Assembly (NCBI RefSeq): GCF_003171675.1
Contig: NZ_QFZQ01000001.1
Coordinates: 868,001 to 932,000, forward strand
Source: Reichenbachiella versicolor
Lineage (GTDB): Bacteria > Bacteroidota > Bacteroidia > Cytophagales > Cyclobacteriaceae
Reading direction: 5' to 3'
DNA: 64,000 nucleotides
Shown: piece after piece, positions 1 to 64,000 of the stretch
Position numbering within the stretch: the stretch's first letter is position 1
Layout of the letters: each line of letters begins with the position of its first letter
Notes under the pieces: generated by a model
Seen by the model: the letters and a program-made list of their open reading frames with translations, nothing else
What the model was told of the DNA's origin: nothing
Database searches by the model: none
Position numbers and translations under genes: made by a program

Positions 1-565
1 CAGGAGATGGATACACCAAATAGGTCTGATCTGGTAGTTTGGATAGTTTGTCCAAATTGCGATCCAGATTACCTACAAAAGCGGTGTTCTCCATAGATAA
101 TATATCATATTCTTGGTGATCCGTTTTGAAAGTATACCCTTGATCCACCACTAGCACTGGGATAGCAGTTTTCTTGATGATTTCTTCGAACCCCTTTCGT
201 GAGTCAATGGGTTGTCTAGCATCCGTTCCCATGATGATAAGGTCTATGTCATTGTCGGAGACATATCTCGATACAGAATCTGGTGTGAAGCCAAGTTCTA
301 AGGTGAATAGATAATTGTGTGCTTTCCTAAAGTCTACTTCCTCCTTGAATTTTTCAAATGTTCTCATCTTTCTAGAGATAATAGATTCTCTAATCTCACG
401 AGGAGTCACGGCACTTTTTTCGTCATCAGAAGCGATGAGTCTATATGTATGTAATAGAATCACGTTACATTTTAGTAGCGATGACCATTCGAATGCCAGT
501 TGCGTTGCTGCCTTCGATTCTATTGAGAAATCAATAGGCACTAAAATGTTGGATACCGTATTCAT
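1..565 (-). CDS. universal stress protein (UspA family), C-terminus beyond window edge
   Basis: The minus strand reads open from ATG at 565 to the window edge, 188 codons. The N-terminus has the Usp opening strand 'ILVPIDFS', followed by a helix-rich stretch and then 'DIDLIIMGTDAR' and 'AIPVLVVDQG', the strands that close a Usp domain at about residue 145. A second domain appears to begin near residue 160, as in two-domain Usp proteins of about 275 residues common in Bacteroidota. The G-2x-G-9x-G(S/T) nucleotide-binding signature is not visible after 'MGTDAR', so this domain probably does not bind ATP in the classical way. An in-frame ATG at 592 is an alternative start. The gene is divergent from the PAS kinase at 713 and shares a 147-bp intergenic region with it, so common stress control is possible. 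Confidence 0.8.
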   Translation of the reverse strand, partial: MNTVSNILVPIDFSIESKAATQLAFEWSSLLKCNVILLHTYRLIASDDEKSAVTPREIRESIISRKMRTFEKFKEEVDFRKAHNYLFTLELGFTPDSVSRYVSDNDIDLIIMGTDARQPIDSRKGFEEIIKKTAIPVLVVDQGYTFKTDHQEYDILSMENTAFVGNLDRNLDKLSKLPDQTYLVYPSP

Positions 566-683
566 TGTATTGTTAGAATGGGTTTTTAACATAGTTCAAA
601 ATTAGGTGTGGTATGTGCGCTTTATAAGGATATCAGTCAAGGCAGAATATGATGTAAATCAGTTTTTCAAATTTTCCATTTCG

Positions 684-691
684 TAGATTTG
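684..691 (+). promoter_or_regulatory. candidate -7 promoter box TAGATTTG
   Basis: Exact match to the Bacteroidota -7 consensus TAnnTTTG, 21 bp before the TTG start of the histidine kinase. No convincing -33 TTG/TTTG lies at the usual 19-20 bp upstream, so this is a moderate call. Confidence 0.4.
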
Positions 692-712
692 TCTTATTAA
701 AATTTTGACGAC

Positions 713-1966
713 TTGGAATCAACACAACTAGATCATTACAAAGAGATATTTTTAACCTGCGTGGAAGGGATCATGGTCTTCCAAAGAGGAAAAGTAATAC
801 TCGCAAATCCTCAATGCACGAGTCTATTCGGTTATTCTCATGAAGAATTAATAGGTATGAGTGTTGAAAATTTCATACCACAATCTGGGCGAATAGCTCA
901 TGAAAAACAACGGTCTGAATACATGAAAGCACCTGATACTCGTCAGATGGGCGTGGGCAGAGACCTGATGGCTGTCAGAAAAGATGGTTCTACTTTTCCT
1001 GTAGAAGTCAGTCTAAACCCTGCTATGATGGATGGAGAACAAACCATTATTACCCATATCATAGACATATCAAAGAGGAAACAAGCCGAGGATAATCTAA
1101 AAAAAAGTGAGGAACAGTTATTAAGGTACGCTGCTGAACTAGAAAAGAGAGTCCATGAAAGAACAGAGGAGCTAGCTACTACAGTCGAACGTCTGAAAGA
1201 GGCTAATGAAAGTATGAAAAAAGAGGTCTCGGAAAGAATCAAAGCCGAGAATGAAGCGCAAATAGCCCTTTCCAAAGAAAAAGAACTGAATGAATTGAAA
1301 ACCCGATTCGTGTCTATGGCTTCACATGAGTTTAGGACTCCTTTAAGTACAATTCTGTCTTCGGCATCATTGATATCCAAATACAATGCTCCAGATACAG
1401 AGCCTAAGCGAATGAAGCATATCAATAGAATCAAAGGTAACGTCAGTGAACTTACAAATATTCTGAATGACTTCCTGTCTCTGGATAAGTTAGACGACGG
1501 TAAGATGTCCGTCACCCTAGCCGAGTTCGATGTCTGTCATATGCTTGAAGAGGTGGTCTCAGAGTTGCAAATTGTAACTAAGCCAAATCAGGAAATTATC
1601 TTAAAAGCTGATATCCAAAACTGTATTATCAATAGTGATATTCAGATACTCAAGCAGGTGTTGACTAATCTAGTATCCAATGCCATCAAGTATTCTCCTG
1701 AAGGGTCAGATATCAAGTTGGAGGGAAATACAGTGAAGAATACCATTATTATCAAGGTAATAGATCAAGGTATAGGTATCCCAGAAGGAGACCAAAAGCA
1801 TTTATTCCAAAAGTTTTTTAGAGCACACAATGCCAGTCATATTCAAGGAACTGGGCTTGGGCTCAATATAGTATCAAAATATTTAGAGTTGATCGGAGGC
1901 GAAATCAGCTTCGAAAGTGTAGAAGGAAAAGGGTCAACCTTTATCGTAAAATTAAACTCAATATAA
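713..1966 (+). CDS. soluble PAS-domain sensor histidine kinase
   Basis: A 417-residue kinase with no membrane segment or signal peptide, so it should sense a cytoplasmic cue. Order: PAS domain (about 8-120), coiled coil rich in E and K (about 122-195), HisKA dimerisation domain with H-box 'SMASHEFRTPL' (phospho-acceptor H205), and HATPase_c with N-box 'NLVSNAIKYSPEG' (319-331), G1 'DQGIGIP' (351-357) and G2 'GTGLGL' (379-384). All catalytic boxes are intact. The start is a TTG at 713: an in-frame stop at 698-700 excludes anything earlier, and the next ATG (772) would cut into the PAS domain. One base separates its stop from the response regulator at 1968, so the two form a cognate pair in one operon. 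The PAS ligand is unknown; there is no obvious haem or flavin signature. Confidence 0.9.
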   Translation: MESTQLDHYKEIFLTCVEGIMVFQRGKVILANPQCTSLFGYSHEELIGMSVENFIPQSGRIAHEKQRSEYMKAPDTRQMGVGRDLMAVRKDGSTFPVEVSLNPAMMDGEQTIITHIIDISKRKQAEDNLKKSEEQLLRYAAELEKRVHERTEELATTVERLKEANESMKKEVSERIKAENEAQIALSKEKELNELKTRFVSMASHEFRTPLSTILSSASLISKYNAPDTEPKRMKHINRIKGNVSELTNILNDFLSLDKLDDGKMSVTLAEFDVCHMLEEVVSELQIVTKPNQEIILKADIQNCIINSDIQILKQVLTNLVSNAIKYSPEGSDIKLEGNTVKNTIIIKVIDQGIGIPEGDQKHLFQKFFRAHNASHIQGTGLGLNIVSKYLELIGGEISFESVEGKGSTFIVKLNSI

Positions 1967-1967
1967 A

Positions 1968-3023
1968 ATGGCTAGAATATTGTTAATCGAGGATAACGAC
2001 GCGGTACGCGAGAATACCTCAGAGATCTTAGAGTTAGCAGGCTACGAAATGATCACTGCAGCTAATGGTAAAGAAGGAATAGAAATACTAAAAACAACTA
2101 CTCCAGACTTAATCATCTGTGATATAATGATGCCAGAGTTAGATGGCTACGGTGTACTCCATATTTTGATGAAAAACCCTTCTACTGCGCATATACCTTT
2201 CATCTTTTTGACTGCCAAGGCTGAAAGAAGCGATATGAGAAAGGGAATGAACCTTGGAGCAGATGATTATTTGACCAAGCCATTCGATGATATCGAGTTA
2301 TTGGATGCCGTAGAAGCTAGAATCAGTCGAAGCGAGCAGATGAAGAAAGATTATGAGCCTTCGATCTCTGGATTGGATAGTTTTTTCAATGATGCCAAAG
2401 AAATTGAAAGTCTCAAACAGTTATCCAAAGACAAGAAAGTCAGAAACCACAAGAAGAAGACTAATCTTTATTTGCAAGGAGACTATCCTAATTACCTAAT
2501 CTATGTCAATAAAGGGAAGGTAAAGACTTACAAGACTAATACGGATGGTAAGGATTTGATTACAGGGATATTTGGTGAAGGAGAGTTTATAGGATTCAAT
2601 GACTTGATTACTCAATCAGATCATACAGACTCTGCTATGGCTATCGAGGATACAGAGTCATACTATATCCATAAAGATGACTTCCTTCAATTAATATATA
2701 AGGATAGATCGGTAGCCAGTAGGTTTATTAAAATCCTATCCAAAAACATTAAAGAACAAGAAGAAAAGATGCTTCACATAGCCTACAACAGCGTTCGTCA
2801 GCGTGTGGCCGAAGCGCTAATCTCAGTAGAAGGCAATTTCGGAGTTGGTAAAAGTTTCGCTATCTCAAGAGAAGATTTATCAAATATCGTAGGAACTTCT
2901 CCAGAGTCCGTAATCAGAACACTGTCAGATTTCAAAGATGAGAAGCTGATAGAAATAAAGTCCAATCAAATTAGGTTGTTGGATTCTACAGAGCTAGGAG
3001 TGATTATCAAGAGAGGATTCTAA
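1968..3023 (+). CDS. response regulator: receiver domain fused to a CRP/FNR-type regulator
   Basis: The 351-residue protein joins a phosphorylatable receiver domain to a CRP-like DNA-binding protein. The receiver (1-125) has the acidic pocket E8/D9, phospho-acceptor D52 in 'LIICDIMMP', T82 and K104 in 'YLTKPF'. A cyclic-nucleotide-binding-type beta roll follows (about 145-265), then an HTH_Crp domain (about 280-345) with 'SREDLSNIVGTSPESVIR' as the likely recognition helix region. No cysteine cluster of FNR type is present, so oxygen sensing by an Fe-S cluster is unlikely; whether the roll binds any nucleotide cannot be told. It is the partner of the upstream kinase (1-base gap). The neighbouring Usp gene is a plausible but unproven target. 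This architecture is a recognised one in Cytophagales-type genomes. Confidence 0.88.
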   Translation: MARILLIEDNDAVRENTSEILELAGYEMITAANGKEGIEILKTTTPDLIICDIMMPELDGYGVLHILMKNPSTAHIPFIFLTAKAERSDMRKGMNLGADDYLTKPFDDIELLDAVEARISRSEQMKKDYEPSISGLDSFFNDAKEIESLKQLSKDKKVRNHKKKTNLYLQGDYPNYLIYVNKGKVKTYKTNTDGKDLITGIFGEGEFIGFNDLITQSDHTDSAMAIEDTESYYIHKDDFLQLIYKDRSVASRFIKILSKNIKEQEEKMLHIAYNSVRQRVAEALISVEGNFGVGKSFAISREDLSNIVGTSPESVIRTLSDFKDEKLIEIKSNQIRLLDSTELGVIIKRGF

Positions 3024-3159
3024 GGATTACTAATATTTAATTGAAGGGCAATAGCCTATGAAGTTTAATGCTTACCCCCATGTGTTGACCTTAATTAAAA
3101 TTGAGAAGACACCATGTACCCTTGGGATTGAGCGCTTCATTTAGAGTTATGTTATTGAG

Positions 3160-3187
3160 ATGGTCGTCAAATTGGCGACCATTTTTT
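3160..3187 (+). terminator. rho-independent terminator
   Basis: Perfect 7-bp stem ATGGTCG/CGACCAT (3160-3166 with 3176-3182), 9-nt loop, then a T-rich tail. It lies 137 bp after the response regulator stop, so the transcript would carry a fairly long 3' untranslated region. Confidence 0.7.
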
Positions 3188-3188
3188 A

Positions 3189-3225
3189 TTTGTAGTGGTA
3201 TGAAGATCATAAACATCTTAATTTG
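3189..3225 (+). promoter_or_regulatory. weak candidate promoter for the peroxidase gene
   Basis: TTTG at 3189-3192 and TTAATTTG at 3218-3225 resemble the Bacteroidota -33 and -7 elements, but the second base of the -7 box is T rather than A and the 25-bp spacing is longer than the usual 19-20. It follows the terminator directly and sits 18-26 bp before the ATG. Confidence 0.3.
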
Positions 3226-3242
3226 CACAAAAATTTAAACCT

Positions 3243-3695
3243 ATGACTACATTAAAAGCAGGAGATAAAGCTCCAGAGTTCGAAGGCGTAATCCAAGACG
3301 GATCAACAATTAAGCTTTCCGATTATAAAGGGAAAAAAGTTATTCTTTATTTCTATCCAAAAGACAATACACCAGGATGTACAGCTGAATCATGTAACCT
3401 GAGAGATAACTACGAGGTCCTACAAGAAAAAGGCTATGTAGTACTTGGGATTAGTAGTGACGGAGAAGCTTCTCATCAAAAATTCATCACTAAGCATGAA
3501 CTACCGTTTGATCTGATAGCAGATACAGATAAGAAAATTCATGAACTGTTTGGCGTATGGGGAGAGAAGTCCATGTATGGAAGAAAATATATGGGGACAT
3601 TTAGAACTACATTCGTAATAGATGAAGAGGGAGTTTTAGAAGAAGTAATCACTAAGGTGAAGACTAAAGATCATACCGCACAGATATTGGCATAA
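3243..3695 (+). CDS. bcp: thiol peroxidase of the PrxQ/Bcp peroxiredoxin family
   Basis: A 150-residue cytoplasmic peroxiredoxin that reduces hydrogen peroxide and organic hydroperoxides with electrons from thioredoxin. The sequence has 'FYPKDNTPGCTAESC': C46 is the peroxidatic cysteine in the PGCT motif and C51 the resolving cysteine five residues later, the arrangement of atypical 2-Cys PrxQ enzymes. The conserved catalytic-site arginine is in 'FRTTFVID' near residue 120. Length is normal for the family. It is flanked by a terminator upstream and a repeat array downstream, so it is probably monocistronic. Product name is secure; nothing in it is odd. Confidence 0.95.
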   Translation: MTTLKAGDKAPEFEGVIQDGSTIKLSDYKGKKVILYFYPKDNTPGCTAESCNLRDNYEVLQEKGYVVLGISSDGEASHQKFITKHELPFDLIADTDKKIHELFGVWGEKSMYGRKYMGTFRTTFVIDEEGVLEEVITKVKTKDHTAQILA

Positions 3696-3737
3696 TGAGT
3701 TTTTAGCCATATTCTTGGTAGTCTATTGTTCGGGAAT

Positions 3738-4010
3738 GGTCGTGAGTCATTTGTACGCGGTCGGCGGCCTCCAGTACATGGTCGTCAGTCATTAGTACAT
3801 GGTTGGCAGTCTCTAGTACGTGGTCGTTGGTCATTAGTACGTGGTAGGCAGTCTCCAGTACGTGGTTGTGAGTCATTGGTACATGGTAAGCAGTCTTTAG
3901 TACGTAGTCGTGCGTCATTGGTACATGGTTGGCAGTCTTTGGTACGTGGTCGTGAATCATAGGTACATGGTAAGTAGTCACTAGTACAAGGATGTGCGTT
4001 TATAGTATAT
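3738..4010. repeat. tandem array of thirteen 21-bp repeats in alternating A/B types
   Basis: Thirteen consecutive 21-bp units begin at 3738 + 21n without gaps. A typical unit is ggtcgtcagtcattagtac plus at or gt. Odd-numbered units carry a 'cgtnngtcat' core; even units carry 'nggcagtctc/t', so the true higher-order period is 42 bp. The tetranucleotide GTAC is kept at the same place in units 1-12 and decays in unit 13. Copies differ by point changes but not by indels. Because 21 is a multiple of 3, both strands show open reading frames through the array (7- or 14-residue repeats); I regard these as by-products. There are no spacers, so it is not CRISPR. Function unknown. Confidence 0.95.
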
Positions 4011-4063
4011 CGTCAAGTAGTTGTTGACCCGTAGTCAACTATCATTCTAAGCTAAGTATCATT

Positions 4064-4101
4064 AAAACGGTTTTCTACTTTGATGTAGGAAACCGTATTT
4101 T
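4064..4101. terminator. hairpin, probable (bidirectional) terminator
   Basis: A 12-bp stem pairs 4067-4078 (ACGGTTTTCTAC) with 4085-4096 (GTAGGAAACCGT), one G-T wobble, 6-nt loop. It is flanked by AAAA on the left and ATTTTAT on the right, so it could stop transcription leaving the peroxidase/repeat region. The remaining bases to 4235 show no gene. Confidence 0.55.
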
Positions 4102-4235
4102 ATAAGTCTCATGTTAAGGTAAAAGATTTGAAGAAGGATAACCTTTTTGAAAAGCTGAGATTTGATTTCGAATTGACTTTAAGGGTATTAGAATTCTTTT
4201 AAGAAATCGGTGAACTTTTTCTCTAAAGTATAGTG

Positions 4236-4264
4236 TTGTACAGCGAGCCCTGCATATATCTTTG
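4236..4264 (+). promoter_or_regulatory. promoter of the carboxynorspermidine operon
   Basis: TTG at 4236-4238 and TATCTTTG at 4257-4264 match the Bacteroidota -33 (TTG) and -7 (TAnnTTTG) elements with an 18-bp spacer. Transcription would begin near 4270, about 18 bases before the ATG. Confidence 0.6.
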
Positions 4265-4287
4265 CGGGAGTATTTAACCTTTATGAA

Positions 4288-5493
4288 ATGTCAAAAGTAT
4301 TGATAATCGGCGCTGGTGGTGTCGGCAGAGTTGTGGCGTTTAAGTGTGCGCAAAACTCAGATGTATTTACTGAAATCTGTATGGCTAGCCGTACAGAATC
4401 AAAGTGCAAGGAAATTGCTCTAGATGTAGAAAAACAACTAGGTGTTAAGATTCATACTGCCCAAGTAGATGCTGATCATGTTGATCAATTAGTTGATTTA
4501 TTTAATAGAGAGAAGCCTTTCATGGTCATCAACGTGGCACTTCCGTATCAGGACTTGACCATAATGGATGCATGTTTAGAATGTGGTGTTCATTATCTAG
4601 ACACAGCCAACTATGAACCGAAGGATGAAGCCAAATTTGAATATAGCTGGCAGTGGGCGTATAAAGACCGTTTTAAGGAATCTGGGTTAACTGCTATACT
4701 GGGGTGTGGGTTTGATCCGGGCGTCACCAGTGTGTTTACAGCCTATGCTGCCAAGCATCATTTCGATCAGATGCACTACTTGGATATTGTAGACTGTAAT
4801 GGCGGTGATCATGGCAAAGCTTTCGCTACTAATTTCAATCCTGAAATCAACATCAGAGAGGTTACCCAAAAAGGGAAATACTGGGAGAATGGTGATTGGG
4901 TAGAGACAGAACCGCACGAAATACGTCAAGAACTAAGTTATCCAGAGATAGGGAAGAGATCATCATATGTGATATACCATGAAGAGCTTGAGTCTTTAGT
5001 GAAAAACTTCCCCACTATAAAAAGAGCAAGGTTTTGGATGACATTTGGAGATGAATATCTTACTCACCTTAGAGTAATTCAAAATATCGGTATGGCTGGT
5101 ATAGAGCCTGTAATGTTCGAAGGAAAAGAAATCGTTCCACTTCAGTTTCTCAAAGCAGTATTACCTGATCCAGGTAGTTTGGGAGAAAAATATGTAGGGG
5201 AGACTTCGATAGGGTGTCGTATCAAAGGCATCAAAGATGGTGAGGTCAAGAGGTATTATATTTATAATAATTGTAAGCATCAGGATGCTTTTGAAGAGAC
5301 TGGAGCACAAGGGGTGTCTTATACCACAGGAGTACCTGCTATGATAGGGGCGATGATGCTGATAACTGGAAAATGGACAGGAGCTGGAGTGTTCAATGTA
5401 GAAGAGTTTGACCCAGATCCATTCATGGAGCAGCTCATGACTAAAGGCCTACCTTGGGTAGAGCTACACGATATTGATTTGGAGGTACAATAA
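4288..5493 (+). CDS. carboxynorspermidine/carboxyspermidine dehydrogenase (saccharopine dehydrogenase family)
   Basis: A 401-residue NAD(P)-dependent enzyme of the saccharopine-dehydrogenase-like family. It is predicted to condense aspartate beta-semialdehyde with putrescine or diaminopropane and reduce the Schiff base, giving carboxyspermidine or carboxynorspermidine, the first step of the alternative polyamine route that needs no decarboxylated SAM. The N-terminus 'VLIIGAGGVGRVVAFKC' is the Rossmann nucleotide-binding loop; 'ILGCGFDPGVTSVF' is typical of this family. Assignment as polyamine enzyme rather than lysine catabolism rests on the adjacent nspC, with which it overlaps by one base. 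An upstream ATG at 4283 is out of frame. Substrate preference (C3 or C4 diamine) cannot be read from the sequence. Confidence 0.85.
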   Translation: MSKVLIIGAGGVGRVVAFKCAQNSDVFTEICMASRTESKCKEIALDVEKQLGVKIHTAQVDADHVDQLVDLFNREKPFMVINVALPYQDLTIMDACLECGVHYLDTANYEPKDEAKFEYSWQWAYKDRFKESGLTAILGCGFDPGVTSVFTAYAAKHHFDQMHYLDIVDCNGGDHGKAFATNFNPEINIREVTQKGKYWENGDWVETEPHEIRQELSYPEIGKRSSYVIYHEELESLVKNFPTIKRARFWMTFGDEYLTHLRVIQNIGMAGIEPVMFEGKEIVPLQFLKAVLPDPGSLGEKYVGETSIGCRIKGIKDGEVKRYYIYNNCKHQDAFEETGAQGVSYTTGVPAMIGAMMLITGKWTGAGVFNVEEFDPDPFMEQLMTKGLPWVELHDIDLEVQ

Positions 5494-6623
5494 TGAGTGC
5501 CTCTAATATTCCATCTCCATGCTTTGTACTCCAAGAGGAATTACTGGAGAAAAATCTTCAAAGGATTAAGTCAATAGCTGATGAAGCAGGAGTTGAGTTT
5601 ATTTTGGCATTCAAAGGTTTCGCCATGTGGAGTGCTTTTCCTCTGGTTAGGCAATACATCAATGGTGCAACTGCTAGTTCTCTCAATGAGGCTAAACTTT
5701 GTAATGACTACATGAATACGAAGTCACACACTTATTGTGTGGCTTATAGAGAGGAGGAAATGGATGAGATATTGAAGTTATCTTCTCACATCACATTCAA
5801 TAGTCTTAGTCAGTTATCCCATTATCATGAAAAGGCACAGAAAGCGGGTGTAGGTATAGGATTGCGTATCAATCCAGAATTTTCAGATGTAGAAACTGAC
5901 CTTTACAATCCCGCTTCCCCTAGTTCCAGACTTGGAGTTACTGAAAACGAATTGAAAGATGGGTTGTCTATGCCTATAGATGGTATACATACTCATGTAT
6001 TGTGCGAGTCAAGCGCTGAGTCTTTGGAAGGGTTGCTTAATGCCGTCGAGCAAAAGTTTGGTCATTTACTACCTCACATCAAGTGGCTTAACATAGGTGG
6101 AGGACATTTAGTAACACGAAAGAACTATAATGTCGAACTGTTGGTTCATCTATTGAAAAACTTCAAAGCTAAGCATGGAGTAGAGATAATACTAGAACCA
6201 GGTAGTGCGTTTGCCTGGGAGACAGGCACTCTTCATACATCGGTACTAGATATCGTCGAGCGAAACGGAGTGAAGACAGCTATTATTGATGCTTCATTCA
6301 CTTGTCACATGCCTGATTGTTTAGAAATGCCTTACCGACCCAATCTTGAAGTAGGTTCAAGTGATTCCGCTAAATATGATTACAAGTATAGGCTAGGAGG
6401 TGTTAGTTGTTTAGCAGGAGATTATTTGGAAGAATATTCCTTTCCTGAGCCACTAGTGATAGGTTCACCTATAGTTTTCAAGGATATGATACACTACACA
6501 ATGGTGAAGACAACCACTTTCAATGGTGTCCATCACCCTTCAATAGGTATCGCGAAGAAAGGAGGGGGATTTCAACTTATTAAAGAGTTTGGGTACGAGG
6601 AATACAGAGATAGACTCTCTTAG
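5493..6623 (+). CDS. nspC: carboxynorspermidine decarboxylase
   Basis: A 376-residue PLP enzyme of the alanine-racemase-fold decarboxylases. It removes the carboxyl group from carboxy(nor)spermidine, completing spermidine or norspermidine synthesis. The PLP lysine is in 'ILAFKGFAMWSAF' (about residue 41). 'HVLCESS' and 'LNIGGGHLVT' provide substrate and phosphate contacts; 'ILEPGSAFAWETG' and 'SFTCHMPDCLEMPYRP' (second-subunit cysteine) are characteristic of NspC. It starts in the stop codon of the dehydrogenase (TAATG), so the two are translationally coupled. Its stop overlaps by four bases the stop of the convergent gene at 6620, leaving no room for a terminator in between. Confidence 0.93.
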   Translation: MSASNIPSPCFVLQEELLEKNLQRIKSIADEAGVEFILAFKGFAMWSAFPLVRQYINGATASSLNEAKLCNDYMNTKSHTYCVAYREEEMDEILKLSSHITFNSLSQLSHYHEKAQKAGVGIGLRINPEFSDVETDLYNPASPSSRLGVTENELKDGLSMPIDGIHTHVLCESSAESLEGLLNAVEQKFGHLLPHIKWLNIGGGHLVTRKNYNVELLVHLLKNFKAKHGVEIILEPGSAFAWETGTLHTSVLDIVERNGVKTAIIDASFTCHMPDCLEMPYRPNLEVGSSDSAKYDYKYRLGGVSCLAGDYLEEYSFPEPLVIGSPIVFKDMIHYTMVKTTTFNGVHHPSIGIAKKGGGFQLIKEFGYEEYRDRLS

Positions 6624-8530
6624 TGGGCTATCATTATTTTTTGAGAATTCACGTACTCATCAGTCACAACATTTAGTATGTAAATGCCTTCTGAGAAGCT
6701 AGAAATATCAACTTTCTTTTCTGTCCCAGCTTTAGCTTCATTACCAGACATATCCCTTAATGAGTAACGCTGGAACTCTCCATCGATCTGAATGAAATTG
6801 CTAGCCGGGTTAGGATATAGCTTAATGATGTTTTTGGAAGAGACTACCGTTTCAGCCGCATTTTCTTCGCCAAATACTGGTCTAATCATCAATGACCCTA
6901 CTGGCATCACGTCAGTACCTTCGAACCAGTCCAGTCCACCAGTGTTGTAAGTCATTTTGCTCATACTACTAGTGTTTTTGTCCAATCCAATAGGGAAGTA
7001 TTCGTCTGTTTTTTGTTCGAAAATGATATAGAAGGTACCATTGACAGTAGCCGTATTACCAAATGTAAATCTTTGAAACTCATTAATGCTGGAAAAACCA
7101 CTGGCAAAGTTGCCTGAAGTAAGAATTGAAGCGGCATCCGTGACAGTTAGCTTATTGGTGATAAGTAGGTTAAACGAGTTGTTGATAGCCCCTGTTGCAT
7201 TTACAATTTTTGGAAAATAAATATCCACAGCTTCAACATAGTCAGTGACTGGGATATTAAATTCTATAGCAAGACGAGTATTGAATCCTCTACCACCAGC
7301 TGCTACTTCAGCTGTGCCATCATCATAGGCCAGTGAATTGAGAATAGTCAAGTCTACTCTTGAAGTGTCATTTATAGTGAAATTGTAAGTTTCGCTGGGA
7401 ATGTCAATGCCATTTTGGTCTTTGAAGTATTTTTCCTTATCCCTTACTTCAGTATATATAACTTCTGATGTCAAAAACAAGGTGTCTTCTGATAATGTTT
7501 CGATCAGAAACTTGTCGGTCGAAAGTGCTGGAATGTTACTGACAAGGTGTTTTCCTACTTCTAGCCTTCCAGTTTCATCATCAAGAGATCTACTATCTGT
7601 AAGAGCTCCATCATCACCAAATGATTCCGTGTAAACTAGTTCTTTGGTATTTGCAACAGTGTCACTACTGTATAGGTTATAATCATATTTTGCTGGACGG
7701 TCTTGTGGACCCAAATTATAAATACTGAAAGATAATTCTTCAAAAAGATCATTAGCGAACCCGTTCCACATGCTTTTGGTGATCATTGTGTAGTTTGAGA
7801 ATAACTTAGAGACAGGAGTTGCTATTGTTTGATCAATAATAGCTTTTGATGCAACATTGAACCTTTTAGCATTCATATATACATAGTCTAAATGCCATGC
7901 GTCAAACATTCCTGTAGGGCTACCTACATTCTCAAACTTAAACTGTAGACAATCATGTAGATATTTTGGTTCAGTTATATTAATAGCTTCATAAATAAAT
8001 TCTGTACTATCAGAGACTAAATCATCACCTCCATCTACTCTTAATATTTCATTCCATTTATTATCAGAATCGAGAAAATGTACCGAGAAATAATCTCCTT
8101 CAGAAGGCATATAGCCATTGCCACCTCGTTGTAGAAAAAAACTAAGAACCACATCATTTGCATCCGTAAGACCTGAGAGGTCTATAGGTCGGGATACTAG
8201 TACGTCACAAAGGACAGGTTGAAAAGATACAGTGTCTCGATGAGTGAAACCTTCCCTTGTAGTTCCATCAAATGTAGCCACATTTATGCTAGGAGGATCT
8301 ATCGCCCAAGTCGCATTAATATGAACATCACTACCTGCTTCCCAGAGTGTATCCGGTACGGATTCAGAAAAGGAAAAATCATCCCAAAAGGGTAATGATA
8401 ATACTCCATCCGTTTCTAAAGTTCTTTGTTTTGAAATAGCCTTTTTGGGTTTCTCAATAGGCCTAATGAAAATTTGTGCTTGTGCACTGCTAATTACAAA
8501 GGTCAGTATAACAATTAGGAATGATTTCAT
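6620..8530 (-). CDS. secreted protein of unknown function with T9SS C-terminal sorting domain
   Basis: A 636-residue exported protein. Residues 1-18 form a signal peptide ending 'SSAQA', followed by a mature part rich in beta strands. The C-terminal 80 residues hold a type A T9SS sorting domain: 'IIKLYPNPASNFIQI', then 'YSLRDMSGNEAKAG' and 'FSEGIYILNVVTDE'. It should therefore cross the outer membrane through the type IX system and stay attached to or leave the cell. A jelly-roll-like stretch (about 45-215: 'FWDDFS', 'LSFFLQRGGNGY', 'DAWHLDYVYMN') resembles choice-of-anchor domains of Bacteroidota surface proteins. No enzyme motif is visible. It overlaps by four bases (ATGA) with the upstream PASTA gene, so the two are co-transcribed. 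Confidence 0.85.
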   Translation of the reverse strand: MKSFLIVILTFVISSAQAQIFIRPIEKPKKAISKQRTLETDGVLSLPFWDDFSFSESVPDTLWEAGSDVHINATWAIDPPSINVATFDGTTREGFTHRDTVSFQPVLCDVLVSRPIDLSGLTDANDVVLSFFLQRGGNGYMPSEGDYFSVHFLDSDNKWNEILRVDGGDDLVSDSTEFIYEAINITEPKYLHDCLQFKFENVGSPTGMFDAWHLDYVYMNAKRFNVASKAIIDQTIATPVSKLFSNYTMITKSMWNGFANDLFEELSFSIYNLGPQDRPAKYDYNLYSSDTVANTKELVYTESFGDDGALTDSRSLDDETGRLEVGKHLVSNIPALSTDKFLIETLSEDTLFLTSEVIYTEVRDKEKYFKDQNGIDIPSETYNFTINDTSRVDLTILNSLAYDDGTAEVAAGGRGFNTRLAIEFNIPVTDYVEAVDIYFPKIVNATGAINNSFNLLITNKLTVTDAASILTSGNFASGFSSINEFQRFTFGNTATVNGTFYIIFEQKTDEYFPIGLDKNTSSMSKMTYNTGGLDWFEGTDVMPVGSLMIRPVFGEENAAETVVSSKNIIKLYPNPASNFIQIDGEFQRYSLRDMSGNEAKAGTEKKVDISSFSEGIYILNVVTDEYVNSQKIMIAH

Positions 8531-9384
8531 TCAGTTTCTTCTGCTAGTGTTAATGAAGGGACAATTTGATTTGAAGTAGTAGAATCCATTTCTACGATCC
8601 ACAGATCTACGGATTGACCAATCTTAGCTCTTTTTTTAGGACTTGGAACTTGTTTAAAAATAGTACCTGGTTCAGCGTCTTTTACATCATATTGATTACT
8701 GCCATCTGCATTTTTTTCATCTACTTTAATATGAACCTTACCAGACTCTTTGTAAAACACGTCTCCAAGTTTCAGACCATATCCTCTTAGAACAAAAGTA
8801 GCTTCTTCTAGTCCCATCTCTCTTAAGTCTAGCATAGGGAAAGTTTGGCTTCCAAGACCGTCACCGACTTCGAAATCAATTCGTGAGCCTTTTGCAATAC
8901 TAGACCCTTTACTGACTTTTCGACCTTTATAGTATTGCTCAAGTACAGTATTTAGAGCAAAGTCCGGTTTATAAGTAATATCCCCCATCAGCAGGCCTAG
9001 ACTTCTTAGTTCCAGTTGCGCATTCTTAAGTGATCGTCCATGTAGCGATGGGATTTTGACCTTTGGCGGGTTGGCACTATTGAGCGTTACATAGATCTTT
9101 CTATTCTGCTTCACTTTTGAATTTGGAAGTGGAAATTGTTTAAGAACTGCAAGTGGCTCATATTTAGGAGAGTAACCTGAATCCGCTTCAACTTCATATC
9201 TTAAGTCTCTATCCTCTAAGAATTTATCGAGATCTTCAAGAGGAATCCCTTCTAAATTGGGTACAGTCATACTCTCTCCATGATTGGTGATTATCGGGAA
9301 TACAATATAAAATGTCCCAAGTACGAGCGCTACTAATACAGCTATTGCAATACCTCCGTGGATGAAAAGATCTTTTTTAGTCAT
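8527..9384 (-). CDS. membrane-anchored PASTA-domain protein
   Basis: A 285-residue protein with a short cytoplasmic N-terminus, one transmembrane helix (about 9-32, 'IAIAVLVALVLGTFYIVF') and an extracytoplasmic part with three PASTA repeats: about 39-105 ('VPNLEGIPLEDLDKFLEDR'), 110-175 ('IPSLHGRSLKNAQLELRSL') and 178-265 ('FPMLDLREMGLEEATFVLR'). PASTA modules bind peptidoglycan stem peptides in other proteins. No kinase domain or transpeptidase domain is attached, unlike PrkC/StkP or PBP2x, so it is a stand-alone PASTA protein, a form frequent in Bacteroidota. It leads the two-gene operon with the T9SS cargo at 6620 and is divergent from ddl, which makes the D-Ala-D-Ala end of the same stem peptide. 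Confidence 0.88.
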   Translation of the reverse strand: MTKKDLFIHGGIAIAVLVALVLGTFYIVFPIITNHGESMTVPNLEGIPLEDLDKFLEDRDLRYEVEADSGYSPKYEPLAVLKQFPLPNSKVKQNRKIYVTLNSANPPKVKIPSLHGRSLKNAQLELRSLGLLMGDITYKPDFALNTVLEQYYKGRKVSKGSSIAKGSRIDFEVGDGLGSQTFPMLDLREMGLEEATFVLRGYGLKLGDVFYKESGKVHIKVDEKNADGSNQYDVKDAEPGTIFKQVPSPKKRAKIGQSVDLWIVEMDSTTSNQIVPSLTLAEETE

Positions 9385-9533
9385 TAGATTTTATTCTATG
9401 ATTATGTTTCAGAAACATGGCAAATTAATATATCATTTTATGAATTAAGGAGGACTTTGTAAAAGAATCCTCAAGGATCTTTTTTCCAGATGAATATTTT
9501 TAGCTCTAAATCTATCCTGTAAGGGTTTATTCA

Positions 9534-9541
9534 TAGATTTG
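9534..9541 (+). promoter_or_regulatory. candidate -7 box TAGATTTG immediately before ddl
   Basis: Exact TAnnTTTG match ending six bases before the ATG at 9548. If used, transcription would begin at or within a base or two of the start codon, giving a leaderless mRNA. No clear -33 box is seen. Confidence 0.4.
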
Positions 9542-9547
9542 CTGTCT

Positions 9548-10645
9548 ATGAAAGAAGGAAAGTTAAACATTGGGATATTATTTGGTGGTAAGTCTGCTGA
9601 ACATGAAATTTCATTGAAGTCAGCTAAGAATGTTATTGAAGCATTGGACAAAAATAAATTTAGTCCTGTTTTAATAGGTGTTGATAAGGATGGCAAATGG
9701 TTATTCAATGACGTGGATGGAGTGCTAGTAGAAGATCCTGATGGCTCTTTGACTATTAACCCAGACAGTTTACATGTAGCATTGGTACCTCAGTGTAATG
9801 GAAAACTTTTCAATTTAACTAGTGAAAAAGAGCTTCCTACTTTGGATGCTGTATTTCCAGTTATGCATGGACCATTGGCTGAGGACGGGACGATTCAAGG
9901 GCTGCTCAAGTTAGCCAATGTACCTTTTGTAGGAGCAGATGTTTTGGGTGCGTCTGTTGGAATGGATAAGGAAGTGATGAAACGCCTATTGGTAGAAGCT
10001 GATCTTCCAATTGGAAAGTATGTTACGGTTAGAGAACATGAAGAAAGACCATCATTTCAAACTGTAGTTGATCAACTTGGTTTACCTTGTTTTGTAAAAC
10101 CGGCAAATCTAGGTTCATCAGTAGGTATAAATCGTGTAGATGATGAATCACAGTATCAAAAGGCATTAGATGAGGCTTTTAGTTTTGATACAAAGATTAT
10201 TATTGAGGAATTTATAGACGGACGTGAAGTAGAATGTGCTGTATTAGGTAATGAGATGCCAAAAGCTTCGGTAGCAGGGGAAATTTCATTTACGCATTCC
10301 TTTTATTCATATGAAGCGAAGTATGAAGATGAGAAAGGGTTTAAAATTGATATACCGGCTCATATTTCAGATGATCAAATGGTAAAGGTAAGGCAAATGG
10401 CTATTGATACTTTTCAAGCTTTGGAGTGTGCAGGGTTTGGTAGAGTAGACGTATTTTTAACTAAAGATGACCGTTTACTTGTCAACGAAATAAATACTAT
10501 TCCAGGGTTTACAGCAATTAGTATGTATCCTATGTTGTGGGAAGCTACAGGTTTATCATACAAAGATTTAATTTCGGAGTTAATCGGTTTGGCTATTGAT
10601 CGTTTTCAAAAAGCTTCACGTCTGAATAGTTCTAAATCTAAATAA
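9548..10645 (+). CDS. ddl: D-alanine--D-alanine ligase
   Basis: ATP-grasp ligase of 365 residues joining two D-alanines for the peptidoglycan precursor. N-terminal 'IGILFGGKSAEHEISL' carries the glutamate that binds the first D-Ala; 'PVMHGPLAEDGTIQGLL' and 'FVKPANLGSSVGI' (phosphate-binding loop and catalytic serine region) and 'FGRVDVFLTKDDRLLVNEINTIPGF' (split here as 'GRVDVFL' and 'NEINTIPGF', metal-binding) complete the active site. Start chosen at ATG 9548 because this gives the usual N-terminus; a TTG nine bases upstream is in frame but lies within the promoter-like box. Convergent with the M43 protease gene, 18 bp apart. Confidence 0.95.
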   Translation: MKEGKLNIGILFGGKSAEHEISLKSAKNVIEALDKNKFSPVLIGVDKDGKWLFNDVDGVLVEDPDGSLTINPDSLHVALVPQCNGKLFNLTSEKELPTLDAVFPVMHGPLAEDGTIQGLLKLANVPFVGADVLGASVGMDKEVMKRLLVEADLPIGKYVTVREHEERPSFQTVVDQLGLPCFVKPANLGSSVGINRVDDESQYQKALDEAFSFDTKIIIEEFIDGREVECAVLGNEMPKASVAGEISFTHSFYSYEAKYEDEKGFKIDIPAHISDDQMVKVRQMAIDTFQALECAGFGRVDVFLTKDDRLLVNEINTIPGFTAISMYPMLWEATGLSYKDLISELIGLAIDRFQKASRLNSSKSK

Positions 10646-10663
10646 AGGTTCTCAGTTAAATAT

Positions 10664-13600
10664 TTACTTATTTATCATGACCGTCGAACTAAGAAAGGTT
10701 TGACCTCCAAAAATATGAATTACATATATTCCATTCGGAAGCTTAAGGTCTTGAAGTGTATAGATCTGATTCAGTGAATTAGGGAAAAACTGTTTGTGTA
10801 ATACGTCTCCACTCATGGAGATTAATTGAATCGTTATATCGTCTCTATTATTAAAATTGAGTTGAACATTAATTTCGTTTTGTGCAGGATTAGGAAAGGT
10901 TGATATTGGCTCATCAATTTTACTAGGAGGGGTAGAGGTTACAAAGAATTCAATGTCATCAACGAATATATTGTTACCATTTTGGCCAGTTCCCTTAAAA
11001 GCCACCCTCACATTTGATAAACCTGTAAATTCTGAAATGTCAACAGTCTCGAGTCTCCAATCTTCGTCTTCTTCAGGAATCCATTCCGTACCAGTTTCTG
11101 CTGTGGCTAAATCCTCATCTTTTTTATCATAAATAATGGAATTATAGTTTTGACCACAATCTTTAGAGACTAAAACTTGTAGTCTGTCATCTCCACCGCC
11201 TCTATAGCCATAGGATACTTCAAATCGTAAAGATGCCGAATCAAGACCTGAAAGGTCAAGAACTGGGCTAATAAACCAGTTTTCAATACCTAAATCTTTA
11301 ACTGAAAAGTATGGCCATTGAAGGTGTTTTTGTCTAAAGTCTTCGGTTGTATAAATCTGCAAATCAGTAGTTTGATCTGGGCGTATCATTGTCCAATCTT
11401 GATAGTCAAAGGTGTTGGAGAAATCTAATTTAATTGGAATGATATCCTCTTCTTCTGCATAAACAAAGAACGAACTGTCATAGTTATCTGAGGGGTTGTC
11501 ATCTTCTTCGCCATTCGGACCAGATAGTTTAAATTCAACCTTTACGGGATCTTTTAAAGGCGCATTGATGGTAAATCTAATTTTTTCAGTTTCGCCTCTA
11601 TTCATCTCTAACTCATTAAACTCATTTACCGTGGTAGTTTCTCCATAAGTGGTTGTAAGTGTGAAATTGTTGACTACTACTGGGGCGTCTACGCTACCAC
11701 CATTGTTTTTTATTTCTGCATTTATTGTTAAAGTTTCACTGCATGTCGTTAGAGGTACTTGACTAATAGATTCAATTTTCAAATCGTAATCGAAATACTC
11801 TATTTCTAACATTAGATTATCCAAATAGATATTGTTACCGTTGCCGTTTAATCCTAATATCGCAATTACTATGTCATCTTTATTAAGGTATTTATCATCA
11901 GTAATATCAATCGAATATGATTTCCAATCACCTGGACCTACCGGAGTGAAATCCAGTTTGTTTGATGTGGTGGTTGCAAGTTCGGTAGCCCACATGGTCT
12001 CAAGTATGTCATCCTTTTCAAATGTGGTTCCACAATCTTTTGATATCATAATGGCCAGACCATCAGACTCTATACCTGAAAGCTTACTGTAAGCATAGTC
12101 AAAGGACAGAGAGAACCTAGAGGCTCCAGATAAGTCTAAACTAGGGCTAATCAAATAATCCATTCCGTCATCAGATGAGCCATAGTAAGGTAGTTTTAAA
12201 GCATAATTTGGATCTGTTTCAAAAGGTGTATTGCGAATGATCCAATTACTTGTCGTTGCGTCAGGGTTTACGGTCGCCCATTGGCCAAATGATTGATCTT
12301 CAAAATTATTAAAAACCAGGTTTGGCGAACTAGTATCTACTGCTACAAATACTGTGGTTTCTTTATTGTTATTATCTACGTTTTCATCTCCTGTTCCATT
12401 AACTGACAAGATTTCAAATTCAATAATGTCTGAAGATTTAATTTCTATTTCCGAAAACATCACCTCATATGTTTCGAGTTCAAGTATAGGAATCTTACTA
12501 TCTGAACCATCAAGGTCTTCGACCGTAATGCTTTCTACAACAATATTGTTTTTGATAAGTCGGATATCGAAGTTGTCAATATCATTTGAGCCATAATTCC
12601 TAACCATAACTGATGGATTGACCAAACCACTACAGTTTCCAAATGTTGGGGATATGATTTTACTAATTCCAAGATCGAGGTCATAAGAAATTGGATCTTC
12701 AAGAGCTTTACTGCTAAATAGACTTTTTCTGCGAGGGCTGTTTTCCAGAATGATATTCATTCTGGTTGATTGATCCTCTGTAAATAAGTTCATGCATTCA
12801 TCGTTGGTGTAGTCCATGTAATTTTGAAACATTACTTTATGCGTTCCACAGCCTCCAAACACATCTTCATCAGGACACTTTCTCTGAAAATCAATGGATT
12901 GTGCAGGAGTATCGTAAAGCCAATCACCACCTATAGCTATTTCACGGTCATCATCTCGGATTTCACAGTTTCCTTCAAACGTATGAAATAATCCCAACCA
13001 GTGTCCTATTTCGTGAGTTAGGGTACGGCCATAGGATTGAAATTTTGTTGCGGTAACGTAGTTTTCACCTATATATCTATAGTTCATTATTACACCATCT
13101 GACTCATAGAATAACTCTAGTTCTCCTTCGAGTCCAGGCTCATCACTATTTGGGAATTGTGCTTCTCCCAATTTTACGACTTCCATATCAACCACCCAAA
13201 TATTTAGGTATTGGTCTGTTGGCCAATGAATAATCCTAGAGATTTTATCACCTTCTTCGAATCCAAATTTAGAGGTAGGATTGTAAGTTCTAGTTATACC
13301 ATTTGTAGGAAGACCCTCGGGATCTTGCTTAGCCAATTCAAATTTGATTTTGGTATTTGCTGCTACATCAACAAAATAAGAAGGGGTTTCCGTAGCATCT
13401 GGGTTTTGACGCAAATAATCTTCATTTAATGTGACCATTTGATCCAATATCCTAGCCTCTTCCAAGTTTGAGTCGAAGCCATTATAAATCACATGAAAAA
13501 CTACTGGGATGGTTTTTACTTCATCACTAGAAGTAGAAAGTGTTCTAGATTTATTAATTCTTTTGGATCGAATCCACTCTTCAAATTTCGGTCTTTGTCC

Positions 13601-13720
13601 ATTGAATGCAGGGTGATTGATTTTCTCATTGTGGATAGATGTTCCACAGCGATGCTGAGCATTTAAAGAATAGGCTATTGAGACAATAGCCAATAAAAGC
13701 GCAATGTTTTTCAATTTCAA
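10664..13720 (-). CDS. secreted M43-family (pappalysin/cytophagalysin-type) zinc metalloprotease with T9SS sorting domain
   Basis: A 1,018-residue exported protease. Signal peptide about 1-21 (ending 'SLNAQ'). The catalytic domain (about 70-335) has the extended zinc motif 'HEIGHWLGLFH' (H236, H240, H246; catalytic E237) and a Met-turn 'NYMDYTNDECM' (around 300-310), diagnostic of M43 metzincins. Two choice-of-anchor/MAM-like jelly rolls follow (about 470-640 and 760-925; 'YLISPSLDLSG' and 'WFISPVLDLSG'), separated by a beta-sandwich with 'TCSETLTINAEIKNNGG'. The end is a type A T9SS domain: 'ISTFPNPAQNEINV' to 'LPNGIYVIHIFGG'. The start codon is TTG at 13720; the upstream frame closes with TAG and no ATG would keep the signal peptide. 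Likely acts on extracellular protein. Confidence 0.9.
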   Translation of the reverse strand: MKLKNIALLLAIVSIAYSLNAQHRCGTSIHNEKINHPAFNGQRPKFEEWIRSKRINKSRTLSTSSDEVKTIPVVFHVIYNGFDSNLEEARILDQMVTLNEDYLRQNPDATETPSYFVDVAANTKIKFELAKQDPEGLPTNGITRTYNPTSKFGFEEGDKISRIIHWPTDQYLNIWVVDMEVVKLGEAQFPNSDEPGLEGELELFYESDGVIMNYRYIGENYVTATKFQSYGRTLTHEIGHWLGLFHTFEGNCEIRDDDREIAIGGDWLYDTPAQSIDFQRKCPDEDVFGGCGTHKVMFQNYMDYTNDECMNLFTEDQSTRMNIILENSPRRKSLFSSKALEDPISYDLDLGISKIISPTFGNCSGLVNPSVMVRNYGSNDIDNFDIRLIKNNIVVESITVEDLDGSDSKIPILELETYEVMFSEIEIKSSDIIEFEILSVNGTGDENVDNNNKETTVFVAVDTSSPNLVFNNFEDQSFGQWATVNPDATTSNWIIRNTPFETDPNYALKLPYYGSSDDGMDYLISPSLDLSGASRFSLSFDYAYSKLSGIESDGLAIMISKDCGTTFEKDDILETMWATELATTTSNKLDFTPVGPGDWKSYSIDITDDKYLNKDDIVIAILGLNGNGNNIYLDNLMLEIEYFDYDLKIESISQVPLTTCSETLTINAEIKNNGGSVDAPVVVNNFTLTTTYGETTTVNEFNELEMNRGETEKIRFTINAPLKDPVKVEFKLSGPNGEEDDNPSDNYDSSFFVYAEEEDIIPIKLDFSNTFDYQDWTMIRPDQTTDLQIYTTEDFRQKHLQWPYFSVKDLGIENWFISPVLDLSGLDSASLRFEVSYGYRGGGDDRLQVLVSKDCGQNYNSIIYDKKDEDLATAETGTEWIPEEDEDWRLETVDISEFTGLSNVRVAFKGTGQNGNNIFVDDIEFFVTSTPPSKIDEPISTFPNPAQNEINVQLNFNNRDDITIQLISMSGDVLHKQFFPNSLNQIYTLQDLKLPNGIYVIHIFGGQTFLSSTVMINK

Positions 13721-13794
13721 GGTTCTAGACAGTCATATATCTTGTGAAGATACAACGGTTAACTAGATAAAAAATTGAATAATTGAGAAAAGAG

Positions 13795-14046
13795 TTAGGC
13801 AGTAGTTGCATTTACTGCTTTTACAGCTGTAATCTCTGGAGCCATTTTTTTAATGGCTTCCTCTATACCAGCTTTCATAGTCATATGAGACATAGGGCAA
13901 GTTTCACAAGAACCTAGCAGTTCTACGTTAACTACATTGTCGCTATCTATTTCTACCACCTTTACATCTCCGCCATCTTCCGCAAGATAAGGTCTTATAT
14001 TTTCGATAGCCTTTTCAACTCTTGTTAACAAATCTTGATTTTCCAT
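13795..14046 (-). CDS. NifU-like Fe-S scaffold protein
   Basis: An 83-residue protein made only of the NifU C-terminal domain. The CxxC pair in 'GSCETCPMSHMT' (residues about 51-54) binds a transferable [4Fe-4S] cluster. Characteristic NifU sequence 'IRPYLAEDGGDVKVVEI' is at residues 17-33. It lies 23 bp after mrp in the same orientation, so the two Fe-S assembly/transfer proteins form an operon. Confidence 0.93.
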   Translation of the reverse strand: MENQDLLTRVEKAIENIRPYLAEDGGDVKVVEIDSDNVVNVELLGSCETCPMSHMTMKAGIEEAIKKMAPEITAVKAVNATTA

Positions 14047-14069
14047 ATTGTAAAGTAATTAGAAATCTT

Positions 14070-15155
14070 CTAGTTTATTTCTACGACTTTTGATTTTTCT
14101 TGTGTCGCATTTCGTATTGCTACCTTCCTAGCTACTGTCTGAGCTAGTTCAGTAAAAGCATTTTCCGTTATACCATCTTTCATTACAGCAGGAAAACCGC
14201 TGTCTCCACTCTCCCTAATTGATTGTACAATGGGGATTTCACCTAAGAAGTTTACGTTTTCTTTCTCGGCTAGGTTTTTTCCTCCATCTTGTCCAAAGAT
14301 GTAGTATTTGTTTTCAGGAAGCTCTTCTGGAGTGAAATAAGCCATATTCTCTATAACTCCTAAAATAGGAACATTGATCTGTGGCAATTTGAACATTGAA
14401 AGACCTTTTTGAGCATCCGCAATAGCTACCTTTTGAGGAGAGGTGACAATAATGGCGCCAGTAACTGGAACTGATTGTACTAGGGTTAGGTGAATATCAC
14501 TTGTTCCGGGAGGTAGATCAATTAATAAATAATCTAATTCTCCCCACTGCACATCACTGACAAATTGCTTAAGTGCGGAACTTGCCATAGGTCCTCTCCA
14601 GATGACAGCGTTATCTTTTGGTACTAAAAATCCGATTGACGCTAATTTAACTCCATATTTTTGAATAGGGACGATTAAGTTCTTATCCCCTTCCTTAATC
14701 ATTTCAGGTTGTTCATATTCGCAATTGAACATGGTTGGGATAGATGGACCAAATATGTCTGCATCAATGATTCCGACATTGGCTCCGCTTTTCGCTAGAG
14801 CCACGGCTAAGTTCGAAGTGACTGTTGATTTTCCTACTCCTCCTTTGCCAGAGCTTACAGCAATGATGTTTTTAACTCCAGGAAGAGTGAAAGATTGTTG
14901 GCGAGTTGAAGTGACATCGGCTGTCATATTAATACTAATCTCTTCTCCTGAAGCAATTTTTTCAACTGCTTTGATACAGTCGTTCTTGATTTTTTCTTTC
15001 AGAGGACAGGCTGGAGTAGTCAACTCTACAGAAAAAGAGATTTTACTGTCATCAATTTGGATATCCTTAATCATATTTAAAGTGACCAAGTCTTTCTTTA
15101 AATCAGGATCTTCTACTGTACTTAATGCTTTGAGTAAATCTTTCTCAGTAACCAT
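14070..15155 (-). CDS. apbC: Mrp/NBP35-family P-loop ATPase, Fe-S cluster carrier
   Basis: A 361-residue protein with an N-terminal MIP18/DUF59 domain (about 1-80, 'ALSTVEDPDLKKDLVTLNMI') and a deviant-Walker P-loop ATPase: 'AVSSGKGGVGKSTVTSNLAV', 'IIDADIFGPSIP', 'YLLIDLPPGTSD'. It is thought to load or transfer [4Fe-4S] clusters to apo-proteins. The CxxC that most bacterial Mrp proteins carry after 'ENM' is absent: the stretch reads 'ENMAYFTPEELPENKYYIFG'. Start set at ATG 15155, which gives the usual N-terminus; an upstream in-frame ATG at 15215 would add 20 residues unlike the family. Divergent from dnaG. Confidence 0.88.
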   Translation of the reverse strand: MVTEKDLLKALSTVEDPDLKKDLVTLNMIKDIQIDDSKISFSVELTTPACPLKEKIKNDCIKAVEKIASGEEISINMTADVTSTRQQSFTLPGVKNIIAVSSGKGGVGKSTVTSNLAVALAKSGANVGIIDADIFGPSIPTMFNCEYEQPEMIKEGDKNLIVPIQKYGVKLASIGFLVPKDNAVIWRGPMASSALKQFVSDVQWGELDYLLIDLPPGTSDIHLTLVQSVPVTGAIIVTSPQKVAIADAQKGLSMFKLPQINVPILGVIENMAYFTPEELPENKYYIFGQDGGKNLAEKENVNFLGEIPIVQSIRESGDSGFPAVMKDGITENAFTELAQTVARKVAIRNATQEKSKVVEIN

Positions 15156-15235
15156 ATCACTGCTCTTATTTTCAATTTTGCCGCAATTTAAGGTATATGG
15201 TAAATATTGACTCACTACATCATTTATTTTAGTTT

Positions 15236-15243
15236 TAGATTTG
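15236..15243 (+). promoter_or_regulatory. candidate -7 box TAGATTTG for dnaG operon
   Basis: Exact TAnnTTTG match 23 bp before the dnaG ATG; transcription would start near 15250. A TTG lies at 15207-15209, 26 bp upstream, somewhat further than usual. Confidence 0.4.
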
Positions 15244-15266
15244 TCGTCTAATCCAAATTCAATTAA

Positions 15267-17204
15267 ATGATAAATGACCGCACCATAGAAGAGATAAAAA
15301 ATAGAATGGATATCTATGAGGTGGTCAGTGATTTTGTTCAGCTCAAAAAGGCAGGTTCCAGCTACAAAGCTTTGAGCCCTTTTACAGACGAAAAAACGCC
15401 TTCTTTCAACGTTTCTCCCTCTAAGGGAATATTCAAATGTTTTAGTACTGGCAAGGGAGGGGATGCGATTACATTTTTAATGGAGATGGATGGTTTGACA
15501 TATGTAGAGGCATTAAGATACTTAGCAGATAAGTACGGCGTGGCAATACAGGAAGAATCAACTTCACAAGAATATAAAGATGCTCAGAGTGAGAGGGAAA
15601 GTCTCTTTATCATAATGAATTTTGCTAAAGAACATTTTGTCAAAAATCTTTGGGAAGTAGCAGAAGGTAGGAATATTGGACTTACCTATTTTAAAGAAAG
15701 AGGGTTTTCTGAAGATACAATAAAGAATTTTGATTTAGGCTATTCTTTAGATCAGTGGCAGGGACTTATTGACGCGGCCGATTCGGGAGGGTATAATCAA
15801 GATTATCTGGAAAAAGCAGGCTTAAAAATAGTTAAGGATGATAAAGCTTACGATCGTTTTAGAGGTAGAGTCGTTTTTCCAATTCATAACATTACAGGTA
15901 AGGTAATAGCTTTTGGAGCTAGAAAACTTAAAGATGGTGATAAAAAAAGTCCCAAATACATTAACAGCCCTGAAACTGAACTTTATCATAAGAGTAAAAT
16001 TCTGTATGGTATTTTTCAAGCCAAAAATGAAATACGAAATTTAGATAATTGCTATTTAGTAGAAGGTTATACAGATGTTATTTCTTTGGCGCAAGCTGGC
16101 GTTAAAAATGTAGTAGCATCGTCGGGAACTGCTCTCACTGAAGATCAGATTAAATTAATTAAGAGATTTACAGGAAATGTAACAGTCTTATTTGATGGGG
16201 ATAAGGCAGGTATTAAAGCATCTATGAGAGGAATAGATATGATGCTTGAAGGTGGTCTTAACGTGAAATCTGTACCTTTTCCAGAAGGGGAGGACCCTGA
16301 TAGTTACTCTAAGGCTTTAGGTTCAAACGCTTTTAAAGAGTACCTATCTAAAGAGTCTAAAGATTTCATTACTTTCAAAACTGATGTCTATATGCAGGAT
16401 GGTTCAGATCCTATTAAAAGGGCTGATTCTATTCGTGAGATAGTCAATAGTATAGCAAAGGTTCCAGATCCTATACGCCGTACGGTTTACATTCAAGAAT
16501 GCAGTTCCTTGTTAAAAGTGGATGAACAGACTCTGATTACAGAACTGAATAAACTAATACTTAAAACACATAGAGAAGGTAATCAAGTTGCCAACGTTCT
16601 TAAAGATTCAAGAATCATTCAACCCAGTATTCCTATTCCTGTACAAGAAAAGGTAGTTTCAATTGATGAAGCAATTAAGACTCAAGAAAGGGATAGTTTG
16701 AGAATGTTAATTAATTATGGGGAAGAGTTAGTGGAAGAAGTTACTGGGAGCGGGGTAGGTTATAGGCTGGTTGATTACTTTATGGCAGAAATTGACGATA
16801 TTGATTTTCAAGTGCCTGTCTATCGTGAGATTTTGAATTTGTACAGATCGGCTTTAGAAAAAGGTAACATTCTTTCAATATCGGACCTGGTAGGGCATGA
16901 TGATAGGGCAGTGAGTCAAGCAGCTGTAGATATTTCAACAGAGCGCTATGAGGTAAGTCCTAATTGGAATGATAAATACGAGATACAAGTTTCTCATGAG
17001 AGAGATACACTTAAATCTTCTACTTTTACGAATATTTTAAGGTTGAAATTTCGTATTGTTCAGAAGATGATAAATGAGAATATGGAAAAGATCAAATTGG
17101 CACAGCAAGATTCAGAAATAGAAGAGTGTCTACAGATACAAAAAGATTTAAAAGCAATGGAAATGACAATAGCCCAGTCTTTGGGTAACGTCACAACGAA
17201 GTGA
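15267..17204 (+). CDS. dnaG: DNA primase
   Basis: A 645-residue primase that makes RNA primers at the replication fork. The order is N-terminal CHC2 zinc-finger fold (1-100), RNA polymerase core with Toprim (about 255-345; '[15 protein letters not shown]' and '[14 protein letters not shown]'), and a C-terminal DnaB-interacting helical part (about 480-640). In the zinc-finger fold the expected ligands CPFH...CxxC read 'SPFT' and 'KCFST': S37, T40, C58, T61, so three of the four zinc ligands are replaced while surrounding residues ('DEKTPSF', 'GKGGDAITF') are kept. Toprim metal ligands are intact, so the enzyme should be active. It starts the dnaG-ribBA-unknown operon. Confidence 0.95.
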
Positions 17205-17206
17205 GA

Positions 17207-18409
17207 ATGTTAGACAACATAGAAGAGGCTATTGAGGCCATCAAAAATGGAGAAGTCATCATTGTAGTAGATGATGAAGATAGAGAAAATGAAGGAGACT
17301 TCGTATGTGCAGCAGAAAAGATAACTCCTGAAATTGTTAATTTCATGGCTACACATGGAAGAGGATTAATTTGTGCACCATTAATAGAGGAAAGATGTGA
17401 ACAACTGGGGCTTGAATTAATGGTCGGAAAGAATACTGCCGCGTTTGAAACTCCCTTTACAGTGTCTGTAGATCTCGTAGGGCATGGTTGTACGACAGGT
17501 ATATCGGCAAGCGATAGATCGAAGACAATAAAAGCACTTGTGGATCCCAATATAGATCCAGAAGAATTAGGTAAACCAGGGCATATTTTTCCACTGAAGG
17601 CCAAAAAAGGAGGAGTATTGAGAAGGGCAGGCCATACTGAAGCAGCTATAGATTTGGCTAGATTGGCAGGGTTAGAACCAGGAGGTGTTCTGGTTGAAAT
17701 AATGAATGAGGACGGTACTATGGCTCGCTTACCAGACTTGATTAAGGTGGCTGAAAAATTCAATCTAAAACTAATTTCTATCAGAGATTTAATTGCCTAT
17801 AGGATGAAGAAAGAGTCTTTGATTGAGAAAGAGGTGACTGTTAAAATGCCAACAGAATGGGGTGAGTTTAAATTGACTCATTTTAAACAAGTGAATACTG
17901 GGGAAGATCATTTGGCACTGGTTAAAGGTGAGTGGGATGAAAATGAACCAGTTTTAGTTAGAGTACATTCTTCTTGTGTAACTGGGGATATTTTTGGTTC
18001 ATGCAGGTGTGATTGTGGCCCTCAATTACATAAAGCTATGGAAATGGTTGAAAAAGCTGGAAAAGGTGTTGTTGTTTATATGAATCAAGAAGGTAGAGGA
18101 ATTGGTCTTCTTAATAAATTGAAAGCCTATAAACTTCAAGAGGATGGTTTGGATACAGTTGAAGCGAACAATGAACTTGGGTTTGAAAGTGATCAAAGAG
18201 ATTATGGTGTTGGAGCTCAAATTTTGCATAGTTTAGGTGTGTCTAAGATAAAGTTGATGACTAACAATCCTACAAAAAGAGTAGGACTAATGGGATATGG
18301 ATTGGAAATTGTTGATAATGTGCCTATAGAAGTAGAGCCTAATCCACATAACCAAAAATATCTAGAAACTAAGCGAGATAAGATGGGGCATACCATACTG
18401 AAAAAATGA
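17207..18409 (+). CDS. ribBA: bifunctional 3,4-dihydroxy-2-butanone-4-phosphate synthase / GTP cyclohydrolase II
   Basis: A 400-residue fusion catalysing both entry steps of riboflavin synthesis. RibB half (1-205): '[13 protein letters not shown]' (acidic metal/substrate loop) and '[15 protein letters not shown]'. RibA half (208-400): zinc cysteines in '[20 protein letters not shown]', then '[16 protein letters not shown]' and '[12 protein letters not shown]'. All key residues are present. ATG at 17207 is two bases after the dnaG stop; the GTG at 17201 is in frame but less likely. The riboflavin synthase gene ribE lies 27 kb away at 45510 in this window, so the pathway genes are not clustered. 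Confidence 0.95.
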
Positions 18410-19029
18410 AACTGGGCTTAGTTAGCTTAGTGATATGTTTTACTGTTGTGCATTTTGTTAATGCACAACAGTTTTCTATGAGAATTTGGCACCCAAATGG
18501 AATGCTTGTCACTTTAGATAAAGATACTCTTAGAGGTACTCTTAAATATGACATTCCCACCAACAGCATTCATATTTTTTCCCCACAAGACCCAAATAAT
18601 CGTATACTAACTTTTAGTAGTAAAAAAGTTATGTATTTCGAATTCTACGACAATAATCGAGATCACTTTCGTCAGTTTTACTCTATTCCCTATCATATTA
18701 GATTAAACTATAAGGCCCCGATACTTTTTGAGATTCTTTTTGAAGGTAAAATGAGCTTGCTCGCCAGAGAGAAAATCGTAATAGAGAGCGAGCCTTATGA
18801 TGGTTTTTCTTCCTTTGGAGGAAGTGGAACTCGTGAGCGTTTAGTTTACAGTTATTATTTTGTTGATGAAGTAGGAAAAATACAATTTTTCGAGGGTAGA
18901 AAGAATGATTTGTATTCCATTTTAAAAGGTAATCAAGAAACGGTCAGGTTCTATGTGAAAAAGAATAAGTTGAAGCTAGAGAATTTAAATGATTTGATAA
19001 GAGTTGTTGCTTTTTATAACTCTTTATAA
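18406..19029 (+). CDS. exported protein of unknown function
   Basis: A 207-residue protein I do not recognise. It begins with a signal peptide ('[19 protein letters not shown]', cleavage after about residue 20) and has no lipobox, so it is probably periplasmic or outer-membrane associated. The mature part alternates short beta strands and charged turns; '[19 protein letters not shown]' and '[11 protein letters not shown]' resemble the small beta-rich secreted proteins common in this phylum that describe an attribute read from a config-like domain, but this is weak. Its ATG overlaps the ribBA stop (ATGA), so it is translated from the same transcript. No catalytic motif, repeat or membrane anchor is evident. 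Confidence 0.75.
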
Positions 19030-19433
19030 CGAACAGAGTATCCGTATTATTACCTATGTCCTCTAGTTTATTTACTTATCAAGTACTGTAAGGATTAAGA
19101 GAACTTACTAAGCTTACTGGATGTTAGTTGTATTATTTTAATTTTTACTTGTCTTAAATTAATCATTTCTGTTTTTTATCATTTCAAGCCTTGAAAAAGG
19201 GTGTAATAGGTTTCTCAATTTGATGATTAAAGCTAAGTTTTTTCTATGTTTGATGGATAGACCACAAATCCACCCATGAATTGGTGTGCCAAAGCGACTA
19301 ATGTTTTGTTAATACTACTATTTGAAGTGTGATAAAATATGAGTGCTGTATTATTAGAATAGTATAATTTGGTGCAATAATTAAGTGTTTAAGATTTGGA
19401 AGGTCTTAGGACTGAAACTAAACTTAAACAAGA
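19030..19433. other. 404-bp intergenic stretch without a recognised gene
   Basis: AT-rich sequence between the riboflavin operon and the carrier gene. The only structure seen is a short palindrome at 19182-19196 (TTTCAAG/CTTGAAA). No convincing -33/-7 promoter pair, RNA gene or ORF is visible, although a promoter for the following long operon must lie here. Confidence 0.6.
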
Positions 19434-22400
19434 GTGCTCCAATCATTTTTAGAGTTTTTAGGAGGAAAACCAGGAGAGGAAAAAACTATCCTCTTACTAT
19501 TGGCTAAAGGGTTCTTCATGGGAGTCTTTCTAGCTACTTATCAAGTTGGTGCAGAAACTCTATTTATAGATACTTTAGGAGAACAATATTTAAGTGAAGC
19601 ATTTTTCATTTTAGGTTTTTTAGGAGTTGGGTCTACTGCTCTCTATGTTTTTGTACAGAAAAGAACCAATTTCTCTACTTTGGTCACTTCTAATGCAGCT
19701 CTCATTTTTCTTTTCATTTCTCTATTAAGGCTTTCTTTTTGGTATTTAGATAATCCAAAGTTTGGAGGGGTTGAGGCATTGCCTTTCGTCTTATTTGTAA
19801 TGACAGGACCAATTACAGCAATAACACTTCTTGGTTTTTGGGGTGTGTTTGGGAGAATTTTTGATTTAAAGCAAGCAAAGAGAACAATTGGCGGTATAGA
19901 CACAGGACAACTTACCGCCACGATGATTGCTTTTTTTTCAATTCCTCTTTTGACAGAATTAGATCTTATAAATGAGACTTATGATTTGTTATCTATATCT
20001 GCTGTTTCAGCATTAGGAGTATTAGCAGTTACTATTTGGATAGTCAAAGATTACAATCTTGATATTGCAGCAAGGATTCGAAAAACGGACAATGTCAAAC
20101 AAGTTAAATATTCAGACTTATTCAATAATAAGTATCTAAGGCTTCTTTGTCTTTTCATGATTTTCTCTGCTAGTTCGGCTGTATTTGCAGAATATATCTA
20201 CATGACTGCTACAGAGATCATGTATAAAGATCCTTCAGATGATTCAGAGTTGAGGAATTTCATTTCTTTCACCAACGGTGCAATCATGGTATTGAGTTTT
20301 ATCATTCAAAGTTTTATCAATGACATAATTATTGGGCGTTTTGGACTTAAAGTATCCTTGATGGTTATGCCATTGATTCTGGGACTTTTTACAATTGGAG
20401 CTATCGTTTCGGGACACCTATTTGGTTATGAAGTAAAAACGGCAGAGTTCCTGTTCTTCTTTATTTTCATAGTAGTGGGTAAAGTATTTACTTCCTCTCT
20501 AAGAGATGCTCTGGAAAATCCAGCTTTTAAATTGTTTTTCCTGCCTTTTGATGTGAAAATTCGATTTGATATTCAGTCAAGGGTAGAAGGTGTAATGGCT
20601 CAAATTGCAACATTGATTGCAGGTTCATTGCAAATTGCTCTGGGGCTGATGGCGTTTTTTGAGTTGATCCATTACGCTTATTTCGTATTGATTCTGGCAG
20701 GATGTATTATTTATTATGCAGGTAAATTATATACAGAGTATAAATCTCAGCTCACTCAGACACTAGAGGATCAAAAATTGAAGTTGCAAGGTGGTGGGAC
20801 TAAGAACGAATATAGTACCATTAACGTTTTGAAGAAAGAGCTTAGAAAAAGACAGCCAGATCGTACTCTTTTTGCTTTGAAATTGATGGAGAAAATGGAG
20901 CCTATTCTGTTGGATTTCTCGCTACTTGATTTTATTCGTTCAGAACATAAAGAGGTAAGGGAATATTCTTATTGGAGATTAGGTTACCTGAAAAGTTTCA
21001 ATACCTTGGATATTCTTGATAGAGAGGTAAGAAAGGAAGATGAAACAGAAGTTAAACAGGCTGCTGCAGATACTTTAGAAATTCTTCACGAAATGGAGGA
21101 TTATGAATTATCAGAATTGGCAATAAAAAAGCTTGTTAGGTCTACTGATATAATAGACAGAATATACGCAGCGCGAGTATTGGCTAAGATGGAAGAGGAT
21201 AAATTTATTCCCTTTCTGACGGAATTATTAAGAGATATAAATCCAGCTGTGAGAAAAGCAGCAATTGTTACAGCAGGAAAATTAAGGAGACCAGAGTTTT
21301 GGAATATTTTAATAGAAAATTTACATCTACCTACCTATAGTAATTATGCTGATTCAGCATTGATTTCTTCTGGAGAAACGGTATTCTATGCGATTGATTC
21401 TGCCTTTTATAAAACAGGGCAATATCAAGACACTATGCTCAGGATTATTCAAATAATGGGTAAGATAGGTGGTAGGACAGCGACTGAATTGTTATGGAAA
21501 AAAATTGATTTTCCAGATAAATTAATCATTTCTGAGATACTTCTTTCTTTAAGTTATATCGGGTTTGAAGCAAGGGACTTTCAAGCTGCTAGAATTCGAT
21601 TAATGATAGAGAGCACTATCAGTGACTTGGCATGGAATTTAAAAGCGGTTCAAGAGATTCCTAGAGATGATTTTTATGATAAGTTGATTCACTCTGCTTT
21701 CGAGGAGGAGAATAAAAGAAACTTTGATCATATGTTTATGCTGTTGTCCATGATATATGATGCTCAAAGTATTAAACTAGTAAGAGATAACATAGAACTA
21801 GGTACTACAGATAGTGTTTCTTTTGGTATTGAGATGCTCGATATTTTTGTAGATGAAAATCTAAAACCTAAGCTTTCTGCTGTTCTTGACGATGTGCCTG
21901 TTGATGAGAAATTAAAAAAATTAAACGATTTCTTTCCCCCAGAAAATTTTGATAATTATTCGGATTTACTGCTACAAATTGTTAATCGAGATTATAACAA
22001 TATTAATAAATGGACCAAGTGTTTGGCCATGTACAAATTATCTCATATTGCTGACCAAGGAGTAACTATGGATTTAGTAGCTAATTTGTTTAATCCAGAC
22101 TCGACGATGGTTCAGACAGCCGCTGCAGTAATATATAAGCTCGATAAAAATTTATATCAAACACATACAAAGAGACTTAAAACTTCGCTGAAAAAGAGGC
22201 TTGATAAGGATATTGTTCCTCCCGTGTTTAAGAATGATGAGGATTTTCATCAAAAACTTATTGTAATTGAAAGAGCAATATTTTTAAAGCAAATAGAATC
22301 GTTCGAGCAAATCTCAGGAGTTTTATTATTGGATCTAGCGGCGCGTTTTAAAGAAATAAGAGTAAGTCAGGGTACAGTGGTGACAGAAATCGGAGATGAA

Positions 22401-22688
22401 GGTAATACTCCTGTCTATGTAATTCTGAAAGGGGCTTTGCTAGTTGAAAATGAAGATGGCTCTGAAAGAACAGTTGAAGAAAAAGGAATAATTGGACATA
22501 AAATGATCCTTTCATCAGATTTTTCTACTTATCGCTTGACAAGCCAAACAGAATGCTTGTTGTTGACAATAGAGAAGGATGAACTGTATGATGCTGTTTC
22601 TAGAAATGTAGAAATGGTGGATGGGATACTTGATATCATTAATGAGAGCTATGATAAAGTTGAAGAAGAATCAATCTTCAATGTGTAG
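19434..22688 (+). CDS. membrane carrier fused to HEAT repeats and a cyclic-nucleotide-binding-like domain
   Basis: A 1,084-residue protein. The first 440 residues hold about 12 hydrophobic segments with a carrier-like pattern ('LLAKGFFMGVFLATYQVGAE', 'GQLTATMIAFFSIPLL') reminiscent of the ATP/ADP translocase (Npt) or MFS families. Residues about 450-900 are helical and contain HEAT-like pairs ('DIIDRIYAARVLAKM', 'INPAVRKAAIVTAGKLRR'). The last 120 residues resemble a CRP-type nucleotide-binding roll ('VSQGTVVTEIGDEG', 'VYVILKGALLVENEDGSE'), without an obvious phosphate-binding RxS motif. The start is GTG at 19434; an in-frame TAA nine bases upstream excludes a longer form. Transported substrate is unknown. 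First gene of the cluster, 18 bp before the TIR-like gene; probably a signalling or sensing carrier rather than a simple transporter (inference). Confidence 0.75.
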   Translation: MLQSFLEFLGGKPGEEKTILLLLAKGFFMGVFLATYQVGAETLFIDTLGEQYLSEAFFILGFLGVGSTALYVFVQKRTNFSTLVTSNAALIFLFISLLRLSFWYLDNPKFGGVEALPFVLFVMTGPITAITLLGFWGVFGRIFDLKQAKRTIGGIDTGQLTATMIAFFSIPLLTELDLINETYDLLSISAVSALGVLAVTIWIVKDYNLDIAARIRKTDNVKQVKYSDLFNNKYLRLLCLFMIFSASSAVFAEYIYMTATEIMYKDPSDDSELRNFISFTNGAIMVLSFIIQSFINDIIIGRFGLKVSLMVMPLILGLFTIGAIVSGHLFGYEVKTAEFLFFFIFIVVGKVFTSSLRDALENPAFKLFFLPFDVKIRFDIQSRVEGVMAQIATLIAGSLQIALGLMAFFELIHYAYFVLILAGCIIYYAGKLYTEYKSQLTQTLEDQKLKLQGGGTKNEYSTINVLKKELRKRQPDRTLFALKLMEKMEPILLDFSLLDFIRSEHKEVREYSYWRLGYLKSFNTLDILDREVRKEDETEVKQAAADTLEILHEMEDYELSELAIKKLVRSTDIIDRIYAARVLAKMEEDKFIPFLTELLRDINPAVRKAAIVTAGKLRRPEFWNILIENLHLPTYSNYADSALISSGETVFYAIDSAFYKTGQYQDTMLRIIQIMGKIGGRTATELLWKKIDFPDKLIISEILLSLSYIGFEARDFQAARIRLMIESTISDLAWNLKAVQEIPRDDFYDKLIHSAFEEENKRNFDHMFMLLSMIYDAQSIKLVRDNIELGTTDSVSFGIEMLDIFVDENLKPKLSAVLDDVPVDEKLKKLNDFFPPENFDNYSDLLLQIVNRDYNNINKWTKCLAMYKLSHIADQGVTMDLVANLFNPDSTMVQTAAAVIYKLDKNLYQTHTKRLKTSLKKRLDKDIVPPVFKNDEDFHQKLIVIERAIFLKQIESFEQISGVLLLDLAARFKEIRVSQGTVVTEIGDEGNTPVYVILKGALLVENEDGSERTVEEKGIIGHKMILSSDFSTYRLTSQTECLLLTIEKDELYDAVSRNVEMVDGILDIINESYDKVEEESIFNV

Positions 22689-22706
22689 TAAAAATTATTG
22701 GGTTGA

Positions 22707-24206
22707 ATGAATTTTGAATACGACATATTACTTGCTTATCACACGGAGGATGATCAACCTATTGGTGGAAGCAGCAAAGGTTGGGTAACTAATTTTCATA
22801 AATTCTTGCAAACATTGGTTGAGCAAGTATCAGGAAATAAGCCAAAAATTAAACTCATTTCAGAGAATGATAGTCATGTTGACCTTTATTCCAAAGGCGG
22901 AGTATTGGTGACTATTCTGTCTAGGAATTTTTTAAATAATCCTACTTTGGTCAATGGTGTGAAAGTGTTTGCTGGAAATGCGAAAGATACTGGTAACCTT
23001 CATATTCGTGGACTTTCAAGATTATTTAAGGTAATTAAATTCCCTGTAGATGTAGATGCAAGTTTGTCTGATTTGTCCGATATTTTGTCGTATGATTTTT
23101 ATCAAATAGATGCTCTGACAGGTGAGCCTCAAGAGTTTAAAAGATTTTTTGGAAACGAAGCTGAGCGAAGCTATTGGATGAAAATGGTAGATATGGCCTA
23201 CGATATCAATCAAATCATAAATAGGGTTTTAGAGTCAGAAGTTACAGTTGGTAAAAAATCCGAGATTGTAGGGAAAGAAAAAACGATCTACTTGGCTAAT
23301 AGTGGAGTAGATATGATTATTCAAAGAGATATTGTTAAAAGAGAACTGATACGTCACGGCTATAAAGTACTGCCTGATCAATCTTTACCGAAAGAAGCAA
23401 ATGCATTGGAAGGAATGGTGAAAAACGATTTATCTAATTGTTGTTTGTCAATTCATTTGATAGGTGAAGATTATGGTTACAAACCAACGGGTTCAGACTT
23501 GTCTGTAGTTGATATCCAAAATCGAGTAGCTTCTAGATATACTTTTGAAGTACAAGATTACAATCAAAAGCATGGAGGTACGGAGAAATTTAGTCGTTTG
23601 ATTTGGTTGTCACCAGATTTGAAAAATGTTTCAGAAAGACAAAAACTTTTTATAGAAGACTTAAAAAGTGATGCAGCTACTCTGGATGAGGCAGAGGTTC
23701 TTCAAATCCCACTGCAAGAACTAAAGTCTATTATAAGAGAGGAGTTAGTTACTGGAGGTAGATTTAAAACCAAAGAAATTGAAATAGACAACCAGTTGCC
23801 TGATGAGGGTAACATTATCTATTTAATCTGTGATCAGCAGGATAGAGATGATATGGAGAAGGTTCAATCTTTTTTGAAAACCAATGGTTATAATGTAGTT
23901 ACTTCAATGTTTGAAGGAGCTTTAATGGATTTGAGATACCTCCATCAAGAAAATTTGAGGAGATGTGATGCTTCATTGATATACTGTGGTAAATCGTCTG
24001 AGGAATGGATAAGAACTAAGCTTCAGGATTTGTTAAAGGCGCCTGGTTTTGGAAGAACAAAACCAATGAGAGCTTCTGCAATTTTATCTCAGGATAAGGA
24101 GAAGCTAATCAACCAGAATATAAGGAATACCAAAACTATGATTTTGGAGGAAGGAGAGTTTACACCGGATAAATTGAAACCATTCTTGGCTAAACTGGAT
24201 AATTAA
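22707..24206 (+). CDS. triple-module TIR / DUF4062-like protein
   Basis: A 499-residue cytoplasmic protein with three alpha/beta modules. Module 1 (1-185) looks like the TIR domain of TIR-STAND systems: 'YDILLAYHTEDDQ', 'GWVTNFHKFLQTLVEQ', 'GVLVTILSRNFLNNP'. The S-x-x-W-C-x-x-E stretch carrying the NADase glutamate in active TIRs is not present after 'LSRNFLNN'. Module 2 (about 192-345) resembles DUF4062 ('KTIYLANSGVDMIIQRDIV', 'CCLSIHLIGEDYGYKP'). Module 3 (about 370-499) is again TIR-like ('NIIYLICDQQDRDDME', 'RCDASLIYCGKSSEEW'). It ends one base before the STAND ATPase, so the pair should act together, with the ATPase as sensor/switch and this protein as partner or effector. Enzymatic activity is doubtful. 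Confidence 0.75.
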   Translation: MNFEYDILLAYHTEDDQPIGGSSKGWVTNFHKFLQTLVEQVSGNKPKIKLISENDSHVDLYSKGGVLVTILSRNFLNNPTLVNGVKVFAGNAKDTGNLHIRGLSRLFKVIKFPVDVDASLSDLSDILSYDFYQIDALTGEPQEFKRFFGNEAERSYWMKMVDMAYDINQIINRVLESEVTVGKKSEIVGKEKTIYLANSGVDMIIQRDIVKRELIRHGYKVLPDQSLPKEANALEGMVKNDLSNCCLSIHLIGEDYGYKPTGSDLSVVDIQNRVASRYTFEVQDYNQKHGGTEKFSRLIWLSPDLKNVSERQKLFIEDLKSDAATLDEAEVLQIPLQELKSIIREELVTGGRFKTKEIEIDNQLPDEGNIIYLICDQQDRDDMEKVQSFLKTNGYNVVTSMFEGALMDLRYLHQENLRRCDASLIYCGKSSEEWIRTKLQDLLKAPGFGRTKPMRASAILSQDKEKLINQNIRNTKTMILEEGEFTPDKLKPFLAKLDN

Positions 24207-24207
24207 G

Positions 24208-27200
24208 ATGAGTGAAAAAGAAGTTTTAGAAGGCAATCAGCACTCTGTAGAGATAGAAGAGTCAATTAACCCTTTTCCAGGTCTACGTCCTTTTGGTGTT
24301 GAAGAAAGTCATTTGTTCTTTGGGAGAGAAGGACAGAGTGATGAAGTATTGTTGAAATTATCAGAGAACAAGTTTGTTGGTATTCTTGGTGCTTCTGGTA
24401 GTGGTAAATCCTCATTAATGTATTGTGGTTTAATCCCAACATTACATGGTGGTTTTATGACCCAAGCTGGATCCAATTGGAGAATAGTAGTTACTAGACC
24501 TGGTGGTGGCCCTGTTGATAATTTGGCTGAGGCACTTCTGAAAAAGGATGATCATTACAAGAGATTAGATGAAGAAGAGCAATTAATCAAAAAGACAATT
24601 ACATCTACTGTTCTTCGAAGTAGTTCTTTAGGCTTAATTGAGGCTGTAAATCAGTTGAAAAGCTCTGATCAAGAGAACATATTGATATTGGTTGACCAGT
24701 TTGAGGAGCTTTTTAGGTATAAGAAATTAGAAACCCTGTCAAGTGATTTAGATGAGTCATCCGCTTTTGTCAATCTGCTTTTAGAGGCAGTTCATCAATA
24801 TGATGCACCTATTTACGTAGCATTGACGATGAGGTCCGATTTTATAGGTGATTGTGCACAGTTTCCAGACTTAACCCAGATGATAAATGATAGTCATTAC
24901 CTGATCCCTCAGATGACTAGAGACCAAAAACGTTTAGCTATAGAAGGTCCTGTGGCAGTTGGTGGTGGAAAAATAGCACCAAGACTAAGTCAGCAGCTTC
25001 TCAATGACGTAGGAGATAATCCGGATCAACTTCCTATTCTTCAACATGCTTTAATGAGAACTTGGCAGTTTTGGGTCGAGCACAGAAGAGAAGATGAACC
25101 AATGGATCTTAAGCACTATAATGCTATTGGTACTCTCAGAGAGGCTCTTTCTCAACATGCTAATGAAGCCTTTGATTCTCTTTCGAAGAGAGAGCAACAA
25201 ATTTGCGAAGCAATGTTTAAGGCGCTTACGGAAAGAGGAACAGAATCTTCAGGTATACGTCGTCCTACCAAAATAGGAACCATAGCAGCGATTGCTGGGG
25301 TAAATGAAGAAGAAGTAGAAAGGGTTGTAGACAAGTTTAGAGAGCCTGGGCGGTCACTTTTGATGCCTCCATACGGTGTTAGGTTAGAGTCAGATACTGT
25401 AGTTGATATATCTCACGAATCATTAATGAGGATTTGGACGAGATTGAAATCATGGTTGGACGAAGAATCTCGTTCTGCGGAAATGTATTTAAAACTAGCA
25501 GAGTCAGCAGAGAGGTTTCAACTTGGTCGAGCAGGATTATGGAAGATGCCTGATTTACAACTTGCACTTAATTGGCAGGAAGAAAATAAGCCAACTCTTG
25601 TTTGGGGACAGAGGTATGACCCAGCCTTTGAGAGAACAATGGTTTTCTTGGAGACCAGTAAAAAGGCTTATGAGACGGAGCAACGTAACAAAGAACTTCT
25701 TCAGAAAAGAGCGCTTAGAAGATCAAGAGTTGTTGCTATGGTTTTAGCTGGAGCCATGATGGTTTCTATTTTCTTTGTGGTATATGCTTTTATTAAAGCG
25801 AGTGAGGCAGAAAAGGAAAAAGGAAGGGCTATTGCTTTATTTGAAGAAGCTGAAAAACACAGACTTGCAGCAGAAGCAGCAGAAGGAAAAGCAACAGAAT
25901 TAGCGGCTAAGGCGATCCAAGAAGAAAGAAAAGCTAAGGAAGCTCAAAAAGATGCAGAGAAGGCTGCAGATGAAGCAAGAAAGTCACAAGCTCTAGCAGA
26001 GCAGCAACGTTTAAAAGCTGTAGCTGCTACAGATAGAGCACTTAAGAATGAAGAGTTAGCCAAAGAAAAAGCAGTAGAAGCTAAGCTTGCTCAGATCGAG
26101 GCTAAATCACAGGCTGATGCTGCAGAAACTGCCAGAGAGGCAGCAGAAGCTCTAAGATATCAAGCTATAGCTAACTCAATGGCGATTAAGTCAATGAATA
26201 TTGAAGATGATGCAGCTAAGCGTGCGTTAATTGCAGGTCAAGCATGGCAGTTTGATGAAGAGTATGGTTTGGAGGGGAAAGATTATAATCCTGATATTTA
26301 TGCTGGTGTGTATTATGCATATCGTGAACTAAATGGAGGAGCTGATTCTTCATCATTCAATCACTATAAGGGTCATCGTGAAGCTGTAAGGTCTGTTTCT
26401 TACAGTAAAACTGGATCAAGAATGTATTCTGCAAGTAGTGATGGGACTATTCTTTCTTGGAATATGACCAATGATAAGAGAGATCATGTAGCCATATTGG
26501 AGAGCCATCAAATCAATAGAGTAGTAGATTTAAGTGCTAATGAAAGATGGTTAGCAGTAGGGTCAGATGATGATCAGATTTTACTGTATGACCTAAAAGA
26601 CCCAGGAGCAGCCCCAAAGCAACTGGCAGGACATAAGGGTAAAGTTTTTGATTTAGATTTCTTGCCTAATGGAGAAGGGTTTGTCTCTGTATCAAGTGAT
26701 AAAGTAATACGAAAGAATGATTTTAATACTACAGAAGAAATTGCTAGAGTTTCGTCAAGAGTAACAACTTTAGCTATAAGTCCAGATGGTAAGTATATCG
26801 CTGGAGGTAGTGATGCTGGGAGTGTATATCTATGGGATACTGAAAACGATTATGAGGAGACAACTTTATATGTAAAACAAGGATCTGCAGTTCATTCTTT
26901 AGTATTTAGTAATGATGGACAAATGGTTGCTTTTGGTAATGAAGAAGGAGATATCACGCTGTGGGATATTAAAAGAGGTGAACTGATTAAGAATTTAACT
27001 GGTCATCAAGCAAGAGTATCTGATCTTGAGTTTAGTCCGGATAATACTTTGTTGGCATCAAGTAGCTATGATGGTACAGCTAAGATTTGGGTAATGAATT
27101 ATCTTAATGACCTTCCTATTAACCTTGATGATCATGGACATGGTATCGGAAGTAGAAATTGGGTATGGTCAGTTTCATTTGCTCCTGATGGTAAATCACT

Positions 27201-27390
27201 CATGACTGGAGCTGGAGATGGTATAATAAGATACTGGCCAGTTGAGCCAGATGAGATGGCAAACGAAATTTGTGATTTTGATATCATTAAGTATAATCTG
27301 GATCAAAATACATGGGATGCATATGTCGGAGAAGATATTGACTATCGATTGACATGTGAAGGAAAACCTAAACTTGAGGAATCGAATTAA
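24208..27390 (+). CDS. STAND-type ATPase with transmembrane segment, coiled coil and seven WD40 repeats
   Basis: A 1,060-residue protein. It opens with 'NPFPGLRPFGVEESHLFFGR', the entry sequence of the nSTAND1 family, then P-loop 'GASGSGKSS' (61-69) and Walker B 'ILVDQFEELFR' (about 160-170). A winged-helix/arm region follows to about 500 ('DISHESLMRIWTRLKSWLD'). One hydrophobic helix (about 508-530, 'VVAMVLAGAMMVSIFFVVYA') anchors it in the inner membrane, followed by an Ala/Glu/Lys coiled coil (about 531-665) and seven WD40 repeats (about 719-1012), enough for one closed propeller. STAND proteins are ligand-gated switches in defence and signalling. If the ATPase is cytoplasmic, a single TM would place coiled coil and propeller in the periplasm, which is unusual and worth testing. 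Confidence 0.85.
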   Translation: MSEKEVLEGNQHSVEIEESINPFPGLRPFGVEESHLFFGREGQSDEVLLKLSENKFVGILGASGSGKSSLMYCGLIPTLHGGFMTQAGSNWRIVVTRPGGGPVDNLAEALLKKDDHYKRLDEEEQLIKKTITSTVLRSSSLGLIEAVNQLKSSDQENILILVDQFEELFRYKKLETLSSDLDESSAFVNLLLEAVHQYDAPIYVALTMRSDFIGDCAQFPDLTQMINDSHYLIPQMTRDQKRLAIEGPVAVGGGKIAPRLSQQLLNDVGDNPDQLPILQHALMRTWQFWVEHRREDEPMDLKHYNAIGTLREALSQHANEAFDSLSKREQQICEAMFKALTERGTESSGIRRPTKIGTIAAIAGVNEEEVERVVDKFREPGRSLLMPPYGVRLESDTVVDISHESLMRIWTRLKSWLDEESRSAEMYLKLAESAERFQLGRAGLWKMPDLQLALNWQEENKPTLVWGQRYDPAFERTMVFLETSKKAYETEQRNKELLQKRALRRSRVVAMVLAGAMMVSIFFVVYAFIKASEAEKEKGRAIALFEEAEKHRLAAEAAEGKATELAAKAIQEERKAKEAQKDAEKAADEARKSQALAEQQRLKAVAATDRALKNEELAKEKAVEAKLAQIEAKSQADAAETAREAAEALRYQAIANSMAIKSMNIEDDAAKRALIAGQAWQFDEEYGLEGKDYNPDIYAGVYYAYRELNGGADSSSFNHYKGHREAVRSVSYSKTGSRMYSASSDGTILSWNMTNDKRDHVAILESHQINRVVDLSANERWLAVGSDDDQILLYDLKDPGAAPKQLAGHKGKVFDLDFLPNGEGFVSVSSDKVIRKNDFNTTEEIARVSSRVTTLAISPDGKYIAGGSDAGSVYLWDTENDYEETTLYVKQGSAVHSLVFSNDGQMVAFGNEEGDITLWDIKRGELIKNLTGHQARVSDLEFSPDNTLLASSSYDGTAKIWVMNYLNDLPINLDDHGHGIGSRNWVWSVSFAPDGKSLMTGAGDGIIRYWPVEPDEMANEICDFDIIKYNLDQNTWDAYVGEDIDYRLTCEGKPKLEESN

Positions 27391-27391
27391 T

Positions 27392-28477
27392 ATGTTGAAT
27401 AATCTAAAGTACTTGGTCATAATTTCCTTTTTTCTAGGGTATTTAGGACCGAATTACGCAATAGGTCAAGAAAATTGTACTCAGAACTTAAAAGAAGCCA
27501 ATGATCTGTACGATCAAGGAAGATTAGTAGAAGTTCTAAGAAAGCTAAAAGAAGGTGATTGTTTGGAAGATGGCTTTTCTAAAGAGGAGAGGACGAGGGC
27601 CTACAAGTTATTAGCTCTTGTATACATATTTATGGATGACGAAATAAATGCTGAAGAAGCGGTGATTAATTTGTTGACGGTAGATCCTGAACATCCGTTG
27701 GATGAGAATGAGCCTGCCGAATTTGAATATATGTATAATAAATATAGATCTGAGCCAATTTTTAGATTGGGGGTCTATTTTGGAGGGAATTTCACCTCTG
27801 TCAATACAATTTCAGAATATGGTACTTTTAGTACAACCGAGGGCATTGAAAAGGAATACACAAGTGGTTTAGGCTTTCATGGAGGTTTTTCATTTGAATA
27901 TAAGCCCATAGAGAATTTGGAAATTGTCTTAAGGGGGCAGTATTCTTCTCAAAACTACTCGGTGAGCTATCCTATAAGCAACGTGTTCTTCGTTGATAAT
28001 TTAAAAGAAACTATGTCTTGGTTATCTCTACCAGTTTTACTGAGATATAATTTTGAATTGGAAAAAATTACACCCTATGCATTCGGTGGAGCTTCCTTTC
28101 AGTACTTACTTTCTTCCAAAACTACAGGTGATCGTCAAGGTACTATTACGCGTAGCGTTAGTGGTTTGGATTTGAAAAGTGCAGGGTTGCGAGATCAAAT
28201 CAACTGGAATTATATAGCTGGCGCAGGAATTAAGCTGCCTATAAAGAGAACGAACTCATTTTTCGCTGAAGTGAGTTACAATATAGGAGGTGCCAATATT
28301 GTAAATGCTACAAATAGATATAAGGATCAAGATAACAACTTTAATCTTGCTCATGTGGATGATGATAAATCTATCAATCATATAGGTTTAACAGTAGGAT
28401 GGATTAAATCTATTTATAATCCAAAAAGATATTCTGATAAGAAATTAGCTAAAAAGTCTGGTAAGCGAGATATATAA
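27392..28477 (+). CDS. outer-membrane beta-barrel protein with N-terminal helical (TPR-like) periplasmic part
   Basis: A 361-residue exported protein. Signal peptide about 1-26 ('LVIISFFLGYLGPNYAIGQ'). The mature N-terminus (about 27-120) is helical and TPR-like ('EANDLYDQGRLVEVLRKL', 'RAYKLLALVYIFMDDE'), followed by amphipathic beta strands typical of outer-membrane barrels ('FRLGVYFGGNFTSVNT', 'GLGFHGGFSFEYKPI', 'ITPYAFGGASFQYLL', 'IGLTVGWIKSIYN'). ATG 27392 lies one base after the STAND stop; an earlier in-frame ATG at 27356 lies inside that gene and would bury the signal peptide. This gene couples the cytoplasmic/inner-membrane proteins of the cluster to the outer membrane. Function beyond barrel formation is unknown. 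Confidence 0.8.
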   Translation: MLNNLKYLVIISFFLGYLGPNYAIGQENCTQNLKEANDLYDQGRLVEVLRKLKEGDCLEDGFSKEERTRAYKLLALVYIFMDDEINAEEAVINLLTVDPEHPLDENEPAEFEYMYNKYRSEPIFRLGVYFGGNFTSVNTISEYGTFSTTEGIEKEYTSGLGFHGGFSFEYKPIENLEIVLRGQYSSQNYSVSYPISNVFFVDNLKETMSWLSLPVLLRYNFELEKITPYAFGGASFQYLLSSKTTGDRQGTITRSVSGLDLKSAGLRDQINWNYIAGAGIKLPIKRTNSFFAEVSYNIGGANIVNATNRYKDQDNNFNLAHVDDDKSINHIGLTVGWIKSIYNPKRYSDKKLAKKSGKRDI

Positions 28478-29838
28478 TGAAGCAAATGAAAAAGCTGTCA
28501 ATTTACACTTATGGAATGCTTACTCTGGTAATGGGCATATTTGGATGTGCAATCGAAGACTCAGATAGGCTGGATCAAGAAGAAGTTTTTATAAAATATT
28601 TTGGATCTAGAGATGAAGAGGAGCTTATAGATATGATTCAATTGGAAGATGAAGGCCTGTTATTATTATCATCTACCAAAAATACGGAGTTTGATAACCG
28701 AGATTTCTATCTATTGAGAACGGATAGAGGAGGCAATAGACTTTGGGATATTCAATATCAAGAGGTTCCAGAACTTCTTAATGGAGATGATGTTCCTAGT
28801 TCTATCAAATTGAGTGAAGATGGGTCGCATGGTATACTTGTAGGGACTGTGGACTATGCTTCAGAAAATGAAGCTGCAATGATTATTGAGTTCAGTTTAG
28901 ATGATGGATCTGTACTTGAGTATTATAGGTATCAATATTTTGAAAAAAGAGGGGATCCCGAATTTGAAGGTTTCAAAAGAACTAGAGGTGTGGATGTTAT
29001 TGAAAATGGCGATGACTATATTGTTTTAGGTGGTACGATGACTTATTTAGAGCCAGCCAGTCCCCAATTAGTAACTACATATAACCTTTTACTATCAAAA
29101 ATTCCGAATGATCTTGGTTCAATACCTGCAGATAACCCTGAAGGAAGTCAAGTTTATTATAGGGTTTATGGTGATGATAGAGTAAATAATGAAGGGGTAA
29201 AATTAATTAAAACTTTAGATGATGATTATTTCTTTCTTGGAGTATACGATGATATCAATACATTAAGAAAAGGAATTGTGGTAGCTTCTTTCAATGAAGA
29301 AAGTGGAATAATAGATGATGGAGGTTCTGAATTGTATGGAACCGATGCTAAAAATGAAATCCCTACTAATATAATAGTTGATGGAAGCTATTTGGTAATC
29401 ACTGGTAGATCAGTAATTAGCGATGAAAATGACCAATCTCCTGAGCCATTTATGCTTAGAGTAAATAAGGATAATTTGGGATTGAATTCACCAATTGTTA
29501 CATGGACCGAATTTACAGAACAATTTATTGAAGGTGGAGCAGGGTATGATATTGCTACAGTTTCATCAAATGGTATTTATCCAGGTTCTTATTATTTGTC
29601 AGGGAGAGTTAAATCTTTTAGCAGCGACAAGCAAGACGAAGTATTTATTGTAAATGTTGCTACTGATGGTTCATTACTCAGTGATTTTGAAGTTTTTGGT
29701 AGCGATGGAAATGATGCTGGAAACTGCATAGAGATAAATGAAGACGGTAGTATCCTAATAGGTGCAACAGTGGATTTTGGTTTTGATGAACAAGTCTTAT
29801 CAGTTATTAAGACAAATAAGTTTGGCAAAATTGAATAA
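28477..29838 (+). CDS. putative lipoprotein with repeat (beta-propeller-like) fold
   Basis: A 453-residue protein with an N-terminal signal sequence ending 'LVMGIFGC' (lipobox-like, C23 or so), suggesting lipid anchoring. The rest carries recurring segments of the form 'IQLEDEGLLLLSSTKN', 'IKLSEDGSHGILVGTVD', 'IVVASFNEESGI', 'IEINEDGSILIGATVDF', each a short strand followed by an acidic turn and 'ilvG' strand, as in 'delta-60'/propeller repeat proteins of Bacteroidota. It shares one base with the stop of the barrel gene (TAATG), so it is translationally coupled to it. The giant surface protein follows after 159 bp with its own promoter-like box. No catalytic residues are recognised. Confidence 0.75.
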   Translation: MKQMKKLSIYTYGMLTLVMGIFGCAIEDSDRLDQEEVFIKYFGSRDEEELIDMIQLEDEGLLLLSSTKNTEFDNRDFYLLRTDRGGNRLWDIQYQEVPELLNGDDVPSSIKLSEDGSHGILVGTVDYASENEAAMIIEFSLDDGSVLEYYRYQYFEKRGDPEFEGFKRTRGVDVIENGDDYIVLGGTMTYLEPASPQLVTTYNLLLSKIPNDLGSIPADNPEGSQVYYRVYGDDRVNNEGVKLIKTLDDDYFFLGVYDDINTLRKGIVVASFNEESGIIDDGGSELYGTDAKNEIPTNIIVDGSYLVITGRSVISDENDQSPEPFMLRVNKDNLGLNSPIVTWTEFTEQFIEGGAGYDIATVSSNGIYPGSYYLSGRVKSFSSDKQDEVFIVNVATDGSLLSDFEVFGSDGNDAGNCIEINEDGSILIGATVDFGFDEQVLSVIKTNKFGKIE

Positions 29839-29905
29839 TTGATATTTCAAACGAAATATTTAAATAATTCATCGAAAAATAATTTAAGTACAATATGGCT
29901 TTTGC

Positions 29906-29913
29906 TAGCTTTG
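29906..29913 (+). promoter_or_regulatory. candidate -7 box TAGCTTTG upstream of the giant gene
   Basis: Exact TAnnTTTG match; transcription would begin near 29920, about 78 bases before the ATG at 29998. A clear -33 box is not seen. It suggests that the giant gene can be transcribed apart from the five-gene operon. Confidence 0.4.
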
Positions 29914-29997
29914 AAATGTTCAAGTTTTTAATTGTGTTATTATAATAATAGTGCATTTTCAAGTTTGTTGATTAGTAAAGACCATAAGATCATAGCT

Positions 29998-32900
29998 ATG
30001 ATTAGAATATATACTCAAATAAAATATACATTATCAGTTTGCCTGCTGTTATGTATTTCTTTTGTTGGTTTTGCACAAACTGTAGATCTTAGTTTAAGTT
30101 CTCCTACAGCTACAGAGTCAGGAACAACAGTTATTACTGTGACAGCAACTACGAGTGCTAATGTTACTGGTGGAGATAAAACAGTTGATGTAACTGTTAC
30201 AGGTACAGGGATAACAGCTGGTGATTTTGGAGAAGGCTTGACTCAAGTAATAACTATTCTTAATAATCAATCTACAGGTTCTGTTGATTTCACGGTAACG
30301 GATGATTCAGATGCCGAGGGTGATGAGACAGCGACTTTTTCTTTAAGTAATTACGCTTCCCCACTTACAGCCGGGACGACAACTAGTGATGATGTTGTCA
30401 TCACTGATGACGATACATCTGTTTCCATCGCTGCAACGGATGCTGTAAAAGTAGAAGGAGCATCAGGAACTACCTCTTTTACTTTCACCGTCACTAGATC
30501 AGGAGACTTATCAGGTGCGAGTTCTGTTAATTATTCTGTTACAGGTAGTGGAGCTAATCCAGTAGATGGTTCTGATTTTGGAGGTTCCTTACCGAGTGGT
30601 TCTGTGAGTTTTATTGCTACAGAAAACTCTAAAATAATAACAATCGATATTGTAGGAGATAATGATTTTGAAGCTGATGAAGAATTTACGGTAACCTTGA
30701 GTGGTGAAGTAGGAACAGATTTGGGGACTACTACTGCTATAGGAACAATAACTAATGATGATACATCCGTTTCTATAGCTGCAACAGACGCTGTGAAATC
30801 AGAAGGAGCATCAGGAACTACTTCTTTTACTTTTACAGTTACTAGAATAGGAAATCTTTCAGGTACAAGTGATGTTGATTATGATGTATCTGCTTCTATG
30901 ACCAACCCTGTTGATGCTGCCGATTTTGGTGGGGCTTTTGCTAGTGGAACTATTAATTTTCTCGCCTCAGAAAATTCAAAACTAATAACAATAAACGTTA
31001 GTGGGGATACTGATGTTGAAGTTGATGAAGAGTTTATTGTAACCTTAAGCAATGAAGTTGGTACCGACTTGGGAACCACGACTGCTACAGGGACAATTAC
31101 TAATGACGATACATCTGTTTCCATAGCCGCAACAGATGCTACAAAAGCCGAAGGTAATTCTGGTACAACAACCTTTACTTTTACAGTGACTCGTTCAGGA
31201 TTGTTGACAGGTACTAGTTCAGTAGATTATGCTGTTACAGGTACTGGTGCTAATGCAGCTGATGCTACTGATTTTGGAGGTTCGTTACCTTCAGGAACAA
31301 TTAATTTTGCAGTCAGTGATGCTTCAGAGGTTATTAGTATTAATGTATCTGGTGATGCAACTTCTGAGTTTAACGAAGAGTTCACAGTTACTATTGATAA
31401 TCCGTCATCTACTCAAATCGGAACTTCAACTGCTACAGGAAGTATTACTAATGATGATATAGACACAACACCTCCAACACTTGATGCAGCTAATAGCGCG
31501 CCTGCTGATAATGATAATAATGTATTATGGTCTCAGGACATAGTTTTACATTTTAACGAAAATGTACAAGCAAATAATCCTTCAGTAACGGGAGACATTG
31601 TTTTATATGATGGATCTGGTGAGGTAGAGAGGTTTACCCCTGGTACAGTAGCGGTTGGAATTTCTAATAATCAAGTTACAATTAATCCAACAGTCGATTT
31701 TGTGCTTGGTGAAGATTATTATGTTTTAATAGAAACGGGTGCTTTAGAAGATATATTCGGGAATGACCTAGTAGCTATTACTGATCCTACAGTTTTAAAT
31801 TTTTCTCCGGTACAAGTAGTTATTAATGAGATAATAAACGATCCACAGAGCGACTGGAGCTCTGGAAGTTTTACAGGGACCGTGAGCGGAACTACAGTGA
31901 ATGAAGATGATGAATGGATTGAATTATATTCTGTTTCTGATAATGTTGATCTTTCAAGTTGGACTGTAGAAATTGATAATGGAAATGATGCCTCTATAGA
32001 GTGGAGTGGGAATTTTACTTCTACGTTTAATTTTCAGGTAGCTTCTGGTGCTGGATCATTAACAGATATTGACAATGGTGGTTATTTAGTACTTGGAGAC
32101 CCTACAGGAGCTGATAATCTGTCGCTCGATGTTACGCTAACTTTGAAAGATCCTAATGGTGTTGTAATTGATGAGGTCGTACTATCAGATGGTGGTGATC
32201 CTGATGGTAATGCTACTGATGGAAAAATATTTGATGAATCTGTTTTTAGGTTTCCAAATGGAGTTGATACGGGCGTAGATGCTGACGATTTTATTAATGG
32301 AGCAGCGAGTATAGGAGCAGCTGGAAATGATGGGCCAACTTTAACATTTGCCAGACAAGATCCATCAACTTCTACAACTGGTAGAGACAATGTGGTATTC
32401 AGAGCAACTTTTAGTGAAGATGTAACTAATGTAGATGCAACTGATTTTGTGGTCAGCGGCGTCACGAGTGCCGCAGTAAGTGGGGTTAGTTCAGTAGATG
32501 CATCCAATTATGATATCACCGTTTCAGGATACGGAGTAAATACAGGTACATTAAGTATTACTCTTGGCGCCTATACAGGAACTTACAATATTGTAGATGT
32601 TGATGGTGGAAATGCAGTGTCGTCAATTACTTCATCCCAAACATATTCCATTGTTGCTCCTGAAGTTAATTCTACAATTGCTGCTGTAACTTCTAGTGAA
32701 AGTGGGCTTATTGCGTATGAAAATTTTACTGCTGCAAATACATTGACTACAAGTAATGCAGTAAAATTATTTTCTTTTAATGTAGCAGATGATGCTGGCG
32801 ATGAATTACCGACTTTAATTAATTCAATAACATTAACACTTGCAGCAACTGATTTGTCAGAATTATCTGCGGTAGCAATTTTTGATGAGAGCAATAATAA

Positions 32901-35900
32901 TATTGGAGAAATAACAGGAGGTTCGTTAGCTGCTTTTGAGGAAATAACTTTAACATCTACAGAATCCATTGGAGAAGGGCTTGATGAAGATTACCATGTT
33001 TATGCCACGTTTTCTACTACTGTAACTGAGGGAAATCAATTTACAGTAGGTGTTAGTGTAGTGAATCAACCAATTACAAATACGTCAATAGTGGCTGTAC
33101 CAATTTCAGCGACCAGTGTGAATACTGGATCTGAAAATACCTTGGAAGTAACAGCTAATGATATTTATATGACGAGCATTGGAGGGGCAGATCCAACGAT
33201 TGTATTATCAGAAACTAATGTTCTTAGTATTGCTTTGGGTGTTCCATTTTCTGTTTCTGTAGAAATGAGGGATGCAAATGGTAGTATTGATTTAAATTAC
33301 GGAGGGACGGTTGCTGTTGTAGACCCAACTCCTGACGCTAATTTTACAGGTACAAATATTTCCGCTCTCTCTCTTACAAATGGTACAGCAACTTGGACTG
33401 ATTTACAATTTGATAACGTAAGATCGGGAGTTACTTTAACTGTAGAGGATAATACCAACAATTATCAAGATTCGCCCGTATTCACTTTTGATGTTTCGGC
33501 ATCCACATCTGATATTATAGAAGATCCAGCATTTATTTATCCTCAAAACATTGACTATACTCTTCATCAAGGGTCAATTAATAATAGTACAAATCATGGT
33601 GTGCAAATTGCTCAATTTATAATTTCAGACGGTGTAAATGGCGTTCGTACTGATGCAGATTCAAATCCTACTCGTCTTGATGCAAATGGCTGTGGAGGAG
33701 GTAATAATTCTCCAGTTTGTCCAAATTCTGCGGATGGTTTTAAGATTAGAGTTACTAACGGTCTGGATAATATTGATAAAATAGCTTTATATACTATAGA
33801 TGCTGTTGGTGCTACTGGAAATGTCATTCCTGCTGATACAGAGATAGGAGAGTATAGTTCATCAGATAATGGAGGAACTGGATTGTATACTTTTAATTTA
33901 GATGATGATAACTCTAACTGGACTAACAATGATAATTTTGATATTCCCGATGGTGAATTTAGAAGAGTAGGAGTTTATGTTACTTTTAAGCAAGGAGATG
34001 ATGAAGTGACAGATAATGAGATTATTACATTAGAAATTGAAGAGGCTTATTTTGATCAAAATAAATCAGGATTGGCTAATCCAGATGGTGCCCCTGCTGG
34101 CAACCCAACTTTAAAACCGAAAACTAATCCTACTACCGACGAAAATAAGATTGAAGTTACGGCTACTGATATTTTCAGATTGGGAGGTACTCTTAATGAT
34201 AACGTTACCCTAGAAAGAGATAACGGTTTTTCTCTTGATTTAGAAGCTGTTGATGGAAATGGAAATTTAGATTTGGATGTTAACGGAGCAGTTGAATTTA
34301 CTTTTAATGATGCTGACTTATCAATTTACGAATTAGATGAAGCGAACTTTTCGTCTGGTACGATCAATATAGCAAGTGGTTTCTTTGGAGGAGTTTCTAA
34401 TGGAGGTATTGCAGATGATATAAGTATTGGTGCTACAGGAGTTTCGACTCCAGTTACAGTTACTAACGTTACAATAAATGATTCTTTTATTCCTGAAATA
34501 ACATCTCCTTTGACGGATTTAATTCCTGCAGATCTGTCAGATACAGGTACCGATGAAGTGTTTTCTACAGATGAATTAGTAATGGTTTTTTCTGAACCAG
34601 TAATAGCTAATGGAGGAAATATTAACGTTTTTAGTTTGAAAGACCCTTTAAATCCAGCTTACAGCTTTAGTGTTCTGGATATTAATTCAGTAAATGTTAA
34701 TTTGGAGACCGTTACCATTTCTTTGGGAGAATTGTTACCAAAAGGTATTGGATATTTTGTGCAGATAGATGACGGTGCTTTTGTAGATGCTGGCGGAAAT
34801 AAATACGCTGGAATAAGTAGTGCCAATGGTTGGAACTTTAATGTAAAAGATGAGGGGATCTCTATTGCTTCAACCGATCCTTCAAATGGTGACACTGACA
34901 TTCCAGTAACTAAATCTATTCTTTTGACATTTGATGAGATCGTTCATGCACCTACTGGTCTATTTAATATTACAATTACAGGAGATGATACTTATTCAGA
35001 AACTCTTACAACTCAAGATACGGATGGTGTAGCAGATAATGTAGGAAATGATCCAAGAATAACAGGTTGGGGGACAAATGAAATTGTATTAAATCCTACT
35101 GCTAATTATGGTTTGTCAGAAGTTATTACTGTTAGTATTCCAGCAGGTGCATTTGAGGATGTGTCTAATGTAGGAACGTTAAACCCGACCACATTTTCCT
35201 TCACTACTTCGAATGACGCAGGAGATATTGACCCTCCTTTAATAACACTCTTAACGCCAGCAGATGACGCAACTAGTGTAGACCCTAATATAGGAAGTTT
35301 AGTACTTACTTTTAATGATAATGTAGAAGCTGGAAATGGATTGATTCGTATTCTAACAGATACTTCACCTAGGATCACTGTAGCTCAGTTTCCGTCTTCT
35401 AGTGTTCGTGTTTCCTATAGCAGCAATCAAATGACTATAAATTTGACGGGGATTACGCTTTCAGGTAATACTCCTCATATAGTTCAAATTGGTTCAAGAG
35501 CGATTGTTGATGATGCAGGTAATGAATTTGCTGGTATTTTAAATTTTACTGATTGGACTTTTACAACTGATTCAGATGCTATACCACCAGTTATTAGTGC
35601 GTTAGACCCTATAAAAAATGCTTCAGGTGTAGGGGTAGGTTCTATTTTAAGTGCTACTTTCAATGAGCCAGTAAACTTCGGGTCTTCCTTCGAGATAGAG
35701 TTGTTTACAATTACTTCCACTACCCCAGTAGAAACTTTCACTGCTGCGAGTATAAATGGTGATGCCACTTTAGATGATGGTGAAATTGAAATAAGAGGAA
35801 ATGTACTTCGTATTAATCCAACTAATGATCTATCAGGTTTGAACACTTACTATTTCAAAACGGTAACAGATGATGGTGTAGCTATACAAGATAATTCGAT

Positions 35901-38900
35901 GCAAGCATTTGCAGGGATTGAAAGTGCAAGTGTTTGGAATTTTACTGCTGCCATCGAAGAAGATGACCCAACTTACTCCAGTATAGATAGTCCAGCCAAT
36001 GGAGCTAGTAATGTCTCTGTAACACCTACACTTACCTTCACTATGAGTGAGCCGGTAAGAGGTATTTTTAAGAGAAATATTAGAATCCGACAACAAGGAG
36101 CTTCATCAGACGCAGAAGTTTTTTCTGCGGATAACATTGAAAAAGTACAAGTATCTGGTAATACAGTAAGTGTATCTGGTTTTACTCTTCAAAATTCTAC
36201 CACCTATGAGATTTCAATTGATGCAGCAGCTTTTGAAGATTTTTCTGGTAACGCTGTGGCAGGAGGAATAACAGGATCTACACAATGGAGTTTCACGACA
36301 ATAGATGATGTTGAACCACCAATTCTCGTTTCTGAAAGCCCTGCTGATAATTCAACTGGAATTGTGGCAGCTACAGGCGCTGGAAATGAAGTGACTTTTG
36401 AATTGACTTTTGACGAACCAGTGCAATTAGGTAGTGCCGGAAGTATTACGTTGTTTTATGACGAAGCTTCAGGAGCGGATTTAGAAGTTATATCATATGA
36501 TGTAACTCAATTAGCTGCATTTGCGGAGAATACTGACAATGATGAGGTTATTGCTTTTACAAGTTTCATTAGTTCAGGTGATTCTGAATATTATGTGTTA
36601 GTAGATGAAGGTGCTATAGTAGACCTTTCTACTTCTGGTGTCAATTCGTTTGTAGGTATTTCTTCTCCAAATACATGGAATTTTGAAACAGATCCTCTTT
36701 CAGCATCTCCTCCTCTGCATTATTTCCAATACTCTAACCCTATGGATGTAGTTAATGGTGATGAAGTTCGGTTGTATTTTAGCCAGTATGTAACACCACA
36801 GTCGGGTAAAACTTTAGATTTCTATTTTGGAGACAATGACATGAATCTAGCTAATGATACGCTGGCTTTTAGTATAGATGTCGACGCTGTATCACTTTCA
36901 GGTTCAGATCCAATTACGGGTTACTTTGGGTTTTTCTATGATATTTCTGATTTAACTGGTCAACAACTTCCAGGGGGAACTTCTTACTATATAACATTCC
37001 CAGGAGATGCTTATGTGGATAATGAAGGTGAGTTTCATTCTGGTGTTGCAGCAGGTGTTGAGATGTTTGATACAGATCCGGCAACAGACGTGATTGTGCC
37101 TGAAATGACCTTAAACCCGCTAGATGGCTCTCCAACTGTTTCAATTACAAATAATATTGTAATAACATTTGATGAGAGGGTAATTCCTCAATCAGGTAAG
37201 TCATTACATCTCTATTATTCCAATGGAGAATTAGTTGAATCTTTTGATGTTGAAACCGATGGAACGTATTTAGAAGATGCTACTGTAGCTCCAGGGTCCT
37301 CTATAACGTTTAATAGAACTTTATCTGGTAATACTTCTTATTATATTTTATTGGATGATGAAGCTTTTAGTGATGCCTCTGGTAATCTAACCTCTGATAT
37401 TTCAGCTACTAGTGATTGGAACTTTACTACTAATTCAGCTAGTGATACTTCAGATCCAGTGGCTATTCTTGATCCGTTGAATACTACTACCAATGTTGAT
37501 ATTAGATCGAATCTTGTATTGACTTTTGATGAACCAGTATTTTTAAGTACTGGTAACTTGACTATATCTGACGATAATGGGATACTTCCTGATGTGGTTA
37601 TTTCTTTAATAAATAACCCTGAAGTTTCAGGTAGTGGTACTACTATCATTACTATAGACCCTACTAATGACCTGTTTGCAAGTAATGATTATACCATTGA
37701 TATAGATAATGGAGCGGTAAAAGACGGATCAAATAATACATTTACTTTAGGAACTTGGTCTTTTACAACTCAATCAGGAATGCTTATTGAGAATGCTGGA
37801 GCTTCACCAGTAGATATTCCTACTATTGACGTGTGTCCATCAGGTGCTATTATTGGATTGAATGGTGTTGGTGATATTGTACTGAAAGAATCAAATATGG
37901 ATGATTTCAGAGATGGTGCTGGTACTTATACTATAGAACTTGAACTAGGGTCAGGATTCTTTTTTGAGTCAAATACTGTAGTAAAAGGAGCTTCATCAGT
38001 AGAAGGAGATATTACGGTAACTAGTGTGACAAATGATGGTAGAAATATCATAGTTACTTTTGATCATGATGGAACATATGGAACACATGATCAAATTGTT
38101 CTGGAGGGAATAGCTATTAATAAAGGTACTGCGACTCAGACAACAGCGACAATTTTCAGGTCGGGTGGTAATGCAGATTTATATGGCAACAGTGTTTCTC
38201 ACGGCAGGTCGCATCTTGATGTAACATATAATGCTCTTCAGAATAGCAGTCCTATTATTACAAATAATAACGGTGGTTTAGATGTGTCAAACGATGTCTA
38301 TGCTATTGTTCCAAATAGTTCAATAAGTTTAACAGCATCGCCTCAGTTAGGAGATTCATTTGACAGTTATAACTGGCATTATTATAATTCAAATACAACA
38401 CAATCGGTTTCAGCAACTGTTACTGAAACAGAACTAAATGGTGGTACATTCCCAAGTAATTTTGATAATACTTCTGAAGGAATATATCAATTAACAGCTT
38501 ATGGAGTAGAAGAAAATGGTTGTATTAGTACAGGAACTAATGTGGATGTAGCTGTTGTTGAAATTTTACAGTCTCCTTTGGGCAGTCAGTTTTTAGTTAC
38601 GGATGATCCTGTTACTATTTCAGGTTCTAATCCAGCTAATCATACAGTCTTCTTTACAGGAGATAATCTTCAAGGTGCAAATACAGGAACTGATCCAGCG
38701 ACTGTTAATTTTGTCCCCAGTTTAGGTGTTATATCTGCTTCAACTTTTAGTTATAATATTCAGAATACATCTACAGGATCGAGTTATGTATATACGAAAA
38801 ATTTCGATGTTGTAAATCAAGCTGAAATTTTCACCAATGGTACTTCTGACATTTTTGTTGAAGCTGATTATTGTTTTGGTGAAAATACTAATGTGGTACT

Positions 38901-41900
38901 TAGCGTAAAAACTGCTGATTTGACAGGTGATATTTCATTCTACAATTTAGAAATTAGATCTAAATCAAATCCAGGTTATACTATTCCAACCGGTACATTG
39001 ACAGCTCCTGCTGGCCACACATTATCAGAAGGAGGTACGATATCTGCAGGTTGGACATTTAACCCTCAATCTTTAGAAGTAGGAGAATATCAGTTGGTAA
39101 GAATTGCCATGGATAAATCTCAACCAGGAGGGTATAATGCTACGAATGCGTTTGAATTTTTTAATAATACTTTGATAGTTAATGATTTGCCTACAATAGA
39201 GCTGATTGGAATACAAGACAATTGGTATTATTGTGAGGATGGCACTGATGTAAATTTAACAATTGACTTTTCAGGTACATCAGGTACATTTAGTAGCCAA
39301 GCAATAACTAATATTGATACGTCTCGATACAATCCAGTTTCGATGATTTATGAAAATGAAGATAATTTAGCTTCTGATTTATTTTCGCCAGTAGCATGGG
39401 GGCCAGGAGAATATAGAATTTCTCACACTACAGATGCTGTTGACAATCCAATTGATACTGATGGTATAAATAATACCAAAGGTTGTGTGAATACAACTTT
39501 TAAAGATGTAGAAGTTCTGGCAAAGCCAGATCAGCCAGCATTATTGACGTCTTTGACTGGGTTTGGAGTTGAAAGTTCAGGAGACTATGTGGTTGAATTT
39601 AATGCAGACGGTATTGAGGTATTTCCAGATTTGATTTCAGAATATACTCCTGCCACTGATGTAATCAGCTGGTATTTATTTTCAAATGGTCTAGGAGAGT
39701 TTACCAGTTTGACTGACGAAGAAGTGATGACTCCAAATGATTTTATTGGAACGGACCAACCAAATAATGCACTTTCTACAGATTTATTTTTCTCTAATAC
39801 ATTATATACAGATATAAATAGCTCAGGTTTTGGAGGTTGTGAGTCAGATTTATCTAAGATTGATATTGAAATAAGAAGTAAACCTAGCATTCCAATAATA
39901 GACTTGGCTGTAGATCCTGCAGATGGTGAGGTTTATCAAGAAAATAATGAATATCTGTATTACTTCTGTTCAGACGGAGTTGTTGCAAGCACTGGAAATG
40001 AAGTGGTATTAGAAGATACTAAGGATACTGATGAGGCTACCGAATCATATTTTGTATTATACTCAGATGCCGCAGGTTTGAGTCCTTATGACTCTTCAGC
40101 AAATCTGAACTTTATTAATCCATTCTTGCTTCCAGGATCAGTTTTTAAGGATCAGAATGGAGCAAATTGGACAGGTCAAGGAGGACAGTATTTATCCTTC
40201 TGGGTGGCTCAAGTTTATTATGATAATAATTTCGATGGGGGTGGTACTGATAAGGAAATTGATCCATTGTATACTGGTTATAGAGGTTATAGGAGTGATT
40301 TGGTAAAAATCACAGTAGAGGTTAACACAATTCCGATATCGCCCTATATAAGTGATTTTAGAGGGATTACTTCAGATAGTACCTTCCAGTTTTGTAGTGG
40401 AGCAGTTTCTGATAGACTAGAAATTGATTTGCAGGACTATGATGATCAGTCATTTGCGTGGTATACCGCTGCTAACGGAACTGGTCAGATTCCTCTTGTT
40501 TCTATTGATGGTTCTAGAGCCAATAGGACAGAGTTAGGATATGTGAATACCAATACATCAGGTAATAGCCCTGAAATTGAAACGTACTACGTTAGACAAT
40601 TTAATGCACCTAATAGGTTCGCTACAAATGCAAATAAAACTGCCTCTTATTTAGGCTGTCCTTCACCAATTTCGGCAGCTCCTGCAGATACTTTAACGAC
40701 AGTACAAGTTATTGTTTATCCAGCTCCAATTGCTCCATTTAATACAGAGGTAAACGATGGATCAAAGGATGTTTATTTGTATTGTGAGCGATATAATGTA
40801 TCAGACAGTTTGTTGACGATTACCGATGCAGAAATGGAAACAGGGTCTAGTAATATTTATAACTGGTATCCATCGGATCCAACGAGTGTTTCTGTTGCCC
40901 CATTTATCAATACTAATCAGGATGATCTATTGACTCCTGAAGATGAAGGTGCATTTAGTTTCCAGTTTTTGGACCTTAATAATATAACAGACATTAATAC
41001 AATAGGGACGAGTACTATTTATGTAACTCAGACAACTTTTGGTTTATGTGAAAGTGCACCAACTCAGGTAGACATAGTTATAAATCAAACTCCTACCGTT
41101 GAGATTTTTGATCAAGATGGAATTGATATGAAGGACGGTTCAGCATTTGATGCTACTGTTTGTTTTGATTTGGAAAATAGTTATCAAGCAGAAGTAGACG
41201 GAGATGTATATAATTCAACCTACTCTGGAATAGCTGGTACGGCATCTTGGATTGCAAATGATGATGATGGTACTAATGATGGTTTTACAGCAGATACTTA
41301 TTTCTTTACCATCAATGGTGAAGCTGCTCAACTAGACGGTTATAATTCAAGCACACCAGATGTTGTACAGTTTCAGCCAGCACTAAATCATGAATTTAAA
41401 TTTGCCTATGAATATACCGCTACAGGTTGTTCTGATACAGTTTCTGCTATAGTGAAAGTTGACCCTATACCAGAGTTAACTTTGTCAAGTACATCAACAG
41501 GAGCTGCTTTCGGAATTTCAGATACTGAATTTACAATTTGTGAGGGCTTGACTGATACTAGATCTCTTGATGATCCAGAAGGTGTAGGAGATAATTTCGT
41601 CATTAATGCAGGTAGAGGAATAACAACAACAGGAAGCAGGTCTTTCATTATTAATTATGATAATGATGGAGATGATATTGATGATTATACTTCTACACTT
41701 TTGGATTTGAACGCATCAGTATCCACTAATACAAGTATTGATGAGATTACTGTAGATTCAAGACTATTAGGAAGTCAAATTTTCGGGACCGATTTGATGC
41801 CGAAGACTCAAGGTGATTTTGAATTGGTTTTTGAGTACACGGATGGAATCACAGGTTGTAATGATACTATTTACAAAACTATGCATATTAATGTCATACC

Positions 41901-44571
41901 TGAATTCTCTTTTGATGTGGATGGTGGATGTGTTGACCCTCAAGTTAACATTTCATTCGAGTCAACCTATGATAGGGTAGTTCGGGAAATAGGATTAGGT
42001 TCAACTGATCCAGTTCCTAGCTATACTGGTATTGATAGAAGTGATTTAAATTGGATATGGGACATAACAGATGCTGATGGAGGTGTTTTTGCGAATAATA
42101 AAGCCACTACTCTTGTTGGTCCGTTGACTGATTTATCTGTTGCTGCGGAGTTTGACACGATTACTGTAGATTTTACTATAGCTCAGGGGTCTAGTCAAGC
42201 GGATTATCAGTTATTAACTATTGGTGAACATAAGATGACTGGTTGTAAAACCGATTTTATTGATGATTATACTAATAGAGAATTGTCAATTCAGAAGAGG
42301 CCTGAACCTTCAATAGTTTGGGAGGGAGGCACCGAAGGTTTACCGATCCAGTTCTATGTAAATGAAACATTCCTTTCTCCTGAGAATATTAGTGAAATTC
42401 ATATTTCAACTGATGCTACATTAGATGATACTTATGATGTGGATAATTTTGATGTAAGTACTTTAGGCGGTTATTCGTATGATTTAAATATAACAGGTCT
42501 TTCTGTAGATATTAACCCAGATGTTAGTATAGAAGAGTATGAAGTTGTTGAGGATTATAGAACTCTATATAAGGAAGAAACAGAAGTATTTGGGTATAAT
42601 AGCACTGGTGCATTTCCAAATGAATTCTCTACTCAGTTTACTGCTGGAACATATGAATTGACAGCACTTGTAATTTCTAATCAAGGATGTCATGATATTA
42701 TTACTAGAGAAATGGAAATACTTCCTTCCATTGTTTCAGATCCGGTTATAAATGATCCAGTAAATCAGTTTTATGGATATTATGAGGATTTCTCCACTGA
42801 TGCTGAGTGGTTTATGGAACGCTACAATTCAAATGTTGTTCTTTTAGGATACGACTCTATTGATTCAAATAATGATGGAAACTTAGATGCAATAATCGAT
42901 GCAGGCCTACACAGTAAAGCATCATGGGGATGGAATTCTGATATTGCTTCAGGTGTCACTGATCGAAATGGAAATGTGATAACTGGAGAGAAAGGTGCTG
43001 ATAATGGTGGTTGGGGTACAATATTTGACTTCGAAAATGGATCTAAAATAAACTATTATCAGTCTGATGAAAGTGTTTGGCTATACAGTCCAGCATTTGA
43101 TATTTCAAACATGTCTTTTCCTATTGTTTCTTTTGATTATGCTTACAATTTTATGGAATCCAATGAAGGTGTCGTTTTGCAATACTCGGTTGATGATGGA
43201 ATAAATTGGATTAGATTAGGAAGTTTTGACGAAGACAATAGAACGGCATCTGGTTTAGAATGGTATAATGATGAAACGGTATTGACAGATCCAGGTAATC
43301 AAACACAAGAGTTTGGAGAGGAGTCATCTCATGGCTGGTCTGGAGGTGACGCTACCGATGATTTGTATACTTTCACATGGAGACAAGGACGTCACAAGTT
43401 AGATGAGGTGGCTGGAGCTACCAATCTTAGATTTAGGTTTGCTTTAGCATCTTCTTCGACTGTTACAGATGAAAGAGAAAATTACTTTGGCTTTATTCTA
43501 GATAATTTTGCTATCGAAGAAAGAAGGAAAAAGACTTTAGTAGAAAACTTCTATTCGTTATCCCCAGAGTCAGAAAATGTAAATGATGAAACTGAAGGTA
43601 TCAGATCTAGTATTGAAGGTATACTTGGAGACCAATCATTTATTATGGTAAATTATCACGCAGACTTTGGATATGAAGATCCATTTAATCAAATGAATCA
43701 GTCTGACGTAGATGCTAGGATGTCGTATTATAGTGTTGAAAGTGTTACTTCACTATTAGGAGGTCAAGAAGGAGCCATTGAAGCTGATCAAGGAAGTTTG
43801 ACTTGGGATAAGAATAACTTTGATCTGGATGGACTTATTAGACCGAGAGTTCTTTTAGACATTGAAGGTGATCCTAATGCTTCTGAAGGTGTGATTTCTG
43901 GTACAGTGAAAGTCATAGCTAATGATGATATAGCAGAGAATGAAGAGCTAGTTCTAATGGTAGCTATCATAGAGGATACAGTATCGGCTGAGATAGCAGG
44001 AGTTTCGACAACTGAACATGCAAGTGTACTTAGAAAGTTACTTCCAGATGCTTCTGGTCAGTACGTAAAAATAGGAACTGGAGGAACCACATCTGGAGAA
44101 ATTATTCAGTTTGCTAATGGAGTGGATGAGTTCCCAATAGAATGGGAAGTGGTAGGAATTTCTGATCCTACTAGATTGTCAGCAATCGTTTTCGTTCAGA
44201 ATGTAATTACTAAAGAGGTATATCAAGCTGAAATAGTAAGAGCAGCAGATGGTGATCTTTTTGTCTCTAATAAAACATCAAAAGATGGGCCTGCCCTAGG
44301 TATTTCAGAGAGCTTATCAAATAATGATTTCATCATGTATCCAAACCCAACTGATGATTTAGTGAAGGTTAAATTTGATAATGCTGTAGGTGAGAAAGTA
44401 GATTGGATACTGGTAGATCAGATGGGAAGAGTAAGGGATAGAGGTAGCTTGAATCCTGGAATGGAAAAATTTGAGATTCAAACTCACTCATATCCTCAAG
44501 GATTGTATTATTTATCAATTAAAGGAGCTTCTCATGAGTTCAAATATAGAAAATTGATGGTTTATAGATAA
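29998..44571 (+). CDS. giant T9SS-exported surface protein (Calx-beta, LTD, Ig-like modules)
   Basis: About 4,857 residues from ATG 29998, which starts a clean signal peptide ('YTLSVCLLLCISFVGFAQ'); an upstream in-frame start at 29932 would spoil it. Modules in order: four Calx-beta domains (about 31-485, the last three near-identical), a Big_5-type Ig module, a lamin-tail domain (about 606-765, 'DEWIELYSVSDNVDLSSW'), further beta-sandwiches, a series of about nine Big_5-type modules (about 1500-2590, each with 'LTFDEPV'-like core), CHU-type modules each with a Y/F-C motif (about 2955-3970), a choice-of-anchor jelly roll (about 4260-4510), and a type A T9SS sorting domain ('FIMYPNPTDDLVKV' to 'YPQGLYYLSIKGA'). 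Acidic throughout, consistent with a Ca-binding adhesin or surface filament. No enzyme motif seen. Confidence 0.9.
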   Translation: MIRIYTQIKYTLSVCLLLCISFVGFAQTVDLSLSSPTATESGTTVITVTATTSANVTGGDKTVDVTVTGTGITAGDFGEGLTQVITILNNQSTGSVDFTVTDDSDAEGDETATFSLSNYASPLTAGTTTSDDVVITDDDTSVSIAATDAVKVEGASGTTSFTFTVTRSGDLSGASSVNYSVTGSGANPVDGSDFGGSLPSGSVSFIATENSKIITIDIVGDNDFEADEEFTVTLSGEVGTDLGTTTAIGTITNDDTSVSIAATDAVKSEGASGTTSFTFTVTRIGNLSGTSDVDYDVSASMTNPVDAADFGGAFASGTINFLASENSKLITINVSGDTDVEVDEEFIVTLSNEVGTDLGTTTATGTITNDDTSVSIAATDATKAEGNSGTTTFTFTVTRSGLLTGTSSVDYAVTGTGANAADATDFGGSLPSGTINFAVSDASEVISINVSGDATSEFNEEFTVTIDNPSSTQIGTSTATGSITNDDIDTTPPTLDAANSAPADNDNNVLWSQDIVLHFNENVQANNPSVTGDIVLYDGSGEVERFTPGTVAVGISNNQVTINPTVDFVLGEDYYVLIETGALEDIFGNDLVAITDPTVLNFSPVQVVINEIINDPQSDWSSGSFTGTVSGTTVNEDDEWIELYSVSDNVDLSSWTVEIDNGNDASIEWSGNFTSTFNFQVASGAGSLTDIDNGGYLVLGDPTGADNLSLDVTLTLKDPNGVVIDEVVLSDGGDPDGNATDGKIFDESVFRFPNGVDTGVDADDFINGAASIGAAGNDGPTLTFARQDPSTSTTGRDNVVFRATFSEDVTNVDATDFVVSGVTSAAVSGVSSVDASNYDITVSGYGVNTGTLSITLGAYTGTYNIVDVDGGNAVSSITSSQTYSIVAPEVNSTIAAVTSSESGLIAYENFTAANTLTTSNAVKLFSFNVADDAGDELPTLINSITLTLAATDLSELSAVAIFDESNNNIGEITGGSLAAFEEITLTSTESIGEGLDEDYHVYATFSTTVTEGNQFTVGVSVVNQPITNTSIVAVPISATSVNTGSENTLEVTANDIYMTSIGGADPTIVLSETNVLSIALGVPFSVSVEMRDANGSIDLNYGGTVAVVDPTPDANFTGTNISALSLTNGTATWTDLQFDNVRSGVTLTVEDNTNNYQDSPVFTFDVSASTSDIIEDPAFIYPQNIDYTLHQGSINNSTNHGVQIAQFIISDGVNGVRTDADSNPTRLDANGCGGGNNSPVCPNSADGFKIRVTNGLDNIDKIALYTIDAVGATGNVIPADTEIGEYSSSDNGGTGLYTFNLDDDNSNWTNNDNFDIPDGEFRRVGVYVTFKQGDDEVTDNEIITLEIEEAYFDQNKSGLANPDGAPAGNPTLKPKTNPTTDENKIEVTATDIFRLGGTLNDNVTLERDNGFSLDLEAVDGNGNLDLDVNGAVEFTFNDADLSIYELDEANFSSGTINIASGFFGGVSNGGIADDISIGATGVSTPVTVTNVTINDSFIPEITSPLTDLIPADLSDTGTDEVFSTDELVMVFSEPVIANGGNINVFSLKDPLNPAYSFSVLDINSVNVNLETVTISLGELLPKGIGYFVQIDDGAFVDAGGNKYAGISSANGWNFNVKDEGISIASTDPSNGDTDIPVTKSILLTFDEIVHAPTGLFNITITGDDTYSETLTTQDTDGVADNVGNDPRITGWGTNEIVLNPTANYGLSEVITVSIPAGAFEDVSNVGTLNPTTFSFTTSNDAGDIDPPLITLLTPADDATSVDPNIGSLVLTFNDNVEAGNGLIRILTDTSPRITVAQFPSSSVRVSYSSNQMTINLTGITLSGNTPHIVQIGSRAIVDDAGNEFAGILNFTDWTFTTDSDAIPPVISALDPIKNASGVGVGSILSATFNEPVNFGSSFEIELFTITSTTPVETFTAASINGDATLDDGEIEIRGNVLRINPTNDLSGLNTYYFKTVTDDGVAIQDNSMQAFAGIESASVWNFTAAIEEDDPTYSSIDSPANGASNVSVTPTLTFTMSEPVRGIFKRNIRIRQQGASSDAEVFSADNIEKVQVSGNTVSVSGFTLQNSTTYEISIDAAAFEDFSGNAVAGGITGSTQWSFTTIDDVEPPILVSESPADNSTGIVAATGAGNEVTFELTFDEPVQLGSAGSITLFYDEASGADLEVISYDVTQLAAFAENTDNDEVIAFTSFISSGDSEYYVLVDEGAIVDLSTSGVNSFVGISSPNTWNFETDPLSASPPLHYFQYSNPMDVVNGDEVRLYFSQYVTPQSGKTLDFYFGDNDMNLANDTLAFSIDVDAVSLSGSDPITGYFGFFYDISDLTGQQLPGGTSYYITFPGDAYVDNEGEFHSGVAAGVEMFDTDPATDVIVPEMTLNPLDGSPTVSITNNIVITFDERVIPQSGKSLHLYYSNGELVESFDVETDGTYLEDATVAPGSSITFNRTLSGNTSYYILLDDEAFSDASGNLTSDISATSDWNFTTNSASDTSDPVAILDPLNTTTNVDIRSNLVLTFDEPVFLSTGNLTISDDNGILPDVVISLINNPEVSGSGTTIITIDPTNDLFASNDYTIDIDNGAVKDGSNNTFTLGTWSFTTQSGMLIENAGASPVDIPTIDVCPSGAIIGLNGVGDIVLKESNMDDFRDGAGTYTIELELGSGFFFESNTVVKGASSVEGDITVTSVTNDGRNIIVTFDHDGTYGTHDQIVLEGIAINKGTATQTTATIFRSGGNADLYGNSVSHGRSHLDVTYNALQNSSPIITNNNGGLDVSNDVYAIVPNSSISLTASPQLGDSFDSYNWHYYNSNTTQSVSATVTETELNGGTFPSNFDNTSEGIYQLTAYGVEENGCISTGTNVDVAVVEILQSPLGSQFLVTDDPVTISGSNPANHTVFFTGDNLQGANTGTDPATVNFVPSLGVISASTFSYNIQNTSTGSSYVYTKNFDVVNQAEIFTNGTSDIFVEADYCFGENTNVVLSVKTADLTGDISFYNLEIRSKSNPGYTIPTGTLTAPAGHTLSEGGTISAGWTFNPQSLEVGEYQLVRIAMDKSQPGGYNATNAFEFFNNTLIVNDLPTIELIGIQDNWYYCEDGTDVNLTIDFSGTSGTFSSQAITNIDTSRYNPVSMIYENEDNLASDLFSPVAWGPGEYRISHTTDAVDNPIDTDGINNTKGCVNTTFKDVEVLAKPDQPALLTSLTGFGVESSGDYVVEFNADGIEVFPDLISEYTPATDVISWYLFSNGLGEFTSLTDEEVMTPNDFIGTDQPNNALSTDLFFSNTLYTDINSSGFGGCESDLSKIDIEIRSKPSIPIIDLAVDPADGEVYQENNEYLYYFCSDGVVASTGNEVVLEDTKDTDEATESYFVLYSDAAGLSPYDSSANLNFINPFLLPGSVFKDQNGANWTGQGGQYLSFWVAQVYYDNNFDGGGTDKEIDPLYTGYRGYRSDLVKITVEVNTIPISPYISDFRGITSDSTFQFCSGAVSDRLEIDLQDYDDQSFAWYTAANGTGQIPLVSIDGSRANRTELGYVNTNTSGNSPEIETYYVRQFNAPNRFATNANKTASYLGCPSPISAAPADTLTTVQVIVYPAPIAPFNTEVNDGSKDVYLYCERYNVSDSLLTITDAEMETGSSNIYNWYPSDPTSVSVAPFINTNQDDLLTPEDEGAFSFQFLDLNNITDINTIGTSTIYVTQTTFGLCESAPTQVDIVINQTPTVEIFDQDGIDMKDGSAFDATVCFDLENSYQAEVDGDVYNSTYSGIAGTASWIANDDDGTNDGFTADTYFFTINGEAAQLDGYNSSTPDVVQFQPALNHEFKFAYEYTATGCSDTVSAIVKVDPIPELTLSSTSTGAAFGISDTEFTICEGLTDTRSLDDPEGVGDNFVINAGRGITTTGSRSFIINYDNDGDDIDDYTSTLLDLNASVSTNTSIDEITVDSRLLGSQIFGTDLMPKTQGDFELVFEYTDGITGCNDTIYKTMHINVIPEFSFDVDGGCVDPQVNISFESTYDRVVREIGLGSTDPVPSYTGIDRSDLNWIWDITDADGGVFANNKATTLVGPLTDLSVAAEFDTITVDFTIAQGSSQADYQLLTIGEHKMTGCKTDFIDDYTNRELSIQKRPEPSIVWEGGTEGLPIQFYVNETFLSPENISEIHISTDATLDDTYDVDNFDVSTLGGYSYDLNITGLSVDINPDVSIEEYEVVEDYRTLYKEETEVFGYNSTGAFPNEFSTQFTAGTYELTALVISNQGCHDIITREMEILPSIVSDPVINDPVNQFYGYYEDFSTDAEWFMERYNSNVVLLGYDSIDSNNDGNLDAIIDAGLHSKASWGWNSDIASGVTDRNGNVITGEKGADNGGWGTIFDFENGSKINYYQSDESVWLYSPAFDISNMSFPIVSFDYAYNFMESNEGVVLQYSVDDGINWIRLGSFDEDNRTASGLEWYNDETVLTDPGNQTQEFGEESSHGWSGGDATDDLYTFTWRQGRHKLDEVAGATNLRFRFALASSSTVTDERENYFGFILDNFAIEERRKKTLVENFYSLSPESENVNDETEGIRSSIEGILGDQSFIMVNYHADFGYEDPFNQMNQSDVDARMSYYSVESVTSLLGGQEGAIEADQGSLTWDKNNFDLDGLIRPRVLLDIEGDPNASEGVISGTVKVIANDDIAENEELVLMVAIIEDTVSAEIAGVSTTEHASVLRKLLPDASGQYVKIGTGGTTSGEIIQFANGVDEFPIEWEVVGISDPTRLSAIVFVQNVITKEVYQAEIVRAADGDLFVSNKTSKDGPALGISESLSNNDFIMYPNPTDDLVKVKFDNAVGEKVDWILVDQMGRVRDRGSLNPGMEKFEIQTHSYPQGLYYLSIKGASHEFKYRKLMVYR
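30409..31452 (+). repeat. three direct tandem repeats of exactly 348 bp (Calx-beta modules)
   Basis: Units 30409-30756, 30757-31104 and 31105-31452 each start at the codons for 'DDTSV' and are 116 codons long. They are alike at nucleotide level, with differences mainly in third positions and in the middle of each module. They code for Calx-beta domains 2-4 of the giant protein. Confidence 0.9.
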
Positions 44572-44596
44572 TTGTAAGAAAAAGATACACTACAGG

Positions 44597-44628
44597 AAGG
44601 CTTGGTCAATATAGATCAAGCCTTTTCT
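44597..44628 (+). terminator. rho-independent terminator of the giant gene
   Basis: An 11-bp stem with one G-T wobble pairs 44597-44607 (AAGGCTTGGTC) with 44614-44624 (GATCAAGCCTT); 6-nt loop; tail TTCT. It lies 26 bp after the stop. Confidence 0.75.
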
Positions 44629-44710
44629 ATTAGTATAAAACCAAATTTATAAGTTTTTACGCTATGTTGAGTTTGACTATTAATCTGGGAGTTTTTAACA
44701 GACTTACTCA

Positions 44711-44744
44711 AAAAAAAGTCCTTGAAATAGAAAATTTCAAGGAC
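44711..44744 (-). terminator. rho-independent terminator of the LytTR/ribE transcript
   Basis: Perfect 11-bp stem (44718-44728 with 44734-44744, GTCCTTGAAAT/ATTTCAAGGAC), 5-nt loop. Read on the minus strand it ends in seven T residues (A-run at 44711-44717). It is 32 bp beyond the LytTR stop. Confidence 0.85.
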
Positions 44745-44775
44745 ATTAATAAAGTTTTTAAAAACTATTGATCAG

Positions 44776-45477
44776 CTATAAAACATTGATTCTATCAAAT
44801 ACTTTTTCTCGATATGAAACTCCAACAGGTATGTATTTATCGTTTATGACTACATTCATGTCTTCGAAATAATCGATTTTATTGTAATTGATAATATATG
44901 ATCGATGAACTCGTCCAAACATGCTTCCAGGTAGTTTTTTTTCAATACCTTTCATAGTATGATGAACTATATGTTTACCTCTAACCGTATTAAATATAAC
45001 ATAGTCTGCCATCGCCTCTATAAAAAGAATGTCATCTAGAATAATTTTGTACGTTCTAGAGTCAGATTTCACATAAAGTTCATGGAAGCTCTCTGCTTTT
45101 TTCTTGATGTTTTCAAGCGTTTCATTGGCTTTTACAGCTGCCTTAAGAAAACGACCATAACTAAATGGTTTAACTAGATAATCAGTCACATTCTTCTCAA
45201 AAGCTCTAACAGCATATTTTTCCGCGGAAGTAATTAAGATAACTTGATAGTCAGCAGTTAATGATTCCATCAGTTCAATTCCTGACATTTCGGGCATTTC
45301 GATATCTAGAAAAATAATATCTACGTCAGGATTATCCTTTTGAAGAAGAATATTGGATGCTTCTATACCGTTTGAAAGCTCATGAGTCATTTCTAGAAAG
45401 TCTGTTTTCTCAACGTATTTTCTAATCATAAGCCTTGCCAATTCGTCGTCATCGACTACCATGCAGTTTAGTGCCAT
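44776..45477 (-). CDS. LytTR-family response regulator
   Basis: A 233-residue regulator. Receiver domain (1-120): acidic residues 'VVDDDE' at 8-13, phospho-acceptor D58 in 'IIFLDIEMPEMSG', conserved 'LITSAEKYAVRAFE' and K103 in 'DYLVKPF'. LytTR DNA-binding domain (about 135-233): 'IEAMADYVIFNTVRGKHIVH', 'FGRVHRSYIINYNKID', 'IPVGVSYREKVFDRI'. ATG 45477 is chosen because the longer frame begins only with a TTG at 45501. No LytS-type kinase gene is adjacent; it follows ribE by 32 bp and probably shares its transcript, so the partner kinase must be elsewhere. Targets are unknown. Confidence 0.9.
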   Translation of the reverse strand: MALNCMVVDDDELARLMIRKYVEKTDFLEMTHELSNGIEASNILLQKDNPDVDIIFLDIEMPEMSGIELMESLTADYQVILITSAEKYAVRAFEKNVTDYLVKPFSYGRFLKAAVKANETLENIKKKAESFHELYVKSDSRTYKIILDDILFIEAMADYVIFNTVRGKHIVHHTMKGIEKKLPGSMFGRVHRSYIINYNKIDYFEDMNVVINDKYIPVGVSYREKVFDRINVL

Positions 45478-45509
45478 ACGGGGTTCGTTTTTAGGTTTCA
45501 AATCTTAAG

Positions 45510-46100
45510 TTAGTTTTTATTTAGAAGTTTGGAAACGTATTTTCCAATAATGTCAAATTCAAGATTGACCTTATCTCCAGATTCAAGGGTTTTAAATACA
45601 GTATTTTCGAAAGTGTACGGAATAATTGTTACAGAGAAGCCTTTCTCTGTTGTGTTGAAACAGGTAAGACTTGTTCCATTAATAGTAATTGATCCTTTCT
45701 CAACTGTGACATGACCTGCTTCTTTAGAGTCATATTCAAAATCATATAACCAACTACCATCAAGAACTAATTTGTTAACACATTTTCCAATTTGATCGAC
45801 ATGTCCTTGGACTATGTGGCCATCTAAGCGTCCATTCATTTGCATACATCTTTCCAGATTAACAAGATCACCTTCTTTCCAATCACTAAGGTTTGTTTTT
45901 TTTAATGTTTCTTCAACAGCTGTTACTGTATGTGTATTATTTTTAATAGAGGTAACGGTTAAGCATACTCCATTGTGAGCAACACTCTGATCCACTTTTA
46001 GTTGACTACTTATTTTACTCTCAATATTGAAATGCACATTAGTACACTCTCTTACAACATTCGAAATGGTTCCAAGTGATTCGATTATTCCTGTAAACAT
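45510..46100 (-). CDS. ribE: riboflavin synthase, alpha subunit
   Basis: A 196-residue enzyme that dismutates two 6,7-dimethyl-8-ribityllumazine molecules to riboflavin. Two lumazine-binding repeats are visible: 'MFTGIIESLGTI' with 'VDQSVAHNGVCLTVTSI' (first half), and 'LDGHIVQGHVDQIGKC' with 'VEKGSITINGTSLTCFN' (second half). Length is usual for the family. It is divergent from pcm and lies upstream of the LytTR gene on the minus strand. Together with ribBA at 17207, it covers the first and last steps of the pathway inside this window. Confidence 0.95.
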   Translation of the reverse strand: MFTGIIESLGTISNVVRECTNVHFNIESKISSQLKVDQSVAHNGVCLTVTSIKNNTHTVTAVEETLKKTNLSDWKEGDLVNLERCMQMNGRLDGHIVQGHVDQIGKCVNKLVLDGSWLYDFEYDSKEAGHVTVEKGSITINGTSLTCFNTTEKGFSVTIIPYTFENTVFKTLESGDKVNLEFDIIGKYVSKLLNKN

Positions 46101-46182
46101 ACTTTGGTTTTACGATTATCTATGATTTTGTAATGATAGTAAAATTAAGGTGTGTAGAAATCGAGAAACATAAATATTGATA

Positions 46183-46190
46183 TAATTTTG
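46183..46190 (+). promoter_or_regulatory. candidate -7 box TAATTTTG immediately before pcm
   Basis: Exact TAnnTTTG match ending six bases before the ATG at 46197, the same distance as at ddl. It predicts a leaderless or nearly leaderless mRNA. No clear -33 box. Confidence 0.4.
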
Positions 46191-46196
46191 GCCACG

Positions 46197-46868
46197 ATGA
46201 ATTATGACGTTAGCCATATAAAAGATACATATAAGCAAAAAGGAATGCGTCGATCTCTAGTTCGAAAGCTAGTGGAGAAAGGAATTAGTAATAAGAAAGT
46301 ACTAGATGCAATAGGTAAGGTTCCTAGACATGTATTTTTCGATGAAATTTTTTTAGAACATGCTTATCAAGATAAAGCCTTTCCTATAGCTGAAGGGCAA
46401 ACTATTTCTCAGCCTTATACAGTTGCTTTCCAAACAGAACTTTTGAATATAAGTGAAGGTCATAATGTGTTGGAAATTGGTACTGGCTCTGGTTATCAAT
46501 GTTGTATTTTATTGGAAGTAGGGGCAAACGTTGTGACCATAGAGTATAAGGAGCGATTGTCTTTAATTGCACAAAAGCAATTAGGCATTTTAGGATATAA
46601 TCCAACTTACATAATTGGAGACGGCTCTTTAGGTAATGATCAGTATGCTCCGTATGATGCAATAATAGTAACAGCAGGTGCACCGACTGTACCTCAAGCA
46701 TTAATCTCGCAACTAAAGGTTGGAGGTAAATTGGTAATTCCCGTAGGGGATGATAAAGTACAGAAGATGCTTCGAATAACGAGAGTAACTGATTCAAAGT
46801 TATCACAAGAAGAGTTTCATAATTTTAGTTTTGTACCATTATTAGGAAAGCAGGGATGGAGGAAATGA
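46197..46868 (+). CDS. pcm: protein-L-isoaspartate O-methyltransferase
   Basis: A 223-residue SAM-dependent methyltransferase that starts repair of isoaspartyl residues in aged proteins. Motifs: 'PRHVFFDE' and 'AYQDKAFPIAEGQTISQPY' (substrate side), SAM-binding 'VLEIGTGSGYQCCIL', 'YDAIIVTAGAP' and 'LKVGGKLVIPVG'. ATG 46197 is preferred to an in-frame TTG at 46188 that lies within the promoter-like box. Its stop overlaps the next start (ATGA), so it is in an operon with the thioesterase and the gene at 47379. Confidence 0.95.
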   Translation: MNYDVSHIKDTYKQKGMRRSLVRKLVEKGISNKKVLDAIGKVPRHVFFDEIFLEHAYQDKAFPIAEGQTISQPYTVAFQTELLNISEGHNVLEIGTGSGYQCCILLEVGANVVTIEYKERLSLIAQKQLGILGYNPTYIIGDGSLGNDQYAPYDAIIVTAGAPTVPQALISQLKVGGKLVIPVGDDKVQKMLRITRVTDSKLSQEEFHNFSFVPLLGKQGWRK

Positions 46869-47386
46869 AAAGAATAAATAAAACGCCAAAGGAATCAGAA
46901 GTAGTTAAGACCGAATTAGTGTTACCGAATGATACTAATTCTCTAGATAATTTATTTGGAGGCAGACTTTTGGAATGGATGGATGTATCAGCAGCAATAG
47001 CAGCGCAAAGACATTCTAATTGTGTAGTGGTTACGGCATCAGTTGATAACGTGTCATTTGTTGAACCAATAAAACAAGGAGATGTAGTAACTTTAAAAGC
47101 AAGGGTAACCAGAGCTTTTAATTCCTCAATGGAGGTGTATATTGAGGTGACTGCTGAGAACCCTCGTACTAAGCAACATATAGGAAGTAATTCAGCTTTC
47201 TATACACTTGTAGCTATGGACAATGAAGGTCATAAAGTAATAGTTCCAGAAATTAAACCAGAAACAAAAGAAGAAAGGAAATTTTTCAAAACAGCTTTAC
47301 AGCGAAGGGAGTTGAGGTTAGTTATGGCAGGGAAAATGAGACTAAAGGAAAGTCTATCTTTAAAAGATGTATTAACCGATGAGTAG
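46865..47386 (+). CDS. acyl-CoA thioesterase, hot-dog fold (YciA/ACOT type)
   Basis: A 173-residue protein with a single hot-dog domain. 'LVLPNDTNSLDNLFGGRLLEW' can be recognised as the characteristic N-DxN-x-x-G-G catalytic region (seen as 'NDTNSLDNLFGG', followed by 'MDVSAAIAAQRHS'), and 'VDNVSFVEPIKQGDVV' follows. Such enzymes hydrolyse cytoplasmic acyl-CoA; chain-length preference cannot be told. A GGAGG sequence lies just upstream of ATG 46865, one of few clear Shine-Dalgarno-like sites here, and that ATG overlaps the pcm stop by four bases. An ATG at 46856 is an alternative. Confidence 0.9.
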   Translation: MKRINKTPKESEVVKTELVLPNDTNSLDNLFGGRLLEWMDVSAAIAAQRHSNCVVVTASVDNVSFVEPIKQGDVVTLKARVTRAFNSSMEVYIEVTAENPRTKQHIGSNSAFYTLVAMDNEGHKVIVPEIKPETKEERKFFKTALQRRELRLVMAGKMRLKESLSLKDVLTDE

Positions 47387-47864
47387 TGAGTTTTTGAAGT
47401 ATTTGATTAATGAGGATATATATATAATCGAAGATGAAATGTATTCCTCTACTTCTAATCAAGTTTCTATTCCAAAACCTGGTTCAAAGGTTTTAGAGGC
47501 AAAAGAGCCAGTTTCTGAAGTGTCTAGTTCATATGAGCCTAAAAATGATATCTTGATACTCTATGAAGGTCAGGTTACAGATGAAATGCATATTGCAGAT
47601 ATGGAATTGCTCTCCAAAATTTTAGGAGCTGTGAGTTGTTCTTTGGATCAGGTAGATATACGTCCAAATGCCATTCCTATTCCTTTGAGTGTTTATGAAA
47701 AAGTGATAGCATTCACATCAAATTACAACTTTACACAGAAGGTAAAATACTCTATGTACAATGAAGGGGGTACAAAAATTATAATTTCTGATCCATTGTC
47801 TAAGGTTGCTATCTCGACAGAAATGAAGAAGTCTTTATGGGGTGCTATTCAGCAATTATTTTAA
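47379..47864 (+). CDS. conserved-looking protein of unknown function, possibly DNA polymerase III psi-like
   Basis: A 161-residue cytoplasmic protein. The N-terminal 65 residues are low in structure; the rest has 'ILILYEGQVTDEMHIADMEL' and 'LLSKILGAVSCSLDQVDI', a pattern of strand, acidic loop and a helix that resembles the HolD/psi and uracil-glycosylase-like fold region seen in short Bacteroidota proteins. This likeness is faint and the name is only a suggestion. It overlaps the thioesterase end by eight bases, so it belongs to the pcm operon. No signal peptide, membrane helix or catalytic motif. Confidence 0.65.
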   Translation: MSSEFLKYLINEDIYIIEDEMYSSTSNQVSIPKPGSKVLEAKEPVSEVSSSYEPKNDILILYEGQVTDEMHIADMELLSKILGAVSCSLDQVDIRPNAIPIPLSVYEKVIAFTSNYNFTQKVKYSMYNEGGTKIIISDPLSKVAISTEMKKSLWGAIQQLF

Positions 47865-47890
47865 TAGAGTTTTGAGACTTGTGAAAGACA

Positions 47891-47928
47891 GTCACTATCA
47901 CAATAATTTTTTGAATAGTGATAGTGAC
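47891..47928. repeat. inverted repeat between convergent genes
   Basis: Perfect 11-bp arms GTCACTATCAC (47891-47901) and GTGATAGTGAC (47918-47928) around a 16-nt AT-rich loop. It sits between the 3' ends of the genes at 47379 and 47952 and may be a bidirectional terminator, though it lacks a T tail on either side. Confidence 0.7.
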
Positions 47929-47951
47929 CGCCATCAGTGGATTGTATGAAG

Positions 47952-49055
47952 TTATCCAAAAATCTCTTTTAGCTTAGCTTCTAATGATACTCCTCGTAAA
48001 TTTTTAGCCACTATTTTTCCATCAGGCCCGATTAAATACGTAGCAGGTATTGCATTGATTTGATAAGTTTGAGCAGCTTTCGAGTTAAAGTATAGAAGAT
48101 CAGATACATGGTTCCAGATAAGTCCATCTTGTGCTATAGCTTCTACCCACTTATCTTTACTTCGGTCTAAAGACACGCTTAGGATCTCAAACCCTTTATC
48201 ATGATATTCTTGATACATTTTTACGACATTAGGATTCTCTCTTCTACAAGGACCACACCAAGCTGCCCAGAAATCTATTAAAACATACTTTCCTTTGAAT
48301 GAACTCAGTTTTAAATTCTCACCAGAAGGAGTAGGGAGGTCTATTTCTGGCGCATCAGCTCCAATTGCTAATACTTTAAAACTGTCCGCTGTTTCTCTTA
48401 ACTCAACGGTATAAGGTGAACTAGGAAGTTGTTGTTCATATTTTGTAGCAAGACTATCTAAAAATAATGCTTCAGACTCCAAGTCTTGGATAAAATTAAT
48501 TGCCAAAATACCCGCAATTGAATTATCCATTGCCCATATAGAATTTTTGATGTTCTGGGCATGCTCCTTGTTTTTTCTGATATATAACTGCTGAAGGCTT
48601 TGCATTGAAGTCATATCTTCTCTACTTCTTGCTTCGTTAAACTCATTATTAAGTCGCAAAACCTCACTTTCAAAATCAGTTTGGCTTTTTGCAATGTTTT
48701 GAATCAATTCTGTATCTGTAGATCCTTTAGCTAAGAAGGAGGGACCACTATCTTCGGTATTCTTGTATATTTCTACATCTTCATCATTCAATACAAGGTT
48801 TATATAGTTTCGTCTATCGAAACTAACTCTATAAAAACCAGGTTCATCTACTTTAATATATTTCTCAAAATTACCATCGGGCTTGATCTCAAAAGAATCC
48901 ACCGGGATCTTTTCTTGATTAATTATTAAATCAATATAGGCTATTTTGCCTTCTTCCAAATCTGAAAGTTCGCCGCTGATTTTGATACCTTCTGGTTTAC
49001 TACATGCAGTAACCAAAAGTATACATATAGCTAATGTGAATAATTTAAAGTTCAT
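47952..49055 (-). CDS. TlpA-like thioredoxin-fold lipoprotein with DUF4369
   Basis: A 367-residue lipoprotein. The signal sequence ends in lipobox 'LLVTAC' (C18). The first part (about 23-115) is a DUF4369-type beta domain ('IKISGELSDLEEGKIAYIDL'), a helical linker follows, and the C-terminal 145 residues form a thioredoxin-like domain with 'FWAAWCGPCRRENP' (active-site CxxC) and cis-proline 'INAIPATYLIGPDGKI'. Such periplasm-facing proteins reduce disulfides, for instance in cytochrome maturation, and are abundant in Bacteroidota. It is the last gene of the alaS-gatB-tlpA operon, 21 bp after gatB; a functional link to translation is not evident. Confidence 0.9.
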   Translation of the reverse strand: MNFKLFTLAICILLVTACSKPEGIKISGELSDLEEGKIAYIDLIINQEKIPVDSFEIKPDGNFEKYIKVDEPGFYRVSFDRRNYINLVLNDEDVEIYKNTEDSGPSFLAKGSTDTELIQNIAKSQTDFESEVLRLNNEFNEARSREDMTSMQSLQQLYIRKNKEHAQNIKNSIWAMDNSIAGILAINFIQDLESEALFLDSLATKYEQQLPSSPYTVELRETADSFKVLAIGADAPEIDLPTPSGENLKLSSFKGKYVLIDFWAAWCGPCRRENPNVVKMYQEYHDKGFEILSVSLDRSKDKWVEAIAQDGLIWNHVSDLLYFNSKAAQTYQINAIPATYLIGPDGKIVAKNLRGVSLEAKLKEIFG

Positions 49056-49076
49056 GATTTTAGTAACTAATATGAA

Positions 49077-50525
49077 TTACTTGCTCAACGCTTCTTCTAA
49101 TAATTTGTTTGCAATTTGAGGATTTGCTTTGCCTCCTGACTTTTTCATGACTTGTCCCATGAATAGACCTTTTAATCCTTTCTTTCCATTTTTATAAGCT
49201 TTAGTCTTGTCTGGCATAGAATCGATAACCTCGTCAATTATTTTTATTAATTCATCTTCATTATCATCTTGGAATAGCTCAAGTTCTGTAGCAATATCTG
49301 TTGCTGATTTTTCCGATTTCAACATTTTAGGGAATACTCGAGTAGAAGCTGTAGAAAAACTCAATTTGTTTTGATCGACTAATGTAATGATCTCAACCAT
49401 TCTATCAAGTGATATTGGAAAGTCACTTATCGATATGTTATTCTCATTTAAATAATTCTTTATAGGTCCCATAGTCCAGTTGGCGATACGCTTATACATA
49501 TTGCATTTTTGAGTCATAGCAATAAAGAAATCGGCCATATCCTTTGAATTAGCAAGGAATTCTGCATCGTATGCTGTTAGCCCATACTCTTCTGTGAAGG
49601 TTTTAACCATATCAGATGGAAGTTTAGGCATCTCGGATTTTATTTTATCAAACCATTCCTGAGTAACTTCAATTGGAAGTAAATCGGGACAAGGAAAATA
49701 TCTATAGTCATTAGCCTCTTCCTTAGAACGTTGGCTAGTAGTTTCACCATTATTGTCATTGAACCCTCGGGTTTCTTGAAGAATAGTTCTTCCATTATCA
49801 AGTAGAGTGCCCTGTCTTTTAACTTCATGTTCTATAGCTCTTTGGACATTTTTAATAGAGTTCATGTTTTTGATCTCTACTCTTTTACCTAATTTGTTAG
49901 AACCTTTAGGAGCAAGTGATATATTACAATCACACCTTAATGAGCCTTCTTCCATATTTCCATCACCAATTTCCAGATATCGAACAATCTTACGTACTTC
50001 AGTAAGAAAGTTACCTGCTTCTTCAGCAGAGTGAATCTCTGGTTCAGTAACCATTTCGATTAGTGGGGTACCAGCTCTATTGAAGTCAAGCATTGATCCC
50101 GTGTGCTCAGTATCGTGCATAGACTTTCCAGCATCCTCCTCAATATGAATACGGTTGAGATTTATGGCTCTCATAGATTCGCCACTCTTTACCTTTATAT
50201 ATCCACCTAGAGCAATAGGGAAATTGTCCTGAGTCGTTTGATACCCTTTAGGAAGATCCGGATAAAAGTAGTTCTTTCTATCAAAGGAGGTCTTTTTAGC
50301 TATGTCGCATTGACAGGCTAATCCCATTTTGATAGCGTACTCAATAGCCATTTTGTTCGGCTTAGGCAATGTACCTGGGTGCGCTAAAGTAATCGGACTA
50401 ATATTAGAATTGGCAGTATCGCCAAAATTGTTTCGGTCAGGTGCAAAAAGCTTACTTTTGGTGGCTAATTGAACATGAACCTCAAGACCTACTGTGAGGT
50501 CGTATTTTTCAAGATACTCTTTCAC
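49077..50525 (-). CDS. gatB: aspartyl/glutamyl-tRNA amidotransferase subunit B
   Basis: A 482-residue subunit of the GatCAB complex, which amidates Glu-tRNA(Gln) and Asp-tRNA(Asn). It shows 'GLEVHVQLATKSKLFAP', 'PGTLPKPNKMAIEYAIKMG', 'DRKNYFYPDLPKGYQ', and the GatB signature 'EEGSLRCDCNISL', with a YqeY-like helical tail domain ('GLKGLFMGQVMKKSGGKANP'). Two cysteines of the usual zinc site region ('CQCD') are present. gatA and gatC are not in this window. Eleven bases separate it from alaS, so these tRNA-charging genes share one transcript. Confidence 0.96.
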   Translation of the reverse strand: MKEYLEKYDLTVGLEVHVQLATKSKLFAPDRNNFGDTANSNISPITLAHPGTLPKPNKMAIEYAIKMGLACQCDIAKKTSFDRKNYFYPDLPKGYQTTQDNFPIALGGYIKVKSGESMRAINLNRIHIEEDAGKSMHDTEHTGSMLDFNRAGTPLIEMVTEPEIHSAEEAGNFLTEVRKIVRYLEIGDGNMEEGSLRCDCNISLAPKGSNKLGKRVEIKNMNSIKNVQRAIEHEVKRQGTLLDNGRTILQETRGFNDNNGETTSQRSKEEANDYRYFPCPDLLPIEVTQEWFDKIKSEMPKLPSDMVKTFTEEYGLTAYDAEFLANSKDMADFFIAMTQKCNMYKRIANWTMGPIKNYLNENNISISDFPISLDRMVEIITLVDQNKLSFSTASTRVFPKMLKSEKSATDIATELELFQDDNEDELIKIIDEVIDSMPDKTKAYKNGKKGLKGLFMGQVMKKSGGKANPQIANKLLEEALSK

Positions 50526-50535
50526 TGTCTATTAA

Positions 50536-53172
50536 TTAGTTAGTGACACTTTTGATTAACTCTTTCGCTTTTACAATTACTTGTGATAATCCACTAATGT
50601 CTTTACCACCTGCAGTAGCGAAAAATGGTTGACCTCCTCCGCCACCTTTTATTTCTTTAGCAAGTTCTTTGACCATTTTACCAGCATGTAAATCAAGTGT
50701 CGATACCAAATTTTCTGAAACTACTACAGAAATTTGTGGCTTACCTGAAATGTTTGCTGCCAATACCATGATTAAATTTTCTATTTCATTCTTAAATTCA
50801 AATGAAATTTTCTTAAGTGATTCAGCATCAGGAAAGCTAGCTTCTGAAACAAGGATTTTATAACTATTATACTCCTCAATATTTTTTGCTAAAGTTACTT
50901 TTTGTTCTTTTGTTTTATCAGCATTTACAGATTCAATGGCTTTAGCTAACTCAGCTCTTTCATTCACTAGTGATTCTATTGCTTTTACAACATCCTTAGG
51001 GTTATTTAAAATTTCTGATACTTGCTTAAGTACCCCTTCTTGGACGTTGTTATATTCTTCGGCTTTGTCAGCAGTAATAGCTTCAATTCTTCTTACACCA
51101 GCTGCTACAGAACCCTCTGAAATAATTTTCAAAGAACCGATTTGGCCAGTGGCTTGTACATGTGTGCCTCCACATAGCTCAACGGAATAGTTTTTATCAA
51201 ATGTAATTACCCTAACGAAATCCCCATACTTCTCACCAAACAATGCCATAGCACCTTGTTTTTTTGCATCTTCGATAGGTACATTTCTTTGTTCATTCAA
51301 TTTGATGTTCTCTCTTATTTTGCTGTTGACTATTTTTTCGACTTTAGCAATTTCCTCATCAGTCATTTTTGAAAAGTGCGAAAAGTCAAACCTAAGAGCT
51401 TTGTCATTTACTAAGGAACCTTTCTGTTGAACATGGTCTCCTAATACATCTCTAAGAGCTGCATGAAGTAGGTGAGTAGCACTATGATTATTTTCAGTGA
51501 GCTTTCTTTTACTAGCATTTACTATACAACTAAACTCAGCTTCAATGTCTGTAGGTAATTCACTAGTGAAATGAATTATCAAATTGTTTTCTTTCTTCGT
51601 ATTTATAATACTGGTTTTTTTACCATCAGATTCAATGTATCCTATATCACCTACTTGCCCTCCACTCTCAGCATAGAAAGGCGTTTGATCAAGTACAATC
51701 TGATATAGTTTTTTACCTTTTTCTTCGATTGCTCTATATTTTGCTATTTTAGAAGTAGATGTTAAAGAATCATATCCAAGGAAAAGAACTTGATCTATTG
51801 ACATCAATTCAACCCAATCTCCAGTAGCAGTTTCAGCGTCTTTTTTAGATCTATTCTTCTGTACAACCATCTCTTTGTTGAAAGCTTCTTCATTTACAGT
51901 CAGCCCGTTTTCCCTTGCAATCAAAGAGGTTAAGTCAAATGGGAAACCATAAGTGTCATAAAGTTCAAAAGCGGTTTTTCCATCAATGGTTTTAGAAGTT
52001 GACTTTACATCTGTCATGATACCATCTAGTTTTGTCAAACCTTTTTCAAGAGTTCTTAAAAAGGAGGTTTCTTCCTCCTTGATCACTTTAGCTACAAAAT
52101 CTTGCTGGGCAATTAATTCGGGGAAAACATCATCGAATTGTTCTGCAAGGGTTGGTAATATTTTATTAAGAAAAGGCTCTCTGAAATTCAAAAAAGTATA
52201 ACCATATCTTACCGCTCTTCTTAAAATTCTTCTAATAACATAGCCGGCTTTGTTGTTTGAAGGGAGCTGACCGTCAGCAATAGCAAACGATATTGCTCTA
52301 ATGTGGTCAGAAATTACCCTGAGTGCAATGTCTGTTTTACTATCCTTGCCTTCATAATTTACTCCTGAAAGCTTTGATACAAAATCGATCAATGGAGTGA
52401 AAACATCAGTATCATAATTGGATTGTTTATTTTGAATAGCCATACATAGCCTTTCAAAACCCATTCCAGTATCTACGTGTTGAGCGGGTAGTTTCTCAAG
52501 CGATCCATCAGCTTTTCTATTGAATTGCATAAAAACAAGGTTCCATACCTCTACTACTTGTGGATGATCCATGTTAACAAGATCTCGACCTGGTACCTTG
52601 TCTATTTCTTCTTGAGGTCTCAAATCAATATGGATTTCAGAACATGGTCCACAAGGACCTGTATCCCCCATTTCCCAGAAGTTATCTTTTTTATTTCCCT
52701 CAAGAATTCTGTCTTCCGGTATAATTTGCTTCCATAGGTCATAAGCTTCTTGATCCAAAGGCATTTTATCTTCTTGGTCACCTCCAAAAACGGAAGCATA
52801 AAGTCTTTCTTTCGGTAAGTCAAACTCTTTAGTCAAAAGCTCCCATGCCCACTCGATTGCTTCTTTTTTGAAATAATCACCAAAAGACCAATTTCCAAGC
52901 ATTTCAAACATGGTATGGTGATAAGTATCCATGCCTACCTCTTCAAGGTCATTATGTTTACCAGATACACGCAAACATTTTTGTGTATCAGCAATACGGG
53001 GTGAAGAAGGATCTGAATCTCCCAAGAAATAATCCTTGAATTGGTTCATCCCAGCATTTGTAAACATGAGTGTTGGATCATTTTGGAGTACCATAGGTGC
53101 AGAGGGTACTATCTCATGCTGTTTGTTTTTAAAGAATTGTAAGAACTTTTGTCTTATTAGTTTAGAATTCAT
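50536..53172 (-). CDS. alaS: alanyl-tRNA synthetase
   Basis: An 878-residue class II synthetase. Catalytic core (1-450) with 'MFTNAGMNQFKDYF', 'CLRVSGKHNDLEEVG' and 'HHTMFEMLGNWSFGDYFKKE'; editing domain with zinc ligands 'HSATH' (563-567) and 'CGGTH' (667-671); and C-terminal DHHA1/C-Ala domain with the glycine-rich 'KGGGGGQPFFATAGG'. All are intact. ATG 53172 is preferred to the TTG at 53175. It leads the operon with gatB and the TlpA-like gene, and is divergent from the M23 peptidase. Confidence 0.97.
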   Translation of the reverse strand: MNSKLIRQKFLQFFKNKQHEIVPSAPMVLQNDPTLMFTNAGMNQFKDYFLGDSDPSSPRIADTQKCLRVSGKHNDLEEVGMDTYHHTMFEMLGNWSFGDYFKKEAIEWAWELLTKEFDLPKERLYASVFGGDQEDKMPLDQEAYDLWKQIIPEDRILEGNKKDNFWEMGDTGPCGPCSEIHIDLRPQEEIDKVPGRDLVNMDHPQVVEVWNLVFMQFNRKADGSLEKLPAQHVDTGMGFERLCMAIQNKQSNYDTDVFTPLIDFVSKLSGVNYEGKDSKTDIALRVISDHIRAISFAIADGQLPSNNKAGYVIRRILRRAVRYGYTFLNFREPFLNKILPTLAEQFDDVFPELIAQQDFVAKVIKEEETSFLRTLEKGLTKLDGIMTDVKSTSKTIDGKTAFELYDTYGFPFDLTSLIARENGLTVNEEAFNKEMVVQKNRSKKDAETATGDWVELMSIDQVLFLGYDSLTSTSKIAKYRAIEEKGKKLYQIVLDQTPFYAESGGQVGDIGYIESDGKKTSIINTKKENNLIIHFTSELPTDIEAEFSCIVNASKRKLTENNHSATHLLHAALRDVLGDHVQQKGSLVNDKALRFDFSHFSKMTDEEIAKVEKIVNSKIRENIKLNEQRNVPIEDAKKQGAMALFGEKYGDFVRVITFDKNYSVELCGGTHVQATGQIGSLKIISEGSVAAGVRRIEAITADKAEEYNNVQEGVLKQVSEILNNPKDVVKAIESLVNERAELAKAIESVNADKTKEQKVTLAKNIEEYNSYKILVSEASFPDAESLKKISFEFKNEIENLIMVLAANISGKPQISVVVSENLVSTLDLHAGKMVKELAKEIKGGGGGQPFFATAGGKDISGLSQVIVKAKELIKSVTN

Positions 53173-53303
53173 CAATGATTAGCCGATAAAATGTAAGTAT
53201 TTTCTAATACACTACGTGTTTATTAAAAATGCGCTAAATTGCGTGTTATATTATTATTTATAAAGCCGTATATAGAAAAATATTAACTACCACAAACGAA
53301 GTA

Positions 53304-53311
53304 CAAAGTTA
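53304..53311 (-). promoter_or_regulatory. candidate -7 box TAACTTTG for alaS
   Basis: Exact TAnnTTTG on the minus strand, 132 bp before the alaS start; it would give a leader of about 125 nt. No -33 box is evident, so confidence is low. Confidence 0.3.
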
Positions 53312-53328
53312 GGCTATTCTAAGTTAAT

Positions 53329-54312
53329 ATGGCGAGAATAAAATACTATTACGATACCGAATCCTGTAAATATGAACGAGTCAAAGTTTCAACTTGGGAC
53401 ATTGTTCTAAATGCACTTGGCTTCCTGTCTCTATCTTTGATATTGGCTGTAATTATATTTTATGTGTATAACATAAATTTTAAGTCACCAGTTGTCACTC
53501 AGCTTGAGAAAGAAAACGAGGAGAAAGATTTCTATTACAAGATATTTTTTGAGGAATTAGATGAAATGTCAAACATGATGTCATCTTTACAAGAACGAGA
53601 TGATAATGTTTATAGAGTAATTTTTGAAGCTGAACCTATTCCTAGCACTATCAGAAATGCTGGAGTTGGGGGAGTAAATAGGTATAAGGAATTACTAGAT
53701 AAGGGTCTAGAAAGAGAGGATTTGATATTAGAGGGACATCAGAGGATTGACAAGCTTAAGAAGCAAATGTATATTCAGACGAAGTCTTATGATGAGCTGA
53801 TGGAAATGGCAGCCAACAAGGATAAGTTTTTTAAATCCATCCCAGCGATTCAGCCAGTATCTAATAAAGAACTTAAAAGACTGTCATCTGGGTTTGGTAT
53901 GAGGATTCATCCGATTCTGAAAGTGAGAAGATTGCATCCTGGTGTTGATTTTGCAGCTCCTAAAGGAACCCCAATCTATGCTACAGGAGACGGAATAGTG
54001 AAGAAAGTTACATCTAGTTTAGGAGGCTATGGTAAGCAAGTAGAGATAGATCACGGATTTAATTATGTTACCAAATATGCTCATATGAGTGCTTTCAATG
54101 TTAAAAAAGGACAAAAAGTGAAGAGAGGTGAATGTATAGGTTATGTAGGAAATTCTGGAAGATCTACTGCTCCTCACTTACATTATGAGGTTCATAAAGA
54201 TGGTAAGAAAATTAACCCAGTACATTATTTTAGTAAGGATCTCAACCCTACTGAATATGAAGAGATATTAAGGTTGTCATCCATTGAAAACCAAGCTCTT
54301 GGTTCGTTCTAA
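53329..54312 (+). CDS. membrane-anchored M23 (LytM) peptidase
   Basis: A 327-residue protein with a cytoplasmic N-terminus (1-26), one transmembrane helix (about 27-49, 'ALGFLSLSLILAVIIFYVY'), a coiled-coil linker (about 55-170) and a LytM domain (about 180-300). Zinc ligands are present: 'HPGVDFAAPKGTP' (H and D) and 'HLHYEVHKDGK' (HxH). It should cleave peptidoglycan cross-links in the periplasm. This layout is the usual one for Bacteroidota envelope M23 proteins. A strong terminator follows directly, so the gene is a single transcription unit. Confidence 0.93.
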   Translation: MARIKYYYDTESCKYERVKVSTWDIVLNALGFLSLSLILAVIIFYVYNINFKSPVVTQLEKENEEKDFYYKIFFEELDEMSNMMSSLQERDDNVYRVIFEAEPIPSTIRNAGVGGVNRYKELLDKGLEREDLILEGHQRIDKLKKQMYIQTKSYDELMEMAANKDKFFKSIPAIQPVSNKELKRLSSGFGMRIHPILKVRRLHPGVDFAAPKGTPIYATGDGIVKKVTSSLGGYGKQVEIDHGFNYVTKYAHMSAFNVKKGQKVKRGECIGYVGNSGRSTAPHLHYEVHKDGKKINPVHYFSKDLNPTEYEEILRLSSIENQALGSF

Positions 54313-54332
54313 GACTGAGGAAAATATGAGTT

Positions 54333-54364
54333 AAAAGCCCAGTGATATTTTACTGGGCTTTTTT
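54333..54364 (+). terminator. rho-independent terminator
   Basis: 11-bp stem AAAAGCCCAGT/ACTGGGCTTTT (54333-54343 with 54352-54362), 8-nt loop, T tail continuing to 54364. It stands 20 bp after the M23 peptidase stop. Confidence 0.9.
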
Positions 54365-54423
54365 ATTAGCACATTGTGGAAAACTTCATTGTGAACTTTA
54401 AGTGACATTTTCGTTCACAGAGA

Positions 54424-54431
54424 TATTTTTG
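54424..54431 (+). promoter_or_regulatory. candidate -7 box TATTTTTG immediately before the CapA-like gene
   Basis: Exact TAnnTTTG ending four bases before the ATG at 54436, downstream of the preceding terminator. It implies a very short or absent leader. Confidence 0.4.
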
Positions 54432-54435
54432 AGGT

Positions 54436-55623
54436 ATGAAACGAATTACTGTTTTTCTTTTACTACTAGGTGGCTTTTTGTGGGGGTGTAAAACCCAAAA
54501 AAAAGCTGCATTAGTGTCTGATAATTCGTTAAAACCTGACACAACAGAAGTAATAAGGGAGCCAGTTTATTTAGTTACTCAACTAGGTGATACTCTTGAT
54601 CAACTAGGGGATGAAGTTGATATCGAAATAGTTCGTGTCAGAAAAGATACAGTCACTCTCATAGGTGTTGGAGATATAATGATGGGAACCAACTTTCCTA
54701 GTAAAAATTACCTTCCAGCAAATAACGCCAGTGACTTATGGGAAGAAGTAAAAGACACTCTTATGTTGGCTGATGTCACATTCGGAAATCTAGAAGGGGT
54801 TATTTTAGATGATGGAGGTGAGCAAAAGAAATGTAAAAACCCCAAAGTTTGTTATCTCTTTAGATCACCCGAGTCCTACGTTGAGAATTTAATTGAATCA
54901 GGGTTTGATGCAGTAAGTTTAGCAAATAATCATGCAGGGGATTTTGGTCAATCAGGAAGAGATAATACCATGAGAGTTTTAGACTCTGTAGGAATTCATT
55001 TTGCAGGTTTGTTATCACGTCCTATTACTATCTTTAAAAAAGAAGGAATGATGTATGGTCTGGCAGCATTTTCTCCAAATAGAGGGACTCAATTAATACA
55101 TCATGAAGATGAAGCAATAAAACTAGTTTCTAAACTGGATTCTTTGGTAGATATTGTAATCGTTTCTTTTCATGCAGGTGCCGAAGGTGAAGATCACCAA
55201 CATGTGACACGTAAGCGTGAGTTTTATTATGGAGAAGATAGGGGGAATGTTTACGATTTTTCTAGAAAGATGGTTGATGCAGGCGCTGATGTGATTTTTG
55301 GGCATGGTCCTCATGTGACAAGAGCATTTGACTTGTATAAAGACCGCTTTATAGCTTATAGTTTAGGTAACTTTTGTACTTATGGAAGGTTTAGTTTGAG
55401 AGGAGTAAAAGGAATTGCTCCAATTGCCAAAGTTTATACGGATGCTGATGGACGATTCTTAAAAGGTGAATTAATATCGGTGAAACAATTGGGGGCAGGT
55501 GGCCCTAAACTTGATTCAAAAAAGAAAGCAATAAAAATTGCAAAAGAGTTAACGGAAAAAGATTTTCCAGAAAGCAAAATTCAAATTGATGATTCAGGTT
55601 TTATTTTCTATATTGATCGCTAA
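54436..55623 (+). CDS. CapA-family lipoprotein (PGA_cap metallophosphatase fold)
   Basis: A 395-residue lipoprotein (signal sequence with lipobox 'GGFLWGC', C18). Residues about 70-330 form a PGA_cap domain of calcineurin-like metallophosphatase fold: 'IGVGDIMMG', 'TFGNLEGVI', 'LANNHAGDFG', 'VSFHAGAEG', 'FGHGPHV', 'AYSLGNF'. CapA takes part in poly-gamma-glutamate capsule production in Bacillus, but no other cap genes are nearby, so only the fold and location can be claimed. It stands five bases before the MerR gene, so the two share a transcript with, perhaps, dprA. Confidence 0.88.
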   Translation: MKRITVFLLLLGGFLWGCKTQKKAALVSDNSLKPDTTEVIREPVYLVTQLGDTLDQLGDEVDIEIVRVRKDTVTLIGVGDIMMGTNFPSKNYLPANNASDLWEEVKDTLMLADVTFGNLEGVILDDGGEQKKCKNPKVCYLFRSPESYVENLIESGFDAVSLANNHAGDFGQSGRDNTMRVLDSVGIHFAGLLSRPITIFKKEGMMYGLAAFSPNRGTQLIHHEDEAIKLVSKLDSLVDIVIVSFHAGAEGEDHQHVTRKREFYYGEDRGNVYDFSRKMVDAGADVIFGHGPHVTRAFDLYKDRFIAYSLGNFCTYGRFSLRGVKGIAPIAKVYTDADGRFLKGELISVKQLGAGGPKLDSKKKAIKIAKELTEKDFPESKIQIDDSGFIFYIDR

Positions 55624-55628
55624 TAATC

Positions 55629-55970
55629 GTGCCGTATAAAGAGAGACAAATAGAAAAACGATACTACACCATCGGCGAAGTGGCTGATGATTTGGGTGTA
55701 GCTACCTCATTAATTCGTTTTTGGGAATCTGAGTTTGATATTATTTCTCCCAAAAAAAATAGAAAGGGTAATCGTCAGTTTACAAAAGAAGATATTAAAA
55801 AAATCAAACTAATTTATCATTTGGTTAAAGAACGAGGTTATACTTTAAATGGAGCTCGTGAATTTATCAAAAATGATGTTGGAGCAGCAATGGACAAAAT
55901 CGATTTAATAGAATCTCTTAAAAGCCTTCGGAGTTTTTTAGTTGAAATGAGAAACAGCTTGGACAAGTAG
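55629..55970 (+). CDS. MerR-family transcriptional regulator
   Basis: A 113-residue DNA-binding protein: winged helix-turn-helix 'YTIGEVADDLGVATSLIRFW' (about 13-32) and 'NRQFTKEDIKKIKLI', followed by a short dimerisation helix (about 78-112). There are no cysteines for metal binding and no ligand-binding domain, so the signal is unknown. Proteins of this type (short MerR next to M23 peptidase and dprA) are found in many Bacteroidota. The start is GTG at 55629; no closer ATG would retain the HTH. Confidence 0.9.
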   Translation: MPYKERQIEKRYYTIGEVADDLGVATSLIRFWESEFDIISPKKNRKGNRQFTKEDIKKIKLIYHLVKERGYTLNGAREFIKNDVGAAMDKIDLIESLKSLRSFLVEMRNSLDK

Positions 55971-56002
55971 ATACTTAATCTTCATATTTAATTAACCTAT
56001 TT

Positions 56003-57109
56003 ATGTCAATTGATTTCTTACATATTATCGCGCTTAAATCAGTCTCCGGAGTTGGAGATGTTATAGCTAAACAACTAATTAGTTATTGCGGTTCTGCAGA
56101 GGCGGTCTTCAATGAAACCAAGGGTAATCTTCGTAAGATTCCCCAGATTGGAGATAAAGTAATAGATGCACTAAAGAGTAATGAAATTTTAGAGAATGCA
56201 GAGAAAAGTGTTTATGAGTGTGAAAATCAAGGAGTAGAGATAATTCCGTATTATCATAAAGATTACCCTGAAAAACTCAAATTAATAAATGATTCTCCAT
56301 TATTAGTTTACTACAAAGGAGTAAAGTCCTATCAAAATAGAAAGGTTGTTGGTATAGTTGGTACAAGAAATGCTACATCATATGGTAAAGAGATTACTGA
56401 AAGAATAGTGGAGTCACTTGTTTCTCATGATGTTTTGATATCCAGCGGTTTAGCATATGGAATTGATATTACAGCGCATAGAGCCGCTCTTAAATATAAT
56501 TTACCTACTGTCGGTGTTTTAGCTGGTGGTGTAGATTGGATATACCCTGCTATACATAGAAAAAGTTCTGATGAGATGCAGATGACGGGAGGTATCATGT
56601 CTGAACAACCGATAGGTACTCAACCAGATGCTCATTTATTTCCAGCAAGAAATAGGATAATAGCAGGTATGTCTGATGTTTTGATAGTAGTAGAAGCAGC
56701 TAAAAAAGGTGGAGCGTTAATTACTGCGAATATTGCACATTCATATAATAGAGAGGTTTTCGCAGTACCAGGAAATCTTAATTCCCCTCATTCCGAAGGG
56801 TGTAATCATCTAATTAGAAATCAAAAAGCAAATATTTTCACGAGGGTAGAAGATATTGAATACTTGATGAATTGGGATAAGCAAGGCGAGAAAGTAGTGA
56901 ACATGCCTGCTTTTGACTTTTCTGGTTTGTCAGAAAAGGAGAGGAGTGTTTTGACTGTACTTTCCGACTTTCACTTAGGGCTTCATCTAGATGAGTTGAG
57001 CTGGAAAACTCAGATTTCGGTTAACCAAGTTGTAAGCTTACTCTTAAATTTGGAATTTGCTGGTTTGGTCAATTCTTTGCCAGGTAAAATATATCAAATC
57101 AAAAAATAA
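56003..57109 (+). CDS. dprA: DNA-processing protein DprA
   Basis: A 368-residue protein that loads RecA onto incoming single-stranded DNA during transformation. An N-terminal helix-hairpin-helix/SAM-like part (1-70, 'SGVGDVIAKQLISYCGS'), the Rossmann-like DprA core (about 75-290; 'VGIVGTRNATSYGKE', 'SGLAYGIDITAHRAAL', 'PARNRIIAGMSDVLIVVEA', 'GGALITANIAH', 'AVPGNLNSPHSEGCN') and a C-terminal winged helix (about 310-368) are all seen. Full length. Its stop is directly followed by the stop of the convergent nadE with no base between. Confidence 0.96.
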   Translation: MSIDFLHIIALKSVSGVGDVIAKQLISYCGSAEAVFNETKGNLRKIPQIGDKVIDALKSNEILENAEKSVYECENQGVEIIPYYHKDYPEKLKLINDSPLLVYYKGVKSYQNRKVVGIVGTRNATSYGKEITERIVESLVSHDVLISSGLAYGIDITAHRAALKYNLPTVGVLAGGVDWIYPAIHRKSSDEMQMTGGIMSEQPIGTQPDAHLFPARNRIIAGMSDVLIVVEAAKKGGALITANIAHSYNREVFAVPGNLNSPHSEGCNHLIRNQKANIFTRVEDIEYLMNWDKQGEKVVNMPAFDFSGLSEKERSVLTVLSDFHLGLHLDELSWKTQISVNQVVSLLLNLEFAGLVNSLPGKIYQIKK

Positions 57110-58954
57110 TTAAAGTTTTTCTAGGTCTTCCAGCTCTTTTTTGAACGAACCTGATAGTATAGGGAATCTACACCAAGTCTTGGGATCGACATTAAAGTCA
57201 TCGATATGAAATGAGGGAGCTAATCTTTCTCTTTTCCATTGGTTAATTGACCACAGTCGGTAAAATTTACTGATGTAACCTTTCAAAACTTTTCTTTCGA
57301 TGTCCAATTCGTCTAGAAGAGTATAGAATACTTCTAATGGAGATTTTCTTTGATAGATACCTAACTTTTCTATTTTTACCATAATCCAGTATGGCATTAA
57401 GTCATCCTCATCAGTTTGTACATATTCTTTTGGACGAAGTTCAGCAGTAGGAGTAAGGCTATTTACATATTTGAGCCCAGTATACCCAAGCTCTTTTTCT
57501 GCAAATTTTAGCCACTGTATTATGAAAGGTTTGTCTATACCAGCAATAGGAGCTAGACTTCCACTAGTGTCACCATCCATAGTGGTATATCCTACATCTC
57601 CCTCACTTCTGTTTGAGGTAGTTAGCAAAATTGAATTTTGAATGTTAGCAATCATCCATATCAAAGGACTACGGGAGCGAGCTTGGATATTTTGAAGTGC
57701 GATATCGTCTGTCTCCCAGGTGAGTTTTCTGTCAATAGCTTCTTCTACAATATTATGTGTCTCATGAATGATATTGTCAATTTTCCAGTCAGTGAATTGT
57801 GCTCCAATAGAACGGGCGAGTTCACGGGCCGATTCTAACGTTCTATTTCCAGAATTTTTTGTTCCTTGGTAAGCTGTAAATAAGATTTGACCAACAATAG
57901 CTTTTACAGCTTCTTGTGAATTAGAAGAGTTTACAGAAGGAAGGTTGAGTTTTTTAATACACTCTTCAATACCTAATTCATCGACAGCTCTACGAATTGC
58001 TTCTGCAACGAGTACCGCTATAGAAGAAGAGTCAGCACCCCCACTTAGAGAAAGCGTATAGCCTTTGGATCGACTCTTTCTCATGTAGTCGAAGAGGGCA
58101 AGAGAGGCAGCAGCTCCAAACTCTTCGTTTTGACTTGGGTGTTTTTCTAGTTTAGCTTGACTATTCGTACCTAATATATGTGTTGCTAAAGTATAGTCTT
58201 TGAAAGATAGTCGGTTTGCTCTAGTATTTAATGTACCATAACTTGCAATTAAAACATCCCCATCGTAAATCACACGTCCTGATTCGTTACCCAGTTGATT
58301 AACGTACAAATAGTGACACTCAAATTTTTTACTGCTATCGATTACAAGTGTTTCTCGTTGATGTATTTTATTTAGTGCAAAATGACTAGCACTGGGATTA
58401 GCTATAAGATCAATGTTTTTCCCTGCAAGTCGACACGCTGGGCGGTCTATGTGCCAGGCATCCTCGCATACCTCAAACCCAATATTGATACTATGTGAAC
58501 TTATTGTAATATCTCCTATAGGATATAATTGTCCTTCAATTTCAATATTTTTAATCAAGTTACTTGGCCATGGGTCAAACCACCGTTTTTCATAATGAAT
58601 GCCGTCATTTGCAAGAAACTGTTTACAGTAGAACCCAAGAATGTTAGTATTACTTATGTAACAAATACTGTTATAAGTTTTACTTTCATGTATAACGGGT
58701 AGACCGACAATTATATCTATATCTTCAGTAAATGGAATGAGCTCTATTAGTTTCTTTAGAGCTGTTTCTGAGATCCATTCACTTAAGAACAAGTCTTGAC
58801 ACCCGTACGCAGTAATGCTCAATTCAGAAAGACAGAGAATATCTACCTGTTGATTTTTTGCATCTTTAATAGCAGATAGAATGTTTTGGAAATTTTTTTC
58901 CCAGTCAATTGGTGTTTGATTAAGTGCTGCACCACCGATTTTTACTTGTTTCAT
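57110..58954 (-). CDS. nadE: glutamine-dependent NAD+ synthetase
   Basis: A 614-residue enzyme that amidates nicotinate adenine dinucleotide to NAD+ with glutamine-derived ammonia. The N-terminal nitrilase-like glutaminase (1-275) has glutamate in 'CLSELSITAYGCQDL' and the nucleophile cysteine in 'IGFEVCEDAWHIDRP'. The C-terminal synthetase has the PP-loop 'LSGGADSSSIAV' (about 300-311) and 'TTSNRSEGDVGYTTMDGDTS' (substrate/metal loop). ATG 58954 is chosen; the longer frame starts only with a TTG that would overlap rnc by 25 bases. It is the last gene of the acpP-fabF-rnc operon. Confidence 0.94.
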   Translation of the reverse strand: MKQVKIGGAALNQTPIDWEKNFQNILSAIKDAKNQQVDILCLSELSITAYGCQDLFLSEWISETALKKLIELIPFTEDIDIIVGLPVIHESKTYNSICYISNTNILGFYCKQFLANDGIHYEKRWFDPWPSNLIKNIEIEGQLYPIGDITISSHSINIGFEVCEDAWHIDRPACRLAGKNIDLIANPSASHFALNKIHQRETLVIDSSKKFECHYLYVNQLGNESGRVIYDGDVLIASYGTLNTRANRLSFKDYTLATHILGTNSQAKLEKHPSQNEEFGAAASLALFDYMRKSRSKGYTLSLSGGADSSSIAVLVAEAIRRAVDELGIEECIKKLNLPSVNSSNSQEAVKAIVGQILFTAYQGTKNSGNRTLESARELARSIGAQFTDWKIDNIIHETHNIVEEAIDRKLTWETDDIALQNIQARSRSPLIWMIANIQNSILLTTSNRSEGDVGYTTMDGDTSGSLAPIAGIDKPFIIQWLKFAEKELGYTGLKYVNSLTPTAELRPKEYVQTDEDDLMPYWIMVKIEKLGIYQRKSPLEVFYTLLDELDIERKVLKGYISKFYRLWSINQWKRERLAPSFHIDDFNVDPKTWCRFPILSGSFKKELEDLEKL

Positions 58955-58968
58955 CGGTTTATCGAGTT

Positions 58969-59685
58969 TTATATCAAGTTCAGAATCTGACAAGATTTTT
59001 CTGCAGCATTTTGTTCTGCTTTTTTCTTACTTAGCCCTTGACCTTTACTCACTTCTTTTTCGTCTACTAAGATAACAGCTTCAAATTTCTTGAAGTGATT
59101 GTTGTTGCTAATTTCGTTGACCTCAAAAATTAAATTTCTATTTTCTTTCTGCGACCATTCGATAATTTTACTCTTAAAGTTGGTTGTAGTACTTATTATA
59201 AGATCTAAATCTACGTGTGGAATTAGGAGTTTTTTAAGGATAAAAATTTTCGTCTTTTTATACCCTTTGTCTAGGTAACATGCTCCTATTAGTGCTTCTA
59301 ATGCATCTCCATAAATCGATTTAAATGATAGAGTGTTACCCTTTGGGCTACCACTATACTCTATTAAATCAGATAATCCTATTTTTTTTGCTAATTGGTT
59401 TAGATGCTCTCTATTAACCAATCTCGATCTGACTTCTGTTAGAAATCCTTCGTCTTTAAAAGGGTATTTATTAAAAAGGTATTCTGCGACTACCATGCCA
59501 AGCACAGCGTCGCCTAAATACTCTAATCTTTCGTTGGATTCAAGAAACCCTTTTCTCTTTTCTTTAGCTACTGACGTATGTCTCATAGCTAAGTGATATA
59601 AATCGAGATTTTTTGGGGATTGCCCAGTAATTCGATTTATAGCATTAGAGTATGCTCGGTTTTTTGATTTACTAAAGAAAAACAG
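58969..59685 (-). CDS. rnc: ribonuclease III, probable CTG start
   Basis: Cleaves double-stranded RNA in rRNA maturation. The signature 'NERLEYLGDAVLG' (51-63), 'NREHLNQLAKKIG', 'YGDALEALIGACYLD' and a C-terminal dsRNA-binding domain ('KFEAVILVDEKEVSKGQGLS', 'KKAEQNAAEK') are intact. The first ATG (59586) would remove the N-terminal helix; the frame stays open upstream with family-like sequence ('NAINRITGQSPKNLDLYHLA') back to a TAG. Between that TAG and 59586 there is no ATG, GTG or TTG; CTG at 59685 gives a 238-residue protein of normal length and lies 18 bp after the fabF stop. Start assignment is inferred; a frameshift or error cannot be ruled out. Confidence 0.88.
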   Translation of the reverse strand: MFFFSKSKNRAYSNAINRITGQSPKNLDLYHLAMRHTSVAKEKRKGFLESNERLEYLGDAVLGMVVAEYLFNKYPFKDEGFLTEVRSRLVNREHLNQLAKKIGLSDLIEYSGSPKGNTLSFKSIYGDALEALIGACYLDKGYKKTKIFILKKLLIPHVDLDLIISTTTNFKSKIIEWSQKENRNLIFEVNEISNNNHFKKFEAVILVDEKEVSKGQGLSKKKAEQNAAEKSCQILNLI

Positions 59686-59703
59686 ACTGCTCTATTTTGA
59701 TTG

Positions 59704-60960
59704 TTATTCTTCGAATTTTTTAAAGATGATAGAGGTGTTATGACCTCCGAAACCAAATGTGTTACTTACAGCCACATTAATTTCTCTTTCTTGTGCTTTA
59801 TTGAACGTGAAATTCAATTTGGCATCAAACTTCTCGTCATCTCCAGAGTGGTTGATTGTTGGCGGTACCATTTGATTTTGAATAGCTAGAATACAGGCCG
59901 CCGCTTCAATAGCACCAGCAGCGCCAAGAAGGTGACCAGTCATTGATTTTGTAGACGAAATATTCAAATTATATGCATGCTCTCCAAAAACATCTTTTAT
60001 TGCCAATGCCTCACTTAAATCCCCTAGTGGTGTAGAAGTTCCATGAACATTGATATAATCAACTTCGGTTTTATCTATTCCAGCATCGTTAATTGCATTA
60101 ATCATCACGTTTTTAGCACCTAAACCCTCGGGGTGTGGAGCAGTCATATGATGAGCATCAGCAGACATGCCACCTCCAATCAATTCAGCATATATTTTGG
60201 CGCCTCTTGCCTTAGCATGTTCATATTCTTCAAGAATTAAACCTGCAGCTCCCTCACCCAAAACGAAACCATCTCTTTCCCTGTCAAAAGGTCTGGATGC
60301 TGTTTCAGGAGAATCATTTCGTTCAGATAAAGCTTTGAGTGCATTGAAACCACCGATTCCAGCCTGGCAAACCGCTGCTTCAGAACCTCCAGTAATGAAT
60401 ACGTCGGCCATGCCCAACCTTAAATAATTGAAAGAATCAATAATTGCATTTGTGCCTGAAGCACATGCACTTACAGTAGTGAAGTTTGGACCTCTGAATC
60501 CGTATTTAATAGAGATTAATCCCGGAGCAATATCCGCTATCATTTTAGGAATGAAGAAAGGATTAAATCTAGGAGTATGTCCGCCCTCTGTAAAATCAAT
60601 TACTTCGTCTTGGAGAGATCTTAATCCTCCAATTCCAGACCCCCAAATGACCCCAGCTCTATCAACGTTGATTTTTTCAATGTCTAATCCAGAATCAGCC
60701 ATTGCTTCAGCTGATACAATTTGAGCGAATTGAGTGAAAAGATCCATTTTACGAGCCTCCTTACGATCAAAATGATCTAAAGGGTCATAGTTTTTTACTT
60801 CACAAGCAAACCTTGTTTTGAATTTTTCAGCATCAAATCTAGTGATCGGCGCAGCACCGCTCACACCTTTCGAAAGGTTATTCCAATAATCTTCAGAAGT
60901 ATTTCCGATAGGTGTGAGAGCACCAATGCCTGTTACTACAACGCGTTTGAGTTGTTGCAT
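59704..60960 (-). CDS. fabF: 3-oxoacyl-ACP synthase II
   Basis: A 418-residue condensing enzyme that elongates acyl-ACP with malonyl-ACP in fatty acid synthesis. The active-site triad is present: C166 in 'VSACASGTNAII', H306 in 'NVHGTSTPLGD' and H343 in 'KSMTGHLLGAAG'. 'VVVTGIGALTPIG' at the N-terminus and 'NTFGFGGHNTSI' at the C-terminus are typical of FabF. It lies 32 bp after acpP and 18 bp before the presumed rnc start, the classical acpP-fabF-rnc order. Confidence 0.97.
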   Translation of the reverse strand: MQQLKRVVVTGIGALTPIGNTSEDYWNNLSKGVSGAAPITRFDAEKFKTRFACEVKNYDPLDHFDRKEARKMDLFTQFAQIVSAEAMADSGLDIEKINVDRAGVIWGSGIGGLRSLQDEVIDFTEGGHTPRFNPFFIPKMIADIAPGLISIKYGFRGPNFTTVSACASGTNAIIDSFNYLRLGMADVFITGGSEAAVCQAGIGGFNALKALSERNDSPETASRPFDRERDGFVLGEGAAGLILEEYEHAKARGAKIYAELIGGGMSADAHHMTAPHPEGLGAKNVMINAINDAGIDKTEVDYINVHGTSTPLGDLSEALAIKDVFGEHAYNLNISSTKSMTGHLLGAAGAIEAAACILAIQNQMVPPTINHSGDDEKFDAKLNFTFNKAQEREINVAVSNTFGFGGHNTSIIFKKFEE

Positions 60961-60992
60961 ATTTGGGTGTTATTTCTCGTTCGAGAAGTTAA

Positions 60993-61229
60993 TTATTTTG
61001 CGTTTTCTTCTAAATAGCTTATAGCTTGACCTACAGTGCCAATGTTCTCAGCTTGGTCATCTGGAATAGAAATGTTGAATTCTTTTTCGAATTCCATGAT
61101 CAATTCTACTGTATCAAGAGAATCAGCACCTAAGTCGTTTGTGAAGCTAGCCTCTGCAGATACTTCAGACTCTTCTACTCCTAATTTGTCGATAATGATT
61201 GACTTTACTTTTTGTGCAATATCAGACAT
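60993..61229 (-). CDS. acpP: acyl carrier protein
   Basis: A 78-residue acidic protein carrying growing fatty acyl chains on a phosphopantetheine arm at S37 in '[17 protein letters not shown]'. ATG 61229 gives the standard length; an extension in the same frame back to 61262 has no family likeness. First gene of the acpP-fabF-rnc-nadE operon. Confidence 0.97.
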
Positions 61230-61259
61230 TCTTTTTATTGTTTGGTTTAAAAATCTGTG

Positions 61260-61291
61260 CAAAGAAATGTATTTAGATTCTTAAAATCAAA
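61260..61291 (-). promoter_or_regulatory. candidate promoter of the acpP operon
   Basis: Read on the minus strand: TTTG (61291-61288), 20-bp spacer, TTTCTTTG (61267-61260). Spacing fits the Bacteroidota pattern; the -7 box has T for A at its second base. Transcription would begin about 25 bp before the acpP ATG. Confidence 0.45.
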
Positions 61292-61470
61292 ATATTTATT
61301 TCAATCTACTTAAGTGTTAGAATATCAGTGTTATAGGTTCTAGGTCGAGTTCATTTTGTAGCTGATTGAAGTATTTTAAATAGACTAGGTATTTAAGATT
61401 GTCTTTATAAAGGTGGACACTTTGATGTGGGAAGCCACTATTATTACTATTTATATTAAGGGATCTTTGA

Positions 61471-61501
61471 TTGTATTATAATAAAATTATCTTGATATTT
61501 G
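61471..61501 (+). promoter_or_regulatory. weak candidate promoter of the infC operon
   Basis: TTG (61471-61473), 20-bp spacer, GATATTTG (61494-61501), one base off the TAnnTTTG consensus. It would give a leader of about 33 nt to the ATC at 61541. Confidence 0.35.
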
Positions 61502-61540
61502 CAGCTTGAAAAAATTCAGTAACCTAAAATATAATTAAAG

Positions 61541-62104
61541 ATCGCTAAGCAAGGTTTTAGAGGAAGAAGGGGGAATCGCGGACGCGTAGAGGAGCCCTAC
61601 AAAGTAAATGATAAGATTACGGCTCGTGAGGTTAGGGTTGTAGGAGAGAATGTTAAAGTGGATGTTTATTCTACTAAGGCGGCTCTTGCAATGGCTAGGG
61701 AGCAATCGCTGGATTTGGTTGAAATATCGCCAAATGCAGATCCTCCAGTTTGTAAGATCATTGACTACTCAAAGTTTAAGTACGAGCAAAAGAAAAAGCA
61801 GAAAGAGATTAAAGCTAAAGCTCATAAGTCCGTGTTAAAGGAAATTAGATTTGGTCCTAACACTGATGATCATGATTTTAATTTTAAACTCAATCATGCT
61901 ACAAAATTCTTGAGCGAAGGTGCTAAGGTTAAAGCTTATGTACACTTTGTAGGAAGAACAATTGTATTTAAGGAAAGGGGTGAAATATTGTTACTCAAAT
62001 TTGCTCAAGCTTTAGAAGAACATGCTAAGGTTGAGCAGTTCCCAAAATTAGAGGGTAAGCGTATGTTCTTAATGCTTGCACCTAAAACAGCTAAGAAAAA
62101 GTAA
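61541..62104 (+). CDS. infC: translation initiation factor IF-3, probable ATC start
   Basis: A 187-residue factor that keeps ribosomal subunits apart and checks start codons. The N-terminal domain ('[19 protein letters not shown]', '[20 protein letters not shown]'), lysine-rich linker ('[17 protein letters not shown]') and C-terminal domain ('[17 protein letters not shown]') are full. The frame has no ATG/GTG/TTG before a GTG at 61658, which lies well inside the N-terminal domain. Upstream codons to the TAA at 61532 encode the expected basic start ([20 protein letters not shown]), preceded by ATC at 61541. Rare AUU/AUC-type starts are a known feature of infC, used for self-repression by IF-3. 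First gene of infC-rpmI-rplT. Confidence 0.9.
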
Positions 62105-62123
62105 TATTTATTAATAAAGTAAA

Positions 62124-62318
62124 ATGCCAAAAGTTAAAACTAAAGCAGGAGCTAAAAAAAGGTTTAAACTGACTGGAACAGGTAAGATTAAGAGAAAGCA
62201 TGCTTTCAAAAGTCATATCTTGACCAAGAAGGAAACTAAACAAAAGAGAAATTTGACAAAAATGGGTCTAGTACACAAGTCAGATGTCGCTAATGTTAAA
62301 GAAATGCTCAATATTTAA
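62124..62318 (+). CDS. rpmI: 50S ribosomal protein L35
   Basis: A 64-residue, highly basic ribosomal protein with the family start '[20 protein letters not shown]' and '[20 protein letters not shown]'. Standard length. It follows infC by 19 bp and precedes rplT, the conserved order in bacteria. Confidence 0.97.
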
Positions 62319-62415
62319 TTCTGTTAGATAATAGAATTAGGTTTTATTTTTCACCAGGTGGTTGGTATTAAGTTCTTGATTTAAAAGACGCCAATTATCA
62401 AAAAAACTTAAAATT

Positions 62416-62760
62416 ATGCCAAGATCGGTAAACACAGTAGCTAGTAGGGCTAGAAGAAAGAACGTAATGAAATTAGCCAAGGGCTATTTCGGACGTCGTA
62501 AAAATGTATGGACAGTAGCTAAAAACGCTGTCGAAAAGGGACTTGGATACTCTTATAGAGATAGAAAAGTTAAGAAAAGAGAGTTTAGAAAACTTTGGAT
62601 TCAAAGAATTAATGCTGGGGCTAGAGAACATGGTTTATCTTACTCTCAGTTTATGGGTAAATTAGCTAAAGCTAATGTGGAGTTAAATAGAAAAGTATTG
62701 GCTGATCTTGCAATGAATCATCCTGAAGCTTTCAAAGCTGTAGTTGATCAAGTGAAGTAA
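62416..62760 (+). CDS. rplT: 50S ribosomal protein L20
   Basis: A 114-residue ribosome-assembly protein: '[20 protein letters not shown]', '[20 protein letters not shown]' and '[21 protein letters not shown]' type sequence (here '[19 protein letters not shown]'). L20 represses its own operon in several bacteria; the 97-bp gap after rpmI shows no clear L20-binding fold. A strong terminator follows. Confidence 0.97.
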
Positions 62761-62785
62761 ACTAGTAATACTTAGAATATATTGG

Positions 62786-62815
62786 GCCATTTCGTTTTAC
62801 GGAATGGCTTTTTTT
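62786..62815 (+). terminator. rho-independent terminator of infC-rpmI-rplT
   Basis: 9-bp stem GCCATTTCG/CGGAATGGC (62786-62794 with 62800-62808, one G-T pair), 5-nt loop, seven T residues. The next 295 bp up to 63110 are AT-rich and show no gene. Confidence 0.9.
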
Positions 62816-63110
62816 ATGCTTACTAAGCATTAGTCAATCAAAAGCATGATACTTTGAAATTAATTTGTGCTTTGCTTTTATAAGGCCATTGTTATTTGTA
62901 ATCTGTCATTGTTTAGAGAGTATAAATGATGCTAAAAACAATATTATTGATTTTTAAATTCTAACCTGAAAGTTGTGTAACCAATATGATTAGTGAGTTT
63001 TTAAAACAGGAGTCAAAGTCATTAGAATTTGTCATTATGGTAGTCAAAGAGATCAATTTTATAGTTTTAGGTTTTTAATGTTAAATTGAGTTTTTACACA
63101 ATATTACTTT

Positions 63111-64000
63111 ATGAATTTGATCCAAAAAACATTCGTCATTTCATTCTGTTTTTTATTTCTTTCAATAGTAGCATTAGCACAAGATTATAAGAATTCTTAT
63201 AATAAAGGTGTAAGGGCTTATAATAGAAGAGCTTATCCTGAGTCTATTAGTTTTTTAAAGGAAACTTTGAAATTAAAGCCAGACATGGAGCATGCTTGGT
63301 ATTTGACTGCTATGGCTCAGAAGAATCTAAAACATTATAAAGAAGCTTCTTATGCCTTTAAAAAGATTGAGTATTTGAATCCAGACTTCAACTCTATTTT
63401 TTATTTAGAGGCTGGAAAGATGTATGTAGAGATGGGAGAGTTCTCTTCTGCTAAAAAGTACTTACGGAATTATTTAAAAAAGACTTCTAAATCACCAAAG
63501 AACACATTAAAACGTCATGTTGGATATAATAGATTAAAGTATGCTGAATTAAGTAGAGACGTAAGGGTTATGTCTCCAACTACTTCAGATCCTGTAGAGG
63601 TGTCTTCTATAAATAGTTCATCAAATGACCTTACTCCACAAGTAAGTCCAACAGGTACTAAGATGTATTTTACAAGTTCACGGTCAGGAGGTGTATTATC
63701 CGATTCTGGTAAAGTGGCTCAAGATATCTTTTATTCTGATTTGGTCAATGGTCAATGGAGTACACCTCAATTAATGCCTGCTCCAATTAACTCTGATAAA
63801 GATGATTTTGGGGCTTCCTTTTCAGGGGATGGTCAAACAATGGTCTATGTTCGATGTGGTGAAAAAGAAAGTGTAGGCAATTGCGATTTGTATATTACTC
63901 ACTTAAAAGGAACGAAATGGACTGAACCTGTTAATATGGGCAATGTAGTTAATAGTCCTGAGTGGGATTCTCAACCTACAATAAGTTCAGATGGGACTCG
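63111..64000 (+). CDS. exported TPR and beta-propeller (PD40) protein, PorE/OmpA-type, C-terminus beyond window
   Basis: The frame from ATG 63111 runs open to the window edge (296 codons). Signal peptide about 1-21 ('FCFLFLSIVALAQ'). Residues about 22-125 contain TPR-like helices ('AYNRRAYPESISFLKETLKL', 'HAWYLTAMAQKNLKHYKEAS'). From about 160 there are PD40/TolB-type propeller repeats: 'LTPQVSPTGTKMYFTSSR', 'DFGASFSGDGQTMVYVRCG', 'DSQPTISSDGT'. This TPR-propeller order matches PorE and related envelope proteins that usually continue into an OmpA-like peptidoglycan-binding domain, but that end is not in the window. The first cysteine is not at a lipobox, whereas PorE is a lipoprotein, so a paralogue is as likely. 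Confidence 0.8.
   Translation, partial: MNLIQKTFVISFCFLFLSIVALAQDYKNSYNKGVRAYNRRAYPESISFLKETLKLKPDMEHAWYLTAMAQKNLKHYKEASYAFKKIEYLNPDFNSIFYLEAGKMYVEMGEFSSAKKYLRNYLKKTSKSPKNTLKRHVGYNRLKYAELSRDVRVMSPTTSDPVEVSSINSSSNDLTPQVSPTGTKMYFTSSRSGGVLSDSGKVAQDIFYSDLVNGQWSTPQLMPAPINSDKDDFGASFSGDGQTMVYVRCGEKESVGNCDLYITHLKGTKWTEPVNMGNVVNSPEWDSQPTISSDGT

Follow-up and report, generated by a model that had tools for sequence, protein, structure and literature searches.

The window, a stretch of 64,000 nucleotides of the Reichenbachiella versicolor genome, carries at positions 3738-4010 an intergenic array of degenerate 7-bp words, one of five arrays of the same family in this genome; this description is well supported. 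We are highly confident in assigning it to the class of heptamer-built intergenic array families. As to what the arrays may do, the reading that we tentatively favor is that of a heptamer-derived repeat whose units are kept as candidate binding sites two helical turns apart. Judged from the sequence, we give it somewhat less than an even chance, only slightly more than we give a minisatellite without function. The 7-bp substructure and the sister arrays had been overlooked in the first-pass annotation of this DNA.

Structure of the array

The array had been described as 13 indel-free units of 21 bp, in two alternating types and with a phased GTAC in 12 of them, and each of these observations held up: positions 3738-4010 were split into units without gaps, the order A, B, A, B was strict through all 13, and GTAC occupied unit positions 16-19 in 12/13, with GTAT instead in the last unit. 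The array matched itself at 160/252 positions at a lag of 21 and at 181/231 at a lag of 42, compared with a best lag-42 score of 100/231 elsewhere in the 64-kb window and 96/231 in 20 Markov-1 simulated 64-kb windows. Tandem Repeats Finder called the array at 3736-3988 with a period of 21 bp and at 3737-3987 with a period of 42 bp. The G/T-rich strand is the coding strand for the upstream and downstream genes alike.

Self-identity was highest at lag 42 (about 0.75) and reached 0.41-0.43 at lags of 7, 14, 28 and 35, against an average of 0.23 over lags not divisible by 7. The raised identity at every multiple of 7 indicates that the array is made of 39 heptamers (21 = 3 x 7, 42 = 6 x 7). The words are varied and mostly of the form RGTNNNN; among 41 words, comprising the 39 of the array and two outside it, G was found at position 2 in 40 and T at position 3 in 38. 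The heptamer is degenerate, and Tandem Repeats Finder reported the periods of 21 and 42 and not that of 7. Tandem 7-bp periodicity, the mark of heptanucleotide intergenic arrays, was present in the window array and in the sister arrays. We also scanned 157 records (766 kb, with the same arrays often present in several overlapping copies) for GT at a minimum of 8 out of 10 steps of 7. The matches were the window family together with L054, L081 (two), L103 and L125 from other Bacteroidota, and the same scan of 6 Mb of Markov sequence gave no match on either strand. Between two convergent genes at L103:5291-5466 we saw by eye a perfect inverted repeat of 31 bp with AGTCCTG heptamer tracts on either side. 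Each tract is sense to its own gene, and one gene's stop codon lies inside its tract.

A family of five arrays

A blastn search of the own genome (5.25 Mb, 22 contigs) with the window array returned two more arrays and a short match to a third. The sequence-only model R1, constructed from 11 segments of 84 bp taken from four arrays, gave 19 matches at five places in this genome, and the fifth array (C17) was newly found by this model built from the other four. The coordinates of the arrays and of the other features are given in Table 1.

Table 1 Features in and around the window array, family arrays and other repeats
Feature	Coordinates	Strand	Remarks
Upstream gene, peroxiredoxin of the AhpC/TSA family	3243..3695	+	Stop ends 42 nt before the first full unit
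21-bp tandem array, 13 units = 39 heptamers, A/B alternation of 42 bp	3738..4010	+	From sequence and Tandem Repeats Finder
Post-array stretch, some more GT words and small inverted repeat (TAGTTG...CAACTA)	4011..4060	.	By eye
Terminator-like hairpin, 12 pairs then ATTTTATAAG (T-rich tail)	4067..4096	+	z -4.28
Downstream gene, saccharopine dehydrogenase family	4288..5493	+	Present in 8/8 genomes of the genus
Window array of the family	C2:871.7-872.0 kb		Model R1; GTAC type
Sister array	C18:397.9-398.1 kb		Model R1
Sister array C2:586	C2:586.4-586.6 kb		Model R1
Sister array	C20:156.9-157.1 kb		Model R1
Sister array	C17:130.6-130.9 kb		Model R1; GGG type
GGTTGATCACATGTAATGCTT/GGTTGATGAGATGTAACGTCT arrays, own genome	C2:192196-192465, C2:380437-380680, C2:439528-440057		L139, L188, L143 and neighbors
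G005 CATGG element	L221:1343-1411, L222:7828-7896, L226:13809-13878 and around

The A/B unit is common to all five arrays. Three of them carry GTAC, in 35/37 units, and in two sister arrays GGG replaces GTA in 27/27 units (GGGC in 17/27). In the window and C20 arrays A and B alternate strictly. The C17 array has one AA step, with a single 21-bp unit out of alternation at one point, and in C18 and C2:586 the order is imperfect when units are assigned by nearest consensus. The C20 and C17 arrays are the closest pair of the family, with identity up to 0.87. In most of the ten family pairs the identity between arrays was about equal at every 42-bp offset, and colinear copying of whole arrays was rejected for want of a standout offset.

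Substitution pattern and register

Substitutions were counted against each array's own 42-bp consensus, the C17 array being divided in two on account of its AA step. Over the 1344 bp of the five arrays there were 170 substitutions and no indel breaking the 21-bp register, which bears out, now for five arrays, the earlier claim that spacing is held while sequence drifts. Constant spacing by whole helical turns, as looked for in phased protein-binding arrays, was found here at 21 bp. Counting independent events as at most one per new base per column and array gave 123 in all. Columns 16, 17 and 18 had 0, 1 and 0 events and columns 2 and 5 had 0 and 1, with 5.9 expected in each, and none of 50,000 uniform draws gave five columns with at most 1 event. 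Within the three arrays that carry GTAC, its four columns took 0, 1, 0 and 1 events, that is 2/95 against 18 expected, and the phased GTAC is retained there above its neighboring columns. That GGG replaces GTA throughout the two sister arrays argues against GTAC being the essential element.

The least-changed 11-bp arc of the three GTAC arrays runs from column 16 through column 5 and reads GTACnnnGTnG; it received 29/95 events against 50 expected (P = 0.00015, uniform). Conservation of a core above its spacer, likewise looked for in phased protein-binding arrays, was found, and the clustering of quiet columns into one arc was weakly significant when whole columns were permuted (P = 0.036). Inside the arc, columns 1, 20, 21 and 4 had 5, 5, 6 and 9 events compared with 4.5 expected. 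The unevenness among columns survived weighting by base type with all changes counted (P = 0.00065), and all of these probabilities are optimistic because the units are related by descent and the events are not independent. Column-specific constraint combined with a kept register, with probabilities read as optimistic, is what would separate a site from free decay.

These counts bear on the possibility of a non-functional minisatellite, in which slippage and unequal recombination would have expanded a heptamer tract to higher-order units of 21/42 bp, copies of which reached a few harmless intergenic sites and are decaying there by point mutation, with whole-unit changes of copy number keeping the register. 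We regard this as a serious contender, at odds slightly below those of the favored reading. Similar identity at all 42-bp offsets is what independent decay from one consensus would give. However, column-specific constraint is unexpected under free decay, and no register-breaking indel accompanied the 170 substitutions, where about 8 would be expected at an indel share of about 5 percent.

Genomic neighborhood and orientation

All five arrays lie between genes, and each is oriented with its G/T strand as the coding strand of the gene that ends ahead of it. The distance from this gene's stop codon to the array, with boundaries from Tandem Repeats Finder, is 40 nt for the window array and 9, 180, 19 and 7 nt for the C18, C2:586, C20 and C17 arrays, so that the stop codon is at most 40 nt away in 4/5. 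Four family arrays are located between co-directional genes; the C17 array has convergent neighbors and is therefore uninformative on orientation. Four non-family heptamer arrays of Bacteroidota also lie between co-directional genes, two of which (L054 and L081) agree with the family orientation and two of which (G275 and G494) are opposite, giving agreement in 6/8 co-directional cases for family and non-family arrays together. The G494 array extends to the start of the next gene, and the L103 and L125 arrays have convergent genes on both sides.

The upstream gene of the window array encodes a peroxiredoxin that we take to be bcp-like, and the downstream gene is presumably carboxynorspermidine synthase-like. 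In a Pfam scan of ten proteins, those that could be assigned to a family were enzymes, the members of a two-component pair and one DUF4136 protein, whereas three proteins beside the C18 and C2:586 arrays had no family; the polA, glyS and TonB genes beside sister arrays were named by reading their translations. The five genes of the window between 713 and 6620 include no rep or par gene. Farther along the window, at 30403-31308, there is a 348-bp repeat in about 2.6 copies, perhaps encoding repeated protein domains.

Possible RNA and coding roles

The terminator-like hairpin starts 56 nt past the window array, and its position 3' of the array suggests that the upstream transcript probably includes the array in its 3' untranslated part. 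A structured RNA had been among the possibilities raised at first. The window array gave a z of 0.32 as a whole and of -0.52 and +0.47 for two overlapping segments. Among ten segments of the five arrays z ranged from +0.47 to -2.55 and was negative in 8/10, the sister-array segments spanning +0.04 to -2.55. The four segments of the two GGG arrays (z -1.26 to -2.55) folded slightly better than shuffles, with the two lowest values (-1.85 and -2.55) in the GGG array C17; none of the GTAC arrays was striking. No Rfam family was matched at the gathering score in the window or in nine loci. With the window array no more stable than its shuffles and with no Rfam family, a structured RNA was rejected for this array.

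An element acting at the RNA level, in which the array as the 3' untranslated part of the upstream mRNA would be bound single-stranded in a fixed orientation (for example by a cold-shock or S1-type protein) and would alter mRNA decay or readthrough, is quite unlikely. The agreement of the G/T strand with the coding strand of the preceding gene (5/5, four of them informative), the terminator-like hairpin and the somewhat better folding of the GGG-array segments are consistent with it; against it, the orientation rule fails outside the family, where two arrays agree and two are opposite, and the window array folds no better than shuffles.

A protein-coding repeat, with a 7-residue repeat translated from one open frame, is extremely improbable. 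The window array has open frames of 92 aa on the minus strand and 78 aa on the plus strand, and one minus-strand frame has 1, 0, 0, 0 and 0 stops across the five arrays. However, 55.1 (sd 5.8) synonymous changes were expected in that frame and 53 were counted; for the most open frame of the plus strand, which has stops in 4/5 arrays, 63.0 (sd 6.2) were expected and 71 counted. The largest synonymous excesses, 1.6 and 1.5 sd, occurred in the two frames with most stops; no plus frame is open in all five arrays, and C2:586 is without an ORF of 50 aa (ATG, GTG or TTG start) over the array. The synonymous excess did not exceed 1.7 sd in any of the six frames, in agreement with the first-pass view that the open frames simply reflect a period divisible by three.

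Distribution among relatives

At E 0.01, model R1 detected no array in any of the 7 congeners. At E 1e-5 it matched 1/195 other genomes of the bacterial family (G149) and 2/394 other genomes of a phylum sample (G275 and G494), the two samples overlapping and stricter filters being used there. The phylum search returned 14 own matches, compared with 19 in the own-genome search, and the absence of the own C17 array from its results indicates that this search misses arrays. The G149, G275 and G494 matches are heptamer arrays of other composition. The first is a short AGTCCAT/GGTTGAA tract that begins at a stop codon, the second is an RGTAGTC tract of 50 copies, and the third, in a member of the Bacteroidota, has a 22-bp unit of 7+7+8 that reads GGTCGTTGGTCATTAGTTACTT. 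This look-alike, which may or may not be related by descent to the family, is a case of the sort that the first-pass annotation set out as refuting. It speaks against 21 bp as an obligatory unit, although that spacing is held in all five family arrays. The window family is thus intergenic and patchy among relatives (5/5 between genes; 0/7 congeners).

A homologue of the DUF4136 gene lies on the other strand beside the downstream gene in 7/7 congeners and had no match in the own genome; the peroxiredoxin gene is inside the 1.5-kb flank in 3/7. From the aligned end of the gene upstream of polA to polA itself, the own genome has 472 bp, array included. The same interval measures 136, 140, 182 and 142 bp in four congeners and 1325 bp in one, and the upstream gene was not found within 1.5 kb in two. 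For the TonB-type gene upstream of the C20 array, the C-terminal 120 residues were not found within 1.5 kb of glyS in any of the seven congeners. The DUF4136 locus in 7/7 congeners and the 136-182 bp before polA, against 472 bp here, suggest that insertion is tolerated.

Such tolerance, with an array where congeners have the DUF4136 homologue and a longer gap before polA, is in line with a minisatellite without function. So are the restriction to a lineage (0/7 congeners, 1/195 and 2/394, the latter three of other composition), the intergenic siting (5/5) and the patchiness of heptamer tracts in Bacteroidota, seen in the genomes examined here and described in MacGregor 2015 (PMC4679880).

Neither plasmids nor phages gave a match to the array sequence, and the 27-base unit pattern was found neither in viral contigs nor in a collection of 84,980 species genomes, from which the own genome is possibly absent. 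A mobile-element origin was rejected in view of the lack of any plasmid, phage or viral-contig match.

Proposed function

In the favored reading of phased binding sites, each unit would combine a core of 11 bp with a less constrained linker of 10 bp behind it. The core reads GTACnnnGTnG, its GTA being replaced by GGG in two sister arrays, and the cores would lie on one helix face every two turns. A host protein is predicted to bind the core along the array; such a protein would account for a register and core columns that stay constant while the linker drifts. Siting just after stop codons would keep the protein-coated patch off promoters, and likely roles would be local DNA organization, or a transcription roadblock or boundary. 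Against this reading stand the 0/7 congeners with an array, the change of GTA to GGG in 27 units, the weak clustering of quiet columns, the free change of columns 1, 4, 20 and 21 inside the arc, the Pfam scan of ten proteins, which identified no binding protein, and the 22-bp look-alike elsewhere; the absence from the 7 congeners means that the arrays do nothing essential to the genus.

Should the phased-core reading be true, these repeats would be natural platforms for binding at many sites, and a single genome would offer five replicates and two core types (GTAC and GGG) for tests of binding, spacing and orientation. Even if they are junk, they illustrate the way in which 7-bp tracts can mature into 21/42-bp units in bacteria without register-breaking indels. 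Such higher-order maturation is usually discussed for eukaryotic satellites.

Other two-turn arrays in Reichenbachiella

We surveyed 1,270,501 bp of the own genome with Tandem Repeats Finder for arrays with a length of at least 45 and at least 2.4 copies. The survey listed 39 arrays, and a naive test placed 28 of them outside long frames. Merging two neighboring pairs left 26 loci, and 13/26 had a 21- or 42-bp period; the C17 stretch had been chosen for its array, and the other stretches enclose the remaining family arrays. These 13 two-turn loci are the five of the window family and eight of other sequences, the latter including the three GGTTGATCACATGTAATGCTT/GGTTGATGAGATGTAACGTCT arrays and one at C20:203 kb; no 7-bp substructure was found in 6/6 tested of the eight. 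The F2 and F6 arrays tended the same way as the window family, with 13/43 and 5/21 events in the quietest 10-bp arc, an arc picked post hoc on small numbers. One F2 pair (192 against 380) had been aligned out of phase, and its identity was left out of account. Among the other loci of the own genome are some with 40-41-bp units, several of which contain hairpins, and some with 23-bp units.

The GGTTGATCACATGTAATGCTT / GGTTGATGAGATGTAACGTCT arrays form a second family with strict 42-bp A/B order, the longest reaching 530 bp; it has no sequence relation to the window array and no heptamers. Arrays with 41-bp units are present at C2:139158-139358, C2:558374-558591, C18:124801-124986 and C18:269983-270118; by eye, several have nested hairpins (for example CTGAAAG...CTGCAAGTTGCAG...CTTTCAG) with stems that vary from array to array but look complementary. 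The dispersed element at C18:165620-165817 and C18:369732-369942 is built of 40/80-bp units; its two copies share 90.7 percent identity over 311 bp with no net length change.

Six congeners, sampled over 1,040,000 bp, had 8 listed arrays, six of them with a period of 21 or 42. Three of these six were called intergenic (G005, in 400 kb) and three lie in open frames (two in G005, one in G003). G005 also has a dispersed element, at most about 400 bp long, in which CATGG recurs every 20-21 bp and diverged units have the same order at three places. Array G005a has a similar core and linker look, with a frame open over its full length; it may be coding and was set aside as evidence. At L241:11735-14074 (G003 C7) we observed a CRISPR-like array of about 2.3 kb with a 36-bp repeat and 30-bp spacers.

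At least two species thus have arrays of unrelated sequence with a period of two turns, and this is a lead and not a result because the gene calls are naive and the sample is small. A wider proposal would be that Reichenbachiella has many unrelated intergenic 21/42-bp arrays in which helix spacing and not sequence is kept, with a constant core and a free linker read by aligned proteins, perhaps as a satellite-like chromosome organizer; we consider it unlikely.

Comparison with known repeat systems

The arrays of plasmid RepA iterons and of sopC have units of about two or four helical turns and a conserved core, and the arrays described here resemble such iteron and centromere arrays in both respects. 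In contrast to them, the window array has no rep or partition gene alongside, there are several arrays per genome, and the cognate protein is only predicted.

Cyanobacterial short tandemly repeated repetitive (STRR) sequences have a heptamer unit and occur, like the present family, as short intergenic tandem arrays. They differ from it in unit sequence and higher-order structure, and they are described from cyanobacteria. One STRR example lies in the hoxW promoter region, according to PMC2670836. In the open-licence literature we found no 21/42-bp intergenic arrays of comparable form.

The nearest comparison is with the heptamer arrays in intergenic DNA that are described, in the relevant passages of MacGregor 2015 (PMC4679880), as patchy among Bacteroidota, Cyanobacteria and Beggiatoaceae. 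That paper, on TAACTGA direct-repeat arrays, reports long arrays in Gramella and Aequorivita and their absence in close relatives, considers binding of S1, cold-shock or Csr proteins as well as a role in rearrangement, describes the long simple sequence repeats of Mrazek 2007, and places the repeats of its main species mostly before start codons. The window array shares with the TAACTGA arrays, as presented there, a tandem 7-nt unit, intergenic location and patchiness among species. Unlike them, it has a degenerate heptamer with GT nearly fixed, 21/42-bp order and a location after stop codons; its words are mostly RGTNNNN, and perfect TAACTGA units were not found in it. By periodicity and place the array belongs to the broad heptamer kind and lies outside the TAACTGA family. 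The kind of repeat is known, its degree of order is unusual, and the 21/42-bp arrangement with its constrained core is a variant.
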